DNA of 64,000 nucleotides from Mesosutterella faecium (lineage in GTDB: Bacteria; Pseudomonadota; Gammaproteobacteria; Burkholderiales; Burkholderiaceae_F), in contig NZ_JAKZJU020000001.1 of assembly GCF_022809315.2 (NCBI RefSeq), forward strand, positions 1,835,001 to 1,899,000. The letters run 5' to 3'. The first letter of the stretch is position 1. Every line of letters starts with the position of its first letter. The position numbers and the translations under genes were made by a program. Of the stretch, positions 1 through 64,000 are shown piece after piece. Under the pieces are notes generated by a model. The model was not told the DNA's origin. It worked only from the letters and a program-made list of their open reading frames with translations, and did not search any database.

Positions 1-1
1 G

Positions 2-697
2 CTGCTCGTCAAAATCGACCCGAAGACGGTCGCTGAAAAGGCGGACCGCGCGGCCGGCAAGCCCTGGTTTTACGCGCTGCTGCCGATCGCGCCGATCGTG
101 ATGCTCTTCATCTTCAACAAGATGGTCTACAAGACGGTCGTCCTCGATGTCGCGACCGCAATGTTCATGGGCTGGGTGTTCGCGATCCTGGTCGACCTCG
201 CCTGCCGCCGCAATCTCGTCGAGTGCTTCAAGGACGGCTTCGCGATGTTCAAGGGCATGGGCCACATGATGCAGAGCGTCGTGGGCCTCATCTTCGTGGC
301 TGCGCTCTTTGCCGCGGGGCTGAAGAACGCGGGGCTCGTGTCGCTGCTCATTGACGCGGCCCGGGGCGCGGGCTTCGGCATGACCGGAACGGGCCTTGTC
401 GTCTCGGCCGTGATCGGCATCGTCACCGTGCTCACGGGCTCGGGCGTCGCCTCCTTCACCGGACTCGTGCCGATCGCCCCGCAGGTGGCCGGAAGCCTCG
501 GAGGCGACCCCGCGGTGCTCGCGATGATGATGCAGCTCTCAAGCGAGTTCCTCCGCCCGCTCTCGCCCGTGGCCGGCGTCATCATCATCGTGGCGGGCTT
601 CGCCGGGGTCTCTCCCCTCACCGTCGTGCGCCGCACCTGGCTGCCGTGCCTCGCGGGGCTCGCGGTCGCGCTCGCCCTCACCATCCTCCTCTTCTAA
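2..697 (+). CDS. DcuC-family C4-dicarboxylate carrier, C-terminal part
   Basis: The reading frame is already open at base 2 and ends with TAA at 695-697, so the 5' part of the gene lies outside the window. The visible 231 residues hold several hydrophobic segments and the glycine/serine-rich LTGSGVASF stretch typical of the second half of DcuC carriers, which exchange or take up fumarate, malate or succinate in anaerobes. The sequence near the end (SPVAGVIIIVAGFAGVSP) matches the same place in the complete DcuC-like carrier at 22420-23817. A hairpin follows at 719-738. The family call is firm; the substrate is inferred. Confidence 0.85.
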   Translation: MLVKIDPKTVAEKADRAAGKPWFYALLPIAPIVMLFIFNKMVYKTVVLDVATAMFMGWVFAILVDLACRRNLVECFKDGFAMFKGMGHMMQSVVGLIFVAALFAAGLKNAGLVSLLIDAARGAGFGMTGTGLVVSAVIGIVTVLTGSGVASFTGLVPIAPQVAGSLGGDPAVLAMMMQLSSEFLRPLSPVAGVIIIVAGFAGVSPLTVVRRTWLPCLAGLAVALALTILLF

Positions 698-718
698 TAG
701 GCCGAGTCTTTCAGCGGG

Positions 719-738
719 CGGGAGCGGGGCCGCTCCCG
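719..738. terminator. Convergent-gene hairpin
   Basis: CGGGAGCG (719-726) pairs with CGCTCCCG (731-738) across a four-base loop, between the dcuC-like stop at 697 and the ndh stop at 774. No clear U-tract follows on either strand, so it is at best a bidirectional or Rho-assisted terminator. Confidence 0.45.
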
Positions 739-773
739 TCCGCCGCCTGGCCTTCCCGCTCCCCCTCTCTTTT

Positions 774-2108
774 TCACGCCTGGCCGCCCGGGGCGGCTTC
801 CCCGCCCCGCGGCTTCCCTTCCTGCGGCTCCTCGAGGGGCCTTGGCCTCGGCCGCAGGATCAGCCTCAGGCTCTGCGCGTAGGTGAAGTAGTTCCAGATC
901 CAGTTCAGGAGCACGAAGAACTTGTTCTTCACGCCGAGAATCGGGCGCAGGTGCACGACAAGCCACAACGTCCAGGCCGGCAGCCCCCCGAACTTCATCC
1001 GCCCGATTTCGGCCACGGCGCGCTTCCGCCCGATCGTGGCCATCGTGCCGAGGTTCCGGTAGACGAAGGGCTGCATCGCCCCGCCCTTTTCCTTCCGCTC
1101 GAGGTTGCGCGCAAGAAGCGAGGCCTGCTGCAGGGCCGCCTGCGCGAGCTGCGGGTGTCCGTCCTTCCATTCGGGGTCGCCCAGGACCAGGCTCTGGTCG
1201 CCGATCGCAAAGACGTCCTCCAGCCCCCGCACCCGGCAGCAGCGGTCGGTGAGGATGCGCCCGCCGCGGCCGAGCGCCCCGGGAGGCAGCCCCTCGACCG
1301 GAACCGCCCGGATCCCGCTCACCCAGATCACGGTGGCCGATTCCAGGGTCCCTCCGCCCGCGCTCACCACGCCGTTCCTGCAGTCCGTCACCCGCCAGCC
1401 GTTGTGCACGTGCACGCCCATCTTAAGGAGGTCCTTCTCGGCCCTGGCCGACGAGGCGGGATCCATCGACTTGAGCAGCCTCGGGCCGGAATTGAGAAGG
1501 TGAATGTGCATGCGGCCCGCGAGATCCGGATAGTCCCTCGGCACGACGTCCTTCTTCATTTCGGCGAGCGCCCCGGCGATCTCCACCCCCGAGGGGCCGC
1601 CGCCCACGATGACGAAGTTCAGGTACCGCTCCCGCTTCTGCGGGTCCTCCTCGGTCTGCGCGCGCTCGAGGGCGAGAAGGATGCGGTTTCTCAGCACCAT
1701 CGCGTCCTCGACGGTCTTCATCGGCAGGGCCTCCCGCTCGATGCCGGCCTGGCCGAAGAAATTCGTCTCGCCGCCCATCGCGAGCACCAGATAGTCGTAG
1801 CCGATGGGGCCCACCGAGGTGAGGAGCACTTTGGCGCCGGGGTCGACCCCGCGGACCTCCGCCATCCGGAAGAGGCAGTCACGGCAGCCCTGGAAGAGGC
1901 GGCGCAGCGGAAAGGAGATGCTGCTCGGCTCAAGCCCTGCCGAAGCCACCTGGTAGATCAGAGGCGAAAACTGGCTGTAATTGTTCCGGTCGACCGCCAC
2001 GACCTGGAAGCCGCGGCCGCGCAGCTCCATGGCGAGCCTCAGGCCGCCAAGGCCCGCGCCCGCGATGACGACGCGGGGCATCCCGTTGGTTCTGATGTTG
2101 GCTTTCAT
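774..2108 (-). CDS. ndh: Type II NADH dehydrogenase (NDH-2)
   Basis: Single-subunit, non-proton-pumping NADH:quinone oxidoreductase acting at the inner face of the membrane. Two Rossmann motifs are visible: VVIAGAGLGG near the N-terminus for FAD and FVIVGGGPSGVEIAGAL near residue 165 for NADH. The C-terminal segment (WLVVHLRPILGVKNKFF and a Trp/Tyr-rich stretch after it) matches the amphipathic membrane anchor of the family. The ATG at 2108 gives 444 residues; a GTG at 2123 would add five. Neither has a strong Shine-Dalgarno sequence. The gene is divergent from the M20 peptidase gene, with 207 bp between the two starts. Confidence 0.88.
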   Translation of the reverse strand: MKANIRTNGMPRVVIAGAGLGGLRLAMELRGRGFQVVAVDRNNYSQFSPLIYQVASAGLEPSSISFPLRRLFQGCRDCLFRMAEVRGVDPGAKVLLTSVGPIGYDYLVLAMGGETNFFGQAGIEREALPMKTVEDAMVLRNRILLALERAQTEEDPQKRERYLNFVIVGGGPSGVEIAGALAEMKKDVVPRDYPDLAGRMHIHLLNSGPRLLKSMDPASSARAEKDLLKMGVHVHNGWRVTDCRNGVVSAGGGTLESATVIWVSGIRAVPVEGLPPGALGRGGRILTDRCCRVRGLEDVFAIGDQSLVLGDPEWKDGHPQLAQAALQQASLLARNLERKEKGGAMQPFVYRNLGTMATIGRKRAVAEIGRMKFGGLPAWTLWLVVHLRPILGVKNKFFVLLNWIWNYFTYAQSLRLILRPRPRPLEEPQEGKPRGGEAAPGGQA

Positions 2109-2315
2109 TTCTGATGGAGGCACTTAAAGATGTATTTTCGATACCTCTAATATGCCATGAGCCGGCATGACCCGTCAGGGAAAAATGCGCGCTCTTCAGC
2201 GAATAAGGATTCTTTCTAGCCGGGCTGAGCACGGGCCGGCGCTTCTTCCCCGGAAATTCCGCGGGCGTGTATGCTCCTCAGTCATTCAAATCCTTTTTTT
2301 TGAGGAGGAGGCACC

Positions 2316-3431
2316 ATGTCACTGCTCGAAGACTACATCCGAGACCTGAAGGAAATCGTGAATTTTGACAGCGGCACCGGAAACGCCGCGGGCGTCACCC
2401 GCGCCGCCGGCATCATGCAGCGCCACTACGAGTCGATCGGCTTCAAGGCCGAGCTCGTCGACCTGGGCGAAGAGGTCGGGCGCGGGATGCTCGCCGTGAA
2501 CAAGCCCGGGGCCGCGCACTACGACGTCCTTCTCAACGCCCACCTCGACACGGTCTTCCCGGACGGGACCGCGGCCGAGCGCCCCTTCAGGCTCGAAGGC
2601 GACCGGATCACGGGTCCGGGCTGCATGGACTGCAAGGGCGGCGTCATGGCCTTTTACTATGCGCTGAAGACCCTGCCGCGGGAGACGCTGGACCGGCTTT
2701 CCATCGCGGTCGCCTGCAACCCGGACGAGGAGACGGGCTCGAAGAACTCCCACGAATGGCTCTCCGGGCTCGCGAAGAAATCCTCCTGCGCGCTCGTGGG
2801 CGAGCCGGGGCGTCCGAACAACGCGCTCATCCGCTCGAGAAAAGGCATCGAAGGCTACATCGTGAGCTTCACGGGCCGGGCCGCGCACGCGGGCAACAAC
2901 CCCGAGCAGGGGCGCGACGCGAACCTCGCCATGATGCGCTTCACGCTCGAGGCGGTGAAGTTAAACGACCTGCCCGCCGGGGTGTCGGTGAGCGCGACGC
3001 TCGTGAAGGGCGGCACGATCCAGAACTCGATCTCGGACACGGCGGAGGTCTATTTCGACACCCGCTTTAAGACCGACGAGCAGGGCGCGGCGCTCGACCG
3101 CGCGATGCGCGCGCTCGCCGCGAAGAGCTGGGGCGACGGGATCGGCGTCACCCTCCGAACCGACCACGGCAGGCCCGCGATGCCCTACTCGGATCTGAGC
3201 CGCCCGCTCGTCGAAAAGATCACCGAGGCGGCCCGCAAGGCGGGGTTTGAGCCGCTGTGGGCCGACGCGGGCGGCGGCTCGGACGCAAGCTACATGGCCC
3301 GTGCCGGCATTCCCGCCGTGGACGGCTGCGGCCCCGCGGGCGGCGGCGCGCACTCGAAGAACGAATACATGCTCGTGAACACGATCGAGCAGAGGATCGC
3401 GATGATCCGCAACTTCCTCGCTTCGCTCTAA
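2316..3431 (+). CDS. M20-family metallopeptidase (glutamate carboxypeptidase/ArgE-DapE type)
   Basis: 371-residue zinc exopeptidase or deacylase. Metal-binding and catalytic landmarks are in order: NAHLDTVF (first His and Asp), GPGCMDCKGG, the acidic pair in NPDEETGS, GEPG, a dimerisation domain starting near GRAAHAGNN, and the final GGAHSKNEY histidine. A strong GAGGAGG ribosome site precedes the ATG. There is no signal peptide, so it acts in the cytoplasm. The substrate (N-acyl amino acid, peptide or folyl-glutamate) cannot be told from sequence. It is transcribed alone and followed by a strong hairpin terminator. Confidence 0.85.
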   Translation: MSLLEDYIRDLKEIVNFDSGTGNAAGVTRAAGIMQRHYESIGFKAELVDLGEEVGRGMLAVNKPGAAHYDVLLNAHLDTVFPDGTAAERPFRLEGDRITGPGCMDCKGGVMAFYYALKTLPRETLDRLSIAVACNPDEETGSKNSHEWLSGLAKKSSCALVGEPGRPNNALIRSRKGIEGYIVSFTGRAAHAGNNPEQGRDANLAMMRFTLEAVKLNDLPAGVSVSATLVKGGTIQNSISDTAEVYFDTRFKTDEQGAALDRAMRALAAKSWGDGIGVTLRTDHGRPAMPYSDLSRPLVEKITEAARKAGFEPLWADAGGGSDASYMARAGIPAVDGCGPAGGGAHSKNEYMLVNTIEQRIAMIRNFLASL

Positions 3432-3444
3432 GGCGCCGCCCCCC

Positions 3445-3483
3445 AAAAGCGCGGGCAGGCTCCGCTGCCCGCGCGTGCTTTTC
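3445..3483. terminator. Bidirectional intrinsic terminator
   Basis: Perfect 10-bp stem GCGCGGGCAG (3449-3458) with CTGCCCGCGC (3465-3474), six-base loop, flanked by AAAA on the left and TTTT on the right. It serves both the M20 peptidase (+) and the small basic ORF ending at 3503 (-). Confidence 0.8.
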
Positions 3484-3502
3484 CTCCTCAGGCGCCCGGG
3501 CT

Positions 3503-3712
3503 TTACTTGAAGAGCGCCTTGAGGAGGTCGAGCAGCCCGAAGGTCGTGCGGCTGTAGGCCCGGTTGTAGAGGGCTTTCTTCGGGTGCAGGAGGCCCATGC
3601 CGCGCCGCCCGTACCCGGGAATCAGGGCCCGCTTGACTGACCTTTTGAGCCTCCCCGTCGTCCGCGCGCTGATGCTCGCCTTGAGCGAGGGCTTTCTGAA
3701 TCCGATTTTCAT
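3503..3712 (-). CDS. Small basic conserved-type hypothetical protein
   Basis: 69 residues, strongly basic (many Lys/Arg), starting MKIGFRKPSLKASISARTTG and containing the block IPGYGRRGMG. A good AAGGAG site lies six bases before the ATG. The composition and the FRKPS-LK-S-ARTTG pattern resemble short uncharacterised proteins I associate with phage or mobile regions, from memory only. It is the first of a cluster of small minus-strand ORFs with lower GC than their surroundings. No function assigned. Confidence 0.6.
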   Translation of the reverse strand: MKIGFRKPSLKASISARTTGRLKRSVKRALIPGYGRRGMGLLHPKKALYNRAYSRTTFGLLDLLKALFK

Positions 3713-3878
3713 TGATCCGCTCCTTTCCGCCGCCTGACTCGACCGACGCGGCGCTTCGTGTCCTCGGGACCGCGGCCTCCCTTTTCCTTTTCGTTCACCG
3801 CTTTCAGCGGTCCTGGCCTGCCCCGGGGCTGCCCGGCAGCCGGAGCCTCCGAAGGCGGCGGCAGTCCCATTGCCGCTC

Positions 3879-4154
3879 TCAGCCCTCTATGATGTCGCTG
3901 CTGCGCCTTCTGCCGTAGCTCGAAGCGAGGTGCATGGGGTCCAGGCCCTGAAGCTCCATGAGCTTGCACTGCCTCGTCTCAATGCGGTTCACGCGGCAGA
4001 GGATCTCGGTCAGCTTGGACTCGATGCGGTCTAGCTGCTCAGCAAGCCGAGCTTTCTCAAATCGATTTTCGCCGTCAGAACCACATTGAGAGGCAGATTG
4101 TTCGCCCCGGTGCCGCTCATCGAAACCCACGCCATAAAAATCGCCATCACGCAT
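3879..4154 (-). CDS. Small hypothetical protein with a coiled-coil-like segment
   Basis: 91 residues. An AAGGAAG site sits about eight bases before the ATG at 4154. Residues 32-68 (from RFEKARLAEQLDRIESKL on) are heptad-like and rich in Leu, Ile, Glu and Arg, as in short coiled coils. The first 40 residues overlap, in another frame, the 3' end of the upstream 116-residue ORF. That is either a real overlap or the scar of a frameshift that split one gene. Lower GC than neighbours; phage-like in appearance. Not recognised. Confidence 0.45.
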   Translation of the reverse strand: MRDGDFYGVGFDERHRGEQSASQCGSDGENRFEKARLAEQLDRIESKLTEILCRVNRIETRQCKLMELQGLDPMHLASSYGRRRSSDIIEG

Positions 4155-4381
4155 TGCTTCGCTTCCTTCCGCGTTTTAAATCTCAAGAGAGCGTCTTCGT
4201 CATTCTCCGCTCCGGGCGTGGACATCCTCACCCCCCAGCTGCCGGAGGACTTGTCCTGAGCCACGGAGCCCACCAGCACTCCGTCGACCCAGTAATGCTC
4301 CGCCGTTCCGCCGCCCTTCTCCCATCCGGACGTGCGGTCCGGGCGGAGGAATAAGGGCACATCAAAGTCCACAGCGTTCAA
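4031..4381 (-). CDS. Hypothetical protein, probably TTG start, phage-like patch
   Basis: The open frame runs much further upstream, but residues look natural only from a TTG at 4379-4381, preceded by a GGGAGAG site; this gives 116 residues beginning (M)NAVDFDVPLFLRPD. The protein is rich in Gly/Ser/Trp in the middle (WEKGGGTAEHYWVDGVLVGS) and ends with a hydrophobic block around CVMAIFMAWVSM. Codon use and base composition differ from the housekeeping genes nearby. No family recognised. It overlaps the 91-residue ORF at 3879-4154 by 124 bases. Confidence 0.45.
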   Translation of the reverse strand: MNAVDFDVPLFLRPDRTSGWEKGGGTAEHYWVDGVLVGSVAQDKSSGSWGVRMSTPGAENDEDALLRFKTRKEAKQCVMAIFMAWVSMSGTGANNLPLNVVLTAKIDLRKLGLLSS

Positions 4382-5015
4382 GTTGCTTCTCTCCCTGTTT
4401 GCGCAGCCTCCCTGATGCCATCTGGCACCCGGGCGGCCGCAGCCGTTGCCCGATCTATGTAGCATACGCCCCATCTTTCTTAAACGACGAGTTCGCGCCG
4501 CCAGAAGGCCGCGGCGAAGCCTTAAAGCCGCTCCTTCCGATCCACGAAAAGCATGGGGCCGCGCCCTGTCCAACCCCGGGAACCTGCAGACAAAAGAAAA
4601 GTCCTCGGCCGGAATCCGCCCTTCCGGCTCTTTTCCGGCAATGCTGCAAGGAGCGCCCCGCCCCTGCCCGGCTCCGGGACGAAGCCCCGGCATGCGCCGA
4701 TGCCCGTTGGAAAGCCAGCCGGCGGGATGTGGGCGCCGCTGTCTCTCCGGCTTTCCGAAAGAGGCCCGCGCTCTGACGCGAAGGGCATGACAAGCCTGGC
4801 TAAAAGCCCAGGCCCGGTTTCTATTTGCAGCATCTCCGGAAGTGCGGCTTGGCCTGGCCGCTGCCTATCATTTTGATGAGGATGCCGATCGGGAGAAAAA
4901 GATGCTTGCCCGCTGCGGCATTCGGCGCGGCGGGCTTGTCCCCGCCAGGGAGTTGAAGCTTTTGAAGGAGTCCGGTTCCGTCCAGTAATTGACAGGGGAG
5001 GCTTTCCCCTCAAGC
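4382..5015. other. Gene-poor stretch with a possible gene remnant
   Basis: No convincing complete gene. On the plus strand, 4791-4988 is open after a TGA and ends with TAA at 4986-4988. Its last part reads naturally (AAYHFDEDADREKKMLARCG, then ending LKESGSVQ). It lacks a good start and may be the tail of a decayed gene. Long minus-strand open frames here are GC-driven and have unnatural composition. Confidence 0.35.
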
Positions 5016-5606
5016 TCAGGGCTTTTTCTTTTCGAGCGCCGCGGCCGCGCAGCGCGCGATCCGCTCGAGTGCCTTCGCGTCGCAAAGGGCGGCGTCGATC
5101 AGGCTTTCGCGCTCTCCCTCCGTGAGGCTTGTTCCGGCGAAGGCCGTTTTCGCGCGGGAAACAAAGCGCGCAAAGGCTTTCTTCTCCTGCCCCGCGAGCA
5201 GCAGCTGCCGGTACTCGGACGTCGCCCTGGGACTTGCCTTCTCTTCGCCTGAGAGATCGGAGGAAGCCCAGTTTTCCGCGCAGATCGTCGCAGAAAGCGC
5301 CGCCTTAAGAGGCACACCGCCCACGCCGGAGACCGGGATGAAAGCGCCGGCAAGCGCCGCGGTCTCCTGAATCAGGAGGCTCTCGGCCCGCGGCTGCAGG
5401 CTGTAGGAGCGCTCGATCCCGCGGGTGAGGCGCACCGCGGCCCTCAGCAGCACGTGCGCGGCCCGCAGCTCGGGCTCCTCCAGGACTTTCTCCTCGCCGC
5501 TTCGCCTGAGCTCATCCTTTACAAACTGCGCGGACAATCTGTAGTTGAGCAGTCTGTGGTAGGTGTACCGCTCGAAAAAACCGGTGATGAAGCGCAAGGA
5601 GGGCAT
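5016..5606 (-). CDS. Hypothetical protein
   Basis: 196 residues from the ATG at 5606, chosen over the ATG at 5657 because CGGGAG lies eight bases before it. Mostly helical-looking, Ala/Leu/Arg/Glu-rich, with no membrane segment or signal peptide. One Gly/Val/Pro segment (AFIPVSGVGGVPLKAALSA) interrupts it. The C-terminus is a basic KKKP tail. I do not recognise the family. Transcribed alone, towards the small-ORF patch. Confidence 0.6.
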   Translation of the reverse strand: MPSLRFITGFFERYTYHRLLNYRLSAQFVKDELRRSGEEKVLEEPELRAAHVLLRAAVRLTRGIERSYSLQPRAESLLIQETAALAGAFIPVSGVGGVPLKAALSATICAENWASSDLSGEEKASPRATSEYRQLLLAGQEKKAFARFVSRAKTAFAGTSLTEGERESLIDAALCDAKALERIARCAAAALEKKKP

Positions 5607-5966
5607 GAAAAACTCCCGGAGAGAAACTGTGCCAATCCTGTAGGAGGCTATCCTCATTCTAAAGATAAAGCAAACCGAAAAACCAAGGAACCTAGAAGCG
5701 CCCCGGGCGGAGGACGCGCTTCACGCCTTGTGAAAAGTCCTCCGTTCGTGCATACTTAGGCTGAAAATCAGGCCGCCAGCCAACAAGTAAGATTCACCGG
5801 AAGACCCGGAGCACCGCTGCAGGCGCGGTGAAGAGGAAAGGGACAATGCGGCCCCGGCTTCCGCCGGCAGGATCCCGCCGCGCTCACGAGAAGATACCGC
5901 TGTTTTGCACCGTCCGCGCCCTGCGCCGCCCGGACGCCCTCGTTTCAATATTGGGAGAAAGAAGAC
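5607..5966. other. Intergenic region between two hypothetical genes
   Basis: Divergent intergenic stretch of 360 bp. It holds AT-richer sequence near 5655-5700 and 5745-5790 that could carry promoters for both flanking genes, and the ribosome site of the 5967 gene (GGGAGAAAGAAG). No ORF with natural composition is seen. Confidence 0.4.
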
Positions 5967-6458
5967 ATGGCACTTCCCTACAACTGGGACATTGCAACGC
6001 TAGACGAACTCATGGAGTATTACGCGGACTACGAAGGGGTGGACCTGCAGTCGCTGCCCGACCGGCTCGAGGATGAAAACGCGCCCGTGCCCGTGCGCTA
6101 TGAAAAATACCTGGACTACAACGGCTCCTGGATCGAGCGGCGCTTCTACCCGGTCGAGGCGCTCAAGGTGCTGCTCTGGAAGGGAGACCTCGTGCCCTCG
6201 AGCGGGCTCGAAAACCTGCTCGACCTGCCCCGGTCCGACATCGAGAAGCTGCACCGGTACGCCTTCTGCCGGCCGGTCGGCATCAACCGGCGCGGCGAAT
6301 GGCTGTTCGACGCGGACTACATGCTCAAATGCCGCAAGGCCTGGCTCGCGGAAAAGGAAGGCGGGGATCCGAGGCGCTTCGGGGTGAAGCCCGCGGGCCC
6401 GAAGGAGGCGGAGTTCAACTGGTTCTCGCTGGACTTCAAGGCGAGGGATCCGGACTGA
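5967..6458 (+). CDS. Hypothetical acidic/aromatic-rich protein
   Basis: 163 residues, starting MALPYNWDIATLDELMEYYA, rich in Trp/Tyr/Asp/Glu/Leu. There is no signal peptide or transmembrane segment, so it is probably a soluble cytoplasmic protein. A GGGAGAAAGAAG ribosome site precedes the ATG. The sequence looks like a genuine folded domain (for example EKYLDYNGSWIERRFYPVEA), but I do not recognise it. Monocistronic; the next gene is convergent. Confidence 0.65.
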   Translation: MALPYNWDIATLDELMEYYADYEGVDLQSLPDRLEDENAPVPVRYEKYLDYNGSWIERRFYPVEALKVLLWKGDLVPSSGLENLLDLPRSDIEKLHRYAFCRPVGINRRGEWLFDADYMLKCRKAWLAEKEGGDPRRFGVKPAGPKEAEFNWFSLDFKARDPD

Positions 6459-6671
6459 CCGGAGCGCGCAAAGGCCGGAAAGAGAAGGCCGCCGGGAAAG
6501 GAAACGGCCCTTGCCCCGGCGGCGCACAGTTTTTAATTATGTCACAGGCAACCCGGCGGAAACAATAGAGATTTTCTATATGGCGGAAAACAGTCCCCCA
6601 TGCGATACTTTTCTCGTGGCCGGAGAAAAGGCGCGGATGGTGAAAGCATCGCGGGCCGCTCTTCCGGCAAT

Positions 6672-6730
6672 AAAAGCCCCGGGCTGAAAGCGCCATTTTG
6701 GTCTGCTATCCCTAAACCCCGGGGCTTTTT
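6672..6730. terminator. Bidirectional terminator hairpin
   Basis: AAAAGCCCCGGG (6672-6683) is the perfect reverse complement of CCCGGGGCTTTT (6718-6729), with a T-run at the right edge. It lies just beyond the 3' end of the MFS gene on the minus strand. Confidence 0.65.
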
Positions 6731-6739
6731 CATGCCCGC

Positions 6740-7921
6740 TTATTTCTTCGCAAGGGGCTTGGGCTCCTCCAGGGCCTGCGAGCGGCCTATCGTCTGCGCA
6801 AAGAGCGCGGCCGCGCCCAGCGAGCCCGCCATCGCCATGAAAATCCAGAAAACGCCGGCCACGGAGGCGAGGGCCCCGAAGGCGAGCGGCAGCGCGGCGT
6901 GCCCGGCCTGGGTGAGCATCGAGCGCAGCCCGATCGCCTCGCCGGTGCGCCCCGCGGGACTCTGCGTCTGCAGCAGGCTCATCACGTTGGGCTGGCTCGC
7001 CCCGAGCCCGGTGCCCAGCACGAAGGCGCAGGCCAGCAGCGGCGGCATCGAGGTGAAGAAGGGGAACAGGAAGTAGGCGGCCGCCCCCATCAGCATCACG
7101 AAGACCATGAACTGCCACTCGCTCACGCGCCCGGAGACAAACGGCATCACGAGGCGCACGAAGAAGGTCGCGGCGTAGAACGTGCCCACGAGCCAGCCGA
7201 TTTCGGTCGCGGTGAGCCCGACGGCGTTCCCGTAGACCGGAAAGACGAAGGTCTGCAGGTCCCAGGCGATCGTCACCATCGCGGAAATGATGAGAACGTT
7301 TCGCACGGGCGGATGGCGAAAGAGGTCGAACGCCCCGGTCTTCTTTTTGCCCGCCTTGCGCCCGGGAGCGCGGGGAAGGCGGCGCGAGAGGTCGATCGCG
7401 GCGGCAAGCCCGAGGAGCGCCACGGCAGCGCCCAGCGCAAAGGCCGCCTGATGGCCCGCGCGGTCGATCACAAAGCCCGCGGCGATCGGGCCGGCAAAGC
7501 CCGCGGCGGCGGTGGCGGTCGCAAGCCAGGCGAAATTGGCAAGCCGCGTCTCAGGGGAAGAGAGAGCGCCGATCATCCTCTGCGAGGAGAGCGACGCCGA
7601 CATGAGCCCGACGCCTGCAAAGCAGCAGCCCAGCCCGAGCGGCACGAGGCCGAAGCTTCCGGTCGGGAGCGCCGCGGGGATGGCAAGCCCCAGCAGCGTG
7701 AAAATGCCGGCCACGAGCACGGGCTTTCGCTCGCCCTCCCGGTCGATCCAGCGCCCCCAGGAGAGCGACAGCAGCGCCGGGAAGACGGCGAGCAGGCTGA
7801 TCAGGACGCCCACGGCAAGGCTTCCGTAGCCGTGTGCGAGGGCGTCCAGGCTCGAGCCCATGCGGATGATGGAAAAGCTGAAGGTGAGGAGCGCGACGGC
7901 GAGGTAGATTCGATTTCTCAT
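6740..7921 (-). CDS. Major facilitator superfamily transporter
   Basis: 393 residues with about twelve hydrophobic segments and a basic central loop (RKAGKKKTG), the usual 6+6 MFS plan. The WGRWIDREGERKPVL block after the second segment is the MFS loop motif. It starts 15 bases after the stop of the UxaA-family dehydratase gene on the same strand, so the two are almost certainly one operon. The pairing suggests import of a hexarate or hexuronate-derived acid, but the substrate is inferred only from the neighbour. Confidence 0.85.
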   Translation of the reverse strand: MRNRIYLAVALLTFSFSIIRMGSSLDALAHGYGSLAVGVLISLLAVFPALLSLSWGRWIDREGERKPVLVAGIFTLLGLAIPAALPTGSFGLVPLGLGCCFAGVGLMSASLSSQRMIGALSSPETRLANFAWLATATAAAGFAGPIAAGFVIDRAGHQAAFALGAAVALLGLAAAIDLSRRLPRAPGRKAGKKKTGAFDLFRHPPVRNVLIISAMVTIAWDLQTFVFPVYGNAVGLTATEIGWLVGTFYAATFFVRLVMPFVSGRVSEWQFMVFVMLMGAAAYFLFPFFTSMPPLLACAFVLGTGLGASQPNVMSLLQTQSPAGRTGEAIGLRSMLTQAGHAALPLAFGALASVAGVFWIFMAMAGSLGAAALFAQTIGRSQALEEPKPLAKK

Positions 7922-7936
7922 TTTTGCGCCGCCTGG

Positions 7937-9463
7937 TTAAATCGTCGGACCCGTGGTCCAGATGTTCATCGAGTTCACGTAGCCGCAGCGCTCGGCTGCC
8001 GTCGGCTCGCCCCCGCAGGCCCGCATCAGCGCGTCAAACACGCGCCGCGCGGCCTCTTCGAGCGGCTCGGTCCCGTCGATCACGCCCGCGACCGAGCAGT
8101 CCATGTGCCCGCGCATCAGGCTCCAGGTCCGGGCGTTGCCCGTCACCTTGACGACCGGAACGAAGGGAAAGCCCTGCGGCGCCCCGCGGCCGGTCGCAAA
8201 GAGGATCGCGCTGCAGCCGGCCGCCGCAAGACCCGTGAGCATCTCGGGCTCGCGCCCCGGCGCGTCCATCATCGTGAGCCCCGGGGCCTCGGAGACCGCC
8301 CCGTAGGGGACGACGGCCTGAAAGACCGCGCTGCCCGCCTTCGCAAGGGCCCCCAGGGACTTCTCCTCGATCGTGGTGAGGCCGCCCGCGATGTTGCCGC
8401 GGGTGGGCTGACCGCCGCGCATGTCGACCCCCATCGCGCGCGCCCTCGCCTCCATGGCGGCGACCGCTTCGAAAATGGAGCGGGCCACCTGGGGGTTCGC
8501 AGCCCGGCGGGCTGCGATGTGCTCCGCCCCCATGAATTCCGTGGTCTCCCCGATCACGACCCGCGCGCCGGCGTGAACAAGCGTGTCCACCACGCGTCCG
8601 ATCGCCGGATTGGCCGAAAGCCCCTGGGTCGTGTCCGAGGAGCCGCACTTAAGCCCCACGCGAAGCTTGGCGATCGGAACCGGAACGGGCTTCGCCTCGA
8701 TTTTCTCCCAGAGCCGCCCGACCGCCCCGCGGATCTTTTCTACCGAAGCTTCGAGCCCCCCTTCCTTCTGCAGCACGACAAGCTCGACCGGGCGGCCGCT
8801 GCGGCGGATCTCCTCCGCGACCCACTCCGAGCGGACGCTCTCGCAGCCGAGGCTCACGAGCACGACGGCCCCGAGGTTGGGGCTCCTGCCAAGGTTCACG
8901 AGCACGCGCTCGACCTGCCGCACGTCGGGCGCAGTCTGCGAGCAGCCCTGCTGGTGCGTGAACAGGGCGGCGTGGGGCGAGGCGGCGCGAAGCACGACGT
9001 CGTTTACGCAGGCCACGGCGGCCAGCACTCCCACGAAGTTCCGGGTGCCCGCCGTCCCGTCAGGCCTCGGATAGCCCTGGAAAGTGAGCCCCCGGGCGTC
9101 AAAAAGAGGGGGCTCCAGGGCGGCCCGGCCGGGATAGAAGGTCTCAGGCAGAGATTCGCCCGGACGCTTCTCGCCGGATGCCGCGGCCAGGTCGCCGCGG
9201 CCGCGCTCGCTTTCCAGGTTCTGCACGTGGACCCAGGCGCCGGGCTCGATGTCCGCGGCGGCGCGCCCGATCTCCTCGCCGTACTTCAGCACGGGCCCGC
9301 CCTTTGAGATCCGGACGAGCGAGGCCTTGTGGCCGAAAGGCACGTCTTCGAGAAGCCGGACCGGGGCAGCCCCCCGCACTACAAGCCCCTCTCCCTTCCT
9401 GCCGTCAGAAAGCAGCGTCGCCACGTTGTCGCGCGCGCTGATCCGAATGCCGGTTGCGCCCAT
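7937..9463 (-). CDS. UxaA-family altronate/galactarate-type dehydratase
   Basis: 508 residues. Residues 1-80 form the SAF-like N-terminal domain, and the rest is the UxaA/GarD catalytic body with LKCGSSDTTQGLSANPAIG, GETTEFMGAEH and PTRGNIAGGLTTIEEKSLG. Enzymes of this family dehydrate altronate, galactarate or related sugar acids to 2-keto-3-deoxy acids using an iron centre. The GGGGAGGATCCT ribosome site before the ATG is strong. It is first gene of an operon with the MFS transporter. Which sugar acid is used cannot be read from sequence; altronate or galactarate are the known precedents. Confidence 0.85.
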   Translation of the reverse strand: MGATGIRISARDNVATLLSDGRKGEGLVVRGAAPVRLLEDVPFGHKASLVRISKGGPVLKYGEEIGRAAADIEPGAWVHVQNLESERGRGDLAAASGEKRPGESLPETFYPGRAALEPPLFDARGLTFQGYPRPDGTAGTRNFVGVLAAVACVNDVVLRAASPHAALFTHQQGCSQTAPDVRQVERVLVNLGRSPNLGAVVLVSLGCESVRSEWVAEEIRRSGRPVELVVLQKEGGLEASVEKIRGAVGRLWEKIEAKPVPVPIAKLRVGLKCGSSDTTQGLSANPAIGRVVDTLVHAGARVVIGETTEFMGAEHIAARRAANPQVARSIFEAVAAMEARARAMGVDMRGGQPTRGNIAGGLTTIEEKSLGALAKAGSAVFQAVVPYGAVSEAPGLTMMDAPGREPEMLTGLAAAGCSAILFATGRGAPQGFPFVPVVKVTGNARTWSLMRGHMDCSVAGVIDGTEPLEEAARRVFDALMRACGGEPTAAERCGYVNSMNIWTTGPTI

Positions 9464-9851
9464 AGGATCCTCCCCTTCTTTTTGTCGTATCGGGAAATTT
9501 ATAAGCAGACTTCAGCCATCATAACGCCTGGCCTCCGGCGCACCCAAAGAAATCTCCTTCCAAACTTCCCTGTCTTTTTTCTGCCTTCTGCCGCTCTTGC
9601 GGCGGGGAAACGGCGCTTTAGGGCCTGGCCCCGTACTCCTTCTGCTTTTCGGTGCCTTCGTTCTTGTCTTTGAAGCGGGCCGGAGAGCCTCCTCGCCCAG
9701 GGCTTTGCCCCGCCCGGGCGGGCTTTGCGCGCAGCGGCAGCCCAGGGCCTGCGCGGGAAGACCGGCAGCGGACGGCCGGCTCTGCGGCCGGACGGCCCGC
9801 TCCCCGCGCAGTCTTAAAGCGCGAAGCCCTGGAAGCGGCCGGGCTTTTTTT
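9464..9851. other. Intergenic region downstream of thiC
   Basis: 388 bp without a credible gene. The right end contains a plus-strand AAGCCC...GGGCTT hairpin next to a T8 run (about 9826-9855), close to the thiC stop. On the thiC (minus) strand the same arms are followed only by CGCGCTTT, so this may be a weak thiC terminator. The part nearest 9464 must carry the promoter of the dehydratase operon. Confidence 0.4.
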
Positions 9852-11910
<2,059 letters not shown>

Positions 11911-11920
11911 GTTCAGCGCG

Positions 11921-12670
11921 TTATTTTAGGCTTCCGCGGCTGTACTTCCAGCCGCGGGCCTTCTGCTCGCGGATGAGCTCGGCCTTCGCCCCCTCGAGAT
12001 GCTCGCGCATGAGCCGCGCGGCAAGCTCCTCGTCGTGGACGGCGATCGCCTCGCAGATGCGGCCGTGGAAGGCGACCGACTCGCGGCGGCGCGCCTCGGT
12101 GGAGAGCGTGAGATGGAAGGAGTAGCGCTGGACCTCGGCGAAGAAGCTGTTCACGATCTGGATCATGCGGTTGCCGCCGATCGCGATCACCTTGCGGTGG
12201 AACTGCGCCCAGGCGCTCTCGCGCGCATCAACATCGGAGTCCGGGGAGTTCGAGGCCGCCACATACCCCCGCAGCTCCCTCACGTCCGCTTCGGTCGCGC
12301 GGCGCGCGGCAAGTCTTGCGGAATAGCTTTCAAGCTGAATCCGCAGGTCGAAGAGGTCGAGGATCGACTCGACGGAAAGCGGCGCGAGGAAGGGGCCGAT
12401 CTTCGAGAAGACGGCCCCGGGGTCGGCCCTCTGCACGACCACGCCCCGGCCCCTCTCCTGCTTCACGATGCCCACGTACTCGAGCGCCTTGATCGCCTCG
12501 CGCACCGGCACGCGGCTCACGCCGAGCGACTCGGAGAGCTCGCGCTCGGAGGGCAGGATGGACTCCGGTGCGTACTCCCCGGAGAGGATGCGCTCGCGCA
12601 GTATCTCCGCCGTCTGGCGAAACAGCGGCGTGGAATCACGATCGAGATGCACCTGGGCTTTCGTCTGCAT
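11921..12670 (-). CDS. FadR-subfamily GntR transcriptional regulator
   Basis: 249 residues from the ATG at 12670 (AAGGA site before it); the longer open frame upstream is not natural sequence. Residues 15-85 are a winged-helix GntR domain (ILPSERELSESLGVSRVPVREA, then an RGRGVVV wing). Residues 95-235 are an all-helical FCD ligand domain with DLRIQLESYSARLAARRA and the paired His region HRKVIAIGGN / FHGRICEAI. FCD regulators usually bind small carboxylates. It is divergent from the class I fumarase/tartrate dehydratase genes with an operator-like double palindrome between, so it probably controls them and itself. Confidence 0.88.
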   Translation of the reverse strand: MQTKAQVHLDRDSTPLFRQTAEILRERILSGEYAPESILPSERELSESLGVSRVPVREAIKALEYVGIVKQERGRGVVVQRADPGAVFSKIGPFLAPLSVESILDLFDLRIQLESYSARLAARRATEADVRELRGYVAASNSPDSDVDARESAWAQFHRKVIAIGGNRMIQIVNSFFAEVQRYSFHLTLSTEARRRESVAFHGRICEAIAVHDEELAARLMREHLEGAKAELIREQKARGWKYSRGSLK

Positions 12671-13001
12671 GTCCTTCCTTTTTTGAGATTGAATGCGAAA
12701 TGTCCGCGGACCAGATAATCTGATTAGTTTATTACGCCTGTAGGCGATGGCCTCGTCCCTTTGTAGTATACTGGTATACCGTTGGAAACGCGCGGATGAC
12801 CGCCAGCGCATGGGACCCTGCGGCAGTTTCAGAAACTGAAAATGAAGGTTTTTGAAATGAAAGGCGCTCAAGGGTTTTAGGCCTCTACTTTCGGCGGACC
12901 CATCTACGTAGAATGAACCGGTGTCAGCGGGAGCGGAGGGCTTTTTTTGAGGCCTCGCTCCCGCCGAATCCAGAACAACCCTAAAAACTAGTGAGGACGA
13001 C
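12671..13001. promoter_or_regulatory. Divergent control region of the GntR gene and the fumarase/tartrate dehydratase operon
   Basis: 331 bp with no gene. AGTATACT (12765-12772) abuts GGTATACC (12773-12780); each is a perfect 8-bp palindrome of the GTATAC type that FadR-like GntR proteins often bind. Nearer the operon, GCGGGAGCG (12927-12935) pairs with CGCTCCCGC (12956-12964) around a loop containing T7, a leader hairpin ending 37 bases before the start codon. The hairpin's function is unknown. Confidence 0.55.
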
Positions 13002-13919
13002 ATGAGTGTCCTTGAATTACCCTACTCCCAGGTTTTCGACCTCCTGCACAAAATGTGCACGACCGTCTCGCCCGACTGCCTGAGCCTGATGAAGAAAAGC
13101 GCGGCGAAGGAAACCAACGCCGAGGCTAAGACCTTCCTCGAGACCATGCTGAAGAACGTCGAGCTCGCCGGCCAGAAGGACAAGCCGGTGTGCCAGTCGC
13201 CGGGATTCCCCTCGGTGTGGATCCGCTGGGGCGAGGCCGTGCAGCCGAACCTGACCAACCTGATGGGCAACATCACGAAGGCCGTGATCGAAGCGACCAA
13301 GCAGGGCTACATCCGCCCCTCGATCGTGCACCCGCTCACCCGCTTCAACCCGGGCGACTCCTCGGGCAAGGGCGTGCCGAACTACGAGCTGCGCTATGAG
13401 AAGGACCTCCCCTACTGCGAGATCGTGGTGAGCGCGAAGGGCTGCGGCGCGGAGCTGCCGAACGTCGCGAAGATCCTCACCCCGGCCACCCTCGGCAAGA
13501 ACTACTCGGGCCTCAAGAAGCTCGTGCTCGACACCGTGGTCGGCAACAACGGCTTCATGGGCGCGCGCGGCTATCCCTGCCCGCCCTTCTCGCTGGGCAT
13601 CGGCCTGGGCGGCCAGATGGACGTCGCGGCCAAGCTCTCGCGCGAGGCGATCTCCACCCGCAACTGGCTCGACCACAACCCCGATCCGCTCTTTGACGAG
13701 CTCGAGCAGGAGCTGCTCGCCGACATCAACAAGCTGGGCAACGGCCCGGCGGGCATCGGCGGCGACACCACGGCCCTGGCCGTGAAGATCGGCTGGGCCT
13801 GCACCCACACCGCGATCTGCCCGGTGGTCATCAACTTCCACTGCTGGGTCGCCCGCCGCTTCGGCATCCGCTTCTATCCGGACGGCCACACTGAAGAACT
13901 GTTCCAGGCTGGAGAATAA
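13002..13919 (+). CDS. Class I fumarate hydratase / L(+)-tartrate dehydratase, alpha subunit
   Basis: 305 residues, the usual size of the separate alpha subunit (E. coli TtdA is about 300). It carries the 4Fe-4S-binding layout of class I fumarases: PVCQSPGF near residue 65, SAKGCGAELPN near 148, and a late cysteine in WACTHTAICPV. GGDTTALAVK precedes the last motif. The ribosome site is GTGAGGACGAC. The beta subunit follows after three bases. The pair hydrates fumarate to malate or dehydrates tartrate to oxaloacetate; sequence alone does not decide which. The neighbouring FCD regulator favours an inducible carboxylate such as tartrate. Confidence 0.85.
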   Translation: MSVLELPYSQVFDLLHKMCTTVSPDCLSLMKKSAAKETNAEAKTFLETMLKNVELAGQKDKPVCQSPGFPSVWIRWGEAVQPNLTNLMGNITKAVIEATKQGYIRPSIVHPLTRFNPGDSSGKGVPNYELRYEKDLPYCEIVVSAKGCGAELPNVAKILTPATLGKNYSGLKKLVLDTVVGNNGFMGARGYPCPPFSLGIGLGGQMDVAAKLSREAISTRNWLDHNPDPLFDELEQELLADINKLGNGPAGIGGDTTALAVKIGWACTHTAICPVVINFHCWVARRFGIRFYPDGHTEELFQAGE

Positions 13920-13922
13920 GAG

Positions 13923-14519
13923 ATGGCTACTTATGAACTGACGCTTCCGGTCGACGACGCCACAATCGAAAAGCTCCATGTCGGCGACATCATTTACCTC
14001 AACGGCCAGGTCTGCACGGCCCGCGACATCGCGCACCTGAAGCTGCGCGAGCTCGCCGAGCAGGGCAAGCCCTTCCCCGAGGACCTGCGCGGCGGCGCGA
14101 TCTTCCACGCCGGCCCCGTCATGAAGAAGGACGCCCAGGGCAACTGGCACCTCTCCGTGATCGGACCCACGACCTCGATCCGCATGGAGCCCCACGCCGA
14201 CTTCGTGGGCGCCCAGGGCGTGAAGATCCTGATCGGCAAGGGCGGCATGGGCCCCGGCACGCGCGCCGCGCTGCAGAAGTACAAGCAGGTCTACGTCCAG
14301 GCCTGCCCGGGGTGCGCCGTGGTGCTCGCCGCCGGCATCGTCGGCTCCAAGGCCCCGCACTGGTTCGAGCACGGCATGCCCGAGGCCATGTGGCCTCTGC
14401 AGGCGAAGCACTTCGGCCCGTTCCTGGTCACCATGGACTCCTACGGCAAGAGCCGCTACGACGAGATCCACGAGCACGAGGTGAAGGTCGAGGAAGAGAT
14501 CCTCGCCACCCTTAAGTAA
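13923..14519 (+). CDS. Class I fumarate hydratase / L(+)-tartrate dehydratase, beta subunit
   Basis: 198 residues, matching the separate beta subunit (TtdB about 200). Family blocks: GDIIYLNGQVCTARD, GGAIFHAGPVMKK, IGPTTSIRME, the LIGKGGMGPGT loop that binds substrate, and ACPGCAVVLA. It starts three bases after the alpha stop and is translated from the same mRNA. Together with alpha it forms an oxygen-sensitive 4Fe-4S hydro-lyase in the cytoplasm. This enzyme differs from the oxygen-stable class II FumC at 28720, so the genome carries both types. Confidence 0.85.
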   Translation: MATYELTLPVDDATIEKLHVGDIIYLNGQVCTARDIAHLKLRELAEQGKPFPEDLRGGAIFHAGPVMKKDAQGNWHLSVIGPTTSIRMEPHADFVGAQGVKILIGKGGMGPGTRAALQKYKQVYVQACPGCAVVLAAGIVGSKAPHWFEHGMPEAMWPLQAKHFGPFLVTMDSYGKSRYDEIHEHEVKVEEEILATLK

Positions 14520-14573
14520 AGCCGCTTCATTCCCGAAGCCTAACAAAAGCTCCGGGAGGAGCACGGCGGAAAG

Positions 14574-14615
14574 CCGGCCCGAATTCCGATCGAATCCGGG
14601 CCGGTTTCTTTTTTT
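14574..14615 (+). terminator. Intrinsic terminator of the fumarase/tartrate dehydratase operon
   Basis: CCGGCCCG (14574-14581) pairs with CGGGCCGG (14597-14604), followed by TTTCTTTTTTT. The remaining sequence to 14862 shows no gene. Confidence 0.85.
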
Positions 14616-14862
14616 GCGCGCCGCAGGCAAGGGCCGGAGGCTTTCCGCTTCCGGGCCCGCGGGCCCCTGGCGCTGCGGCCCGGCCTTGAGCTGCGCCCGC
14701 CCGAGGCCCCTGCTTTTTTCCTTCCCCGGTTCCTTTGTCAGGAAACGCCCTCCATGCTTTGGCAAGCGCAGAAAAAGGGCCGGGGCTTCTTTTTTTCTGG
14801 AAGAAACCCAGGCCCTGAAGCTTTTAAGGCGGGAGACCCTGGGGCCTCAGCCCTTAGGCGGA

Positions 14863-17265
14863 TCAGAAGGCGCAGCGCAGGCCCGCGTTCGCCTGCCACT
14901 TGGTCTTGATGTCGCCCGCCGAGCTCTTTTCGAGATCGGCGTAGAGGAAGACGTTCCGGCGCAGGGTGAAGTCCGCGCCGATGCCGTAGCTCACCCAGGT
15001 GTCGCCGCCGTCAGCCTCGCGGCGGTACACCGCGTCGCGGCCCGTGAGCACCACGCTGCGGTCGCCCGAGAACTCATGGTAGAGGTCGAACTTGAGGTAG
15101 ACCTTCGAGGGCGCGAGCGACTCGGAGAACCGGAAGTCGCGGCCGAAGCGCACCCCGAGCCTTCCGATCACGCTGTCGGTGGAGTCCTGATGGACCCGGA
15201 TGCCGTTGCTCAACCCGTAGCTCGCGCTGTCGAGATAGGTGTAGACCAGCTGAGCCTGGGGCTCGATCATCAGACTGTGGGGGAGCTCAAACCTCCTGCC
15301 GCCTTCAATCGCGAACGACCAGGCGTCGTTGCTGTAGGAGGCTTTGGCTTTCTGGCCGCCGCTCGTGATCGTGTAGTCGTCCTTGAGGTGCGTGTATTTT
15401 CCGATGACGTCGGCGTAGCAGCCCGCGTCGTTGCTCCAGGAGAGGTAGAGCGAAGCGCCCACGGAGTCGAGGTCGCCCGAGCCGTTCGTGAACTTCGGGT
15501 CGTTGTCGGTCGTGTGCACGGCCCCGCCCAGGATGAAGGTTCCCCTGCCGTTCTTCGGGCGGAAGGCGTAGTCCGCGCCCAGCTGGTAGAACTGGTAGTT
15601 GTCGCGGAAGCTGCCGTTCGCGTTCGAAGTCATGCGGCCGGCCTTGGCGCGCACCCAGACGCCCGCAGCGTCGGCGCCGTAGCGGCGGATCTCGCCCATG
15701 CGCTTGTTGAGCGTGTCGAGCTCCAGGAACGAGGTGGCCGCGGCGTAGTTGAGCGAGGCGTCGGCGATCACGACCTCAGCCGCGGGGGTCGGATCCTTCT
15801 GCAGCCCCACGATGTACCAGTTGGTGCCGTATTTGTTTTCGTCCGTGCTGTTGACGTTCTGGTCGACGACCGGGGTGTAGTCGTAGACGAAGCCGTCGGA
15901 GAGCTCCGTTTTCTCGGTGTAGGCGCTGAAGGCGACGCCTGCGGGCGTGTTGGCGAACCAGATCGGGCTCTCGCGGCTCACGCCGTCAAGCTTCAGCCGG
16001 TCCACCGGAAGGACCTTGAAGGAGCCGCTGCCGGACTTCACGTAAAGGAAGTCGTTGCGGCCTTCCACCGCCGTGTGGCTTGAATCCTTTCCCTCCCAGT
16101 CGCTGTCTGAGACCTCGTAGCCCGGCTCCTTGAGCGGTCCGCTCTTGTTGGCCGAGGTGAGGTCCATCATGAAGATGCCGCCTTCGCCCGTGAGGCTTGA
16201 GAGGGAGAGCTGCTGGGTGAGCCCGGATTTTCCGGTATGGCGGTTGAAGCCGTGCAGGTTGACGATGCCGCCGTCCTTGACCTCGAGGTTCTGCATCACT
16301 TCAATCGGCAGGTCAGGCACCCACTGGGCGCCGTTGGAAAGCGAAACCGTGAGATTGCTCTTGTCCGAAAGGTTCGTGCCGTGGCCGTGCCAGTAGGACT
16401 CGGCGTTGTCGAGCTTCACGTTCATCGTCCCCTTCTTCGTATCCAGGTTCCCGAGCAGCTGCACGGTGTGGCCGCCCGCCTGGTTCACGTTGATGGTGGC
16501 GCCGTTTTTGGCCGACAGGGCGTCGTTCTTGCTCATGCCGGGACCGTAGCCGCTTTCATAGGCCTCGGAGAGCCCCTCGCTCAGAATGGTGTTGACATAG
16601 ACGTTGCCCAGAAGGTTCACGCGCACCTCGTCGCCGGTGGCATAAATCGCATTGTTCGCCACCGTGAGCGACTCGGGGTTTTGGACGCTCACCCTGGAGG
16701 TGATACTGACGTCCCCGAGGTTCACGACCGCCTTGTACATGGCATTGAGGGCCGTGGAATTCACCTGGACCGGGGAACCGCCGGAGGCGCGGTCGTCAAC
16801 GCCCGTAATGTCGATGCTGGCGGTGTAGGAGCCCACGTTGTAGGTCGCGCCTTCCTTGGCAAAGAGGGCCTCCTGGATCTGATAGACGGAGTCCTTCGAG
16901 ACGTGGATCCTGCCGGTCGAAGTGACATCGAGGCTCTTGATCGAATAGGTGTTCCCCTCGACTGCCTCGCACTGGTCCTTCTGGAAGTCCGCGACGTAGC
17001 CGTACAGGCCGGTGCCCCGGTAGTCCCAGTCGACCTTGAAGGAGAAGCTGCCGTTTTCGCTTCCCAGCTTGTAGCCGTGGATCTTCGGGCTGTAGATGTC
17101 ATCGCCTTTGGCCACCGTACCTGCGTAGGAGAAGTCTCCCGCTGCCAAGGCCGGGCAGGAAGCGGCCGCAAGCGCTGCGGCCACGGCGGCGGCCAGCCCC
17201 GCAAAGGCTGCGCCATGGGCGCGGATAGTTCGGTGTTTCTGAAGACCTGGTCTTTTGCCTGTCAT
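14863..17265 (-). CDS. Autotransporter with C-terminal beta-barrel (type Va secretion)
   Basis: 800 residues. Residues 1-42 are a long basic signal peptide ending SCPALAAG. A passenger of about 470 residues is rich in Gly, Asn, Ser, Thr and Val with imperfect beta-helix-like repeats and no visible protease triad or RGD. From about residue 520 (LELDTLNKRMGEIRRYG) begins the AutB barrel, ending in Phe as expected for BAM recognition (LRCAF). A strong AAAGGAGAG site precedes the ATG. Likely an adhesin-like surface protein. Only two Cys occur outside the signal and the barrel end is otherwise normal. Monocistronic. Confidence 0.88.
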   Translation of the reverse strand: MTGKRPGLQKHRTIRAHGAAFAGLAAAVAAALAAASCPALAAGDFSYAGTVAKGDDIYSPKIHGYKLGSENGSFSFKVDWDYRGTGLYGYVADFQKDQCEAVEGNTYSIKSLDVTSTGRIHVSKDSVYQIQEALFAKEGATYNVGSYTASIDITGVDDRASGGSPVQVNSTALNAMYKAVVNLGDVSITSRVSVQNPESLTVANNAIYATGDEVRVNLLGNVYVNTILSEGLSEAYESGYGPGMSKNDALSAKNGATINVNQAGGHTVQLLGNLDTKKGTMNVKLDNAESYWHGHGTNLSDKSNLTVSLSNGAQWVPDLPIEVMQNLEVKDGGIVNLHGFNRHTGKSGLTQQLSLSSLTGEGGIFMMDLTSANKSGPLKEPGYEVSDSDWEGKDSSHTAVEGRNDFLYVKSGSGSFKVLPVDRLKLDGVSRESPIWFANTPAGVAFSAYTEKTELSDGFVYDYTPVVDQNVNSTDENKYGTNWYIVGLQKDPTPAAEVVIADASLNYAAATSFLELDTLNKRMGEIRRYGADAAGVWVRAKAGRMTSNANGSFRDNYQFYQLGADYAFRPKNGRGTFILGGAVHTTDNDPKFTNGSGDLDSVGASLYLSWSNDAGCYADVIGKYTHLKDDYTITSGGQKAKASYSNDAWSFAIEGGRRFELPHSLMIEPQAQLVYTYLDSASYGLSNGIRVHQDSTDSVIGRLGVRFGRDFRFSESLAPSKVYLKFDLYHEFSGDRSVVLTGRDAVYRREADGGDTWVSYGIGADFTLRRNVFLYADLEKSSAGDIKTKWQANAGLRCAF

Positions 17266-17694
17266 CTGCTCTCTCCTTTAAATAGTGTGATGAATCCGTT
17301 TGCTTTTTTTCTTTCCGCGAAACCCTGCAGAAAAAGGCCGCGGACTGGCTTTCCAGTTTAAAGCTTTTTTAAATTTTGTTAAACCGCCAATGCGGCATAA
17401 GATCCGCCGAAAAACTTATTTTTAAGTTTGAATGCGTGCAAATCTGGACGCTTTACCGCGTGTTGGCAGCATTTTGCGGCAGAAGAAATCCTTTTCCCCG
17501 GGCTTCCAAAGTCCAAGTTTCGCAGCAGAATCTTTACATTTCTAAAAGGCACTGCACTCGGAGCGCCCCCTGCAAAGCATCCGCAAGACCCCCGTTCCGC
17601 GCAACGCGCCGCCGGACCCCGGCGCTGCCTTTCGGACTATGATTCAGCAGCAGTTCCAAGGCACTTTCCCTTTTTTCTAAAGGAGCTTGCGGCG
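17266..17694. other. AT-rich divergent promoter region
   Basis: 429 bp between the autotransporter and the DUF488 gene. The segment 17290-17430 is rich in T and A (runs such as AGCTTTTTTAAATTTTGTTAAA), well above the local AT content, and probably carries the autotransporter promoter. No ORF with natural composition was seen. Confidence 0.45.
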
Positions 17695-18069
17695 ATGGCT
17701 TCGCATCAGATCCTTTTGCAGCGCATTTACGACTCCGAGCGGCTTCCGGGCTCCCGGGTCCTCGTCGACCGGCTCTGGCCGCGCGGCGTCAAAAAGGAAG
17801 CGGCCTCGCTTGACCTCTGGGCGAAGGACGCGACGCCCTCAAGCGCCCTGCGCGTCTGGTACCACAGCCACCCGGAGGAGTTCAGGGACTTCAGCGCCCG
17901 CTACCTCGAGGAGCTGCGCGCGAACCCGAAGGCCGCTGAGTTTGCAGAATGGTGCCGCGAGAAGCTCAAGACTGAGGACGTGATCCTTCTATTTGCGACC
18001 CGCAGGAAGGAAAACCACATCCAGGTGCTCAAGGCCTGGCTTGAGGAAAAGCTCTCGGGCGCGGCCTGA
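17695..18069 (+). CDS. DUF488 family protein
   Basis: 124 residues from the ATG at 17695 (AAAGGAG site nine bases upstream); the in-frame extension upstream is not natural. Diagnostic blocks are RVLVDRLWPRGVKKE, LWAKDATPS, LRVWYHSHPEEF and the ending VILLFATRRKENHIQVL. DUF488 proteins are small cytoplasmic proteins of unknown function found in many bacteria. Monocistronic. The call is firm at family level, with no biochemical role to assign. Confidence 0.88.
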   Translation: MASHQILLQRIYDSERLPGSRVLVDRLWPRGVKKEAASLDLWAKDATPSSALRVWYHSHPEEFRDFSARYLEELRANPKAAEFAEWCREKLKTEDVILLFATRRKENHIQVLKAWLEEKLSGAA

Positions 18070-18164
18070 CCGAAAGGGACTCGCCGCTTTTCCTTCCCCC
18101 TTTGTTCTGTCCGGCCGAAGAACCCGCCGGCCTCTCCCCGCGGCCTGTTCTCAGCCGTTCCCGC

Positions 18165-18240
18165 GCGCACTATTCAATAGAAAATTTAAATTAAATCTAG
18201 CTATTTTCAATTGGATTATTTTCAATCCGGCGCATACCAT
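18165..18240 (+). promoter_or_regulatory. Operator-like AT-rich region upstream of the aldo/keto reductase
   Basis: Contains the palindrome CTATTCAATAG (18170-18180), and TATTTTCAAT repeated directly at 18202-18211 and 18217-18226 (15 bp start to start). GGATT (18213-18217) and AATCC (18224-18228) form an inverted repeat within the second copy. The AT content stands out against the flanks. Likely a regulated promoter; the regulator is unknown. Confidence 0.45.
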
Positions 18241-18277
18241 CTCCTTCTCCCGCAAAACCAGACAAGGAATGAATTGA

Positions 18278-19270
18278 ATGCAGTACGTTAAATTCGGCAG
18301 CACCGGCATGGACGTCTCCCGCATCTGCCTTGGCATGATGAGCTTTGGCGCTCCGGGCGAAGAGCACGGGGTCTTCCCCTGGGCGAAGAGCTACGACGAG
18401 GGCCGCGAGATCTTCAAAAAGGCGGTCGACCTCGGCATCAACTACTTCGACACGGCCAACGTCTACCAGATGGGCACAAGCGAGGAGGTGACCGGGCGCT
18501 TCATCCGCGACTTCGGGCTGAACCGCGACGAAATCGTCGTCGCCACCAAGGTGAACTTCGAAATGCGCCCGGGCCGCCCCAACGGGGGCGGCCTCTCGAG
18601 GAAGAACATCTTGGCCGAGATCGACCACAGCCTCGAGCGGCTCGGGCTCGACTACGTGGACCTCTACCAGATCCACCGCCTCGACCCCGGCACTCCGATG
18701 GAGGAGATCATGGAGGCGCTTCACGACGTGGTGAAAAGCGGCAAGGCCCGCTACATCGGCGCCTCCACGATCTTCGCCTGGCAGCTCGAGCGCATGCAGG
18801 GCATCGCCGAAGCGCACGGCTGGACGAAATTCGTGTCGATACAGCCCCAGTACAACCTCATCTACCGCGAGGAGGAGCGCGAGATCCTGCCGCTCGCCGC
18901 GGACCGGAAGATGGCGGTCGTGCCCTGGAGCCCGCTCGCGGGCGGACGCTGCGCCCGCCCCTGGGGGACGGTGACGCGCCGCAGCGCGGTGGACAAAGTC
19001 TCCCCGATGGTCTGGGGCGCGACAGAGGCCGAGGACAAAAAGGTCGTCGACAACCTCGAGGCCGTGGCGAAGGCGCACGGGCGCTCGATGGCGGTGGAGG
19101 CGCTCGCGTGGATGCTGAGCAAGCCCGCGGTCACCGCGCCGATCGTGGGCGCGACCTCCGTGCGGCACGTCGAAGAAGCGGTCGAGGCGCTCGACGTCCG
19201 GCTCTCCGAGGACGAGGTGAAGGCGCTTGAAGCCCCCTACGTCCCCCACGTGAAGACCGGGCAGTACTGA
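18278..19270 (+). CDS. Aldo/keto reductase
   Basis: 330 residues, a TIM-barrel NAD(P)H-dependent carbonyl reductase. The catalytic tetrad is visible: Asp58 and Tyr63 in NYFDTANVY, Lys91 in VVATKVNF, His133 in YQIHRLD. The C-terminal NADP-binding block is PIVGATSVRHVEEAVEAL. The N-terminal and loop pattern is closer to the YajO/IolS-like branch than to DkgA. There is no signal peptide, unlike the aldo/keto reductase at 60051. Monocistronic, followed by a strong hairpin. The substrate is unknown. Confidence 0.9.
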   Translation: MQYVKFGSTGMDVSRICLGMMSFGAPGEEHGVFPWAKSYDEGREIFKKAVDLGINYFDTANVYQMGTSEEVTGRFIRDFGLNRDEIVVATKVNFEMRPGRPNGGGLSRKNILAEIDHSLERLGLDYVDLYQIHRLDPGTPMEEIMEALHDVVKSGKARYIGASTIFAWQLERMQGIAEAHGWTKFVSIQPQYNLIYREEEREILPLAADRKMAVVPWSPLAGGRCARPWGTVTRRSAVDKVSPMVWGATEAEDKKVVDNLEAVAKAHGRSMAVEALAWMLSKPAVTAPIVGATSVRHVEEAVEALDVRLSEDEVKALEAPYVPHVKTGQY

Positions 19271-19321
19271 CGACTCCGGGCGGCGGCATAGCCGTCCCGG
19301 GTCTTTCTTCTCAAGACTTCC

Positions 19322-19349
19322 GGGGCCGCCCTTCTCTCCGGGCGGCCCC
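19322..19349 (+). terminator. Hairpin between aldo/keto reductase and flavodoxin
   Basis: GGGGCCGCCC (19322-19331) pairs perfectly with GGGCGGCCCC (19340-19349), followed by TTTAAAT. It ends only 13 bases before the flavodoxin start codon, so it may also affect that gene's translation. Confidence 0.7.
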
Positions 19350-19362
19350 TTTAAATCAAGCC

Positions 19363-19881
19363 ATGTCAAAGACTCTTGTCATTTATTACTCGCGCTCCGG
19401 CGAAAACTACTCCCGGGGCCGCATCGTGCGTCTCGCCCGCGGCAACACGGAAAGGGCCGCGGACATGATCCGGGAGGCGGCCGGCGCCGACCTTTTCCGG
19501 GTCGAGGCCGTCGAAGACTACCCCGAAGACTACCGGGCCTGCACCGAGCAGGCGAAGGACGAGCTCGAGCGGGGCGCCCGCCCGGCGCTCAAGCGCAGCC
19601 TGTCCGACCTCTCCGGCTGGGACCGCATCGTGGTCGCGGGCCCGTGCTGGTGGGGGACGTTCCCGATGGCGCTCTTCACGCAGCTTGAGGCGCTCGACTT
19701 CACCGGGAAAAAGGTCTTCGTCCTCGTGACGCATGAGGGCTCGGGGTTCGGCCGCGCCGAGCGGGACGCGAAGCGCGCCTGCCGCGGGGCCGCCTTTGGA
19801 GAGGGGCTTGCGGTCTGCGGGCCCGATGTCGACCAAAGCCGCGCCCTGATCGAAGCCTGGGCCCGGCGCTGCCTCGCCTGA
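19363..19881 (+). CDS. Flavodoxin family protein
   Basis: 172 residues. The N-terminal FMN phosphate loop is YYSRSGENYSRG, followed by the W-containing GPCWWGTFPM loop and VLVTHEGSGFG, as in flavodoxin_4-type proteins. The insert after the P-loop (IVRLARGNTERAADMI) is normal for this group. It lacks a signal peptide, so it is cytoplasmic, unlike its relative at 57702. No clear Shine-Dalgarno sequence is present before the ATG; a strong hairpin lies there instead. Probably an electron carrier or quinone/flavin reductase. Confidence 0.8.
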   Translation: MSKTLVIYYSRSGENYSRGRIVRLARGNTERAADMIREAAGADLFRVEAVEDYPEDYRACTEQAKDELERGARPALKRSLSDLSGWDRIVVAGPCWWGTFPMALFTQLEALDFTGKKVFVLVTHEGSGFGRAERDAKRACRGAAFGEGLAVCGPDVDQSRALIEAWARRCLA

Positions 19882-19985
19882 GGGAAGAGGGAGAATCCAA
19901 AGGACGGCGGGCTTTCCCAGCGCGGTTTTGCGCCGCGACGCCCGCGCTACCATAGAAGCTCTCTGGCAGCCTTCCGGGAGTCCCC

Positions 19986-20885
19986 ATGACGATCAACATT
20001 TCCGTGCGGCAGATGGAGTTCGTCCTCGAACTCGCCCGCGTCAAGAACTTCAACCGGGCGGCAAAGGAGCTTTTCGTCTCTCAGCCCACCCTCACCTACC
20101 AGATCCGGCAGATCGAGGAGGCGGCGGGCTTTCCGATCTTCCTGCGGACCCCGAAAGGCGTCGCCCTCACCCCGGCGGGCGAGCAGTTCGCGGCAACGCT
20201 GCAGGCCGTCACCGGGGAGCTCTCGCGCTCGATCGAGCAGTGCCGCAACTTCGCCTCGCGCTACAGCGCGGACATCCGCGTGATGATGCCGATCCGCTCG
20301 GCCCTTTTCTTCCTCCCGGAGGCGATCCGGGAGTTCTGCGCCGCAAACCCCGGCATTTCCGTCACCCCGGGCTTCAACTGGGACCGGGGCCTCGACATCT
20401 TCCTGCGCGGCGGCAGCGACGTCCTCTTCGCGCTCGAGGACGACGTGAAGGCGATCCCGGAGCTCGCCCTCACCCCTCTTTTCAAAAGCCGCATCTACCT
20501 CGTCTGCCCGAAGGGCTCGGCGCTTGCCCGGAAGAAAACCGCCCGCGCGGAAGACCTCGCGGGGCAGACCCTCATGGTGGGCGGTCCCTCGCCCGCGCCG
20601 CTGCGGGCCGTGCAGGAGCGCGTGACGAAGGCCTCGGGCTGCAGCTACTTCACGAGCCAGAGCCACGACATGTCGCTCACCTACGTCGCCTCGGGCACCG
20701 GGGTCGTGCTCTCCCCGGGCTTTCTGAACGACCACTCGGGAATGTTCGCCTGGGTGCCGTTTGAGTGCGGGGAGACGATCTCCTGCGTACTCTGCACGCA
20801 CCGCGGCGACCGCCGCCCGATGGTCTCGCGCTTCCTCCGGACGCTCCTCTCCCTCTACGAGCGGCATCCGGACTTCCCGGTCTGA
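19986..20885 (+). CDS. LysR-type transcriptional regulator
   Basis: 299 residues. The N-terminal winged helix (NFNRAAKELFVSQPTLTYQI, then IFLRTPKGVALTPAGEQF) is a standard LTTR DNA-binding domain. The rest is a two-lobed effector domain (SADIRVMMPIRSALFFLPEA onwards). It is convergent with the MmgE/PrpD gene and sits at the end of the carboxylate-utilisation region 21004-28172, so it may regulate part of that region, although no divergent target is present. Confidence 0.85.
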   Translation: MTINISVRQMEFVLELARVKNFNRAAKELFVSQPTLTYQIRQIEEAAGFPIFLRTPKGVALTPAGEQFAATLQAVTGELSRSIEQCRNFASRYSADIRVMMPIRSALFFLPEAIREFCAANPGISVTPGFNWDRGLDIFLRGGSDVLFALEDDVKAIPELALTPLFKSRIYLVCPKGSALARKKTARAEDLAGQTLMVGGPSPAPLRAVQERVTKASGCSYFTSQSHDMSLTYVASGTGVVLSPGFLNDHSGMFAWVPFECGETISCVLCTHRGDRRPMVSRFLRTLLSLYERHPDFPV

Positions 20886-20924
20886 AAAACAAAGGGGGCA
20901 CAAAAAATCCCCCGGAGGAAAAAA

Positions 20925-20949
20925 GAGCGCCGGAAACGCTGCTTTTTTC
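20925..20949. terminator. Hairpin between LysR and MmgE/PrpD genes
   Basis: AGCG, a short loop and CGCT followed by GCTTTTTTC form a small terminator after the LysR gene. The 20886-21003 stretch has no gene. Confidence 0.45.
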
Positions 20950-21003
20950 TGCCGGGTGGAAAAGCCCCCCTCAAGACCTTCGCGGCCCTGAGGAGCGGCG
21001 GGA

Positions 21004-22341
21004 TCAGACGAGCCGCATGTACTTCAGCAGCACGCCGACGTCAGGCTGGTTCTCGATGCCGCGGACAAAGGAGATCACCTCCTCGCACCCCTTCTCGCCC
21101 AGCATCGCGGCGGCGTTTTTGAACTTCGCGACGATCACGGAGGGATCGGCCTGGTCGTTCGAGTTCCAGACCTTGTGGGAGACGGTGCTTCCGTCCTTGA
21201 AGGTGATCGTCACCTCGGCCACGCGCCTCGGGAAGAGCTTCGTCGCCTCCGGGTCCTCGGTCACCTCGACGCGGCGCGCGAGATCGAGGATCTCCGGGTC
21301 GCGCCGGACGCTCTCGGCGAACTGCGGCAGGCCCACCGTCCCGTACTTGAGCGAGATGGCGAAGCAGTAGGGAATCGAGAACTTCGCGACGTCCTCGGAC
21401 TCGGTCTTCATCGCACCGGCGACGTCGACCGAGACCTTGTAGGTCTTCACCGAGATCTTTTCGATCTGGCTGCGGTCGATCGGATGCTCCTTCATGATCG
21501 CGTAGAGGCAGTCAAGCGGCGAGTTCGTGTGGCCGCAGGAGGCGTAGACCTTGAAGAAGGCCGTGTCGGAGACGAGGTTCTCCTCGGAGGGGTTCTTCAG
21601 GTTCTCGATGTGGGGGTCCGTGCAGGTCGCGGCCACAAAGCCCTTCTTGCCCAGCAGCGCGCTGTGCGAGCCCGTGAGGCCGCGCAGCGCGAGCATCGCC
21701 GCGTCAACGCCCGACTGGCAGGCCTCGGCGATGTTCACCGCCTTCGCGTGCGTGCCGAAGGACTCGACGAGTCCCCCCGCCATCGTGCAGGCGATGCCGA
21801 TCGCGTTGTTCGCCTGCTCGGGGGTGAGCCCGAGGAGGTTCGCCGCGGTGGCGGCCGCGGCGATCGTGCCGCAGGTGCCCGTCGTGTGCCAGGTGCGGTA
21901 GTGGGTGGGGTTCACCGTGCGGCCGAGCCTCGCGAACATGTCGTAGCCCACGATCACGGAGCGCAGGAACTCGCGCCCGGTTTTTCCGTTCGCCTCGGCC
22001 AGGGCGAGCGCCACGGGCAGCGTGATGGAGCCCGGGTGGCCGATCGCCGTGCGGTGCCCGTCGTCGAGCTCGCAGACGTGGCCTGCGATGCCGTTCAGAA
22101 AAGCCGCGGAGCGCACCGGCAGCTTCTCGACGATCGAGAGCGCCGTCGCCTCGGGCCGGCCCCCGGCCTGCCTCAGGTAGGCCCCGGCGATTTTCATCTG
22201 CGGATAATGGGCTCCGGCCAGCGCGCAGCCGAACCAGTCGAGAACGCGCAGCTTCGCGTCATCCACGAACTTCTTCGGGATTTTCTCAAAATCGCAGCCG
22301 GCCGTGAATTCGGCCAGTCCCTTTTGAATCGGTTCTTCCAT
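21004..22341 (-). CDS. MmgE/PrpD family protein
   Basis: 445 residues, full length for the family that includes 2-methylcitrate dehydratase, cis-aconitate decarboxylase and iminodisuccinate epimerase. Visible blocks are LRVLDWFGCALAGA near the start, NGIAGHVCELDDGHR (family DDxH-like motif), GHPGSITLPVALAL, YRTWHTTGTCGTIAAAATAA and FKVYASCGHTNSPLD. GCAGGTGG precedes the ATG. No methylcitrate synthase or PrpB is nearby, so propionate use is not supported. The surrounding enolase-superfamily dehydratase and dicarboxylate carriers point to another carboxylic acid. It follows the DcuC-type gene across an intrinsic terminator. Confidence 0.85.
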   Translation of the reverse strand: MEEPIQKGLAEFTAGCDFEKIPKKFVDDAKLRVLDWFGCALAGAHYPQMKIAGAYLRQAGGRPEATALSIVEKLPVRSAAFLNGIAGHVCELDDGHRTAIGHPGSITLPVALALAEANGKTGREFLRSVIVGYDMFARLGRTVNPTHYRTWHTTGTCGTIAAAATAANLLGLTPEQANNAIGIACTMAGGLVESFGTHAKAVNIAEACQSGVDAAMLALRGLTGSHSALLGKKGFVAATCTDPHIENLKNPSEENLVSDTAFFKVYASCGHTNSPLDCLYAIMKEHPIDRSQIEKISVKTYKVSVDVAGAMKTESEDVAKFSIPYCFAISLKYGTVGLPQFAESVRRDPEILDLARRVEVTEDPEATKLFPRRVAEVTITFKDGSTVSHKVWNSNDQADPSVIVAKFKNAAAMLGEKGCEEVISFVRGIENQPDVGVLLKYMRLV

Positions 22342-22373
22342 ATCGCACCACCTGCAAAATTTGAAAAGAGGTT

Positions 22374-22401
22374 AAAAAAAGGGACCCTCGGGGAGGGTCC
22401 C
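22374..22401 (-). terminator. Intrinsic terminator after the DcuC-type gene
   Basis: On the minus strand GGGACCCTC (22401-22393) pairs with GAGGGTCCC (22389-22381), then T7. It is strong and lies between the DcuC-type carrier and the MmgE/PrpD gene, so the latter needs read-through or its own promoter in the 32 bp before its start. Confidence 0.88.
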
Positions 22402-22419
22402 TTGCGTCTTGTCAGACCA

Positions 22420-23817
22420 TTAGAACATCAGGATGAAGGTGACAAGCAGGCAGACCACCGTCGTGAGAATCAGCGGCACGGCGTTGCGCTTCACGATGCG
22501 GAACGGCGAGACGTTGGCCATGCCGGCCACGGCCACAATGGCTCCGGTCACCGGGGACATCGTGCGCCCGAGGCCGGTCATCGTCTGCAGCGGCAGCAGG
22601 AAAGTCGCGGTGTGGATGCCCCACTGGGTCGCGATATCCGGAATGAGCGGAGCAAAGGAGAAGAACGGCGCATTGCCCGAGCCCATCAGGAAGGAGATCA
22701 CCAGAATCACAAGGCACATCGCGAGGACCATCGGGATCGCGCCAAGGCCCACGGCCTGAGCGCCGTCGATCAGGGTCTTCACGGCGCCGATCGCGATCAG
22801 GCCCTTGCCGAACACCTGGCCGGCGATAATGAGCGAGACCACCACGGAGAGCGCTCCGCCCATGCCCTTGAAGAAGTCCTTGAGGCCGTTCATGACCTCG
22901 ATCGTCTTGCGGGTGCGGATCAGGTCAAAGAGCATGGCGACCATGACCGAGAGCACGATGGCAGTCGGCACGCCCACCTTGATCTTGATGCCGTAGCGGC
23001 CGAGCACGACCGGGTTGAACAGGAGCAGGATGAACAGCGGCAGAACCGGCAGCAGAGCGTAGATCTTCGGGATCCTCGCCTCGTCGGCGGCCTTCTTCTC
23101 ATCGATTTCAAGAGAGGCCATCTCATCGGCCGTGAGCGGCTCGACGCCTTCCTTCTTATCCCAGTAGCGCTGGGCGAAGTACATCGACACGAGCATCGTG
23201 ATCAGCATGAAGGGATAGATCACCATCTGCCAGTTGATGAAGTAGTCGGCCCACTCGATGTTGGCGGTCTTCGCCGTGAGCAGGCAGTTCGCGGAGCCCG
23301 GCCCTAGGTCGAAGAAGCGGCTCGCGGCGATCGTGCACACGGCGGTCATCTTCGGCACGCCGGCGCGGATCATCACCGGGTAGAGGGTCACCATCATCAT
23401 GAGCGCGAGGCCGGCGGCCGAGGGGATGGCCATGCCGACGATCTGGGTCACGATGAGGCCGAAGCCCGCGAGGACATAGGGCGACTTCACGTACTTCAAG
23501 GGGCCGCCCACCACGTCGTAGAGGGCGCGGCCGGCGTGGACGCGGTCCATGTACTTCGCGAAGCCCGCCATGCACATGATGGACAGGCCGAGCTTGGAGA
23601 GCGTCGAGGACATGACGTTCTCGACCACGAGGAAGATGTCGAAGAAGGCCGAGCCGGTGCTCTTCTTAAGCCCCAGCCCCGGACCCATCCCGAAGGCGAC
23701 GGCGATGGCGAGCATGATGACGCCGGCCACGAGCAGGACGGCGGCCGCGTAGGCCTTCTTCCCGATCAGATAGCCCGCGATCACGGTCAGCACGATCGCG
23801 ATGATAAGACCAATCAT
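22420..23817 (-). CDS. DcuC-type C4-dicarboxylate carrier
   Basis: 465 residues with about twelve membrane segments, the full length of DcuC. Family landmarks: IAASRFFDLGPGSANCLL in the first half, LMGSGNAPFFSFAPLIP and LGRTMSPVTGAIVAVAGMANVSP in the second. A cytoplasmic charged loop (KKEGVEPLTADEMASLE) separates the halves. AAGGGAG precedes the ATG. The family moves fumarate, malate, succinate or related dicarboxylates. Its position between an enolase-superfamily dehydratase and an MmgE/PrpD enzyme suggests import of their substrate or export of product. Confidence 0.88.
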   Translation of the reverse strand: MIGLIIAIVLTVIAGYLIGKKAYAAAVLLVAGVIMLAIAVAFGMGPGLGLKKSTGSAFFDIFLVVENVMSSTLSKLGLSIMCMAGFAKYMDRVHAGRALYDVVGGPLKYVKSPYVLAGFGLIVTQIVGMAIPSAAGLALMMMVTLYPVMIRAGVPKMTAVCTIAASRFFDLGPGSANCLLTAKTANIEWADYFINWQMVIYPFMLITMLVSMYFAQRYWDKKEGVEPLTADEMASLEIDEKKAADEARIPKIYALLPVLPLFILLLFNPVVLGRYGIKIKVGVPTAIVLSVMVAMLFDLIRTRKTIEVMNGLKDFFKGMGGALSVVVSLIIAGQVFGKGLIAIGAVKTLIDGAQAVGLGAIPMVLAMCLVILVISFLMGSGNAPFFSFAPLIPDIATQWGIHTATFLLPLQTMTGLGRTMSPVTGAIVAVAGMANVSPFRIVKRNAVPLILTTVVCLLVTFILMF

Positions 23818-23948
23818 ATTGACTCCCTTAAATGTCTATGGGCCGGCTCGGAGGCCCCGCGCCTTTCAGCCGGGGCGCTCCGGCCGGCTTCTTATCGTAA
23901 GGGGCGGGCGTCCGGTTGAAAAGCCCCTCCCCTTACGAGCCCTGCCGC

Positions 23949-25139
23949 TTACTTCACGGTTTCCTTCGGAGACTCGGCAATGCACTCGTCGGTGAGCTCC
24001 TGGCCGATGCCGGGCAGCTCCGGGATCTTGTAGCGGCCGTTCACCGGCAGGTAGTCGTACTTGCAGGTGCGGCGGTTGCCGTCGAGCAGCGCGTAGCGGT
24101 GCAGCTCGTGGATGGCGAAGTTCGGGATCGCGCACTCGAGCTGGAGCGATGCCGCGGTCATGATGGGGCCGCCGCAGACGTGGATCTGGCAGGTCGTGTC
24201 GTAGATGTGGCCCATGTCGCAGATCTTCTTCGCTTCGGAGAAGCCGCCGCAGGTGCCGAGGTCCGGCTGGATCAGGTCGATGATGTGGTTCTCGAAGAAC
24301 GGACGATAGCCCCAGCGGGTGAACACGCGCTCGCCGGCGGCGATCGGGATGTTCACGTTGTCGTGAACCTGCTTGAGCTGCATCGGGTTGAGGCTCATCA
24401 CCGGCTCTTCGTAGGCGGAGATGCGGAACTCCTCGATCATGTGGCCGAACTCGATGGCCGAGGTCGTGTCGGTGAGGGCGTGGGCCTCGACGATGATGTC
24501 GATCTGGTCGCCAACGGCCTCGCGGATCGCCTTGAGGCGGTTGTAGCCCACCATCAGGTCGCGCTGGGCGAAGCACCCGTAGAGGTTGCGGCGCTTGGCG
24601 TAGCCCTCGGTGTCGATCTCGTTCACGTCGACCTTGATGCAGTCGTAGCCCTGCTCGAGCGCCTTCTCGGCGGCCTTCGCGTACTGCTCGGGGGTGATGA
24701 GGATGTCCTTCTTCTCAGCGTTGCCCCAGCCGAACTGCAGCTGGGAGGCGTAGGTGCGCAGCTCGTCGCGGCACTTGCCGCCCAGCAGCTGGTAGCAGGG
24801 AACGCCGAGCGCCTTGCCCTTGATGTCCCAGAGGGCCACGTCGATCGCGGACATGCCGGCGGAGACCACCGTGCCGCCGCCCTGGCCCCAGAAGGTCTTC
24901 TTCTGGAGCTTGTCCCAGATGAACTCGGTCCTCATCGGGTCGAGGCCGATCAGAAGGCGAGCGAAATCCTTGGCCATCCCGAAGCCGGCGGAAGCGCCCA
25001 CACCGTAGGCGAGGCCCACTTCGCCAAAACCTGAAATCCCCTCGTCGGTGTTGATGCGGACCACTACCGGGCGCCACTTGGAGACGGCGGACTGCAGCGG
25101 ATTCTTGACATCAATGATGTCGACACTCGTAATCTTCAT
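23949..25139 (-). CDS. Enolase-superfamily (mandelate racemase/muconate-lactonizing group) acid-sugar dehydratase
   Basis: 396 residues. The capping domain (residues 1-120) is followed by the barrel. Visible active-site pattern: KVDVN at the second strand, metal ligands Glu in IVEAHAL, Glu in AYEEPV and Glu in IAAGERV, then the late His in IHVCGGP. The E-E-E ligand set and the GER motif place it with mandelate-racemase-like sugar-acid dehydratases such as galactonate or mannonate dehydratase. AGGGGAAAAGC precedes the ATG. It lies 131 bp upstream of the DcuC-type gene on the same strand. The exact substrate is not readable. Confidence 0.82.
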   Translation of the reverse strand: MKITSVDIIDVKNPLQSAVSKWRPVVVRINTDEGISGFGEVGLAYGVGASAGFGMAKDFARLLIGLDPMRTEFIWDKLQKKTFWGQGGGTVVSAGMSAIDVALWDIKGKALGVPCYQLLGGKCRDELRTYASQLQFGWGNAEKKDILITPEQYAKAAEKALEQGYDCIKVDVNEIDTEGYAKRRNLYGCFAQRDLMVGYNRLKAIREAVGDQIDIIVEAHALTDTTSAIEFGHMIEEFRISAYEEPVMSLNPMQLKQVHDNVNIPIAAGERVFTRWGYRPFFENHIIDLIQPDLGTCGGFSEAKKICDMGHIYDTTCQIHVCGGPIMTAASLQLECAIPNFAIHELHRYALLDGNRRTCKYDYLPVNGRYKIPELPGIGQELTDECIAESPKETVK

Positions 25140-25468
25140 GCTTTTCCCCTGAAATGAGTTCAGATAGTTAAAAAGCCGACGGCCCTGACTTCACAGGACC
25201 TGCTCTGCCTGGGCGGACGCACGGGGCGCGGGGCTTTCAGGCCCCGGGCCCGCCGGGCGGCCGCCCGACCCTGCTCTTTATGCGGAGCAATTAGGCAGGG
25301 GGAATCATAAGGTACTTCCAAAGTATTAATCAATACGCAAAAGAGGGCGTTTACCGCAACTATCTTTTGCGTCTGGCGCAAAAGGGGCGGGACCACCGCA
25401 CGCGCCTCCTGCAGCCGGCCCCGCTTCCCTTAAAAGGCGGGGTCCGCCCGGAGGCGGCCCCGCGCTTG
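25140..25468. promoter_or_regulatory. Control region of the enolase-superfamily dehydratase gene
   Basis: 329 bp without a gene. CGCAAAAGA (25336-25344) faces TCTTTTGCG (25363-25371) as an inverted repeat, and a third copy, CGCAAAAGG, lies at 25377-25385. Next to them is GTATTAATCAATAC (25323-25336), an inverted repeat with a four-base centre. These are 185-245 bp upstream of the dehydratase start and look like regulator sites. The right end, 25430-25465, holds the terminator of the DASS gene. Confidence 0.5.
25430..25465 (-). terminator. Terminator of the DASS carrier gene
   Basis: Minus-strand GGGGCCGCC pairs with GGGCGGACCCC (one bulge) at 25461-25439, followed by GCCTTTTAAGG. It sits just after the carrier stop at 25469. 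Confidence 0.6.
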
Positions 25469-26881
25469 TCAGTACAGGCCGATCAGCTTCCACCAGGCCA
25501 TGCCGATCGTGAACCACACCACGGTGTTGATCGTGCAGATGATGAAGCCGTTTCGCCACCACTCGCCCTGGCTCACGTAGCCCGCGCCGAAGTAGACCGG
25601 CGCGGCGCCGTTGCCGTAGTGGGTGAGCGAGATCGGGAGGTTCGCGAAAATGCCGAAGGCGACCGCCGTCATAAGGGGCGGCGCCCCGCAGGCGACCGCC
25701 ACCGCGACGAAGGCCGCGTACATGGCCGAGATGCGGGCCGTGACGGAGGCGAAGCAGTAGTGGGAGTAGATATAGATGAGGGAGATCACCACAAAGGAGG
25801 CGATCCAGCCCATGTGCGCCGAGGAGACGCCGCCCGCGATGAGCGCGGCCGCCCACTTGATGAAGCCCGACTTCGCGAGCGCCGTGGCAAGCGACATGAG
25901 CCCGCCCATCCAGAACATGGCGTCCCAGGCGCCCTTTTCAGAGAGGACGTCCTTCCAGGAGAGCACCTTCGCGATGAGCATGATGGAGACCGCGAGCATC
26001 GCGATCGGGGTGGCCCCGAGGTGGGTGAGGCTGCCCGTCGCCCAGAGCACGAGGCACATCACGAACACAAAGGCCAGCACCTTCTCGTCGGTGCTCATCG
26101 GGCCCATCCGGGAGAGCTCCTGGGCGGCGAGCTTCGGGGCGTCGGGAATCTCCTTCAGTTCGGGGGGCGCAATCTTAAGGAGCACGATCGGCACGAGAAA
26201 CAGGCACACGAGCCCCGGCACAATGGCCGCGAGCGCCCACTCGGTCCAGGTGAGCTCGACCCCCGCGGCGCTCGCCGCGAGCCCGACGCAGAGCGGGTTG
26301 CCCGCCATCGAGGTAAGGAACATCATGCAGGTGACGGCATCGGCGTGGAAGCCCACCTGCATCAGGTAGCGGCCGATCTTGCCGGCGCTCGCGCCCGGCT
26401 CTGAGCCGAAGGCGCTGCTCAGGGACTGCACGATCGGGTAGAAGACGCCGCCGCCGCGCGCGGTGGCTGAAGGCATCGCGGGCGAAATGACGAGCTCAGC
26501 AAGACAGATCGAATAGCCGAGCGAGGCCGCGCTCCTGCCGATCGCCTTGATGATGAGAAAGGCGATGCGGCGGCCGAGCCCTGTCTTGATGAACCCCCGC
26601 GAGAGGAAGAACGCGCACACGATCAGCCAGATCGTGCCGCTGCCAAAGCCCATCAGGGCGTCCTTGGTCTTGAGGATGCCGAAGAGGGCGCAGAGCGTGA
26701 GCGAGAGAAAGGCGACCGCGCCCATGGGGATCGGCTGCAGGATGAAGCCTGCAATGGTCGCGACGAATATGGCAAACAGATGCCAGGCTGCGGGCGTGAG
26801 CCCCTGCGGGACGGGCAGGAGCCAGATGATCGCACCCAGCGCCAGCACAACGGCCCATTTCTTTAGAACGGATTTGTCCAT
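25469..26881 (-). CDS. DASS-family (CitT/TtdT-like) anion transporter
   Basis: 470 residues with about twelve membrane segments. Family landmarks are LPVPQGLTPAAWHLFAIFVATI at the start, the SGTIWLIVCAFFLSRGFIKTGLG block, PSATARGGGVFYPI, and the C-terminal NLPISLTHYGNGAAPVYFGAGYV, very close to the CitT/TtdT/2-oxoglutarate-malate branch. These carriers exchange tartrate, citrate or 2-oxoglutarate for succinate or malate. An AAGAGG site precedes the ATG. Monocistronic between two terminators. Together with the possible tartrate dehydratase at 13002 a tartrate/succinate exchanger is plausible, but not shown. Confidence 0.88.
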   Translation of the reverse strand: MDKSVLKKWAVVLALGAIIWLLPVPQGLTPAAWHLFAIFVATIAGFILQPIPMGAVAFLSLTLCALFGILKTKDALMGFGSGTIWLIVCAFFLSRGFIKTGLGRRIAFLIIKAIGRSAASLGYSICLAELVISPAMPSATARGGGVFYPIVQSLSSAFGSEPGASAGKIGRYLMQVGFHADAVTCMMFLTSMAGNPLCVGLAASAAGVELTWTEWALAAIVPGLVCLFLVPIVLLKIAPPELKEIPDAPKLAAQELSRMGPMSTDEKVLAFVFVMCLVLWATGSLTHLGATPIAMLAVSIMLIAKVLSWKDVLSEKGAWDAMFWMGGLMSLATALAKSGFIKWAAALIAGGVSSAHMGWIASFVVISLIYIYSHYCFASVTARISAMYAAFVAVAVACGAPPLMTAVAFGIFANLPISLTHYGNGAAPVYFGAGYVSQGEWWRNGFIICTINTVVWFTIGMAWWKLIGLY

Positions 26882-27206
26882 GGCTGCCTCTTTAGTTTTG
26901 CTTGTGGTTCAACCATCGGCCGGATTTGAAGGCTGCGGGAAGCGCCCGGGCGGCGCCTGCTGCCATGTCCGGCCGCGCCAGGGCCTCGCGGTAAAGGGGC
27001 TGCGAGGGGACAGCCCGGCTGGCGGGCCCTGCCGCATTTTTAATTATAAAAAACCGGCAGTTGAATGCTCCCCGGGACTAGGCGGAACCCCCCAGGAGCT
27101 TTGAGGCGTCTCAGAAAACCGGGGGCGGCTTTACAAAAAAGGGAAGGCCCGGGCAGGGCTCTTCCCCTTTTTTCCTGAAAAACGGGCCCGGCTGCGGGCC
27201 CTTCCC
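26882..27206. other. Intergenic region with two terminator-type hairpins
   Basis: AAAAAAGGGAAG (27136-27147) and the CTTCC-CTTTTTT arm ending near 27174 form a hairpin with A and T tails, usable in both directions. A second, tighter terminator is listed separately at 27178-27201. The part near 26900-27060 should carry the promoter of the DASS carrier; AT-rich TTTTTAATTATAAAAAA occurs at 27037-27053. No gene. Confidence 0.5.
27178..27201 (-). terminator. Intrinsic terminator of the AEC transporter gene
   Basis: Minus-strand GGGCCCG, four-base loop, CGGGCCC, then GTTTTT, six bases after the stop codon. Confidence 0.88.
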
Positions 27207-28172
27207 TTACCTGATGAAACTCACCGCCATCATGATGAGTGGCAGCGTGAAGACGAGCGCCGAAACCGAAGTGCCGACCGAGGCGGAGGCGAACTCCGCC
27301 GGCCCGTCGTGGAGCTTTGCGAGGACGCCCGTCATGGGGCTTACCGGCATGGCGGAGGCAATCACCATCATCTGGCGCGCGAGCGTGTCCATGTCGAAGG
27401 CCTGCGTGAGGAAAAACATGATGACAGGCTTGATCACGTTGATCCCGAGCAGGATGAGCCAGACCTCGCGCGGCAGGTGCGCGAAGCGCTTGAAGCCGAT
27501 CTGGTAGATCGTGATGCCGATGAACACGAGAGCGAGCGGCGAGGAGATCTGGCCGATCATCTTCGTGGCGGCCGCGATCGGGCGCGGGACCGTGAGCCCG
27601 ATCAGCACGACCGCGGCGCCCAGCAGGAAGCCGATGAGGGGCTTCGTGAAAATCATCTTCAGGCTTTTGACCGAGAAGAGCTTCGGGCGCGCCCCGCCGC
27701 GCTTCGTGACGCCGTCGAGCTGGATGCCGTAAAGGCCGATCGTCCAGATGAAGATCACGTTCGGGATGAAATAGACCAGGAGATAGGGAATGCCTTTCTC
27801 GCCGATCATCGCCAGTGTCACCGGAATGCCGACGAAAAGGAGCGACGCGCCCGAGAACTGCGCGATGAAGGTGCCCTGCCACTCTTTGCGCACGAGTCCC
27901 AGGCGGCAGAGGAGGACGGAGACCGCGATGAAGACGGCGAAGGCGAGGAAGGGCACCCCGGTGATCCCCAGCAGGTCGAGCAGCTCGCTGTGGGTGAAGC
28001 GCGAGGTGATGGTGGAAAAGAGGTAGAACGGGATGGTGATGCCGACGATTTTGGAGACGAGCTTCTTGCCCGACTCGTCGTACCAGCCCTGGGAGGCCGA
28101 ATAGTAGCCGATCCCCGCCACGCAGCCCAGAATGAAGACGGCCGTCACCGCCTGAAGAAACGCTTCCAGCAT
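27207..28172 (-). CDS. AEC-family permease (malate/malonate permease-like)
   Basis: 321 residues with about ten membrane segments in two halves, the layout of auxin-efflux-carrier family permeases such as MdcF and MleP. Recognisable features: GYYSASQGWYDESGKKLVSKIV near the first segment, and an NVIKPVIMFFLTQAFDMD and ASAMPVSPMTG region near the end. AGAGGGATCT precedes the ATG. Bacterial members often carry malate, malonate or other carboxylates, which fits the surrounding dicarboxylate genes and the neighbouring fumC. Monocistronic. Confidence 0.85.
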   Translation of the reverse strand: MLEAFLQAVTAVFILGCVAGIGYYSASQGWYDESGKKLVSKIVGITIPFYLFSTITSRFTHSELLDLLGITGVPFLAFAVFIAVSVLLCRLGLVRKEWQGTFIAQFSGASLLFVGIPVTLAMIGEKGIPYLLVYFIPNVIFIWTIGLYGIQLDGVTKRGGARPKLFSVKSLKMIFTKPLIGFLLGAAVVLIGLTVPRPIAAATKMIGQISSPLALVFIGITIYQIGFKRFAHLPREVWLILLGINVIKPVIMFFLTQAFDMDTLARQMMVIASAMPVSPMTGVLAKLHDGPAEFASASVGTSVSALVFTLPLIMMAVSFIR

Positions 28173-28719
28173 AGATCCCTCTTACCGGCTTTTTCCTTTT
28201 CCCGCGGAGGGCGGGAAGGAATCCGTTTTATTTTTTTCGGGCTGCCCCGCGCCGCCTTCTGCCTTTCGGCTGATTCCGCGCGGCCCGGGCACCCTCCTTT
28301 GAGCCGAAAAATTATACTGCCCGGGCCCCTCCCTTCTCTCCGGGGCCCCGGATCTGCGCCCTTCCTCCCCCGCGCAGATACCTCTTAAGAGAAATAGAAC
28401 TTCTGCGCATGCCGGGGTCTCCGCCCGGGCTGCGGGCTGCGCCTCGGGGGCCCTCCGGAGGCCGGCCCGCGCCCGGCCCCGCAGGCCCCGCCACAGCCTC
28501 CCGGCGGGATGTCCGGCCGCCTTCCGGGCCCGGTCTTTACTTTCTGATCTTAAGCAAGCCCCGGATAAAAAAATTTCTTTTTTGGCGCAAATCGGCCATA
28601 ATACGCCGTATCCCAAACGGCTAGTCCGCTTCCGCATAAAGGATTAGGCAGCGTCGGGGCTTTTCGTTTTTCTTGCGACTACCTCCTGATAGGTAAAGCT
28701 CTTTCAATAGGAGAAAGAC
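28173..28719. promoter_or_regulatory. Divergent promoter region of the AEC gene and fumC
   Basis: 547 bp with no credible gene; 28380-28530 is very GC-rich. On the minus strand TATAAT (complement at 28311-28316) lies about 140 bases before the AEC start and looks like its -10. On the plus strand an AT-rich segment at 28565-28580 and TAATAC near 28600 could serve fumC. The fumC leader contains TACCT/AGGTA (28680-28695), a small hairpin 24 bases before the ATG. Confidence 0.45.
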
Positions 28720-30135
28720 ATGGAATTTCGCATTGAGCATGACTCCCTGGGTGAAGTGAAGGTCGACAATTCGAAATACTGGGCCGCGCAGACCCAGCGT
28801 TCGTATGAAAACTTCAAGATCGGCACGGAAAAGATGCCGCCGGAAATCACCCGGGCGTTCATGTATCTCAAGCGCTCCTGCGCCATTGTGAACAATGAGC
28901 TCGGCAACCTCGACGAGCGCCGCAAGAATGCGATCGTCCAGGCCTGCGACGAAGTCCTCGCCGGCAAGCTCGCCGACAACTTCCCGCTCGCCATCTGGCA
29001 GACCGGCTCGGGCACGCAGTCCAACATGAACATGAACGAGGTGATCGCCAACCGCGCCACCGAGATCCTGGGCGGGAACTTCCGCAACAAGGCCGCCGAA
29101 AGCAAGGACAAGCTCGTGCACCCGAACGACCACGTGAACCGCGGCCAGTCCTCGAACGACACCTTCCCGACCGCCCTGCACATCATGGCCGTCTACGAGG
29201 TCGAAAAGCTCCTCGTGCCGGCGATCGACCGCCTGCGCGCCTCCCTGCAGTCCCGTGTTGACGCCTTCAAGGACATCATCAAGTGCGGCCGCACCCACCT
29301 GCAGGACGCCACCCCGCTCACGCTGGGTCAGGAGTTCTCGGGCTATGTCTCCATGCTCGACCACAGCAAGGAGCAGATCCTGAAGGCCCTCGATTCCTGC
29401 CGCGAGCTGCCGATCGGCGGCACCGCGGTCGGCACGGGCCTGAACGCCCCGGCGGGCTTTGACAAGCTCGTGGCCGCTGAAATCTCCAAGGCGACCGGCC
29501 TCAAGTTCGTCTCCAACCCGAACAAGTTCCACGGCCTCACCTCCCACGACGCGGTGGTCTTCCTCGAGGGCGCCCTCAAGGGCCTCGCCGCCGACCTGAT
29601 GAAGATCGCGAACGACATCCGCTGGCTCGCCTCCGGCCCGCGCTGCGGCCTGGGCGAACTGAACATTCCGGCCAACGAGCCGGGCTCCTCCATCATGCCG
29701 GGCAAGGTGAACCCGACGCAGTGCGAGGCGGTCACGATGGTGGCCGTGCAGGTGATGGGCAACGACGCCGCGATCGGCTTCGCCGCGAGCCAGGGCAACT
29801 TCGAGCTGAACGTCTTCAAGCCCGTGATCGCCTACAACCTGCTGCAGAGCATCCGCCTGCTCGCCGACGTCCAGGTCTCCTTCGCCACGCACTGCGTGAA
29901 CGGCATCACCGCCAACAAGGAGAAGATCGACTACTTCCTTAAGCGCTCCCTGATGCTGGTCACCGCCCTCTCGCCCGTGATCGGCTACGAGAACGCCGCG
30001 AAGGTCGCCCACTACGCCCACGTGCACAACCTGTCGCTGCGCGAGGCGGCCCTCGAGCTCAAGGTCTGCACGCCTGAAGTGTTCGACGCGACCGTGGTGC
30101 CGGCCAACATGACCCACCCGCTCGAGAAGAAGTAA
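28720..30135 (+). CDS. fumC: Class II fumarate hydratase
   Basis: 471 residues. The superfamily signature [16 protein letters not shown] is intact and contains the mobile active-site serine loop. [19 protein letters not shown] and [19 protein letters not shown] are the other two active-site regions, and [20 protein letters not shown] gives the catalytic His region. It reversibly hydrates fumarate to L-malate in the cytoplasm without an iron-sulfur cluster. Monocistronic with a good AGGAG site and a clean terminator. Its presence beside several C4-dicarboxylate carriers fits a fumarate/malate-centred metabolism. Confidence 0.97.
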
Positions 30136-30164
30136 TCTCTTCCTGACGCAGCGTCATTAGCAGA

Positions 30165-30197
30165 GGCGCCGGGGCGGAAGCTCCGGTGCCTTTTCTT
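30165..30197 (+). terminator. Intrinsic terminator of fumC
   Basis: GGCGCCGG (30165-30172) pairs with CCGGTGCC (30183-30190, one G-T), followed by TTTTCTTT. Confidence 0.82.
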
Positions 30198-30235
30198 TGC
30201 CCGCACGCCGCGCGAGCGGCCCAAGGGCCCCTCTT

Positions 30236-31645
30236 TCAGCGAAGCAGCTCCGCCATCCCAACGAGGTGAACGGACGGGTCCTTCGCTGCCGCCTCCTGCA
30301 GCGCGTCCTCAAATCCCGCGCGGGAGAAGATCCAGTAGTCGAACCGGGCGTCCTCCTCTACCGGCAGCTGGCTGCATTTGGCCTGGAGGGTACGCAGAAC
30401 CTTCACGCCGGTTTTCTGGCTGCGGTATTTGCATTCTCCAGCGAGGCACTGGCGTCGTTCGTGGTCGGCGCCGACGATATCGATCTCTGTGCCGCCCTTC
30501 CACCACCGCCCCAGGGCGGCAGGCCTGAACGGGAGTCTCCCCTCCAGACGCTTCCGGTTCAGGTACTGGCGGCAGACTTCCTCAAACGTATCTGAAGCAA
30601 ATTCAGCAAAAAAAGGCTCAACCGAAGCGTCCCATTCCGCAAGAGCCTCCTGTCTAGTCATGATGAGGGCGGGAGGGGTAGATAAAAATCGGAACCAGAA
30701 TTTAAGGTAGGGATCGGAAATTCGGTAGATTCCCCGTGACGTATTGCCTAAATCACCATGTCCGGAAAAAACAGGAAATTCCTTCACGACAAAATCCATG
30801 TCCTCCAGGACAGACAGGTATTTGGTGAGGATACGCGGATCTACGAGGCTTTTCTGCGAGATCTCGCCTCGAGTTGTCGCACCAAACGCAATGGACCGCA
30901 GGATAGCGTTGTACGTCCCTGGATCCCGAAATTCCTGCCTGAGAACAGACTGCGCCTCATCATTGAGGAAGCCGTTGGAACGAAGAAGGTTCACTGCGAG
31001 GTTTTCCGTCATTGACTTGCGGGGATCCACGGCCTGCCAGAAATAAGGAATCCCGCCCAATGCAGCGTAACCCCTGAAGATGTCCTCAGCCGTATAAGCG
31101 GGGACGAACTCGGCCACTGTCTGAAAGGGCAGCGGACGAACTTTCATAAGTGTTCTGGCTCTTCCGTAAAGTGGATTTTTCTCGCCCAAAACTTCTTTAG
31201 CTATAAAAGAAACGGCGCTGCCGCAGAGAATAAGCAGGATATTTTCATGCGAAAGAACCTCATCCCACAGTACCTGCAGTTCCGACAGGATGCTCGGGCG
31301 CTCTTTGGCAATATACTGAAACTCATCAATGACAAGCACCTTGCGGTCTTTCTCAGGGCGGGTCGCGGCGGCCTTAAGCGCCGCAGCCCAGTTAAGAAAG
31401 ACCAGCTGAGGATTTCCGCAGAAAATGCCGACAGCTCGGGAAAACTGCTCCAGCTGGTAGGAATCTTTCCAGGATTTGGCCGTATAAAAGAATACTGGCT
31501 TTCCTTCGCAAAATTTCTGGATAAGTGCGGTCTTGCCAATCCGCCGCCGGCCATAAATGATGGCCATTTCCGCCGACCTGCTCTCATAGGCATCCTGAAG
31601 GGATTCAAGTTCACCGGTTCGACCGAAAAAGGCAGGATCACTCAT
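30236..31645 (-). CDS. AAA ATPase with C-terminal DUF234-like nuclease-fold domain
   Basis: 469 residues. Residues 1-230 are an ATPase domain: Walker A GRRRIGKT at 32-39, Walker B VLVIDEF at 103-109, sensor-like LILCGSAVSF. The middle is a winged-helix segment (TTRGEISQKSLVDPRILTKYLSVLE). The C-terminal part has WKGGTEIDIVG...GECKYRSQKTG, an E-x-D...E-x-K pattern like a PD-(D/E)xK fold, as in the DUF234 group. Such proteins are common in anaerobes and archaea, often near mobile DNA, with no settled function. GC is clearly lower than its neighbours, so horizontal transfer is likely. AAGGAAATTGCT precedes the ATG. Tandem repeats lie just upstream. Confidence 0.85.
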   Translation of the reverse strand: MSDPAFFGRTGELESLQDAYESRSAEMAIIYGRRRIGKTALIQKFCEGKPVFFYTAKSWKDSYQLEQFSRAVGIFCGNPQLVFLNWAAALKAAATRPEKDRKVLVIDEFQYIAKERPSILSELQVLWDEVLSHENILLILCGSAVSFIAKEVLGEKNPLYGRARTLMKVRPLPFQTVAEFVPAYTAEDIFRGYAALGGIPYFWQAVDPRKSMTENLAVNLLRSNGFLNDEAQSVLRQEFRDPGTYNAILRSIAFGATTRGEISQKSLVDPRILTKYLSVLEDMDFVVKEFPVFSGHGDLGNTSRGIYRISDPYLKFWFRFLSTPPALIMTRQEALAEWDASVEPFFAEFASDTFEEVCRQYLNRKRLEGRLPFRPAALGRWWKGGTEIDIVGADHERRQCLAGECKYRSQKTGVKVLRTLQAKCSQLPVEEDARFDYWIFSRAGFEDALQEAAAKDPSVHLVGMAELLR

Positions 31646-31730
31646 AGCAATTTCCTTGAAAATCTATCGAATACCTTTTAAAGCCAGTGATTTGTGAATA
31701 ATCAATTTAGCTTTTCAGATTATAAGACTG

Positions 31731-31820
31731 TAAGATCGTAATATGTAAGATCATAATATGCCATATTATAATATGGCATATCATAATATGCAAGATCGTA
31801 ATATGGCAGATTATGATCTT
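31731..31820. repeat. Six tandem 15-bp AT-rich repeats
   Basis: Units in exact 15-bp register start at 31731, 31746, 31761, 31776, 31791 and 31806; the first five all end TAATATG, and the last is degenerate. Units 1, 2 and 5 share AAGATC-TAATATG. Unit 3 contains CATATTATAATATG, a perfect 14-bp palindrome. The array starts 86 bp upstream of the AAA ATPase start codon and ends 136 bp short of the IS end. It looks iteron- or operator-like. Confidence 0.9.
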
Positions 31821-31956
31821 CTGATTTGGAAAACTAGTGCAGCACTAGAAAAAATCAGAAAAAGACTCTGTCCCGCTTTAAAAGAAAGTAACGAATCGAG
31901 GAACTCGGATCCATAAACCGGAGATTCCGAAGTGAAACCGTTCCTGATGCAATACG
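31821..31956. other. Spacer between the tandem repeats and the insertion sequence
   Basis: Moderate-GC sequence with no natural ORF. A short open frame that crosses into the IS end is not credible. Confidence 0.4.
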
Positions 31957-31966
31957 TGGTCAGCCC

Positions 31967-32428
31967 AAACTGTTGAGGCGTAGTTTCCCTAACGGGGCAT
32001 GCGCAAGCATGCCCCAACTTTAAAAATCTCAATTAAAAAGCTCAAATCGAAGAATCAGCATCGAGCCGCCGCACCAGTGCGCGCATGATCAACACTTGCG
32101 CGCACCCATTATTGCGGCGGCGAGCGTCGAATTTCATCTGCCGCCACAACCTGATTCCCATAACCATTCCTGCCGATGCACTTGTAGCGCCAGCTCTTCG
32201 TGTGATGAGGAGGCTTCACAGCAATACGTCCGCGGTCGTCATGAGAAAGGTTTTCTCTTCCTCGCCGCCTAGTGATATTCGGGTGCGGCGGGAGCGCACT
32301 ATAAAAAACGCAGTTTCATAGACTTGAACTATTGCATTTTCCTGCGTTTTCCCGCCGCCTTGAGCCGGATCGTCACTACAACATTGGCCTTCGTGGTCCT
32401 GAGAAAATATTCTTAGCTGCTCTCCGAC
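31967..32428 (-). ncRNA. Non-coding end of the IS, candidate seekRNA/bridge-RNA region
   Basis: IS110-family elements are known to encode a guide RNA in a non-coding end; in the IS1111 group this lies downstream of the transposase gene. This 460-bp stretch has that position and no natural ORF. It contains a perfect 9-bp stem GGGGCATGC/GCATGCCCC (31994-32015) closed by a GCAA tetraloop. The RNA boundaries and guide loops cannot be read by eye, so this is a positional inference. Confidence 0.4.
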
Positions 32429-33508
32429 TTAAGCCGCAGCCCTCGATCTGCCGGCTTTGATAGGCTGAGGCCTGTATTCCATGCCTTTCTCACAGAGTAT
32501 TCTCCAGGCGATGCGGGCGAGCTTTGGCGCGATGGCGCAGACCTTGACGCCGTATTTCTTTCCGGACGCCTTGATCTTCCGGACCCATTCGCCAAGAGTT
32601 CCCTCGAGCCTGTCAGCCATGATCATCAAAGCCGCGGCCCCCTGAACTAACATGGATCTGGGGTGTTTCGGCCCTCTCTTCGTAATGTGGCCCAGGGTGT
32701 CCCTGTCTCCGGTCGAGTTCTGGCGGGGCACAAGGCCGAGAGACGCCGCAAACTGCCGACTGTCGCGGAAGCGGGAGGCTTCCCCGCAGTGCGTGAGGAG
32801 AGCGCCGGCGCATTTGGGGCCAATGCCCGGAATTGTCATCAGACGCTTCGAGTCCTCGTTTGCACGCACGAGTTCGTCATACTTTTGTCCGGCCTTTTTC
32901 TCCCATTCAGAGGCCTCGAGCCAGGAGTCCCGCAGCATCAGGAGGGCTTCCTCGGCCAAAGGCGTCAGATCTTTCGTATGCGTCTCTATGAACTCCGGAA
33001 GGTGTTCGGCTATGAACCGGCTGGTTTGAGGACTGCTTAAACCATATTCGAGCAGCAGGGCGTGAATTCTGTTTCCGAATTCTATGCGGGTCTTCATGTA
33101 GCCCTGATAGATGCGCTGCAGGGACTGGAGATCCTGCTGCGCCAGGGTTTTCGGGACCACATAGCTGAAGCTTGGAATGTACCAGGCCCAGGCGATGTAG
33201 GCGGCGTCAAGCATGTTGTTCTTCTGATGCCCGCATCGTATGCGCTTCACATCCCCGGGGTTCAGGAGGCGTCCGTCGTGCCCCAGCGCTTTCACCTTGC
33301 GGACGAAGCAGTGGCTTCCGCCGCAGGCCTCCATCAGAACGGAGGCCCGGGGCATGTTCGCAAGCTTTTCCAGCAGCTTTTCCTTCGAAATGCGGGGCAG
33401 CTTCAGGGCTATCTTCCGATCTTTGTCAAACCCAACAACATCACAGTGGGTTTTGGCAAGGTCGATGCCGATGACAACAGCGGGATTGTTTGAGAGGGTA
33501 GAATTCAT
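32429..33508 (-). CDS. IS110-family DEDD transposase, IS1111 type
   Basis: 359 residues from the ATG at 33508 (AAGGAG nine bases upstream); a further in-frame ATG at 33610 lacks a ribosome site. The N-terminal RuvC-like DEDD domain shows Asp16 in VIGIDLAKT and Glu60 in VLMEACGG. The C-terminal transposase domain has the helix-hairpin-helix-like IPGIGPKCAGALLTHCGE and the serine region around residues 255-290 (ASLGLVPRQNSTGDRDTLG). At the third acidic position the sequence is KNNMLDAAYI where I expect KNDxxDA, so Asp appears replaced by Asn98. This may make the enzyme inactive. Confidence 0.88.
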   Translation of the reverse strand: MNSTLSNNPAVVIGIDLAKTHCDVVGFDKDRKIALKLPRISKEKLLEKLANMPRASVLMEACGGSHCFVRKVKALGHDGRLLNPGDVKRIRCGHQKNNMLDAAYIAWAWYIPSFSYVVPKTLAQQDLQSLQRIYQGYMKTRIEFGNRIHALLLEYGLSSPQTSRFIAEHLPEFIETHTKDLTPLAEEALLMLRDSWLEASEWEKKAGQKYDELVRANEDSKRLMTIPGIGPKCAGALLTHCGEASRFRDSRQFAASLGLVPRQNSTGDRDTLGHITKRGPKHPRSMLVQGAAALMIMADRLEGTLGEWVRKIKASGKKYGVKVCAIAPKLARIAWRILCEKGMEYRPQPIKAGRSRAAA

Positions 33509-33614
33509 GGCGGAGCGCTCCTTGGTTTTGGATACCTCAGTTATAACCCCGGGCGGGGTTGTGTTCTGAGAAGCAAGGGCGCTCTTTTTGTTTTCAGCTA
33601 CAGTTTTCATGATG

Positions 33615-33657
33615 GATGGTCACCGCGAGTAAGGCCCCGCTGTAGGGGCTGACCATC
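33615..33657. repeat. Nested inverted repeat at the IS end
   Basis: GATGGTCA (33615-33622) pairs with TGACCATC (33650-33657), enclosing a second stem GCCCC/GGGGC around GCTGTA. It overlaps the right-hand subterminal repeat of the insertion sequence and lies between that end and the transposase gene. Confidence 0.6.
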
Positions 33658-33849
33658 TCATTAAAAACGCCTGGCCCTCAGGAGAGGAGCTTGACCGCGG
33701 GATTGAAGCTGCAGAGCTTTCTCCCACGCTGGAAGCCCTCGCCGCAAACGGATATTCCGCACACTCCTCACTGGCTGATCGAAGCCCGGCTTCGAGCATA
33801 TTTTGGAGAGGGCCGGGAGGCCCTCCCCGAATGTCCCTTCACTCCGCTT

Positions 33850-34934
33850 TCAGCGGGGCAGCCTCGGGAAGAGAACCGAAGGCGTCCGGCAGGAGGCCTC
33901 GACCTCCGGGGTGAGGCGCGTCGCGATCTCGGAACCGCGGCCCGAGCGGATCAGCTCGCCCAGCTCCGGGTTCAGCATCAGGGCGCGGGCCGTGGCCGTG
34001 AAATCAACCCACCCGGTCGCAAGCGCCCGGGCAAAGTCCTCCGCGGTCATGAGGTTTCCCACCCCCATGAGCGCCGTGCGGCCGCGGATCACCCGCCGGA
34101 TGATCTCAAGCCTCGAGAGCGCCGGGTCCGCACCGCGTCTGGCCTTGCGGAAGAAGTCCTTCTGAGAGACGTGGATGTACTGCAGGGGGCGGGCTGCGAG
34201 CTGCTCGACCAGCGCCGTCGTGTCCTCCATGGTGAGCCCGTTCTCATCGGGCTCCTCGGGCGAGAGCCTGTAGCCCACGACAAAGTCGGGCCGTCCGGCC
34301 TCCTCGCGGACCCTGAGCACCGCGTCCGTCACGACAAGCGGGAAGCGCATCCGCTTTTCGCGGCTTCCGCCCCACTCGTCCGTGCGGCGGTTGGTCTTCG
34401 CGGAGTAGAACTGCTGGATCAGGTACTGGTTCGCGCCGTGGATCTCGACCCCGTCATAGCCCGCCTCGAGGCAGAGCCGGGCCGCCCTGGCAAAGGCCTC
34501 GACAAGTTCCTTCACTTCGGAGCCCGACAGCGCCTCGGCGCCCTTTTCCTCATTGTCCGAGGGCCCCACGACGCGGTGCCCGGGCAGGAACTCGGCGCGC
34601 CCGAGGATCCCCGCGTGATGGATCTGCGCGATTGCGAGCGCCCCCTCCTTCTTTACGAGCTCGGCCCGCTCGCGCAGCGCCGGCAGGTCGGAGCGGCGGA
34701 TGGCGCGGGGCTGGCCGGGAAAACCTGGCCGTTGTCCGCGACCAGCGTGGCCCCGAGCACGTAGATCCCGAAGCCCCTCGCGCGGCCCCTGAGAAACTGC
34801 CGCTCGGCCTCGCTCACCGACCCGTCGGGGTTCTGGCAGTAAAGCGTGATCGGCGCGGCGGCGAGCCGCCCCGGGGCCGTCACCCCGTTGTTGAGCAGAA
34901 AGGGCTCAAAAAGCGCGGAAGTCTTCTCTGGCAT
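33850..34934 (-). pseudogene. Old-yellow-enzyme family NADH:flavin oxidoreductase, frameshifted
   Basis: The N-terminal piece (from ATG 34934; LFEPFLLNNGVTAPGRLAAAP, then VADNGQVFP) is in one frame. The rest continues in another: just after QVFP the other frame reads GQPRAIRRSDLPALRERAEL, then AIAQIHHAGI, GVEIHGANQYLIQQFYS and RTDEWGGSREKRMRFPL, all OYE landmarks. The switch lies near 34705-34725, beside a TTTTCCCGG run, and fits loss of one base. Intact, the protein would be about 361 residues. The C-terminus ends somewhat early (PSVLFPRLPR). Either a recent pseudogene or a sequencing error. Confidence 0.85.
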
Positions 34935-35112
34935 TTTCGCTTGCTCCTTAAAAAGAATGACTGTGACTCACGCCATCATAGGCTCGAAGCCCGCGCAGGA
35001 GAAAGGCCCGGGTGCCCCGGGGCGTTTCGCAATAGAATCCTGCCTTGAAAGCCCGCCGCCCTTATTTTTTCTACGGGGGCCGGAGGCTGCCTTTCTTCCC
35101 CCGCCGTGAGCG

Positions 35113-36534
35113 ATGACTGAAAACATCACCCAAAAACTGATCTCGAGGATCCGCTCGGGCGGTTCCTTCACCCGCTCCGAAGAGCTCGCGCTTGTCGTGC
35201 GGCTCAGCCTCCCGGCGATCGTCGCCCAGATCGCAGCGGTCATGATGCAGTACATCGACGCCGCGATGGTGGGCAACCTCGGGGCGGTGGAAGCGGCCGC
35301 CGTGGGACTTGTCGCCTCGACCACGTGGCTGTTCTGGGGTCTGGGCAGCGCGGGGCTCACGGGCTACACGGTGCTCGCGAGCCACCGGATCGGAGCCCGG
35401 GACTACAGTGCGGCCCGCTCGCTGCTTCGCCAGGGCTTCGTCGTCGCGCTCGCGACCGGGCTCATCCTGGGCGGCGCGGGGCTTGCGATCTCGCCCTTCC
35501 TGCCGGAGTTCCTCGGCGCCTCGCCCGAGGTCGCCCCGGAGGCGCGCATTTACTTCGCGCTCTACACGGCCGCCTTCCCGATCTTCTTCCTCAGCGCTTT
35601 CGCGGGCGGGATGCTGCGCGCGAGCGGCAACATCCGGGTGCCCTCGCTGCTGAGCGTGCTCATGTGCCTCGAGGACGTCGTCTTCAACTTCCTTCTCATC
35701 TTCCCCACGCGCGAGGTACAGTTCGCGGGACTTTCCTTCACGGCCCCTGGCGCAGGGCTCGGGGTCGCGGGAGCGGCGGTCGGCACCGTGCTCGCCGAAT
35801 TCCTCACGGCGCTTCCCATGCTCTGGTTCGTCTGCACGAAGTCGCCGGAACTGCGGATCCGCGGCGAGCGGGGGCGCTTCAGGCCCGAGGCGGCGCGGCT
35901 TAAGGAGGCCTTCCGGATCGGGATCCCGATCGGCTGCCAGCACACCGTCATGTGCTGCGCGCAGGTCGCCTCAACGATGATCGTCGCACCGCTTGGCACC
36001 GTCGCCCTCGCGGCGAACTCGCTTGCGATCACTGCCGAGGGCCTGTGCTACATGCCGGGCTACGGAATCGCCGACGCCGCCTCGTCGCTCACCGGCCAGT
36101 GCATCGGGGCGAGGCGGCCCGCGCTGGCCAGGCGCTTCGCCTACCTCACGGTGGGCTCGGGGATTGCCGTGATGACCCTGATGGGCGCCTTCATGTACGC
36201 AGCAGCGCCCTTCATGATGGGGCTCATGTCGAACGTGGACGCGATCATCGAGCTCGGCAGCACCGTGCTTCGGATCGAGGCGTTCGCCGAGCCGATGTTC
36301 GCCGCCTCGATCGTCGCCTACGGCGTCTTCATGGGCGCGGGCGACACGCTCGCGCCCTGCCTCATGAACCTGGGGAGCATGTGGCTCGTGAGGATCCCGG
36401 CCGCGTGGCTGCTTTCCCAGTCGATGGGGCTTCGGGGCGTGTGGATCGCGATGTGCGGCGAGCTCATCCTGCGCGGCCTCATCTTCCTCGCGAGGCTGCG
36501 CTTCGGGAACTGGCAGAAAGAGCCCCGGGGTTGA
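35113..36534 (+). CDS. MATE-family multidrug/sodium antiporter
   Basis: 473 residues with about twelve membrane segments in two similar bundles: LSLPAIVAQIAAVMMQYIDAAMVGNLG opens the first and FRIGIPIGCQHTVMC the second. MVGNLGA and ASHRIGARDY are typical N-lobe MATE motifs; TGQCIGARRPALARRFAY is their C-lobe equivalent. It exports drugs or toxic organic cations using a sodium or proton gradient. The ribosome site before the ATG is weak. Monocistronic, with no regulator next to it. Confidence 0.88.
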   Translation: MTENITQKLISRIRSGGSFTRSEELALVVRLSLPAIVAQIAAVMMQYIDAAMVGNLGAVEAAAVGLVASTTWLFWGLGSAGLTGYTVLASHRIGARDYSAARSLLRQGFVVALATGLILGGAGLAISPFLPEFLGASPEVAPEARIYFALYTAAFPIFFLSAFAGGMLRASGNIRVPSLLSVLMCLEDVVFNFLLIFPTREVQFAGLSFTAPGAGLGVAGAAVGTVLAEFLTALPMLWFVCTKSPELRIRGERGRFRPEAARLKEAFRIGIPIGCQHTVMCCAQVASTMIVAPLGTVALAANSLAITAEGLCYMPGYGIADAASSLTGQCIGARRPALARRFAYLTVGSGIAVMTLMGAFMYAAAPFMMGLMSNVDAIIELGSTVLRIEAFAEPMFAASIVAYGVFMGAGDTLAPCLMNLGSMWLVRIPAAWLLSQSMGLRGVWIAMCGELILRGLIFLARLRFGNWQKEPRG

Positions 36535-36551
36535 AACGTCCGTCCGGCCCC

Positions 36552-37445
36552 TCAGGCCTTTTCGACCGCGGCCCGGCCCGCGGCTTCCGGCCCGCTGTCC
36601 CCGCCCTTCGGGAGCGAACCCCTAAGGAGCTCCTCCGCCTCGGCCAGCCCCCGCTCGGAGGCGGCCCTGAGGCACCTCATGCCCCGCCTGAGGCCTGAAG
36701 CGCCGCCCCGGCCGGACAGCAGAAGCCGCCCCTGCTCGAGCAGCCCCTCCGCGCTTCCCTCCCGGGCCGCGAGCGCAAACCAGCGCAGGGCCTCGCGCCC
36801 GCTTTTCCGAACGAGCCGCCCCTCAAGCCTCATCCGCCCGAGCTCGAGCGCGGCCTGGGGGAACCCGTGCCGCGCGGCGCTCGTGAGCCACGCCATCCCC
36901 TTTTTCAGGTCGAGCGCGTAGCCCTCGTCGCCTTCAAGGCAGCGAAGCCCCGCCCGGTACTGGACCGAGGGCAGGCCGCAGGCGGCCGCGCGCTCAAAGC
37001 AGCGCAGCGCTTCGGCGCGGGAGACCTCGCAGCCGACGCCCTTCAGGCAGCACTCGCCTTTGAGCAGCAGGCAGACCGCGTCGCCCGTTCCAGCGCCGCG
37101 CTCGAGGAAGGCGATTCCCCGCGCGACGTCCCGCCGCCCCGCGAGCCCCTCGAGGCAGTAAAGCGCCGCCTTCGAGCAGGCCGGCCCGTAGCCCGCCTGA
37201 GCCGAGCGGCAGAACCACTCGAAGGCCTTCGCTCTGTCGGCCTCCACGCCGTCGCCGCGCTCAAGCCGCGAGCCCGCCTCGTACTGCGCCCTGCGGTCTC
37301 CCATCGCGGCGCGCCCGAGGCACTCGCGCGCCGCCTCCCTGCGGGTTCTGGGGTAGACGAACTCAAGGCCCTCCCCCGCCCGCCGCGCGCCCCTCGCGCG
37401 CCATTCTCCCTTTTCTGTTTTTGAAGTCATTTTCTTTTCTTCCAT
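36552..37445 (-). CDS. Sel1-repeat (TPR-like) protein
   Basis: 297 residues from the ATG at 37445; an ATG at 37430 is nearly as likely, as each has GGAAG eight bases before it. Six or seven Sel1-type helical repeats of about 35-40 residues run from residue 45 to the end, with the usual A-x-G and G-x-A pattern (AAMGDRRAQYEAGSRLERG, KAFEWFCRSAQAGYGPA, GMAWLTSAARHGFPQA, ALRWFALAAREGSAEG). Such proteins are protein-interaction scaffolds. No signal peptide or membrane segment, so cytoplasmic. No partner gene is evident. It is convergent with the MATE gene. Confidence 0.85.
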   Translation of the reverse strand: MEEKKMTSKTEKGEWRARGARRAGEGLEFVYPRTRREAARECLGRAAMGDRRAQYEAGSRLERGDGVEADRAKAFEWFCRSAQAGYGPACSKAALYCLEGLAGRRDVARGIAFLERGAGTGDAVCLLLKGECCLKGVGCEVSRAEALRCFERAAACGLPSVQYRAGLRCLEGDEGYALDLKKGMAWLTSAARHGFPQAALELGRMRLEGRLVRKSGREALRWFALAAREGSAEGLLEQGRLLLSGRGGASGLRRGMRCLRAASERGLAEAEELLRGSLPKGGDSGPEAAGRAAVEKA

Positions 37446-37854
37446 TCGTCTTGCTTCCATGACTTAATGATGCACCCGTTTCACCCCTGCCGGATCAAAA
37501 TAAAAAACTGGAAAAAATAACCCTATAGTGATAGAAGACAGAGAAAACCCCGGATCTGCGGGGTTCTCGGCAAGGGATCTGCCGCGGGAAAAAGGAAAAA
37601 GAAGCGCCGCAGCCGCATCCGACGGGCCCGGGCTTCGCTCAGGGCGTGTTTTGAAAAAATCATTGGCTCTCAGGCGGGACGAAAACGCTTTTTTGAAGGA
37701 AGCGGGAAAAGACGGGGACTAGAAGGAAAGGGTGGCCGGCAGGGCGGGCGAAGGCCCTGGATGGCCCCGCCCGGAGCCCCCTGCCTCTGAAAAGGCCTCC
37801 GGATCCTTAAGGAGGCGGCCAGAGCCGCCCCCTTTGGATGCGGTTTCGATCCTT
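37446..37854. other. Intergenic region without a supported gene
   Basis: About 410 bp. AT-rich sequence at 37480-37530 probably holds the promoter of the Sel1 gene on the minus strand. AACCCCG (37548-37554) and CGGGGTT (37559-37565) form a small hairpin without a T-run. A 64-codon open frame at 37528-37722 has unnatural composition and is not called. Confidence 0.4.
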
Positions 37855-39390
37855 TTACATCCAGGGCTTCTGCGCCGCGGCCTGCTCTCCCGCGATGCGG
37901 CCGTAGATCAGGGCGTCGGCCGTGCCGCAGGAGCCCAGGCGCACCGCGCCGTGGACGCCGCCCGTCGCCTCGCCCGCCGCATAAAGCCCCGGGATGAGCC
38001 GCCCCATGACGTGGTAGACCTGAGCCTTGTTGTTCGTGTAGAGCCCGCCCATGCAGTGGTGGACCTTGGGCGACATCCGGGCCACGTACCAGGGGCCCTG
38101 GCCCAGGGGCTTTGCCTTCGCGTTGACAGGACGTCCGATAGGATCGCGCCGGGTCTTCACCGTCTCATTCATCTCCGCGATCGTCTGCTTCAGGGCCTCA
38201 AGCGGCACCTTCCGGGCCCGCGCGAGGTCCTCGAGCGTGTCGTACTTGAAAACGCAGCCGCGCTGCAGCTCCTTCTGGAGCATGCCGGGGCGGATTTCGG
38301 CAAAGCTCGCCGCGGTGCCCGCGTCCCCGATCGCGAGGCAGTCGTGCCCCTGGGAGAGGCGCTCGAGGATGGCGAGCGACCTCACCTTGCGGTTCGCCAG
38401 CTCGTTCACGAACCGCCGCCCCGTGACGGCGTCGATCCAGACGCCGAACATCGACACGTGGCCCGACCAGGCGAACCCGATGCCGAAGCCCTTCTCGTCG
38501 GGCGAGGTCTGGGGCAGGATCTGAATCTGGTCGTTCTGGATCATCTGCGCGCCGATGTCCATCGCGGCGCGCCACGAGTCCCCCGTGGCCCCGGGCTGGT
38601 TGGTGCTCTGGAACTTTTCCGTGAGCTTCGGGTCGTACATCTCGCGGAAGGCCGGGTCGGCGGCGAATCCCCCGTAGGCGAGCACGACGGCCCGCCGGGC
38701 GGCGATGCAGCGCACCCGCCCGGAGTTCCGGTCGGGGAAGCGGTAGCCCTCGCGGACCCGCAGCCCCACGACGCGCCCCGAGGGATCGACGATGATCGAC
38801 TCCATCATCGCGCGAAGCCGCGGCTTCACGCCGAGCTTCTCAAGGGCCGCGAGCTCCTTCGTGACGATCTCGGAGCCCGAGCCGTTCGCGGTGAAGAGGC
38901 TTCTCGGGACGCTGTGGCCGCCCTCCTGCTTGATGTTCCTGCTCTGGAACTTCACGCCGATCTCTTCCACGGCCCAGTGGTAGGTCGGAAGCGCCTGCTC
39001 GCAGAGCGTGCGGACCTTCTCGACGTGGTTGAGGCCGTCGCCCGCCCGCATCATGTCCTTTTCCATGAGTTCGGGCGAGTCCTTGATGCCGAGCTTCTTC
39101 TGCTCGGGGGAGCCCGGAACCGCGAAAATGCCGCCGTTGATGATGGAGTTGCCCCCGGGCGTCCTCATTTTCTCGAGGATGAGCACGTCGCTGCCCGCCT
39201 TCTTCGCCTCATAAGCCGCTGCGAGCCCCGCAAACCCCGAGCCCACGACGATCACGTCGCGGACCTCGTCCCATTTTTCGGGCACCGCCGTGACGGCCGC
39301 CGCCCCGAGCGGGAAGGTTCCGGCCGCAGCCGCAAGCGCGCTCCAGGCCAGCAGCCGCCGCCTGGACAGTCTGAGTTCTGACATGGACAT
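37855..39390 (-). CDS. Tat-exported FAD-dependent fumarate-reductase-like flavoprotein (flavocytochrome c family, no heme domain)
   Basis: 511 residues from the ATG at 39390 (AAGGAGAG site). The N-terminus has a twin-arginine signal (LSRRRLLAWSALAAAAG). FAD binding: DVIVVGSGFAGLAAAYEA. Late motifs HHCMGGLYTN and GAVRLGSCGTADALIYGR match the substrate-binding His and catalytic Arg regions of fumarate/urocanate reductases. No CxxCH heme motif and no FMN domain are present, so electrons must come from a separate partner, often a small periplasmic cytochrome in this family. Probably reduces fumarate or another alpha,beta-unsaturated acid in the periplasm. The LysR gene at 39539 lies just upstream on the same strand. 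Confidence 0.85.
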   Translation of the reverse strand: MSMSELRLSRRRLLAWSALAAAAGTFPLGAAAVTAVPEKWDEVRDVIVVGSGFAGLAAAYEAKKAGSDVLILEKMRTPGGNSIINGGIFAVPGSPEQKKLGIKDSPELMEKDMMRAGDGLNHVEKVRTLCEQALPTYHWAVEEIGVKFQSRNIKQEGGHSVPRSLFTANGSGSEIVTKELAALEKLGVKPRLRAMMESIIVDPSGRVVGLRVREGYRFPDRNSGRVRCIAARRAVVLAYGGFAADPAFREMYDPKLTEKFQSTNQPGATGDSWRAAMDIGAQMIQNDQIQILPQTSPDEKGFGIGFAWSGHVSMFGVWIDAVTGRRFVNELANRKVRSLAILERLSQGHDCLAIGDAGTAASFAEIRPGMLQKELQRGCVFKYDTLEDLARARKVPLEALKQTIAEMNETVKTRRDPIGRPVNAKAKPLGQGPWYVARMSPKVHHCMGGLYTNNKAQVYHVMGRLIPGLYAAGEATGGVHGAVRLGSCGTADALIYGRIAGEQAAAQKPWM

Positions 39391-39538
39391 GTTTTTCTCT
39401 CCTTTTTGGTGCAGAAACGCTTTTGCTTTTCGTCCCCCGGGAAGCGCCACCCCGGGGGCTCACCGGCCACTTTAAGCGCGGCGGGACCCGGAGAGACTGC
39501 CGCGGAAATCAAACTTCATTGACTGAAAGGTCAACACG

Positions 39539-40495
39539 TCAGAGCTTCGACTCGTCAAGCCCGAGGAGCTCGAAGCCCCTGCGGCGCCGCTCCTCGATCT
39601 CCCGGGTGGCGCGCCTCGCGTACCAGGCGGCGAAGCGCCCGATCTGCGTGTCCGCTCCGTCCGCCTCGCGGGTGACGACGCTGTAGTACCAGAAGTCCCG
39701 GTGCCAGCCGTCCAGCACCTGCACGAGCCCGCCCGAGCGGATTTCCTCGAGCGCCATCCCGAGCGGCAGGTCGAGCGCGATCCCGTAGCCCTTCACGACC
39801 ACGTCCTTGATGTTGAGCATGTCGGTGTGGCGCACCATGCGCTTCCAGAAGACGAGCCGCCGCTCGGTGCCGCGCACCAGGTGGTCTGCGGCGGGAAAGC
39901 CCTCGCCGCACTTCACGATCCCGGTGTGGGAGACGAGCTCCTCGGGGCTGCGGGGCAGGCCCCGCCGGGCGATGTAGCGCGGAGCGGCCAGCGGCATCGT
40001 GAACCCCGTCATCGCCGGGTAGACGGCAAGGCCGGGCTCGCGCGGAATGCAGGGCAGGAAGGCGACGTCCACCTTCCCCGCGAGCACGTCGCCCGCCCCC
40101 GCGTTCACCGAGGCCTCGATGGTCACGCCCGGGACCGCCTCGGCGTACTCCGCGATCTGGCGGTTGAGATAGAAGCGCCCGATCCCCACGGGGGTGGAAA
40201 GCCGGATCACCCGCCGTCCGCCCTCAGGGCTGAGCGCGAACCGCTCGAAGCCGTCCCACTGGGCAAGCAGCGGCCGCAGCCTCGAGATCACGGCCCGCCC
40301 TTCCGGCGTGGGGACGATGGGCCGGACCGCGCGGTCGAGCAGCCTCACGCCCAGGTCGCGCTCGAGCGAGGCGACCGTGCGGCTCACGTAGGCCGCGTCC
40401 GCGTCGAGCTCGAGCGAGGCGCAGCTCACGCTGCCGCAGTCCGCGACGCGCAGAAAGATGCGCCAGGGGCGAAGGGAGCTGAAGGGATCCGCCAT
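39539..40495 (-). CDS. LysR-type transcriptional regulator
   Basis: 318 residues. The N-terminal HTH (SVSCASLELDADAAYVSRTVASLE, LLDRAVRPIVPTPEGRAV) is diverged but clearly LTTR. The effector domain starts near RRVIRLSTPVGIGRFYLN. It lies 148 bp upstream of the flavoprotein gene on the same strand, so it may be its regulator and co-transcribed with it. The ribosome site is weak. No recognised subfamily. Confidence 0.82.
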   Translation of the reverse strand: MADPFSSLRPWRIFLRVADCGSVSCASLELDADAAYVSRTVASLERDLGVRLLDRAVRPIVPTPEGRAVISRLRPLLAQWDGFERFALSPEGGRRVIRLSTPVGIGRFYLNRQIAEYAEAVPGVTIEASVNAGAGDVLAGKVDVAFLPCIPREPGLAVYPAMTGFTMPLAAPRYIARRGLPRSPEELVSHTGIVKCGEGFPAADHLVRGTERRLVFWKRMVRHTDMLNIKDVVVKGYGIALDLPLGMALEEIRSGGLVQVLDGWHRDFWYYSVVTREADGADTQIGRFAAWYARRATREIEERRRRGFELLGLDESKL

Positions 40496-40648
40496 GGATG
40501 CGCCAGAAATCCTTCCACTTGAAAGGAAGGGAGAAAGGGAAATACGCTTTGAGGCGATCTTAACGCCGGAAGCCGGGAGCCGAAGCGCCCTTTTTTCCCT
40601 TTTCGACTTCCCCCGCCGCGGCCCCGCCCCTTTCTCCTGCAGGAACTC

Positions 40649-41236
40649 TCAGAGCCGCAGCCTCTGCCCCGCCGCATGCACGCGCTCGAGGAAAAGAGCG
40701 TGGATGCGGGAGTCGCGCCCGAGCTCGGGGTGGAAGGCGAGCCCGATCTGGTTTCCGAAAGCGACGGCCGCGATCCGGCCGTTCACCGTGGCGAGCGTTT
40801 CCACTCCGGGCCCCGTCGAAACCACCTCGGGGGCGCGGATGAAGATCATTTCGACAGTGCCCAGCCCCTTGAAGGGGGCTTCCGCCGTAAAGCTCCCGAG
40901 CTGCCGCCCGTAGGCGTTCCTGCGGACCACCACGGGCATCGTCCCCAGCCACACCGCGGGGTCGTTCTCAAGCTTCTCTGCCAGGAGGATAAGGCCCGCG
41001 CAGGTCGCGAGCACCGGCAGGCCCGAGGCGACCGCCGCCTTAAGCGGCTCCATCATCCCGAGCTCCGTGAGGAGCTTGCCCTGCACGGTGCTCTCGCCCC
41101 CGGGCAGCACCAGGCCCTCGATCCCCTCGAGGTCCTTTCTCTCGCGCAGCTCCACGGGCTGCGCGCCGAGGCCGCGCAGCACCGCCTCGTGCTCCGCAAA
41201 CGCCCCCTGAACCGCCAGAACGCCGATTTTCGACAT
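40649..41236 (-). CDS. pdxT: Pyridoxal 5'-phosphate synthase glutaminase subunit
   Basis: 195 residues from the ATG at 41236, which overlaps the pdxS stop as TGATG, so translation is coupled. Class I glutaminase features are in place: oxyanion loop VLPGGESTVQGKLL, nucleophile Cys in VLATCAGLILLA, and the late FHPEL His/Glu pair. PdxT supplies ammonia to PdxS for direct synthesis of PLP from ribose 5-phosphate and glyceraldehyde 3-phosphate. The open frame that continues upstream across pdxS is antisense artefact. Downstream is a 153-bp gap before the LysR gene. Confidence 0.97.
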   Translation of the reverse strand: MSKIGVLAVQGAFAEHEAVLRGLGAQPVELRERKDLEGIEGLVLPGGESTVQGKLLTELGMMEPLKAAVASGLPVLATCAGLILLAEKLENDPAVWLGTMPVVVRRNAYGRQLGSFTAEAPFKGLGTVEMIFIRAPEVVSTGPGVETLATVNGRIAAVAFGNQIGLAFHPELGRDSRIHALFLERVHAAGQRLRL

Positions 41237-42111
41237 CAGATGCCCCGCTTTTCCATGATGAGCTTGATCTCGTTCTCGTTGATGCCCACCATCGCCTCGC
41301 CCAGGTTCTTGGAGAGCTCGGCGATCATCTTCGCGTCGGTGTAGTTCGTGACCGCCTTCACGATCGCCGCGGCGCGCTTGGCGGGGTTTCCGGACTTGAA
41401 GATGCCCGAGCCCACGAAGACGCCCTCGGCACCCAGCTGCATCATGAGCGCCGCGTCGGCCGGGGTGGCGATGCCGCCGGCGGCGAAATTGACCACCGGG
41501 AGCCTGCCCTTCTCGTGGACGCTGCGCAGCAGCTCCACGGGCACCTGCAGCGCCTTGGCCGCCTCGAAGAGCTCGTCCTCGCGCATGGAGACGACGCGGG
41601 CGATCTCGGAGTTCATCTTCCTCATGTGGCGCACGGCCTGGATCACGTCGCCGGTGCCGGGCTCGCCCTTCGTGCGGATCATGGAGGCGCCCTCGGCGAT
41701 GCGGCGCAGCGCCTCGCCCAGGTCTCTCGCGCCGCACACGAAAGGCACGCGGAACTTCGTCTTGTCGATGTGGTAGGTGTCGTCGGCGGGCGAGAGCACC
41801 TCCGACTCGTCGATGTAGTCGATCTCGATTGCCTCGAGCACCTGGGCCTCGACGAAGTGCCCGATGCGGCACTTCGCCATCACCGGGATCGAGACCGCCT
41901 TCTGGATGCCTTCGATCATGGCCGGGTCGCTCATGCGCGAGACGCCGCCCGCGGCACGGATGTCGGCCGGAATGCGCTCGAGCGCCATCACGGCGCACGC
42001 CCCGGCGTCCTCGGCGATCTTCGCCTGCTCGGGGGTCGTCACGTCCATGATCACGCCGCCCTTGAGCATCTGGGCGAGCCCGCGGTTCAGTTCAATGCGA
42101 TTCTGCTCCAT
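41236..42111 (-). CDS. pdxS: Pyridoxal 5'-phosphate synthase subunit
   Basis: 291 residues, the usual length of this TIM-barrel enzyme. Landmarks: [20 protein letters not shown], the Schiff-base lysine region [54 protein letters not shown] with [12 protein letters not shown]. Forms PLP with ammonia from PdxT. Many proteobacteria instead use the PdxA/PdxJ route, so the PdxST pair here is worth noting. Divergent from pdxR, with the shared control region at 42112-42235. Confidence 0.98.
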
Positions 42112-42235
42112 GACTTTCCTTCTTCAAATAAGATGAAAAAACGGTCGAATGAGGAAAATCCTAGGCGCACTCTGGCTATATTAAAATACTCAAAAAATAT
42201 ATTTTTAAAATGCCAGAAGAGGATGCGAAAGCCCC
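42112..42235. promoter_or_regulatory. pdxS-pdxR divergent control region
   Basis: 124 bp. TCTGGC (42171-42176) and GCCAGA (42212-42217) form an inverted pair around a very AT-rich centre. The arrangement fits an operator for the divergent MocR/PdxR regulator, which in known cases activates pdxST when PLP is low and represses its own gene. Confidence 0.5.
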
Positions 42236-43639
42236 ATGCTCACCTACAGCCTCGCGGGACAGGAGGGGCCGCTTTACGAGCGGCTCTACCGCGCGATCAA
42301 AAAGGACATCGAAGCCGGGACGCTCGCGGCCGGCGAGCGGCTGCCTTCGAAGCGCAGCTTCGCGCTCAACCTGGGCGTAAGCACCATCACGGTCGAGGGA
42401 GCTTATCGCCAGCTTGCGCTCGAAGGCTATATCCACTCCGAGGCGAAGCGCGGCTACTTCGTGGAGGCGCGGCTGCGGGTGAAGCCGCGCCCGGCCCTGC
42501 AGCCCGCGCCTCCGCCCCCCGCCCGGCCCCGCGCGGAGCGCCCCTGGCGCATCGAGCTCTCGGGCAACCACACGGACCCCGACTGCTTTCCCTTTTCCGT
42601 CTGGTCGCGGCTCATGCGCGAGACCGTCTCGGACCGCCGCTCCTTCCTGTCGCGCCCGCCCGCGGCCGGCGCTCCGGAGCTGCGCGAGGCGATCGCCTCG
42701 CACCTCGCCGCGTTCCGCGGCATGACGGTCTCCCCCTCACAGATCGTCGTGGGCGCGGGCTCGGAGAGCCTCTACGTCCGGCTCGTGCAGCTGCTCGGCC
42801 GCAGCCGCCGGATCTGCCTTGAGGACCCGGGCTACCGGACGCTTGAGCGCGTCTACGCGAGCCTCGGGATCACCTGCGCCTGCGCGGGCCTCGACGAGGC
42901 GGGCATGAAGGTCTCCGACCTGCGCGCGAGCGGCGCGGACACCGCCCACACGAGCCCTGCGCACCAGTTTCCGACCGGGATCACGATGCCCGCCGCGCGC
43001 CGCTACGAGCTGCTGGCCTGGGTGAGCGAGCAGCCCGGACGGCTTATCATCGAGGACGACTACGACAGCGAGTTCAGGCTCGAAGGGCGGCCCGTGCCGC
43101 CGCTGCAGAGCCTCGACAGCGAGGGCCGGGTGATTTACCTCAACACCTTCACGAAGTCGCTTGCGAGCACGGTGCGGCTCGCCTACATGGTGCTTCCGCC
43201 GGAGCTTGCTGAGCGGTTCGAGGAAAAGATGCGCTTTTCGGCCTGCCCGGTTTCCAACTTCGAGCAGTACGCGCTCGCGAAGTTCATCTCGAGGGGCTAC
43301 TTCGAAAAGCACATCAACCGGATGCGAAGCCTCTACAGCAGGCGGCGCGAGGCGGTGCTGCGCGCCTTTGCGGAAAGCCCGCTCGCCGGCCGGTGCGAGA
43401 CGATCGAAAACCGCTCGGGGCTGCATTTCCTGATCAGGCTCAGGACCGCCCGCAGCGACGGGGAGATCGTCCGCGCGCTGGAGGCGCAGGGGATCCACCT
43501 CGCGCCGCTCTCCTCGTTCTCCTCCGGGCGCGAGCCCGCTCCGCCCCACACTTTCCTTTTCTGCTATTCGAACATCAGGCTCGAGACCCTGCCCGAGGCG
43601 CTTTCGGCGATCGCGCAGTCCCTCGGGCCCGGGGCCTGA
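42236..43639 (+). CDS. pdxR: MocR/PdxR-type GntR regulator with aminotransferase domain
   Basis: 467 residues. Residues 10-80 are a GntR winged helix (LPSKRSFALNLGVSTITVEGAYRQL). A Pro-rich linker near residues 82-100 joins it to a fold-type I aminotransferase-like domain that binds PLP: IVVGAGSESLY, IIEDDYDSEFR and the lysine in NTFTKSLASTVRLAYMV. In known PdxR proteins PLP binding tells the cell its B6 status. Divergent from pdxS, the expected target. No strong Shine-Dalgarno sequence precedes the ATG. Confidence 0.92.
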   Translation: MLTYSLAGQEGPLYERLYRAIKKDIEAGTLAAGERLPSKRSFALNLGVSTITVEGAYRQLALEGYIHSEAKRGYFVEARLRVKPRPALQPAPPPPARPRAERPWRIELSGNHTDPDCFPFSVWSRLMRETVSDRRSFLSRPPAAGAPELREAIASHLAAFRGMTVSPSQIVVGAGSESLYVRLVQLLGRSRRICLEDPGYRTLERVYASLGITCACAGLDEAGMKVSDLRASGADTAHTSPAHQFPTGITMPAARRYELLAWVSEQPGRLIIEDDYDSEFRLEGRPVPPLQSLDSEGRVIYLNTFTKSLASTVRLAYMVLPPELAERFEEKMRFSACPVSNFEQYALAKFISRGYFEKHINRMRSLYSRRREAVLRAFAESPLAGRCETIENRSGLHFLIRLRTARSDGEIVRALEAQGIHLAPLSSFSSGREPAPPHTFLFCYSNIRLETLPEALSAIAQSLGPGA

Positions 43640-43929
43640 GCGGAAAACCGGTCCAAAATACTACCTTTAAGGAACTACCTCCATCCTCGCAAATTCTGAA
43701 GCATTCCTTCTTTAACATGTCCCCTCATTCACTATTTTGTTTATCTAATACAAGAAATATGCTTTTTTAGGCCATTATTGAAGCCATTCTGTTTATAAAA
43801 GGGACATACCTCCTTTTGCGACACTGATTACCTATATCCTCAGTGCCATAGATTTTGGCGCTTCGGCGAGAAAGAATGCATCCTGACCTGCCGCCCCTCA
43901 GCGGATTTCGCATTCTTCAGGGAAAAGAC
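43640..43929 (+). promoter_or_regulatory. Leader region of the nickel-type ABC operon
   Basis: 290 bp, AT-richer than its surroundings. The hexamer TACCTC recurs at 43676 and 43808, with related TACCT copies nearby. No GTATGA...TCATAC site of the classical NikR type was found by eye. No riboswitch was recognised. Confidence 0.35.
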
Positions 43930-45525
43930 ATGAAACTGCATCTGCTTCTCACCACCGCGGCGCTTGCCGCCGCGATCAGTCTCTCGGGCTGCTCGAAGGA
44001 CGAGGCCGCGGCCGGCGCGGACAAAAACGAGATCCGCTACGCGAGCATGAAGGACATCCGCGACATCAACCCGCATCTTTATTCGGGCGAGATGGCCGCG
44101 CAGAACATGCTCTTCGAGTCGCTTGTGATCGACACCCCGGAAGGCGTCAAGCCGTGGCTTGCCGAGTCCTGGAGCATTTCGCCCGACGGAAAGGTCTACA
44201 CGTTCCGCCTGAGGCAGGGCGTGAAGTACAGCGACGGCGAGCCCTTCACCGCCGAGTCCGTGAAGAAGAACTTCGACGCGGTGATCAGCAACAAAATGCG
44301 CCACGCCTGGCTCGACATGGTGAACGAGATCGAGAAGACCGAAGCGCCCGACCCCCGCACGTTCCGGCTCACGCTGAAGCACCCCTACTACCCGACCCTG
44401 ATCGAGCTCGGGCTCACGCGGCCCTTCCGCTTCATCTCCCCCAAATGCATGAAGGACGGCGAAACGAAGAACGGCGTCAGCTGCCTTGCGGGCACCGGCC
44501 CCTGGGTGCTTGCCGAGCACAAGGACAACCAGTACGCGCTTTTCAAGCAGAACCCCTCCTACTGGGGTGAAAAGCCGAAGGCGCAAAGCGTGCGCTGGAA
44601 GGTGATGCCCGACGCGCAGACGTTGCTGCTCGCGCTGCAGAAAAACGAGATTGACCTCATCTTCGGCGCCGACGGCGACCAGATCAACCTCGACTCCTTC
44701 GAAAAACTGAAGAAGGACGGAAAGTACGTGACCGAGATCTCCAGCCCGATCGCCTCGCGCGCGATCCTGCTCAACGCCCACCAGCCGATCACGAAGGACC
44801 CCGTCATCCGCGAGGCGATCCAGCACGCGGTGAACAAGAAGTCGATCACCGAAGGAATTCTGAACGGCACCGAAACGGTGGCCGACACCCTGATGTCGCC
44901 CAGCGTTCAGTACTGCGACGTGGGACTCAAGCCCCGCGCCTACGACCCGGCCGCCTCCGAGGCGATGCTCGAAAAGGACGGCTGGAAGAAGGGCGCGGAC
45001 GGCATCCGCGTGAAGGACGGCCGGCGCTGCTCGGTCACCCTCTACTTCAACTCCAGGAACGCCCAGGAAAAAACGATTTCCGAGTCCATCCAGAGCGACC
45101 TGAAGAAAATCGGCATCGAGATGAAGATTGTGGGCGAGGAGAAGCAGGCGTTCCTCGACCGCCAGAGGTCCGGGAACTTCGACCTGCAGTATTCGCTCTC
45201 CTGGGGCACGCCCTACGATCCCCAGAGCTACATTTCCTCCTGGCGCATCCCGGCCCACGGCGACTACCAGGCTCAGGTGGGGCTGCCGCGCAAGGCCTGG
45301 CTTGACAAGCAGATCACGGCCCTCATGATCGAGCCCTCGGAGGCGAAGCGCCGCGCGATGTACAGGGAGCTGCTCACCTATGTGCACGACAGCGGCGTCT
45401 ACGTTCCGATCTCCTACTCGCGCACGAAAGCCGTGCACAATCCCCTTCTGAAGGGCGTGGGCTTCAGCCTCTCTCAGTACGAGATCCCGTTTGAGAAGAT
45501 GTACTTCGAGAAGCAGAAAAGGTAA
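43930..45525 (+). CDS. nikA: Nickel-type ABC transporter substrate-binding lipoprotein (NikA-like)
   Basis: 531 residues from the ATG at 43930 (AGGGAAAAGAC site); the in-frame ATG at 43855 lacks one. Signal peptide with lipobox LSGC, lipidated at Cys21. The body closely follows E. coli NikA: INPHLYSGEMAAQNMLFESLV, MRHAWLDMVNEI (matching the Arg97 region), LTRPFRFISPKC (matching Arg137) and DLQYSLSWGTPYDPQSY. In the last motif the nickel-coordinating His416 of E. coli NikA is replaced by Ser. Binds nickel complexes, or another metal chelate, in the periplasm. First gene of a nikABCDE-like operon. Confidence 0.82.
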   Translation: MKLHLLLTTAALAAAISLSGCSKDEAAAGADKNEIRYASMKDIRDINPHLYSGEMAAQNMLFESLVIDTPEGVKPWLAESWSISPDGKVYTFRLRQGVKYSDGEPFTAESVKKNFDAVISNKMRHAWLDMVNEIEKTEAPDPRTFRLTLKHPYYPTLIELGLTRPFRFISPKCMKDGETKNGVSCLAGTGPWVLAEHKDNQYALFKQNPSYWGEKPKAQSVRWKVMPDAQTLLLALQKNEIDLIFGADGDQINLDSFEKLKKDGKYVTEISSPIASRAILLNAHQPITKDPVIREAIQHAVNKKSITEGILNGTETVADTLMSPSVQYCDVGLKPRAYDPAASEAMLEKDGWKKGADGIRVKDGRRCSVTLYFNSRNAQEKTISESIQSDLKKIGIEMKIVGEEKQAFLDRQRSGNFDLQYSLSWGTPYDPQSYISSWRIPAHGDYQAQVGLPRKAWLDKQITALMIEPSEAKRRAMYRELLTYVHDSGVYVPISYSRTKAVHNPLLKGVGFSLSQYEIPFEKMYFEKQKR

Positions 45526-45563
45526 CATCCCCGTCTTTCATCCCGCCGCCGGGCGCTTTAAAA

Positions 45564-45579
45564 AAAGCCCTGGGGCTTT
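45564..45579 (+). other. Small intercistronic hairpin between nikA and nikB
   Basis: AAAGCC (45564-45569) pairs with GGCTTT (45574-45579), 24 bases before the next start codon. Such hairpins after the binding-protein gene often protect its mRNA; here that is only inferred. Confidence 0.35.
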
Positions 45580-45603
45580 GACAAGGAGTCCGAAACAGAG
45601 AGC

Positions 45604-46533
45604 ATGGGCGCGTACGTTTTGCGAAGGCTGCTGCACATGGTGCCGATCCTGCTCGGCATCACCTTCCTCGCCTTCATCCTGATCAGCCTTTCGCCCTCGG
45701 ACCCCGCCGAAGTGGCGCTGCGGCTGAACGACGTCGAGATCACCCCGGAGGTTCTCGAGCACACGAGGCACGAGCTCGGGCTCGACCGGCCGTTCCTCGA
45801 GCGCTACGCGAGCTGGCTCGGCGCGGCGCTGCAGGGCGACTTCGGCCGGCGCTACAGCGACGGGCACCTTGTATCCGCGGAAATCGCAGCCGCCTTCCCC
45901 GCGACGCTGAAGCTCGCCCTGGCCGCCCTCGCCATCATCGCCGCGGGCTCGGCCGCAGGCGGCTGGCTCTGCGCGAAGTACGAGGGCCGGGCGCTCGACC
46001 ACTTCATCCGCGCCACGCTCTTTGCCTCCACCTCGATGCCCTCCTTCTGGGCGGGGCTGCTGCTCATGTGGCTCTTCTCCGTGAAGCTCGGGTGGCTGCC
46101 CACTTCCGGCATGGAGGGCCGCGGCTCCGTCATCCTGCCCGCGGTCACGCTCTCTCTTGCCTACATCGGCACCTACACGAGGCTCATCCGCGCCAACCTC
46201 ATCGCGAACAAGACCGAGGGCTACGTGCTCTGGGAGCGCGCGATGGGGCTGCCCGCGCGCCGCGTCGGGATGCACATGCTCAAAAACTCGCTCCAGAGCT
46301 CGATCACGGCGCTCGGCATGAGCATCGCCAAGCTCATCGCCGGGGCCTTCGTCGTCGAGTCGATCTTCGCCTGGCCGGGACTCGGGCGGCTCGCGGTCAC
46401 CGCGATCTTCAACCGCGACTACCCGGTGGTCCAGGCCTACGTGCTCATCATGGCCGTGCTGTTCGTGGGCCTCAACTTCCTCTCCGACCTCATCAACGCC
46501 TGGCTGGACCCCAGGCAGCGCGAGGAGAACTGA
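45604..46533 (+). CDS. nikB: Nickel-type ABC transporter permease (NikB-like)
   Basis: 309 residues. The first hydrophobic segment (RRLLHMVPILLGITFLAFILI) and LSPSDPAEV are typical of the DppB/NikB permease. The EAA loop near residue 215 (LWERAMGLPARRVGMHML) contacts the ATPases, and the end VVQAYVLIMAVLFVGLNFL is conserved. About six membrane segments. It lies 78 bp after nikA and a few bases before nikC, which places it inside one operon. Confidence 0.85.
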   Translation: MGAYVLRRLLHMVPILLGITFLAFILISLSPSDPAEVALRLNDVEITPEVLEHTRHELGLDRPFLERYASWLGAALQGDFGRRYSDGHLVSAEIAAAFPATLKLALAALAIIAAGSAAGGWLCAKYEGRALDHFIRATLFASTSMPSFWAGLLLMWLFSVKLGWLPTSGMEGRGSVILPAVTLSLAYIGTYTRLIRANLIANKTEGYVLWERAMGLPARRVGMHMLKNSLQSSITALGMSIAKLIAGAFVVESIFAWPGLGRLAVTAIFNRDYPVVQAYVLIMAVLFVGLNFLSDLINAWLDPRQREEN

Positions 46534-46535
46534 TC

Positions 46536-47390
46536 ATGTCGCCCGCCTGCCGGAAAATACTGCACAGCCGCTCGGCGATGGCCTGCATCGGGTTTCTCGC
46601 CTTCCTCTCCCTGCTCGGCCTTCTCGCCCCGGTCCTGCCGCTGCAAAGCCCGACCGAGGTGAACCTCGCCCAGAAGCTCGCCCCCTGGGGGTCCGGGCAC
46701 CTTTTCGGCACGGACCAGCTCGGGCGCGACGTCTTCTCGCGCCTGATCTTCGGCATCCGCACCACGCTCTTCTGGTCGCTCGCGGCCATGGCGGGCACGC
46801 TCGCCGCTGGGGCCCTGTACGGAGCCGCGGCCGGCTTTTTCCGCGGCCGCACCGACTCCGTCATGATGCGGATCTGCGACGTCTTCATGTCGTTTCCGAG
46901 CGAGGTGCTCACCCTTGCGATCGTGGGCCTCATGGGCCCGGGCATCACGAACATGGTCCTCGCCTGCATTCTCGCCAAATGGGCCTGGTACGCCCGCATG
47001 ACCCGCGGGATCGTGCGCCGCTACACCTCCTGCGGCTACACGGACTTCGCCCGCGTGGCGGGCGCGGGGCCGCTCGCGATCATCACCGGGCACCTGCTGC
47101 CCGGGGCGGCCGGGGAGCTGCTCGTGCTCTGCACGGTGGACGCGGGCAGCGTCATCCTGCTCATCTCGACGCTGTCGTTTCTCGGGCTCGGAGTCCAGCC
47201 GCCTGATCCCGAGTGGGGCATGATGCTCGCCGAGGCGAAGGAAGTGCTCTCGCTCTACCCCGGGCAGATGGTGCCCCCGGGACTCACCGTGATGGCCACG
47301 GTGGCCGCCTTCAACTACCTGGGCGACGCACTCCGCGACGCGCTCGACCCGAAGCACGTCTCAGGAGGAGCCTCTCATGACGCTGCTTGA
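46536..47390 (+). CDS. nikC: Nickel-type ABC transporter permease (NikC-like)
   Basis: 284 residues from the ATG at 46536, two bases after the nikB stop. HLFGTDQLGRDVFSRLIFGIRTTL is the hallmark N-terminal block of DppC/NikC permeases. The EAA-type loop is YTDFARVAGAGPLAIITGHLLPG. SFLGLGVQPPDPEWGMMLAEAK is the conserved C-terminal block. Overlaps the next ATPase gene by 14 bases. Partner of the NikB-like protein in the membrane channel. Confidence 0.85.
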   Translation: MSPACRKILHSRSAMACIGFLAFLSLLGLLAPVLPLQSPTEVNLAQKLAPWGSGHLFGTDQLGRDVFSRLIFGIRTTLFWSLAAMAGTLAAGALYGAAAGFFRGRTDSVMMRICDVFMSFPSEVLTLAIVGLMGPGITNMVLACILAKWAWYARMTRGIVRRYTSCGYTDFARVAGAGPLAIITGHLLPGAAGELLVLCTVDAGSVILLISTLSFLGLGVQPPDPEWGMMLAEAKEVLSLYPGQMVPPGLTVMATVAAFNYLGDALRDALDPKHVSGGASHDAA

Positions 47391-48177
47391 AGTCCGGGGC
47401 CTCGGCGTCGCGCTCGAGCGCACGGGGCGGCCCCTCGTCGAGGACGTTTCCTACGACCTCTCCGAGCACGAGTGCCTGGGCGTCGTGGGCGAAAGCGGCA
47501 GCGGCAAGTCGCTCGCGTCGCTCGCGCTTCTGGGGCTGCTCCCCGCGGGGCTGCGCGCCTCGGGGCGCGCCCGGTTTGAAGGCCGGGAGATCCTTGAGGC
47601 GCCCGCGGCCGCCCGCGCGGCCCTGCGCGGCAGAGTGTTCGGCTACATCCCGCAGCAGGCCTCCGGGGCGTTCGACCCCCTCACCCGCGTGGGCCCGCAG
47701 CTCCTTGAGGCGGCGCGCTTCGCCTTTCCGGACAAAACCGAGGCGGAGCTGCGCGAAGAGGCCGAGTCGCTGCTTTCCCGCCTGAAGTTCAAGAATCCCA
47801 GGGAGACGCTCGCGCACTATCCCTTCGAGCTTTCGGGCGGCATGGCGCAGCGCGCGCTCATCGCCGCGGCGCTGCTGCTGCACCCCCGGGTCCTCGTGGC
47901 CGACGAACCCACCTCGGCGCTTGACGCCGTGAGCCAGAAGAGCGTGATCGACATCCTCGGGCGCGTCCGCGCGGAAACGGGCTGCGCGCTCGTCTTCATC
48001 TCCCACGACCTCGCGGCGGTCCAGGCGCTCGCTGACCGGGTGATCGTCATGGAAAAAGGCCGGGTTGTGGAGTCGGGCGGCGTCGAGCTCTTCGGCCATC
48101 CCTCGCATCCCTATACGCGGCGGCTTGTCGAAACCCGGCGGGCCCTGTCGCGGCATTTCCTGGAGGCCCTGCGATGA
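47377..48177 (+). CDS. nikD: Nickel-type ABC transporter ATPase (NikD-like)
   Basis: 266 residues. Walker A GESGSGKS, Q-loop YIPQQASGAFDP, ABC signature LSGGMAQR, Walker B VLVADEP and the switch His in FISHDLA are complete. A C-terminal HPSHPYTRRLVETR segment is typical of the OppD/DppD/NikD group. Overlaps nikC by 14 bases and nikE by four, showing translational coupling. Confidence 0.87.
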   Translation: MTLLEVRGLGVALERTGRPLVEDVSYDLSEHECLGVVGESGSGKSLASLALLGLLPAGLRASGRARFEGREILEAPAAARAALRGRVFGYIPQQASGAFDPLTRVGPQLLEAARFAFPDKTEAELREEAESLLSRLKFKNPRETLAHYPFELSGGMAQRALIAAALLLHPRVLVADEPTSALDAVSQKSVIDILGRVRAETGCALVFISHDLAAVQALADRVIVMEKGRVVESGGVELFGHPSHPYTRRLVETRRALSRHFLEALR

Positions 48178-48923
48178 GCGCCTTCATTCAGGTCTCGCAC
48201 CTTGCCAAGTCCCGGAGGCTGCCCGGAGGCTTTTTTTCCAACCGCCGCAGGCCCGTGCTCAGAGACGTGAGCTTTGAGATCGGCCGGGGCGAGGCCCTCG
48301 CGCTCCTCGGCCCCTCGGGAGAGGGCAAGAGCACCATCTCGCGGATTCTGCTCGGGCTCGAGGAGCACGACTCCGGCTCGATTCTGATCGAAGGCGTCGA
48401 GGCCCCGCGCTGGAGAAAGGAACACCCGGGCGAAATGAGCGCGGTCTTCCAGGACTACACCTCTTCGTCCGATCCCCGCTGGAGCATCGGGCGCATCATC
48501 GCCGAGCCGCTCGCCGTGCGGGGCGAAAAGGCGGACAAGGCCGTGCCCGGGCTCCTCGCCCGGGTGGGGCTGGCCGCGGAGATCGCCCGGCGCCGGCCCC
48601 ACGAGCTCTCGGGCGGGCAGATGCAGCGCGTCTGCATCGCCCGCGCGATCTCGACGCGCCCCCGCTTCATCGTCTTCGACGAGGCGGTGAGCTCGCTCGA
48701 CGCCTCGGTGCAGACCGACATCCTCGAGCTGATCGCGGGCCTCAAGGGCGACATGACGTTTCTCTTCATCACGCACGACATCCAGGCCGCGGCCTTCCTC
48801 TGCCCGAGGCTCCTTTTCCTCGAGGGCGGCTCGATCGCGGAGTCGCTCACGCTCTCCGAGCTCCGGAACGCCCGCAGCCGCTGCGCCCGTGAGCTGATCG
48901 ACTCGGCCCTGCCCTTCAGGTGA
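48174..48923 (+). CDS. nikE: Nickel-type ABC transporter ATPase (NikE-like)
   Basis: 249 residues. Walker A GPSGEGKS, Q-loop AVFQDYTSSSDPRWSI, signature LSGGQMQR, Walker B FIVFDEA, switch His in FITHDIQ. An insertion near the start (RLPGGFFSNRRRPVLRD) matches NikE/DppF-type subunits. It starts with an ATGA overlap on nikD and ends the operon. The order binding protein, two permeases, two ATPases is exactly nikABCDE. No nickel enzyme is encoded in the window. Confidence 0.87.
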   Translation: MSAFIQVSHLAKSRRLPGGFFSNRRRPVLRDVSFEIGRGEALALLGPSGEGKSTISRILLGLEEHDSGSILIEGVEAPRWRKEHPGEMSAVFQDYTSSSDPRWSIGRIIAEPLAVRGEKADKAVPGLLARVGLAAEIARRRPHELSGGQMQRVCIARAISTRPRFIVFDEAVSSLDASVQTDILELIAGLKGDMTFLFITHDIQAAAFLCPRLLFLEGGSIAESLTLSELRNARSRCARELIDSALPFR

Positions 48924-49101
48924 CCGGAGCCCTCCTTTCCCGCACAATCAGGCAAAAACCGCGCCGCTTTGCGCCGCCGGCCCCGGGCCGCAGCCCCTAG
49001 ACTTCTTTTGAGTCAGCCGGCCGGGGCGCGCTCCGGCCGGCCTTCGCAATCCTTTTTCCGCCCGGGCAGGGGGCGGACAGACGCTGGGAGGCCCTTTCGG
49101 C

Positions 49102-50099
49102 ATGGCAGTGAAACCGAGTTCCCGGACGGGGAGAAAATTTTCGCGGCGCGCGGCGGGCAGGCTCCTGCTGGCGGCGGCTGCAATTTTGGGAGGAGGAAGA
49201 GGCATGATGCAGGAAGCGGCGGCTTCACGCGCGGCAGCGCGCTGGAGGAGGTATTCCGGGACCGGACGCTCGGCCCCTATGCGGCGCTGCTCTTTCCCCC
49301 GGAAGGCTTTCGAAGCGGCCGCACGCTGGGCAGCCTGCAGCTGCTCTGGTACAGCGAAATCGACCCCGATGCGACGGTCGAGATCGTGAACACGCTGAAA
49401 AAGCGCGCCGCAGCGGGCGAACCCGTGTTCCTTCCCCTTTACTCCGAAGAGGAGATCCGGCGCGACCCCGCAAAGCGCGGCACCTCGCTCGTCTTTTTCA
49501 AGGGGCGTCCGGGAGCGCCCTTCGCCCTTTGCTGCGCGGGCGGGGGCTTTGCCTACGTGGGCGCGATGCACGACAGCTTCCCGCACGCCCTCGAGCTCTC
49601 GAAGAGGGGCTTCAACGCCTTCGCGATCATTTACAGGCCGGACGCCCGCAGGGCGATGGAAGACCTCGCCCGGGCGCTTTCCGTCATCTTCAGCCGCGCG
49701 AAGGAGCTCAGGGTCGACACCCGGGGCTACTCGCTCTGGGGCGGCTCGGCCGGGGCGCGCATGGCCGCCTGGGCCGGCACCTACGGCACGGCGCCCTTCG
49801 GGGGGCCGCAGCTGCCGCGCCCGGCCGCGGTGATCATGCAGTACACGGGGCTCTCGGGCGACGTGGACGGGCGCACCCCGCCCACCTACGCGAACGTGGG
49901 CGACGAGGACGCGATCGCGGACTGGCGCGTGATGAGGCTGCGGATCGAGTCTATCCGCGCGCTGGGGATCCCGGCGGTCCTGCGGGTCTACCGGGGCCTG
50001 AGGCACGGCTTCGGGCTCGGGCGCGGGACGGCCGCGGAGGGCTGGATCGACGAGGCGGCCGCCTTCTGGGAGCAGCAGCGAAAAACCGCACGGTCCTGA
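49102..50099 (+). pseudogene. Secreted alpha/beta-hydrolase (esterase-like), frameshifted near the signal peptide
   Basis: An ATG at 49102 with a GGGAGG site starts a clear export signal (SRRAAGRLLLAAAAILGG) in one frame. The hydrolase body (EEVFRDRTLGPYAALLFPPE onward, CCAGGGFAYVG oxyanion block, nucleophile elbow WGGSAGARMA, late GLRHGFGLG histidine) is in another. The frame change falls near 49205-49245. The body frame lacks a good start of its own. So either one base was lost or gained, or the assembly has an error. Intact length would be about 332 residues. It is placed between the nik-type operon and an amidase gene, same strand. Confidence 0.7.
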
Positions 50100-50121
50100 A
50101 GCGGACGCCCTCTATAATGCT

Positions 50122-50150
50122 TTGACAGCACAAAACCTCTTTTTTATCAC
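50122..50150 (+). promoter_or_regulatory. Sigma-70-type promoter of the amidase gene
   Basis: TTGACA (50122-50127), 17-bp spacer, TATCAC (50145-50150), 50 bp before the start codon at 50200. A GGCCCC-GGGTCC hairpin with a T5 tail (50151-50176) follows immediately and could be a leader attenuator or the terminator of the upstream gene. Confidence 0.55.
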
Positions 50151-50199
50151 CGGCCCCCTTTCTTCCGGGTCCGGCCTTTTTCTGAACAAGGAGAAGCCG

Positions 50200-51474
50200 A
50201 TGGCTGAGCAGCTTCTGAGAGAAGGCGCGGCGGATTTCGCCCGCAAAGTGTTCGATGACGTGAGGGAGTTCTCTAAGGACCCCGTGATCGGCATCTCGCG
50301 CCAGGGCTACAGCGAGAAGGAAAACAAGGTCCACGAGTACGTGAAGGCCTGGGGCCGCAGCATGGGGCTTGAGGAGAAGGTGGACCGCTGCGGCAACCTC
50401 TTTCTCACGCTGCCCGGGCGCGACCGGTCGCTGCCCTGCTACATGACGGGCTCGCACGGCGACAGCGTCCCGCAGGGCGGGCACTACGACGGGCTCGCGG
50501 GCGTCGTGGCCGGCATGACCGTGATCTACTGGCTTAAAAAGAAGGGCGTGACGCTGAAGCGCGACCTCACGCTCGTCGTCTTCCGCATGGAGGAGAGCTC
50601 CTGGTTCGGCAAGGCCTACGTGGGGTCGCTTGCGATGACCGGGCAGCTCACCCGCGCCGACCTCGCGCTGCGGCACCGCAGCAAGGACCAGACGCTCGCC
50701 GACGCGGTGCGCGAGGCGGGCTTTGACCCCGAGGACATGGTGAAGACCGAGCCCTCGATCGACCTGTCGAGGATCGCCGCCTTCACGGAGCTGCACATCG
50801 AGCAGGGCCCGACCCTCGACTCGAACCCGAAGGCGCGCGTGGGGATCGTGACCGGAATCCGCGGCAACCTCCGCCACAAGCTCTGCCGCTGTCTTGGCGT
50901 CACGGCCCATTCCGGCGCGGTCGACAAGCGCTACCGCCACGACGCGGTCATGGCCACCGCGGAACTTCTGTCCCGGATGGAGCGGCACTGGGACGCCTGG
51001 CTCGCGCGCGGCGAGGACCTCGTCTTCACCACCGGGGTGCTCAGCACCGCAAAGTCCGCGGCTATCTCCGTGATCCCGGGCGAGGTGAGCTTCACGCTCG
51101 ACATCCGCAGCCTCTCGATGGACACGCTCAAACGCTTCCTCGCGCTCTTTGAGGCCGAGGCGGCCGCCGTCGGGGCCGACCGGGGCGTGAAGTTCGAGTT
51201 CGACAAGACGCTTGCCACGCAGCCCTCGAAGCTCGACCCGGAGCTCGCCGCGCACCTCGAGGAGTCGGCCCGCAGGGCCGGGGTCGCCGTGGTGCGGCTG
51301 CCTTCCGGCGCGGGCCACGACACGGCCGTGCTCTCGAACAAGGGCATCCCCGCCTCGATGATCTTCGTCGCGAACCAGGACGGCTCGCACAACCCCTATG
51401 AAAAGATGAAGCTCGAGGACTTCATGCTGGGGGTCGAGGTGCTCTACGCCTCGATCGCCTCCTACGACGACTAA
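50200..51474 (+). CDS. Zn-dependent hydantoinase/carbamoylase-family amidase (M20)
   Basis: 424 residues from the ATG at 50200 (AAGGAG site); the in-frame start at 50122 lies in the promoter. Landmarks of the N-carbamoyl-amino-acid amidohydrolase / allantoate amidohydrolase group: GSHGDSVPQGGHYDGLAGV (metal ligands), FRMEESSWFGKAYVGS, ELHIEQGPTLD, GVTAHSGA, and the late GAGHDTAVLSNKGIPASMIF with DGSHNPYE. Cytoplasmic. Substrate could be a carbamoyl amino acid, allantoate or ureidoglycolate; not decided. No hydantoinase or ureide gene is adjacent. Confidence 0.87.
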   Translation: MAEQLLREGAADFARKVFDDVREFSKDPVIGISRQGYSEKENKVHEYVKAWGRSMGLEEKVDRCGNLFLTLPGRDRSLPCYMTGSHGDSVPQGGHYDGLAGVVAGMTVIYWLKKKGVTLKRDLTLVVFRMEESSWFGKAYVGSLAMTGQLTRADLALRHRSKDQTLADAVREAGFDPEDMVKTEPSIDLSRIAAFTELHIEQGPTLDSNPKARVGIVTGIRGNLRHKLCRCLGVTAHSGAVDKRYRHDAVMATAELLSRMERHWDAWLARGEDLVFTTGVLSTAKSAAISVIPGEVSFTLDIRSLSMDTLKRFLALFEAEAAAVGADRGVKFEFDKTLATQPSKLDPELAAHLEESARRAGVAVVRLPSGAGHDTAVLSNKGIPASMIFVANQDGSHNPYEKMKLEDFMLGVEVLYASIASYDD

Positions 51475-51498
51475 AGCCCTCTGGCTTTCAAGGGCTTC

Positions 51499-51536
51499 AG
51501 GCCCGGGTTCCGGATCGCTCCGGCCCGGGCCTTTCT
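51499..51536 (+). terminator. Intrinsic terminator of the amidase gene
   Basis: AGGCCCGGG (51499-51507) pairs with CCCGGGCCT (51524-51532), followed by TTCT. Confidence 0.7.
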
Positions 51537-51629
51537 GCGCTCCGGGCTTTTCATTGATATTTTTATTGTATTTTTCAAAAAAAGATTAATATAAGGATAT
51601 CCGCGTTTTCTCCCAATGAGGAATTCAAC

Positions 51630-52253
51630 ATGGATGGAAAGCCAGACAACGCCCCCTCCCCTCGCGGGGGAAGCCGCCCGGGGGCCGGGCGCAAGAAAGG
51701 CGGGGGGCTGCACCTGACCGAGTCGATCCAGGTGAGCGTCACCCCGGAGCAGAAGAAGGTCTTCACGGCGCTCGGGGGCACCAAGTGGATCCGCTCGGTG
51801 ATCGACCGGAGGCTCAACGCCCTGCCGCCCGGGGCGGCGAGGCTCTCGCGAAGCCCCACGAGGCTGCGCATCCGGCTCATGGACTCGCCCGTGCACGCGG
51901 GGTTCCCGTCGCCCGCGACCGACTACGTCCAGGACGAGATCGACCCGGTCTCGATGCTGACCGATCACGCCGAGAGCACCTTTTTCCTGCGCACCGAGGG
52001 CGAGTCCATGATCGGCGCGGGCATCTTCCCGGGCGACCTGCTCGTCGTGGACCGGGCGCTCGAGCCGCGCAGCGGCGACGTCGTGATCGCGAACGTGAAC
52101 AACGAGTTCACGGTGAAGCGCTACTACCGCAGGGGCGGCGTCCTGGAGCTGCGGCCTGAGAACCCGGACTTCCCGGTGCTGCGGCCCCGGGAGGGCGACG
52201 AGTGGTCGATCGTGGGCGTGGTCACCCGCTCGGTGCACCCGTTCCGCAAATGA
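51630..52253 (+). CDS. umuD: UmuD-type autoproteolytic polymerase V subunit with N-terminal extension
   Basis: 207 residues, about 65 longer than E. coli UmuD. Residues 88-207 are UmuD: cleavage site Ala90-Gly91 in HAGFPSPATDYVQDEID, catalytic Ser126 in RTEGESMIGAGI, Lys163 in EFTVKRYY. The extension (residues 12-65) holds GGSRPGAGRKKGG followed by ESIQVSVTPEQKKVFTAL and WIRSVIDRRL, which looks like a ribbon-helix-helix DNA-binding unit. The ATG overlaps umuC's start region through ATGA at its stop. AT-rich upstream DNA (51550-51610) holds no CTGT-N8-ACAG SOS box that I can see. Role: SOS translesion synthesis, possibly with self-regulation. Confidence 0.87.
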   Translation: MDGKPDNAPSPRGGSRPGAGRKKGGGLHLTESIQVSVTPEQKKVFTALGGTKWIRSVIDRRLNALPPGAARLSRSPTRLRIRLMDSPVHAGFPSPATDYVQDEIDPVSMLTDHAESTFFLRTEGESMIGAGIFPGDLLVVDRALEPRSGDVVIANVNNEFTVKRYYRRGGVLELRPENPDFPVLRPREGDEWSIVGVVTRSVHPFRK

Positions 52254-53536
52254 AGGAGGCGGGGCTGCGGCCCGTCTTCGCGCTCGTCGACGCGAACTCG
52301 TTTTACGCCTCCTGCGAGCGGGTGTTCAGGCCGGACCTCGCGGGCCGGCCGCTCGTGGTGCTCTCCAACAACGACGGGTGCGTCGTCACGCGCTCGGCGG
52401 AAGCCAAGAAGATGGGCATCAAAAACGGGACCCCGGCCTTCAGGCTCGCCGGCCTCATCCGCTCGGGGGCGCTGGTCGCCTTCTCCTCGAACTACGAGCT
52501 CTACGGCGACCTCTCGGCGCGGATGATGAGGACGGTGGCGGGGATGGTGCCGCGCATCGAGCCCTACTCGATCGACGAGTGCTTCGCCGACCTCACGGGG
52601 ATGCCGGGCGACCTCGCGCCGCTGCTCGTGCAGATCAGGGCCCGGGTGCTCAAGTGGATCGGGATCCCCACCTGCGTGTCCTGCGCGCAGACCAAGACGC
52701 TCGCGAAGCTCGCCAACCACCTTGCGAAGACCTACCCGGCGCTTGGCGGCACGCTCGACTGGACGGCGCTTGCCGCCCCGCGGCGCGAAAAGGCGCTCTC
52801 GCTCGTGCCCGTGGGGGAGGTCTGGGGCGTGGGAGGCCGCAGCGCCGAGGCGCTGCGGCAGATGGGGGCCCGCACGGCGCTCGAGTTTGCGAGGCTTCCC
52901 GCCTCGGCCGTGCGCCGCAGGTTCGGGGTCGTGCTCGCGCGTACCCACGCGGAGCTCAACGGCCTGCCCTGCATCGAGCTCGAAAGCGCCCCGCCGCCGC
53001 GCCGGCAGATCATGCGCTCGCGCTCCTTCGCCCGCCCGTGCGGCGAGTTCCAGGACGTGGCGGCGGCTCTGGCCTCGCACACCGCGGCCGCCTGCCGGCA
53101 GCTGCGCTCCCAGCGGCTCGCCGCCCGCGCCGTGAGCGTCTTTTTCCAGACCAACGTCTTCGACCCGAAGGCTCGGCAGTGCTTCGCGGAGCAAAGCTGC
53201 GGGCTCTCGCGGCCTTCGGCCGACACGCTCGTGCTCACGGAGGCCGCGGTGAAGGCCGCGCGCCGGGCCTGGCGCGAGGGGTTCGCCTGGAAAAAGGCGG
53301 GCGTGATGCTCTCCGGGCTCGAGCCCGAGGACGAGGCCCAGCCGGACCTCTTCGAGGCGCAGTCCGACGCGCGCTCGAAAAGCCTCATGGCCACGCTCGA
53401 CCGGCTCTCCGGGCGCTACGGGCGCGATGTGCTGCAGACCGGCACCGAGAGGGCCTCGAACGGCTGGGCCATGGCCCGCGCGCTCAAGTCGCCCTGCTAC
53501 ACCACGCGCCTTTCCGACCTTCCCCGGGTGAGCTAG
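52250..53536 (+). CDS. umuC: DNA polymerase V catalytic subunit (Y-family)
   Basis: 428 residues from the ATG at 52250, overlapping the umuD stop as ATGA. Y-family landmarks: FALVDANSFYASCERVFRPDL (first catalytic Asp), VVLSNNDGCVVTRSAEAKKMG, SIDECFADLTG (catalytic Asp-Glu), and GIPTCVSCAQTKTLAKLANHLAK. VWGVGGRSAEAL is the helix-hairpin-helix region and the C-terminal UmuC domain is complete. Performs error-prone lesion bypass with processed UmuD. Its stop region overlaps by four bases the end of the convergent AraC-type gene. Confidence 0.95.
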   Translation: MKEAGLRPVFALVDANSFYASCERVFRPDLAGRPLVVLSNNDGCVVTRSAEAKKMGIKNGTPAFRLAGLIRSGALVAFSSNYELYGDLSARMMRTVAGMVPRIEPYSIDECFADLTGMPGDLAPLLVQIRARVLKWIGIPTCVSCAQTKTLAKLANHLAKTYPALGGTLDWTALAAPRREKALSLVPVGEVWGVGGRSAEALRQMGARTALEFARLPASAVRRRFGVVLARTHAELNGLPCIELESAPPPRRQIMRSRSFARPCGEFQDVAAALASHTAAACRQLRSQRLAARAVSVFFQTNVFDPKARQCFAEQSCGLSRPSADTLVLTEAAVKAARRAWREGFAWKKAGVMLSGLEPEDEAQPDLFEAQSDARSKSLMATLDRLSGRYGRDVLQTGTERASNGWAMARALKSPCYTTRLSDLPRVS

Positions 53537-54444
53537 GCGCGGGCCGCGATGCGCTTCTTCACGTCCCGCAGCGGCGGCTGGCCGAAGAGCCTCTTGTACT
53601 CGCGCACGAACTGCGTGGGGCTCTCGTAGCCCACCTCGTAGGCGGCGGAGGAGACGTTCGCGCGGCCGGCCATCAGGAGGCGCTGCGCCTCGTAGAGCCG
53701 CAGCCGCTTCACGTACTGCAGGGGCGAGAGCCCGGTGACCGACTTGAACTGGCGGCGGAAGGCCGAGGGCGACATGTGGACGCGCTCGGCGATCTCCTCG
53801 ATCCTGTGCTCGCTTGCGAAGCTGCCGCGCAGCCACGAGAGCGCCGTGTACACCGCGTGGCTGCGGGTGCCCGCGGTGAGCAGCGACCGCAGCTGCGGGC
53901 CGCACTCCGAGCGGGTGAGCAGGTAGTGGATCTCGCGGCTGTAGACCGGGGCGAGCGCCCGGATGTCCCCGGGCCGCTCGATGAGCTCGAGCAGCCGCAG
54001 CGTCGCGTCAAGGAGCCGCTCCCCGGACTTGAAGACGAAAACGCCCGAGTCGACCGAGGCGGGCGGCGGCTGCAGGTCTTCGGAGCCCCCGAAATCGGCG
54101 AGCATCTGGGGGTCGAGCGCGAGGCTTGCCGCATAGAATGGCCGCCCGGCGCTCGCTCCCACCGCGTGGAAGGTCGAGGGAACGGCCGCCCCGCACACGA
54201 GGCACTCGCCCTCGCGGTAGCGGTAGACGCGGTCGCCCACGGTCGTCATCTTCTCGCCCTGGACCACCACGGAAAAGGAGACATAGCCCAGGCTGCTGCC
54301 CAGGGTGTTCGAGTTCTCCGCCCGGTAGACCGAAAGTCCCGGCACCGGCGAGGCCTTCGTCACCACCGCCTCCGGGCCGAAGTCCATGCGGCCGAGGATC
54401 TGCAGCATGGCGCGGATTTTCGGGCTCAAGGCGCTCTCTGTCAT
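53533..54444 (-). CDS. AraC-family regulator, YqhC-like
   Basis: 303 residues. Residues 20-180 are the cupin-like AraC N-terminal domain (GLSVYRAENSNTLGSSLGYVSFSVVVQG, REGECLVCGAAVPSTF). Residues 205-295 hold two helix-turn-helix units (RIEEIAERVHMSPSAFRRQFK and VSSAAYEVGYESPTQFVREYKRLFG). Domain make-up, and position just upstream of and divergent from YqhD-type genes, match E. coli YqhC, an activator of yqhD-dkgA in response to aldehydes. Likely the regulator of the dehydrogenase cluster at 54830-61004. Its 3' end overlaps umuC's by four bases. Confidence 0.88.
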   Translation of the reverse strand: MTESALSPKIRAMLQILGRMDFGPEAVVTKASPVPGLSVYRAENSNTLGSSLGYVSFSVVVQGEKMTTVGDRVYRYREGECLVCGAAVPSTFHAVGASAGRPFYAASLALDPQMLADFGGSEDLQPPPASVDSGVFVFKSGERLLDATLRLLELIERPGDIRALAPVYSREIHYLLTRSECGPQLRSLLTAGTRSHAVYTALSWLRGSFASEHRIEEIAERVHMSPSAFRRQFKSVTGLSPLQYVKRLRLYEAQRLLMAGRANVSSAAYEVGYESPTQFVREYKRLFGQPPLRDVKKRIAARA

Positions 54445-54829
54445 GGCTTTCTCCCCCTCCCCAGAAAAGGCGCGGCCTTTCCTCCTGCGCTTCCCGGGAA
54501 AGGCGGGAATGAGAAAAGAACCGCTTCAACCGGGTTCATTTTAGGCAGAATTCATAGGGGAAAGAAGCCTGAAACGATTTCATTTTTATCAAAAATGGCA
54601 AGCCCGGGGCCGGCCCGGGGCGACGGCGGCGCTGCGGCAGGACAGGCTTCCTCTGGATTTTCAGGCAAAACTCCCTTCCAAAAACGCTCACCTTTTCCCC
54701 CCGGCCCGCCTATAGTTCCAGTCACTCGCCCGGCGGGATCCGTCCCATCCGGACGCCGGGGACGGGCGGTGGATTCCGCTTCATGCCCTCCGCCCTGCGG
54801 TCTTTCAGTTGATTAAAAGGAAAGAAAAC
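54445..54829. promoter_or_regulatory. Divergent control region of the YqhC-like regulator and first alcohol dehydrogenase gene
   Basis: 385 bp without a gene. TATAGT (54711-54716) may be the -10 for the dehydrogenase. TCAGGCA (54661-54667) and GCTCACCT (54686-54693) both recur upstream of the Tat flavodoxin gene (57583-57589 and 57626-57633), so they are candidate recognition elements for a shared activator. AAGCCCGGGGCCGGCCCGGGG at 54600-54620 contains a GC-rich palindrome. Confidence 0.45.
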
Positions 54830-55993
54830 ATGCATTCCTACAATCTTTACCTCCCCACGCGTCTCGTCTTCGGCGAGGGCGCGATTGAAAAGCTCCCCGA
54901 ACTCACGAAGGGCTTCGGAAAGAAGGTTCTCATCGTCATGGGCGGCGGCAGCGTCAAAAGAAACGGGATTCTGGACCGCGCCAAAGAGCTCCTGAAAGAC
55001 CGCAAGGTCTTCGAGCTCTCCGGGGTCGAGCCCAACCCCCGCATCACGACGATCCGGAAGGGGGTCGAGATCTGCAAAAAAGAGGGAATCGAGTGGCTGC
55101 TTCCGATCGGCGCGGGCAGCGTCATCGACTCCGCCAAGGCGATCGCGGCCGGAGCCTTCTACGAGGGCGACGCCTGGGACCTCGTGCTCGATTCCTCGAA
55201 GATCAAAAAGGCGCTCCCGATCTTCGTCGTCCTCACCAATGCCGCGACCGGCAGCGAATATGACGCGGGCGGCGTGATCTCCAACCTCGAGACCGACGAG
55301 AAGCTGCCCATCATGTCGCCGCTGCTCTTCCCCGTCGCCTCGATCATGGATCCGGCCTACACCTGCACGGTGCCCCCGAAGCACACCGCCGCGGGCGCGG
55401 CCGACATCTTCTCGCACACGATCGAGCAGTACATCGTGATGGACGGCAACATCCTCACCGACGCGATGTGCGAGGGGATGCTCAAGACCGTGATCGAGTG
55501 CACGCCGCGGGTGCTCAAAAACCCGAACGATCTTGACGCGCGCGGCCAGCTCATGATGGCGAGCTCCTTTGGCTGCTGCGGGCTGCTCTCGATCGGGCGC
55601 TCCCCCTCGCCCTGGCCCTGCCACGGCATCGAGCACGAAATCTCCGCCTGGCACGACATCACGCACGGCGAGGGGCTTGCCGTGATCACCCCGCACTGGA
55701 TGCGCTGGAGCCTCACCGAAAAGACCGCTCCGCGGCTCGCCCAGTACGGCGTGCGCGTTTTCGGCCTTGACCCGAAGGCCCCCGCGATGGAAAACGCGGA
55801 AAAAGCGATCGAGAAGACAAGCGAATTCTTCCGCTCGATCGGCATTCCGGCGACCTTGTCCGAGCTCGGGGTCACCGACGAGCACTTCGAAGCGATGGCC
55901 GACCACGTGATCAGCCACTGGCATCCGCTCTCCGCCGCCTTCCGCCCGATCGACCGCGAGGGGATCCTTGCGATCCTGCGCGCCTCGCTTTAA
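54830..55993 (+). CDS. YqhD-type iron-containing alcohol dehydrogenase, copy 1
   Basis: 387 residues from the ATG at 54830 (AAAGGAAAG site). Group III metal-dependent alcohol dehydrogenase: NADPH-binding GGGSVKRNG and PIGAGSVIDSAKAIA; metal ligands in AADIFSHTIEQY (Asp, His), HGIEHEISAWHDITHGEG (two His). YqhD reduces a wide range of short aldehydes with NADPH in the cytoplasm. Closest in sequence to copy 3 (about 30 differences by eye), with copy 2 a little further away. Followed at once by its own hairpins, so it is probably monocistronic from the shared promoter region with the AraC-type regulator. Confidence 0.92.
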   Translation: MHSYNLYLPTRLVFGEGAIEKLPELTKGFGKKVLIVMGGGSVKRNGILDRAKELLKDRKVFELSGVEPNPRITTIRKGVEICKKEGIEWLLPIGAGSVIDSAKAIAAGAFYEGDAWDLVLDSSKIKKALPIFVVLTNAATGSEYDAGGVISNLETDEKLPIMSPLLFPVASIMDPAYTCTVPPKHTAAGAADIFSHTIEQYIVMDGNILTDAMCEGMLKTVIECTPRVLKNPNDLDARGQLMMASSFGCCGLLSIGRSPSPWPCHGIEHEISAWHDITHGEGLAVITPHWMRWSLTEKTAPRLAQYGVRVFGLDPKAPAMENAEKAIEKTSEFFRSIGIPATLSELGVTDEHFEAMADHVISHWHPLSAAFRPIDREGILAILRASL

Positions 55994-56077
55994 AAAGCGC
56001 CTGAAAAAAGCGTCCTTCCGGGGCGCTTCTGACTCAAGGCCGCCCCCTGGGGAATCAGCCCCCGCGGGACGGCCTTT
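55994..56077 (+). terminator. Terminators after alcohol dehydrogenase copy 1
   Basis: AAGCGCC/GGCGCTT (55995-56028 region) directly after the stop, then AAGGCCG (56036-56042) with CGGCCTT (56070-56076) and TTT. Together they separate copy 1 from copy 2. Confidence 0.6.
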
Positions 56078-56280
56078 GGCGTTCTGGCGCTTTCTTTTTT
56101 CCTCTGGCAGCGTTCAAGGCAAAAAGGGCTGCGGCCTCAGACCGCCCGCCTGCCGCAAAGACATTTGCCCTATCATCACTTCCCGCAGGCCCGCCCCCAA
56201 AGAGAGAGAGGGGGCGGCGCCCTAAGACAGGCAGCCGGCCCTCCGGCCTTCATCGGATTCAGCCATTTAAGGAAAACGCT

Positions 56281-57444
56281 TTGCATCCCTACGGTCTTTA
56301 CCTCCCCACGCGACTCGTTTTCGGCGAAAACGCGATTGAAAGGCTCCCCGAGCTCACGAAGGGCTTCGGAAAGAAGGTTCTCATCGTCACGGGCGGCGGG
56401 AGCGCCAGAAGAAACGGGATCCTCGGCCGCGCCAGAGAGCTGCTGCGGGACCGCGAGATCTTCGAGCTCTCCGGGGTCGAGCCCAACCCCAGGATCACGA
56501 CGATCCGGAAAGGGGTTGAAATCTGCAAAAAGGAAGGCATCGAGTGGCTGCTTCCGATCGGAGGAGGCAGCGTCATCGACTCCGCCAAGGCGATCGCGGC
56601 CGGAGCCTTCTACGAGGGGGACGCCTGGGACCTCGTGCTCGACTCCTCGAAGATCAAAAAGGCGCTTCCGATTCTCGTCGTCCTCACCAACGCCGCGGCC
56701 GGCAGCGAATACGACGACTCGGGCGTGATCTCCTGCCTCGAAACCCATGAGAAGCTGCCGTTCGGCTCGCCCCTTCTCGCCCCGGCCGCCTCCGTGATGG
56801 ACCCGGCCTACACCTGCACGGTGCCCGCAAAGCACACCGCCGCCGGGGCGGCCGACATCTTTTCGCACACGCTCGAGCAGTACCTCGTGGCAGACGGCAG
56901 CATCCTCACCGACGCTATGTGCGAGGGGATGCTGCGGACCGTGATCGAGTGCACGCGGCGGGTGCTCAAAAACCCGAACGACCTTGACGCGCGCGGGCAG
57001 CTCATGATGGCGAGCTCCTTTGGCTGCTGCGGGCTGCTCTCGATCGGGCGCACGCCCTCGCCCTGGCCCTGCCACGCGATTGAGCACGAGCTCTCCGCCT
57101 GGCACGACATCACGCACGGCGAGGGGCTTGCCGTGATCACCCCGCACTGGATGCGCTGGAGCCTTACCGAAAAGACCGCCCCGCGGCTCGCGCAGTACGG
57201 GGTGCGGGTCTTCGGGCTGGATCCCAAGGCCCCCGCGATGGAAAACGCGGGAAAAGCGATCGAAAAGACGAGCGGGTTCTTCCGCTCGATCGGCATGCCC
57301 GCGGCGCTTTCCGAGCTCGGGGTCACGGACGAGCACTTCGAAGCGATGGCTGACCACGCGGTCCTCCACAGGCCCCTTCTTTCCACAGCCTTCCGGCCGC
57401 TTGACCGCGGGGGGATCCTCGCGATCCTGCGCGCTTCGCTTTAA
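56281..57444 (+). CDS. YqhD-type iron-containing alcohol dehydrogenase, copy 2 (TTG start)
   Basis: 387 residues beginning at a TTG at the place where copies 1 and 3 have ATG; AAGGAAAACGC precedes it, so TTG is the natural start. Motifs are complete: GGGSARRNG, PIGGGSVIDSAKAIA, AADIFSHTLEQY, HAIEHELSAWHDITHGEG. It is the most diverged copy, mainly near the coenzyme-binding region and the C-terminus (HAVLHRPLLSTAF). The TTG start suggests lower expression than its siblings. It has its own upstream region and strong hairpins after it. Confidence 0.92.
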   Translation: MHPYGLYLPTRLVFGENAIERLPELTKGFGKKVLIVTGGGSARRNGILGRARELLRDREIFELSGVEPNPRITTIRKGVEICKKEGIEWLLPIGGGSVIDSAKAIAAGAFYEGDAWDLVLDSSKIKKALPILVVLTNAAAGSEYDDSGVISCLETHEKLPFGSPLLAPAASVMDPAYTCTVPAKHTAAGAADIFSHTLEQYLVADGSILTDAMCEGMLRTVIECTRRVLKNPNDLDARGQLMMASSFGCCGLLSIGRTPSPWPCHAIEHELSAWHDITHGEGLAVITPHWMRWSLTEKTAPRLAQYGVRVFGLDPKAPAMENAGKAIEKTSGFFRSIGMPAALSELGVTDEHFEAMADHAVLHRPLLSTAFRPLDRGGILAILRASL

Positions 57445-57452
57445 AACAATCC

Positions 57453-57531
57453 TTCAGGGCCGCGGCCCTGAACGGACGCCTGCGGGCGGCCGGGAAACCG
57501 GGGGCTTCTGCCGGGACGCCCGGCCGCCCGC
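57453..57531. terminator. Perfect palindrome and long GC stem after alcohol dehydrogenase copy 2
   Basis: 57453-57472 is a perfect 20-bp palindrome centred on CCGCGG. Ten bases on, GCGGGCGGCCGGG (57482-57494) pairs perfectly with CCCGGCCGCCCGC (57519-57531), a 13-bp stem. Together they should block read-through into the flavodoxin gene. Confidence 0.75.
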
Positions 57532-57701
57532 GGTGTTTCAGCCGCTTTCCCTTCTCTTCGAAAAATATCCAAAAAAGTCGTTTCAGGCAGTTTTCAGCGC
57601 ACAATCTGTCATTTTTAAGGCTCCGGCTCACCTATATTGTTCACATCGAAAAAAGAAGAGCGCCCCCTTTCCGGAGTGCGCCACGCACAGGAGCCCATTC
57701 C

Positions 57702-58274
57702 ATGAAACACAGGTTCTCACCTTCCCGCAGAAGCCTTCTCAAGGCCGCCTGCGGCGCGCTTGCCGCCGCGGGACTCCCGGGCCTTGCCCAGGCCGCCCCG
57801 GGCAAAAGCATCGTCATCCTTTTCAGCCGCACGGGCAACACCGCGCTCCTCGCCGAGACCGTGGCGAAGGAAAAGGGCTTTCCGCTGCTGCGGCTGCAGC
57901 TCCAGAAGCCCTACGCCGCGAACTACGGCGACATGACCGACATCGCCCGCGAGGAGCTGCGAGTCGACGCGCGGCGCGAGATCGCGACCCGAATCCCGGA
58001 CCTCTCGGGCTACAGGAACGTGTTCATCGCGACGCCGCTCTGGTGGGGGCACGCCTCGATCCCGATGAGGACGTTCCTCAAGGACCATCCGCTTGCGGGC
58101 AAGAACATCTACCCCATCATCACCTCCGGCAGCTCCACCCCGGAGGACGTGGTCTCCGACATCCGGCGCTTCTGCCCGAAAGCCTCCGTGCAGAAGGAGT
58201 TCTGGGTGCCGGGCTCGCAGGCCGCGGGCTCCCGAAAGGAGCTCCTTGCCTGGCTCAAGGCCGTGGGGTTCTGA
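57702..58274 (+). CDS. Tat-exported flavodoxin
   Basis: 190 residues. Twin-arginine signal SRRSLLKAACGALAAAGLPG ending AQA, then a flavodoxin_4 domain: FMN loop LFSRTGNTALLAETVA, TPLWWGHASIPMRTF, and ITSGSSTPEDVVSDIRRF. The Tat route fits a protein exported with bound FMN. AGGAG precedes the ATG. It is first in a cluster with copy 3 of the alcohol dehydrogenase, a cyclophilin-like protein and an exported aldo/keto reductase, on one strand. Probably a periplasmic electron carrier or reductase; partner unknown. Confidence 0.88.
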   Translation: MKHRFSPSRRSLLKAACGALAAAGLPGLAQAAPGKSIVILFSRTGNTALLAETVAKEKGFPLLRLQLQKPYAANYGDMTDIAREELRVDARREIATRIPDLSGYRNVFIATPLWWGHASIPMRTFLKDHPLAGKNIYPIITSGSSTPEDVVSDIRRFCPKASVQKEFWVPGSQAAGSRKELLAWLKAVGF

Positions 58275-58341
58275 CTGAAGCCCCCCGGACTGCGGCCGCT
58301 CACACGATTCATTCGAAATTGATTTCATGAGGAAAAACACC

Positions 58342-59505
58342 ATGCATCCCTATACGCTTCACCTTCCCACGCGGCTCGTCTTTGGCGAGGGCGCGATTGA
58401 AAAGCTTCCCGAGCTCACGAAGGACTTCGGAAAGAAGGTTCTCATCGTCATGGGCGGCGGCAGCGTCAAAAGAAACGGGATTCTGGGCCGCGCCAGAGAG
58501 CTGCTGCGGGACCGCAGGATCTTCGAGCTCTCCGGAGTCGAGCCCAACCCCCGCATCTCGACGATCCGGAAGGGGGTCGAGATCTGCAAAAAGGAAGGGA
58601 TCGAGTGGCTGCTTCCGATCGGGGCGGGGAGCGTCATCGACTCCGCCAAGGCGATCGCGGCCGGAGCCTTCTACGAGGGCGACGCCTGGGGCCTCGTGCT
58701 CGACTCCTCGAAGATCAAAAAGGCGCTCCCGATCTTCGTCGTCCTCACCAACGCCGCGACCGGCAGCGAATACGACGACTCGGGCGTGATCTCGAACCTC
58801 GAGACCGACGAGAAGCTGCCGATCGGCTCGCCCCTTCTCGCCCCCGTCGCCTCGATCATGGACCCCGCCTACACCTGCACGGTGCCCCCGAAGCACACCG
58901 CCGCGGGCGCGGCCGACATCTTCTCGCACACGATCGAGCAGTACATCGTGGCGGACGGCAACATCCTCACCGACGCGATGTGCGAGGGGATGCTGAAGAC
59001 CGTGATCGAGTGCACGCCGCGGGTGCTCAAAAACCCGAACGACCTCGACGCGCGCGGGCAGCTCATGATGGCTAGCTCCTTTGGCTGCTGCGGGCTGCTC
59101 ACGATCGGGCGCACGCCCACGCCCTGGCCCTGCCACGCGATCGAGCACGAGATTTCCGCCTGGCACGACATCACGCACGGCGAGGGACTTGCGGTGATCA
59201 CCCCGCACTGGATGCGCTGGAGCCTCACGGAAAAGACCGCCCCGAGGCTCGCCCAGTACGGGGTGCGCATCTTCGGGCTGGATCCAAGGGCCCCCGCGAT
59301 GGAAAATGCGGAAAAAGCGATCGAGAAGACGAGCGGGTTCTTCCGCTCGATCGGAATCCCGGCGACGCTTTCCGAGCTCGGGGTCACCGACGAGCACTTC
59401 GAAGCGATGGCCGACCACGTGCTCAGCCACTGGTGGCCGCTTTCCGGGGCCTTCCGGCCGCTCGACCGCGAAGGAATTCTCGCGATCCTGCGCGCCTCGC
59501 TCTGA
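58342..59505 (+). CDS. YqhD-type iron-containing alcohol dehydrogenase, copy 3
   Basis: 387 residues from the ATG at 58342 (AGGAAAAACACC site), chosen over the ATG at 58327 because it aligns with the other copies. All coenzyme and metal motifs are intact (GGGSVKRNG, AADIFSHTIEQY, HAIEHEISAWHDITHGEG). Very similar to copy 1 at both DNA and protein level, showing recent duplication or gene conversion. It lies 67 bp after the flavodoxin gene and 21 bp before the cyclophilin-like gene, so it is in the operon with the exported proteins. Confidence 0.92.
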   Translation: MHPYTLHLPTRLVFGEGAIEKLPELTKDFGKKVLIVMGGGSVKRNGILGRARELLRDRRIFELSGVEPNPRISTIRKGVEICKKEGIEWLLPIGAGSVIDSAKAIAAGAFYEGDAWGLVLDSSKIKKALPIFVVLTNAATGSEYDDSGVISNLETDEKLPIGSPLLAPVASIMDPAYTCTVPPKHTAAGAADIFSHTIEQYIVADGNILTDAMCEGMLKTVIECTPRVLKNPNDLDARGQLMMASSFGCCGLLTIGRTPTPWPCHAIEHEISAWHDITHGEGLAVITPHWMRWSLTEKTAPRLAQYGVRIFGLDPRAPAMENAEKAIEKTSGFFRSIGIPATLSELGVTDEHFEAMADHVLSHWWPLSGAFRPLDREGILAILRASL

Positions 59506-59526
59506 ATCCGAAGGAGGAGCTCTTCC

Positions 59527-59952
59527 ATGAAGCGCACGTTCTTCCTCCGCGCGGCGGCGGCCGCAGCCGCCGCGGCGCTCATTTCAGGAGCAGCCATGGC
59601 TGAAAACATACTGATGCAGACGGGCGGAAAGACTTATTCCATCGCCCTGCTTGATAACGACGCGGCGCGAAGCTTCGCCTCGCAGCTGCCCCTGAAGCTC
59701 CGGTTCGAGGACTACGGAGAGGTGGAGCGAGTCGCCTACCTCAAAGAAAAGCTTGCCACCGGTTCCGCGCCGAAAATCCACACCCCGAGCCGGGGCGAGC
59801 TCAACTACTACGCCCCCTGGGGCAACCTCTGCGCCTTCACCGGCCCCTTCAGGCGCTCGCCGGGCCTCGTGCCGCTCGGCCGCATGAGCGGGGAGGCGAT
59901 CGAGGCGCTGCGCGGCAGCGGCAGCTCCGAAGTCGTGTTCAGAAAGCCCTGA
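59527..59952 (+). CDS. Secreted cyclophilin-like fold protein
   Basis: 141 residues. Signal peptide MKRTFFLRAAAAAAAAALIS ending AMA. The mature part (LMQTGGKTYSIALLDNDAAR, YAPWGNLCAFTGPFRRSPGLVPLGR) matches the small cyclophilin-like domain family often found next to flavodoxin and aldo/keto reductase genes. AAGGAGGAG precedes the ATG. It lacks the catalytic residues of true prolyl isomerases as far as I can see. Role in the aldehyde cluster unknown. Confidence 0.8.
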   Translation: MKRTFFLRAAAAAAAAALISGAAMAENILMQTGGKTYSIALLDNDAARSFASQLPLKLRFEDYGEVERVAYLKEKLATGSAPKIHTPSRGELNYYAPWGNLCAFTGPFRRSPGLVPLGRMSGEAIEALRGSGSSEVVFRKP

Positions 59953-60050
59953 AGCGCAGCCATTGAGAAAGGGAAGCGCCGCCAGCCAAGGCTCACGGGC
60001 TTTTCAAAACTGACGGCAGGCCGCCCGCATCCGGCAGGAAGGAGGACATC

Positions 60051-61004
60051 ATGAACAGAAGCTTTGCGGAACAAAGAAGGGAGGTGCTTCGCGCGCTTCT
60101 CGCCCTGGGGCTGTCCGCTGCGTCCGCTCCGGCCGCGAGGGCCGCCTCTGCCCTTCGGAGCCCGGTGCGGGCGAAGCGAGGAATCATGGGAAAATTCAAC
60201 TTTCAGACCCGCCGGGTTCTCCTGAACAGCGGCTGGGAAATGCCGATTCTGGGGCTCGGAACCTACGCCCTCTCGGACCGGGAGTGCGAGGCCTCTATCA
60301 ACGCCCTGCTTGAAGCGGGCGGAAGGCTGATCGACACGGCCCACGCCTACGGCAACGAGGCGGCCGTCGGCCGCGCCGTGAGGCGCTCCTCCGTCCCCCG
60401 CGGCGAGATCTTCGTCACGACGAAGATCTACCCCGACCAGTTCAGCCGCCCCGGGCAGGCGATCAGGGAGGCCTTTGAGAAGACCGGGCTCGACTACATC
60501 GACATGATCCTGCTGCACCATCCGGGTCCCGGCGACCTCGAGGTCTACAAGGCTCTTGAAAAGGAGGTCGACGCCGGGCGCGTCCGCTCGATCGGGCTCT
60601 CGAACTGGTACGTGAAGGAGCTGAAGAGCTTCCTGCCGAAGGTGAGGATCCGCCCCGCCCTCGTGCAAAACGAAATCCATCCCTACTACCAGGAAAACGA
60701 TGTGATCCCCTTCATCCAGCAGCAGGGCATCGTCGTGCAGGGCTGGTATCCGCTCGGCGGCCGGGGCTACGTGCATCAGCTCCTCGCCGACCCGGTCCTC
60801 ACCGGGATCGCCAGGGCTCACGGCGTTTCGGCCGCCCAGGTGGTGCTGCGCTGGAACCTGCAGAAAGGCGTCATCGTGATCCCGGGCTCGAGAAAGCCCG
60901 CCAAAATCCGTGAGAACCTGGATCTTTTCGGCTTTTCGCTCAGCAGCGAAGAAATGGAGCGGATCCGGGGGCTCGACCGGGGCGAAAAGCACGACTGGTA
61001 CTAA
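60051..61004 (+). CDS. Aldo/keto reductase with Tat-like export signal
   Basis: 317 residues. Residues 1-33 look like an export signal with a twin Arg (EQRREVLRALLALGLSAAS) and an ARA cleavage site. The AKR barrel begins near residue 50; tetrad Asp95, Tyr100 (LIDTAHAYG), Lys125 (VTTKIYP), His156 (ILLHHPGP); NADP block VIVIPGSRKPAKIREN. It resembles the DkgA/2,5-diketogluconate reductase branch, the partner of YqhD in E. coli. AAGGAGGA precedes the ATG. An alternative internal start at Met46 (GIMGKFNFQ) would give a cytoplasmic form. End of the cluster. Confidence 0.85.
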   Translation: MNRSFAEQRREVLRALLALGLSAASAPAARAASALRSPVRAKRGIMGKFNFQTRRVLLNSGWEMPILGLGTYALSDRECEASINALLEAGGRLIDTAHAYGNEAAVGRAVRRSSVPRGEIFVTTKIYPDQFSRPGQAIREAFEKTGLDYIDMILLHHPGPGDLEVYKALEKEVDAGRVRSIGLSNWYVKELKSFLPKVRIRPALVQNEIHPYYQENDVIPFIQQQGIVVQGWYPLGGRGYVHQLLADPVLTGIARAHGVSAAQVVLRWNLQKGVIVIPGSRKPAKIRENLDLFGFSLSSEEMERIRGLDRGEKHDWY

Positions 61005-61013
61005 AGGTGCAGA

Positions 61014-61069
61014 TAAAAAAAGGGCCGCGCCGAAAGGGCCTTCACGGGCCCGGAGCCCGGGCCGCGGCC
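61014..61069 (-). terminator. Terminator of the DoxX gene
   Basis: Minus-strand GGCCGCG (61069-61063) pairs with CGCGGCC (61029-61023) and is followed by CTTTTTTT. It may also serve the aldo/keto reductase on the other strand, though without a T-run there. Confidence 0.65.
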
Positions 61070-61103
61070 TCCTTCGCTCTTAAACAAAGGGCGAAGCGGG
61101 CAG

Positions 61104-61493
61104 TCACAGCAGGGCGTAGCTGCCGCCGCCCATCACCATGAGGGCGAGGGCCATGCCGGCGTAAAGATAAGGAATTTCAGCCACGAAGCCGCCGTAGGCA
61201 TCGCGCTTGACAAGGCTGTTCCTGTAAGCCACGAAGAGGATCGTCAGGGTGTTGCCGAGAATGACGAAGGCCGCAAGCGGCGTCAGGATGCCAAGGATCA
61301 GCATGACGGGGGCGGCGACTTCGCCCAGGTAGGCGCCGTAGGCCGCAAAGGCCGGAATGCCAAGCGGGGTGATCATCGACTTCACCGCGCCGACGCCGTG
61401 GCGGACCTTGGCAGCCCCGTGCATCAGCAGGCAGATGCCGAGCGCGAGGCGAAGGAAAAGAAGCCCGAGGTCGGGATTGAAGTAGTGGAGCAT
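61104..61493 (-). CDS. DoxX-family membrane protein
   Basis: 129 residues with four hydrophobic segments. LFLRLALGICLLMHGAAKVRHG is the usual first segment, and the YLGEVAAPVMLILGILTPLAA block the middle. CAGGAGA precedes the ATG. DoxX-like proteins of this size sit in the inner membrane and are often linked to oxidative or carbonyl stress genes. Convergent with the aldehyde cluster. Confidence 0.85.
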   Translation of the reverse strand: MLHYFNPDLGLLFLRLALGICLLMHGAAKVRHGVGAVKSMITPLGIPAFAAYGAYLGEVAAPVMLILGILTPLAAFVILGNTLTILFVAYRNSLVKRDAYGGFVAEIPYLYAGMALALMVMGGGSYALL

Positions 61494-61753
61494 GATTGCT
61501 GTTCTCCTGAAAAGGGGCCCGGTGCGCGCGGAATGCGGGGCGCCCTCCGGGCGCCTTCTGGAGGGAAGAGCGGGCGGCGGGGGCCGGCAGCTTTCCCCGG
61601 ACAGAGCCGGGGCATCCGCCGCCGGAGCCTTAGGCTTAAGAGATCCCCACGGTCAGACGGAGATCCCGGAAAAAAAGATGTTAGTCTCCGGCCCGGCAGG
61701 CCGTGAGGCCCGGCCCCTGGCCTCAGGAGAGTCTTCCCCTCGGAAACGCGGGC

Positions 61754-61788
61754 ATAAAAAAGGCATCGCAGAACAATTCCGCGATGCC
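61754..61788 (-). terminator. Intrinsic terminator of the Hsp20 gene
   Basis: Minus-strand GGCATCGC (61788-61781) pairs with GCGATGCC (61769-61762), followed by TTTTTTA. A further GCGCCGCC/GGCGGCGC hairpin lies between it and the stop codon. Confidence 0.85.
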
Positions 61789-61891
61789 TCTTTCTCTCTC
61801 CATGCTGCGGCGGCCGCGCCGAAGGGCGGGCCGGGCCGCAGTCCTGCTGCCCGCGCCGCCAGAGACCTCCGGCGGCGCGGGGATGCTGCTG

Positions 61892-62341
61892 TTACTGAAT
61901 CGCAATCATCTTGTGTTCAGGCTTCTGGGCCGCGACTTTCGGAACGTTGATCGTGAGGATGCCGTCCGCAAAGGAGGCGCTGCAGTCGCCCTGCTTCACG
62001 CCCTCGCCCACATAGAACGTCCTGCTGCAGGAGCCGGTGCTGCGCTCAGAGCGGATGAGCCGCCCTTCCTTCTTGTCCTCGTGCTTCTCGTCCTTCTTGG
62101 CCGAAACCGTGAGATAGCCGTCCTTCAGCTCCGCGCTGATCTCATCCTTCTTGAAGCCAGGCAGATCCATCAGCAGCGTGTAGCCCTTGTCGGTCTCGCG
62201 CACATCGGTCTTCATCAGACGGTCGGCGTGCTTGCCAAAGACCGCGGTGGAAGGATCCGGGAAGCGGATCCCGGAAAACACATCAAACGGATCGAAAACG
62301 CTGAACGGGGTTTCATCAAAGATAGTCGGAACATTAGCCAT
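61892..62341 (-). CDS. Small heat-shock protein (Hsp20/alpha-crystallin)
   Basis: 149 residues. N-terminal arm (PFDVFSGIRFPDPST), alpha-crystallin domain from about residue 43 (KTDVRETDKGYTLLMDLPGFKKDEISAEL), and the signature ASFADGILTINVPK. C-terminal tail is short. ATP-independent holdase chaperone in the cytoplasm. GGAGG precedes the ATG. A clear sigma-32 promoter and a long structured leader lie upstream, so it is heat- or protein-damage-induced. It sits beside the aldehyde cluster, where protein damage would be expected. Confidence 0.92.
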   Translation of the reverse strand: MANVPTIFDETPFSVFDPFDVFSGIRFPDPSTAVFGKHADRLMKTDVRETDKGYTLLMDLPGFKKDEISAELKDGYLTVSAKKDEKHEDKKEGRLIRSERSTGSCSRTFYVGEGVKQGDCSASFADGILTINVPKVAAQKPEHKMIAIQ

Positions 62342-62478
62342 AATTCATACCTCCATTAAGGCCGTCGTCCGAGCGGTCTGTTCTTTTTCGGGAAGCCCTT
62401 GCTGCTGCCGGCTTCCCGAAGGGGGAAGCCGTCTGGTCTTCGTCCTTTCGGACTCTCCCGGGGGCTTTCCCCTTTGCT
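62342..62478 (-). promoter_or_regulatory. Structured 5' leader of the Hsp20 gene, possible RNA thermometer
   Basis: About 135 bases lie between the predicted start of transcription and the ATG. A GGCTTCCC/GGGAAGCC hairpin (62408-62428) is near the middle, and CCTT just before the ribosome site can pair with GAGG of it. Long leaders that mask the ribosome site are known thermometers for Hsp20 genes. This is an inference from position and pairing only. Confidence 0.35.
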
Positions 62479-62485
62479 AACTTCT

Positions 62486-62513
62486 ATATGGGGGCGGTTG
62501 ACCGGTTTTCAAG
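62486..62513 (-). promoter_or_regulatory. Sigma-32 heat-shock promoter
   Basis: On the minus strand: CTTGAAA (62513-62507), 13-bp spacer, CCCCATAT (62493-62486). This is a near-perfect match to the sigma-32 (RpoH) consensus, upstream of the Hsp20 gene. Confidence 0.9.
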
Positions 62514-62660
62514 GGCCGTCCTCCAAAAAATATTTTCCCCATTGAACGGGAGAGCCCCTGATTCCGGGGCTTCATTTCCGGCGGGCCGAGCACGCCCCGG
62601 CGGTCCCGCAAAAGCTTAGAAGCCGGAGGCAAAACGAGGAAAGCCGTTTTCAATCACCCG

Positions 62661-63374
62661 TCACTGCTGCCGGATCCAGGCCTTGATGAGACCGACCACA
62701 TCCCTCTCGATTCCCGCAAAGCCGTGGTGCGAGAACGGCTGGCAGGCCGGCCCGTCGTCGGTGCCGCCGTCAACGGCGATGAAGTCCGTCCCGTATTTCT
62801 CAGCTGAGCGCCGGGCGGACTCAAAGTCCGTGGCTTCGCAGCCGTCCCTGCGGTGATGCACGATGAGCTGGCGGTTTTTCAGCTCCCGCGTGTCAAAATC
62901 CGCGATCATCGAAAGGCTCGAGGTATGGATCACGCCCTTCACAACGTCCTGGATGTCCGGGGCGAGACTCATCGTTGAGCGGGTTCCCCGGCTCGTGCCG
63001 ACAAGGTAGAGGTCCGCGGCGGGAAAGCGGGCCTTCAGATCGGAGGCGAGGCACTTAAAGCGCCTCAGATTCGTGGTCGAGTCCGCGGCCGCGGCGGCGA
63101 ACTCCTCATCCACCGCGGCAGGGCGGGCCCGAAGCAGAAAATTGTCCTTCTTGCGGTAGACGATCCGGCCTTCGCCGTCCCGGTGCGGGTTCACGATGCC
63201 GTCGCCGCCTGGGAAAAGGATCAGCACATAGCGGGGAGAGCCTTCCTCCGCGCGGTCCAGCACATAAGGAACTGTCAGGCCGGGGCAGGACGCGGTCTCG
63301 AGGGACTCCGACAGGCCCTGCGCGCCCGCCAGGGCGCAGGCCGACAGTCCCGCCAGCAGGAAAATCGCGCGCAT
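62661..63374 (-). CDS. Secreted alpha/beta-hydrolase
   Basis: 237 residues from the ATG at 63374, with CCGGAG upstream; earlier in-frame ATGs (63455, 63392) lack a ribosome site. Signal peptide MRAIFLLAGLSACALAGAQG. Hydrolase features: FPGGDG (oxyanion), nucleophile elbow VGTSRGTRS, late His in SHHGFAGIE. Two Cys (SCPGL and GCEAT) may form a disulfide in the periplasm. Probably an esterase or small peptidase; substrate unknown. The next gene upstream is L-asparaginase on the same strand, 107 bp away. Confidence 0.75.
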   Translation of the reverse strand: MRAIFLLAGLSACALAGAQGLSESLETASCPGLTVPYVLDRAEEGSPRYVLILFPGGDGIVNPHRDGEGRIVYRKKDNFLLRARPAAVDEEFAAAAADSTTNLRRFKCLASDLKARFPAADLYLVGTSRGTRSTMSLAPDIQDVVKGVIHTSSLSMIADFDTRELKNRQLIVHHRRDGCEATDFESARRSAEKYGTDFIAVDGGTDDGPACQPFSHHGFAGIERDVVGLIKAWIRQQ

Positions 63375-63481
63375 AGAAAAAATCTCCGGCATCAGCCACA
63401 GAGGCCGGCCCGCTTTGCCGGTGGGCCGGCCTCCAGGGAGACCTTCAGGCCGCATTCCCCCGCGGCCTTGAGGCTACCTGA

Positions 63482-64000
63482 TCAGTACTCGTCGAAGATC
63501 CTCTGGATTTCCTTCGGGTCATGCGTCCGGGTCAGGGCGAGCTGCAGCAGGATGCGGGCCTTCTGCGGGTTGAGCGTGCCGCCGTTCAGGAACCCCTCGT
63601 CGGTGTAGCGCTTCACGGAAACCGTGACGGGGCCGTTGCCCACGCGGGAAGAGCGCACGACGACCACGCCGTTCTTAATCGCCTCCGCGGCGCCCTTTTC
63701 CTCCCATTCGTGCAGCGAGCCGTTGCCCGAGCCCGCCATCACGAGCCCCCTGGCCCCGGCCTTCACAAAGGCGTCGACCGGAACGCGGTCCGCGTTCGCG
63801 TGCGAATAGACGATGTCGACCCTCGGCAGGGCGTCAAGCTTTGTGACATCGAATTCGCTCGCCGAGGTATGGCGGCGGGTGGACTGATTGAAGAAATAGT
63901 TCTTCCCGGCCGCGATGTAGCCCATCGCGCCAAGCTCCGGGGCCTTGAAGGTCGCGACGTTTGTTGTGTTGGTCTTCGTCGTGTCGCGCGCCCCGCCGAT
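63482..64000 (-). CDS. ansB: L-asparaginase II, C-terminal part
   Basis: The frame is open to the window edge, so the N-terminus is missing; 172 residues are visible. It begins GGARDTTKTNTTNVATFKAP and continues VDIVYSHANADRVPVDAF, AGSGNGSLHEWEEKGA, VVVRSSRVGNGPV and the ending LNPQKARILLQLAL, all close to periplasmic type II asparaginases. It hydrolyses asparagine to aspartate and ammonia. In anaerobes aspartate feeds fumarate for respiration, which fits the carboxylate genes elsewhere in the window. Confidence 0.93.
   Translation of the reverse strand: MGGARDTTKTNTTNVATFKAPELGAMGYIAAGKNYFFNQSTRRHTSASEFDVTKLDALPRVDIVYSHANADRVPVDAFVKAGARGLVMAGSGNGSLHEWEEKGAAEAIKNGVVVVRSSRVGNGPVTVSVKRYTDEGFLNGGTLNPQKARILLQLALTRTHDPKEIQRIFDEY

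Follow-up and report, generated by a model that had tools for sequence, protein, structure and literature searches.

A locally amplified YqhC/YqhD/DkgA-like gene cluster with exported flavodoxin, cyclophilin-like, and aldo/keto reductase proteins in Mesosutterella faecium

The gene cluster described here lies in a 64-kb stretch of the M. faecium genome (the window) and has about an even chance of being a lineage-specific variant of the YqhC/YqhD/DkgA-like electrophile-response cluster. Amplified cytoplasmic NADPH-dependent aldehyde reductases would here be combined with a recurrent, separately evolving exported module of flavodoxin, cyclophilin-like protein (Cyc), and aldo/keto reductase (AKR). 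The families are already known, and the arrangement looks like a locally amplified variant, not a new kind of system.

Organization of the cluster

Pfam searches and inspection of the N termini revealed seven clustered genes in the window, confirming the sequence-only reading, which had described a regulator, three 387-residue dehydrogenases, a flavodoxin with a Tat-like signal, Cyc, and a DkgA-like AKR with an export signal. As that reading had also held, Escherichia coli K-12 has one gene each in the order yqhC, yqhD, dkgA (16-kb stretch read). The closest named genome is that of the sister species Mesosutterella porci (Sutterellaceae). The features of the cluster are as follows.

53533..54444, minus strand: AraC-family regulator, YqhC-like, 303 aa; Pfam AraC_N (123 bits) and HTH_18
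54445..54829, no strand: divergent intergenic region between regulator and dehydrogenase 1, presumed regulated promoter; alignable with M. porci
54540..54552, plus strand: first candidate operator site, TTYAGGCARNNYT; motif count, also in M. porci
54660..54672, plus strand: second copy of the candidate operator site; motif count and M. porci comparison
54830..55993, plus strand: dehydrogenase copy 1, iron-type alcohol dehydrogenase, YqhD-like, 387 aa; Pfam Fe-ADH and ADH_Fe_C
55994..56100, plus strand: terminator-like hairpin 3' of copy 1; -53.7 kcal/mol, z -3.7, T-rich tail
56281..57444, plus strand: dehydrogenase copy 2, TTG start, 387 aa; Pfam Fe-ADH and ADH_Fe_C, AAGSE loop
57445..57560, plus strand: strong hairpin 3' of copy 2, possible terminator; -68.6 kcal/mol, z -4.4, weaker tail
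57582..57594, plus strand: candidate operator site 5' of the flavodoxin gene; motif count
57702..58274, plus strand: exported flavodoxin with twin-arginine-like signal (SRRSLLK...ALAQA); Flavodoxin_4, 63.8 bits, signal by reading
58342..59505, plus strand: dehydrogenase copy 3, 387 aa; Pfam Fe-ADH and ADH_Fe_C
59527..59952, plus strand: exported Cyc, 141 aa; Cyclophil_like2, 102 bits
60051..61004, plus strand: DkgA-like AKR with Tat-like signal, 317 aa; Aldo_ket_red, 162 bits

Dehydrogenase family and motifs

The three dehydrogenase genes were 88 to 92% identical in DNA and 88 to 93% in protein over their whole length, far above chance, and 86 to 91% over the first 300 nt. All three copies exceeded the cutoffs for Fe-ADH and ADH_Fe_C, which places them in the superfamily. 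Their earlier designation as YqhD type holds for domain content and for an identity of 37 to 38% to E. coli YqhD (38% for copy 1), but not at the level of the YqhD equivalog model PRK15138, since scores of 275, 249, and 264 bits fell below its cutoff of 645 bits. Likewise, the claim that all coenzyme and metal motifs are kept could be upheld for the metal site: the columns DIFSH, CH.IEH, and DITH, aligned with E. coli YqhD and taken by us to contain its metal ligands (Asp and three His), were intact in every copy. The coenzyme loop GGGSxxD, in contrast, was kept as GGGS in copy 2 but reads GAGS in copies 1 and 3 (GAGSVID), compared with GGGS in 20 of 24 aligned dehydrogenases; the four exceptions were these two copies and both copies of M. 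porci. A second loop reads AAGSE in copy 2 and ATGS(E/D) in the other 23 of the 24. Of 78 rows in a wider sample, 6 had GAGS and 11, counting copy 2, had AAGSE; the AAGSE change is thus a natural variant. The GAGS variant could weaken binding of the coenzyme. GGGS at residues 38 to 41 with no Asp, a pattern shared with E. coli YqhD, fits NADPH use.

The highest-scoring solved relatives were 7w9x (349 bits) and 1vlj (annotated as "NADH-dependent butanol dehydrogenase"; 295 bits), both ahead of YqhD itself (1oj7; 250 bits). This ranking favors a fermentative or catabolic role, in which butanol-dehydrogenase-like enzymes would serve alcohol formation or the use of host-derived aldehydes and not detoxification. 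We regard such a role as unlikely, because the neighboring regulator and AKR share the YqhC/DkgA layout of E. coli, which is a stress regulon there.

Copy number, selection, and gene conversion

Five genomes of the genus carried 0, 2, 2, 3, and 5 dehydrogenase copies (places with >55% identity). M. porci exhibited two, with the counterpart of copy 2 absent and copy 3 in the same position between flavodoxin and Cyc, 19 to 21 nt from the latter in the two species. The five tandem copies of another genome of the genus, G044, made up an independent array with diverged members; they fell into one clade and the M. faecium and M. porci copies into another, so that, judged from these sequences, the dehydrogenase expansions within the genus are separate. 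No empty site was found when the flanks of the G044 array were searched in genomes G000, G045, G046, and G047, where matches were scattered.

Pairwise dN/dS among the five copies of the two species ranged from 0.08 to 0.24, indicating purifying selection. Informative codons were arranged as a mosaic (19 runs versus 28.7 in shuffled data; p 0.0015), which suggests gene conversion between the copies. A selfish or neutral expansion, in which passive tandem duplicates are homogenized by conversion, copy 2 is decaying, and copy 1 alone matters, would fit the higher dN/dS of pairs that include copy 2 (0.17 to 0.24, versus 0.08 to 0.17 for the six remaining pairs), its TTG start, its absence from M. 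porci, and the copy number of 0 to 5 across the genus. However, the copies remain intact, purifying selection acts on them, and the independent five-copy array with its diverged members suggests retention; we therefore consider passive expansion improbable.

Transcription units and regulator

According to the sequence-only reading, terminators separate each dehydrogenase copy. Hairpins do follow copies 1 and 2, but none was listed after copy 3, and a simple terminator scan gave no plus-strand site in the 67-nt gap between flavodoxin and copy 3, in the 21-nt gap between copy 3 and Cyc, or in the gap between Cyc and AKR. A hairpin stretch was also present 3' of the AKR gene (61000 to 61100, z -2.3).

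The regulator has the domains of E. coli YqhC (AraC_N and HTH_18), with 35% identity over 240 aa, and, like YqhC, combines AraC_N with an AraC helix-turn-helix and is divergent from a yqhD-like gene. The motif TTNAGGCANNNYT occurred four times in the window, where 0.41 matches are expected, and three of the four lay in gaps of the cluster; the gap between copy 1 and flavodoxin in M. porci carries the variant TTAAGGCAA. Across the genome, TTYAGGCARNNYT gave 28 matches (17 forward and 11 reverse), and the control, the pattern read backwards, gave 10. Of the 25 matches outside the cluster, 18 lay in some reading frame, a repeated element accounted for 5, and the last 2 were in gaps elsewhere; the frame test accepted any frame of ≥100 aa on either strand and is lax, as the three cluster sites pass it too. 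A looser form of the pattern was not found in the regulator gaps of G044, G045, and G047 or in the E. coli yqhC-yqhD gap. We dropped TTYAGGCARNNYT as a genome-wide regulon operator and propose it for the local cluster only.

Exported proteins

The flavodoxin exceeded the Pfam Flavodoxin_4 cutoff (63.8 versus 24 bits). The model of Cyc (pLDDT 88) had the atypical TM1367 (1zx8) as its best match, by fold comparison alone. The AKR was 37% identical to DkgA over residues 56 to 313 and carries the AKR domain, with 193.6 bits against a cutoff of 425 bits for the DkgA equivalog PRK11565; its N terminus reads as RR, a hydrophobic stretch, and AxA. Among 26 flavodoxins, the export rule called 20 twin-arginine signals, 2 hydrophobic stretches only, and 4 without a signal; on reading, these four resemble Tat or Sec signals. 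In the controls for an earlier form of the rule, one of the 8 AraC proteins and none of the 41 dehydrogenases were flagged; 3 further dehydrogenases lacked a start. YghA, tried as an exported E. coli parallel, was dropped since its listed N terminus lacks a plain Tat signal.

Between M. faecium and M. porci, dS was 0.71 for flavodoxin and 0.60 for Cyc, far above the 0.12 to 0.21 of the flanks, which argues for a different history of the exported part. The AKR frame of M. porci is interrupted by two stop codons.

Gene linkage across relatives

Two of the 67 genomes of the family had the full gene set. Flavodoxin was co-located with the AraC regulator in 14 and with Cyc in 15, and three genomes encode fused flavodoxin-Cyc proteins (a model of the fusion placed residues 228 to 283 in pLDDT blocks of ∼29 to 45, too low for a domain arrangement). 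Three of the 67 genomes have the dehydrogenase near flavodoxin, and three have it near the regulator. These counts took in all 72 dehydrogenase and 86 AKR places and are lower bounds, as many of the 67 genomes are in small contigs. An exported AKR-Cyc-flavodoxin trio occurred in three genomes (loci L067, L170, and L171), beside a gene named on reading as LysR type. Phylum-wide, 26 of 30 loci, taken with ∼1.5-kb flanks, matched the Cyc profile; flavodoxin was found in none of the 26, AraC in 2, and AKR in 2 (one being this window), which places the flavodoxin-Cyc linkage mainly within Sutterellaceae. Among named plasmid records, Cyc adjoins AKR in Klebsiella and Pseudomonas and lies two genes from it in Sinorhizobium, and in Achromobacter a flavodoxin is flanked by two AKRs.

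These counts bear on whether the cluster holds two unrelated neighbors, a dehydrogenase array inserted into an older AraC-flavodoxin locus whose exported proteins have a separate job (e.g., respiratory or quinone chemistry) and no common substrate. Regulator-flavodoxin loci without a dehydrogenase in 12 of 67 genomes, the rarity of dehydrogenase next to flavodoxin, the distinct divergence of the exported segment, and the G044 array, whose 19.5-kb stretch gave no match to flavodoxin or to AraC, all point that way. On the other hand, G047, of the same genus, also has dehydrogenase, flavodoxin, and regulator together, and copy 3 lies within the exported segment close to Cyc in both species. Taken together, we view unrelated neighbors as possible, if somewhat doubtful.

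Of the proposed two-compartment system, support extends to a YqhC-like regulator beside amplified NADPH-type aldehyde reductases, to proteins with export signals, and to the linkage of the exported parts with one another, in co-located and fused genes. That the whole set is one conserved system was not supported: the search of relatives did recover it, but in two genomes, and flavodoxin lay near the dehydrogenase in three; elsewhere the exported module accompanies a LysR-type regulator and another AKR, and the stretches read there contain no dehydrogenase. The AKR frame of M. porci, moreover, carries two stops.

Proposed function

Our preferred reading, a variant electrophile-response cluster, draws on the domain matches, the GGGS stretch with no Asp, purifying selection, copy-number series, mosaic codons, motif excess, flavodoxin linkage to Cyc and AraC, fusions, exported trio, and plasmid neighborhoods. 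It is weakened by the full set in only 2 of 67 genomes, the M. porci AKR stops, the dS of the exported part, the 25 motif matches elsewhere and the motif not found in other regulator gaps, and the GAGS change. The AraC-family activator would probably bind the TTYAGGCARNNYT repeats 5' of dehydrogenase 1 and of flavodoxin and turn on two transcription units, whose limits and inducers are predicted. The first would yield cytoplasmic dehydrogenase 1, and perhaps 2, for NADPH-dependent reduction of putative short-aldehyde substrates; the second, comprising flavodoxin, dehydrogenase 3, Cyc, and AKR, would supply one more dehydrogenase along with the three proteins that bear export signals. Enzyme dose may have risen through tandem duplication combined with gene conversion. 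The recurrent exported module of Sutterellaceae probably acts in the periplasm on an electrophile of the carbonyl or quinone type, with joint action and electron flow among its members presumed, and the AKR would cross via Tat prefolded with bound NADP(H).

On sequence grounds, a two-compartment detoxification role is plausible. A bolder version, which we think has very little chance of being right, is that Sutterellaceae moved a carbonyl- or electrophile-reduction set, partly cytoplasmic elsewhere, to the periplasm: two AKR subfamilies would have gained Tat signals and joined the exported flavodoxin and Cyc, with flavodoxin re-reducing AKR or trapped NADP(H), Cyc acting as docking or substrate-binding partner, and the amplified dehydrogenases clearing cytoplasmic leakage. 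Its probability is lowered because export signals also occur elsewhere, on the Klebsiella Cyc and on a number of flavodoxins. Joint action of the exported proteins would allow a gut bacterium to detoxify reactive carbonyls on either side of its inner membrane. Reducing power would then have to reach a compartment beyond the cytoplasm in which one would not expect free NADPH. The copy series 0, 2, 2, 3, and 5 offers a natural series for enzyme dose, tandem duplication, and gene conversion.

Comparison with known systems

The closest known parallel is yqhC-yqhD-dkgA of E. coli, which likewise has a divergent AraC_N regulator, an iron-type dehydrogenase, and then a DkgA-like AKR. M. faecium differs in having three dehydrogenases instead of one, exported flavodoxin and Cyc genes inserted, and an export signal on its AKR, at 35 to 38% identity. 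Enzymes of the type that we take to be YugJ and BdhA (7w9x and 1vlj) are similar in sequence, with 7w9x aligning over residues 1 to 387 and outscoring YqhD, but in this sequence comparison 7w9x keeps the GGGS loop. Among neighborhoods of AKR, cyclophilin-like, flavodoxin, and carboxymuconolactone decarboxylase genes, 7 of the 12 plasmid stretches read for flavodoxin or Cyc have an AKR no more than a few genes away from one of these, but these seven list no iron-type alcohol dehydrogenase; several Cyc and AKR proteins there lack export signals, whereas the Klebsiella Cyc and several flavodoxins have them. The Sutterellaceae trio resembles the exported part of the cluster in having the three proteins adjacent and, by reading, with export signals; it differs in an AKR that is 20 to 23% identical to that of M. 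faecium and in having no dehydrogenase in the 6.5 to 9 kb read.

Dehydrogenase family and coenzyme loops

The window covers positions 1835001-1899000 on contig 1 of the 2.6-Mb genome of Mesosutterella faecium. Upstream of the locus is a UmuD/UmuC-like pair, in which the UmuC-like protein scored 404 bits, below the cut-off of 431; downstream are a DoxX gene and an Hsp20 gene. The sequence-only reading had described an aldehyde reductase locus with a regulator, three dehydrogenases and exported proteins, and this observation is sound in outline. The gene order between 53.5 and 61.0 kb of the window was as follows.

53533-54444 (-): regulator, AraC family, YqhC-like
54830-55993 (+): dehydrogenase, copy 1
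56281-57444 (+): dehydrogenase, copy 2
57702-58274 (+): flavodoxin
58342-59505 (+): dehydrogenase, copy 3
59527-59952 (+): cyclophilin-like protein (Cyc)
60051-61004 (+): DkgA-like aldo/keto reductase (AKR)

A second flavodoxin-related frame (28% identity) was found within the window at ~19435-19866 (C1:1854435-1854866).

All three dehydrogenases were 387 amino acids long, belonged to the iron-type alcohol dehydrogenases, and shared 88% (copies 1 and 2), 93% (1 and 3) and 89% (2 and 3) identity. Their identity to Escherichia coli YqhD was 37 to 38%, and among solved relatives 7w9x (349 bits) ranked ahead of 1vlj (295 bits) and YqhD itself (1oj7, 250 bits). Since the YqhD equivalog model gave 249 to 275 bits against a cut-off of 645, the earlier term "YqhD-type" holds in the sense of YqhD-like, but not as an assignment to YqhD. 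The metal-ligand columns of YqhD were intact in the alignment. In the second coenzyme loop (residues 94 to 97), copies 1 and 3 and both Mesosutterella porci copies carried GAGS in place of the GGGS of the remaining 20 of 24 aligned rows; copy 2 read AAGSE, compared to ATGS(E/D) in the other 23. A wider sample took in other families besides this one and comprised 78 rows, some of which may be repeat excerpts of a single protein; it contained GAGS in 6 rows and AAGSE in 11 (copy 2 included), with the search expressions unmatched in 3 and 5 rows, respectively. The six GAGS rows were not traced singly; the aligned 24-row set places GAGS only in the M. faecium and M. porci copies. Purifying selection persisted despite GAGS in these copies, and dN/dS was 0.17 to 0.24 for pairs with copy 2 and 0.08 to 0.17 for the six other pairs.

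History of the copies

Places with more than 55% identity numbered three in M. faecium, two in M. porci, five in tandem in G044 (another genome of the genus), two on different contigs in G047 and none in G045, where no dehydrogenase match was obtained at E ≤ 1e-60. In a 24-row tree, the M. faecium and M. porci copies grouped in a clade separate from that of the five G044 copies, so the dehydrogenases expanded at least twice. The tandem G044 copies (L042:5706-12955) were diverged, and this stretch as read had no flavodoxin or AraC match. Within the M. faecium locus, the reported repeats began about a dozen bases 5' of the start codons and extended no further upstream, and thus there is no sign that the upstream regions were copied along with the genes.

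Copy 1 was 97% identical to its nearest named record, from M. porci. Comparison of copies 1 and 3 across the two species gave 47 informative codons, at which support for "same genome" versus "same position" fell in blocks (19 runs versus 28.7 expected, P = 0.0015), which agrees with gene conversion between these copies. Divergence from M. porci at synonymous sites (dS) was 0.12 for both umuC and the regulator, 0.14 for DoxX, 0.19 for Hsp20 and 0.21 for umuD; copies 1 and 3 gave 0.22 and 0.38, and the flavodoxin and Cyc reached 0.71 and 0.60, respectively. Recombination probably replaced the exported segment in one lineage. M. porci has an additional dienelactone-hydrolase-domain gene between Cyc and the reductase (L045:13754-14707), and its reductase frame (L045, ~14935-15870) contained two stop codons, one TGA and one TAA.

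Candidate operator and transcript ends

The motif TTNAGGCANNNYT occurred four times in the 64-kb window versus 0.41 expected. Three of the four sites lay in gaps, two before copy 1 and one before the flavodoxin, and we infer that it is a candidate operator. All three gap sites have M. porci counterparts, the third reading TTAAGGCAA, which is weak evidence because the two genomes are close. One looser match lay 5' of the flavodoxin at a second regulator-flavodoxin locus of M. faecium. Terminators had been proposed to separate the copies: hairpins 3' of copies 1 and 2 were stronger than shuffles, that at the copy 3-Cyc junction was not (z = 0.2), and the stretch 3' of the reductase gave z = -2.3. 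A simple terminator scan is weak evidence, as it returned 22 sites versus 13.8 expected. Elsewhere in the genome, five places (L132, L134, L141, L144 and L145, near 1501-1921) shared the same stretch 5' of a 132-amino-acid frame, probably a repeated element.

Recurrence of the exported module

Each gene was searched in 67 Sutterellaceae genomes, which yielded 97 places for the flavodoxin, 76 for the regulator, 48 for Cyc, 86 for the AKR and 72 for the dehydrogenase. Linkage (neighboring match starts <6 kb apart) is listed below; as contigs end nearby, the counts are lower bounds.

Genomes with linkage, of 67 (lower bounds)
Cyc-flavodoxin: 15
Regulator-flavodoxin: 14
Regulator-AKR: 9
Regulator-Cyc: 8
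Dehydrogenase-AKR: 5
Dehydrogenase-regulator, -flavodoxin or -Cyc: 3 each
AKR-flavodoxin: 4
AKR-Cyc: 2
All five genes: 2

Other AKR subfamilies escape the AKR query. An AKR of this kind, with a Tat-like signal and only 20 to 23% identity to that of the window, adjoined Cyc and the flavodoxin in G018, G016 and G019, divergent from a gene named by reading as LysR type. In three other Sutterellaceae (G005, G063 and G056, the last with an uncertain frame start), flavodoxin and Cyc were fused.

L067:2595-4811, L170:2779-5081, L171:2507-4956: AKR-Cyc-flavodoxin trio with export signals, divergent from LysR-type gene
L060:1271-2203, L059:3419-4414, L058:1629-3266: flavodoxin-Cyc fusions, export signals by reading

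By rule, 20 of 26 flavodoxins had an RR plus a hydrophobic stretch, two the hydrophobic stretch only, and four no signal; these four look like signals clipped by parsing. Signals were found in 18 of 19 Cyc proteins and in 8 of 22 AKRs (13 without, one lacking a start). Among controls, the rule flagged one of eight AraC proteins and none of 41 dehydrogenases. In G044, a Cytochrome_P460 protein (L065:3782-4258) was followed by a flavodoxin with an export signal and by two Cyc proteins.

Outside the family, plasmid records matched the flavodoxin (76), the dehydrogenase (1770) and Cyc (704). Fourteen stretches, chosen by eye among the matches listed, were opened, 12 for flavodoxin/Cyc and two for the dehydrogenase. 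An AKR lay within a few genes in 7 of the 12 (Selenomonas, Lactiplantibacillus, Treponema, Achromobacter, Pseudomonas, Sinorhizobium and Klebsiella pneumoniae) and was not nearby in five (Enterococcus raffinosus, Vescimonas, a second Achromobacter place, Rhizobium and Pantoea); neither dehydrogenase stretch (Enterococcus faecalis, Klebsiella oxytoca) had an AKR, flavodoxin or Cyc listed. Plasmid flavodoxins also appeared exported by reading (e.g., Selenomonas, Treponema and Achromobacter), as did the Klebsiella Cyc, and three other plasmid Cyc and several AKR proteins carried no export signal. Given these parallels, the exported flavodoxin is not unique, and nor is the family grouping.

The predicted Cyc model (pLDDT 88) matched TM1367, an atypical cyclophilin (1zx8, E = 2.6e-6), and to a lesser degree Pictet-Spenglerases; any peptidyl-prolyl isomerase activity of Cyc would be putative. 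The locus is best read as a YqhC/YqhD-like response amplified in dosage, to which a recurrent exported module is joined. Its point of interest is that reduction in the periplasm would proceed without NADPH supply; glucose-fructose oxidoreductase is a precedent for Tat export with bound NADP.
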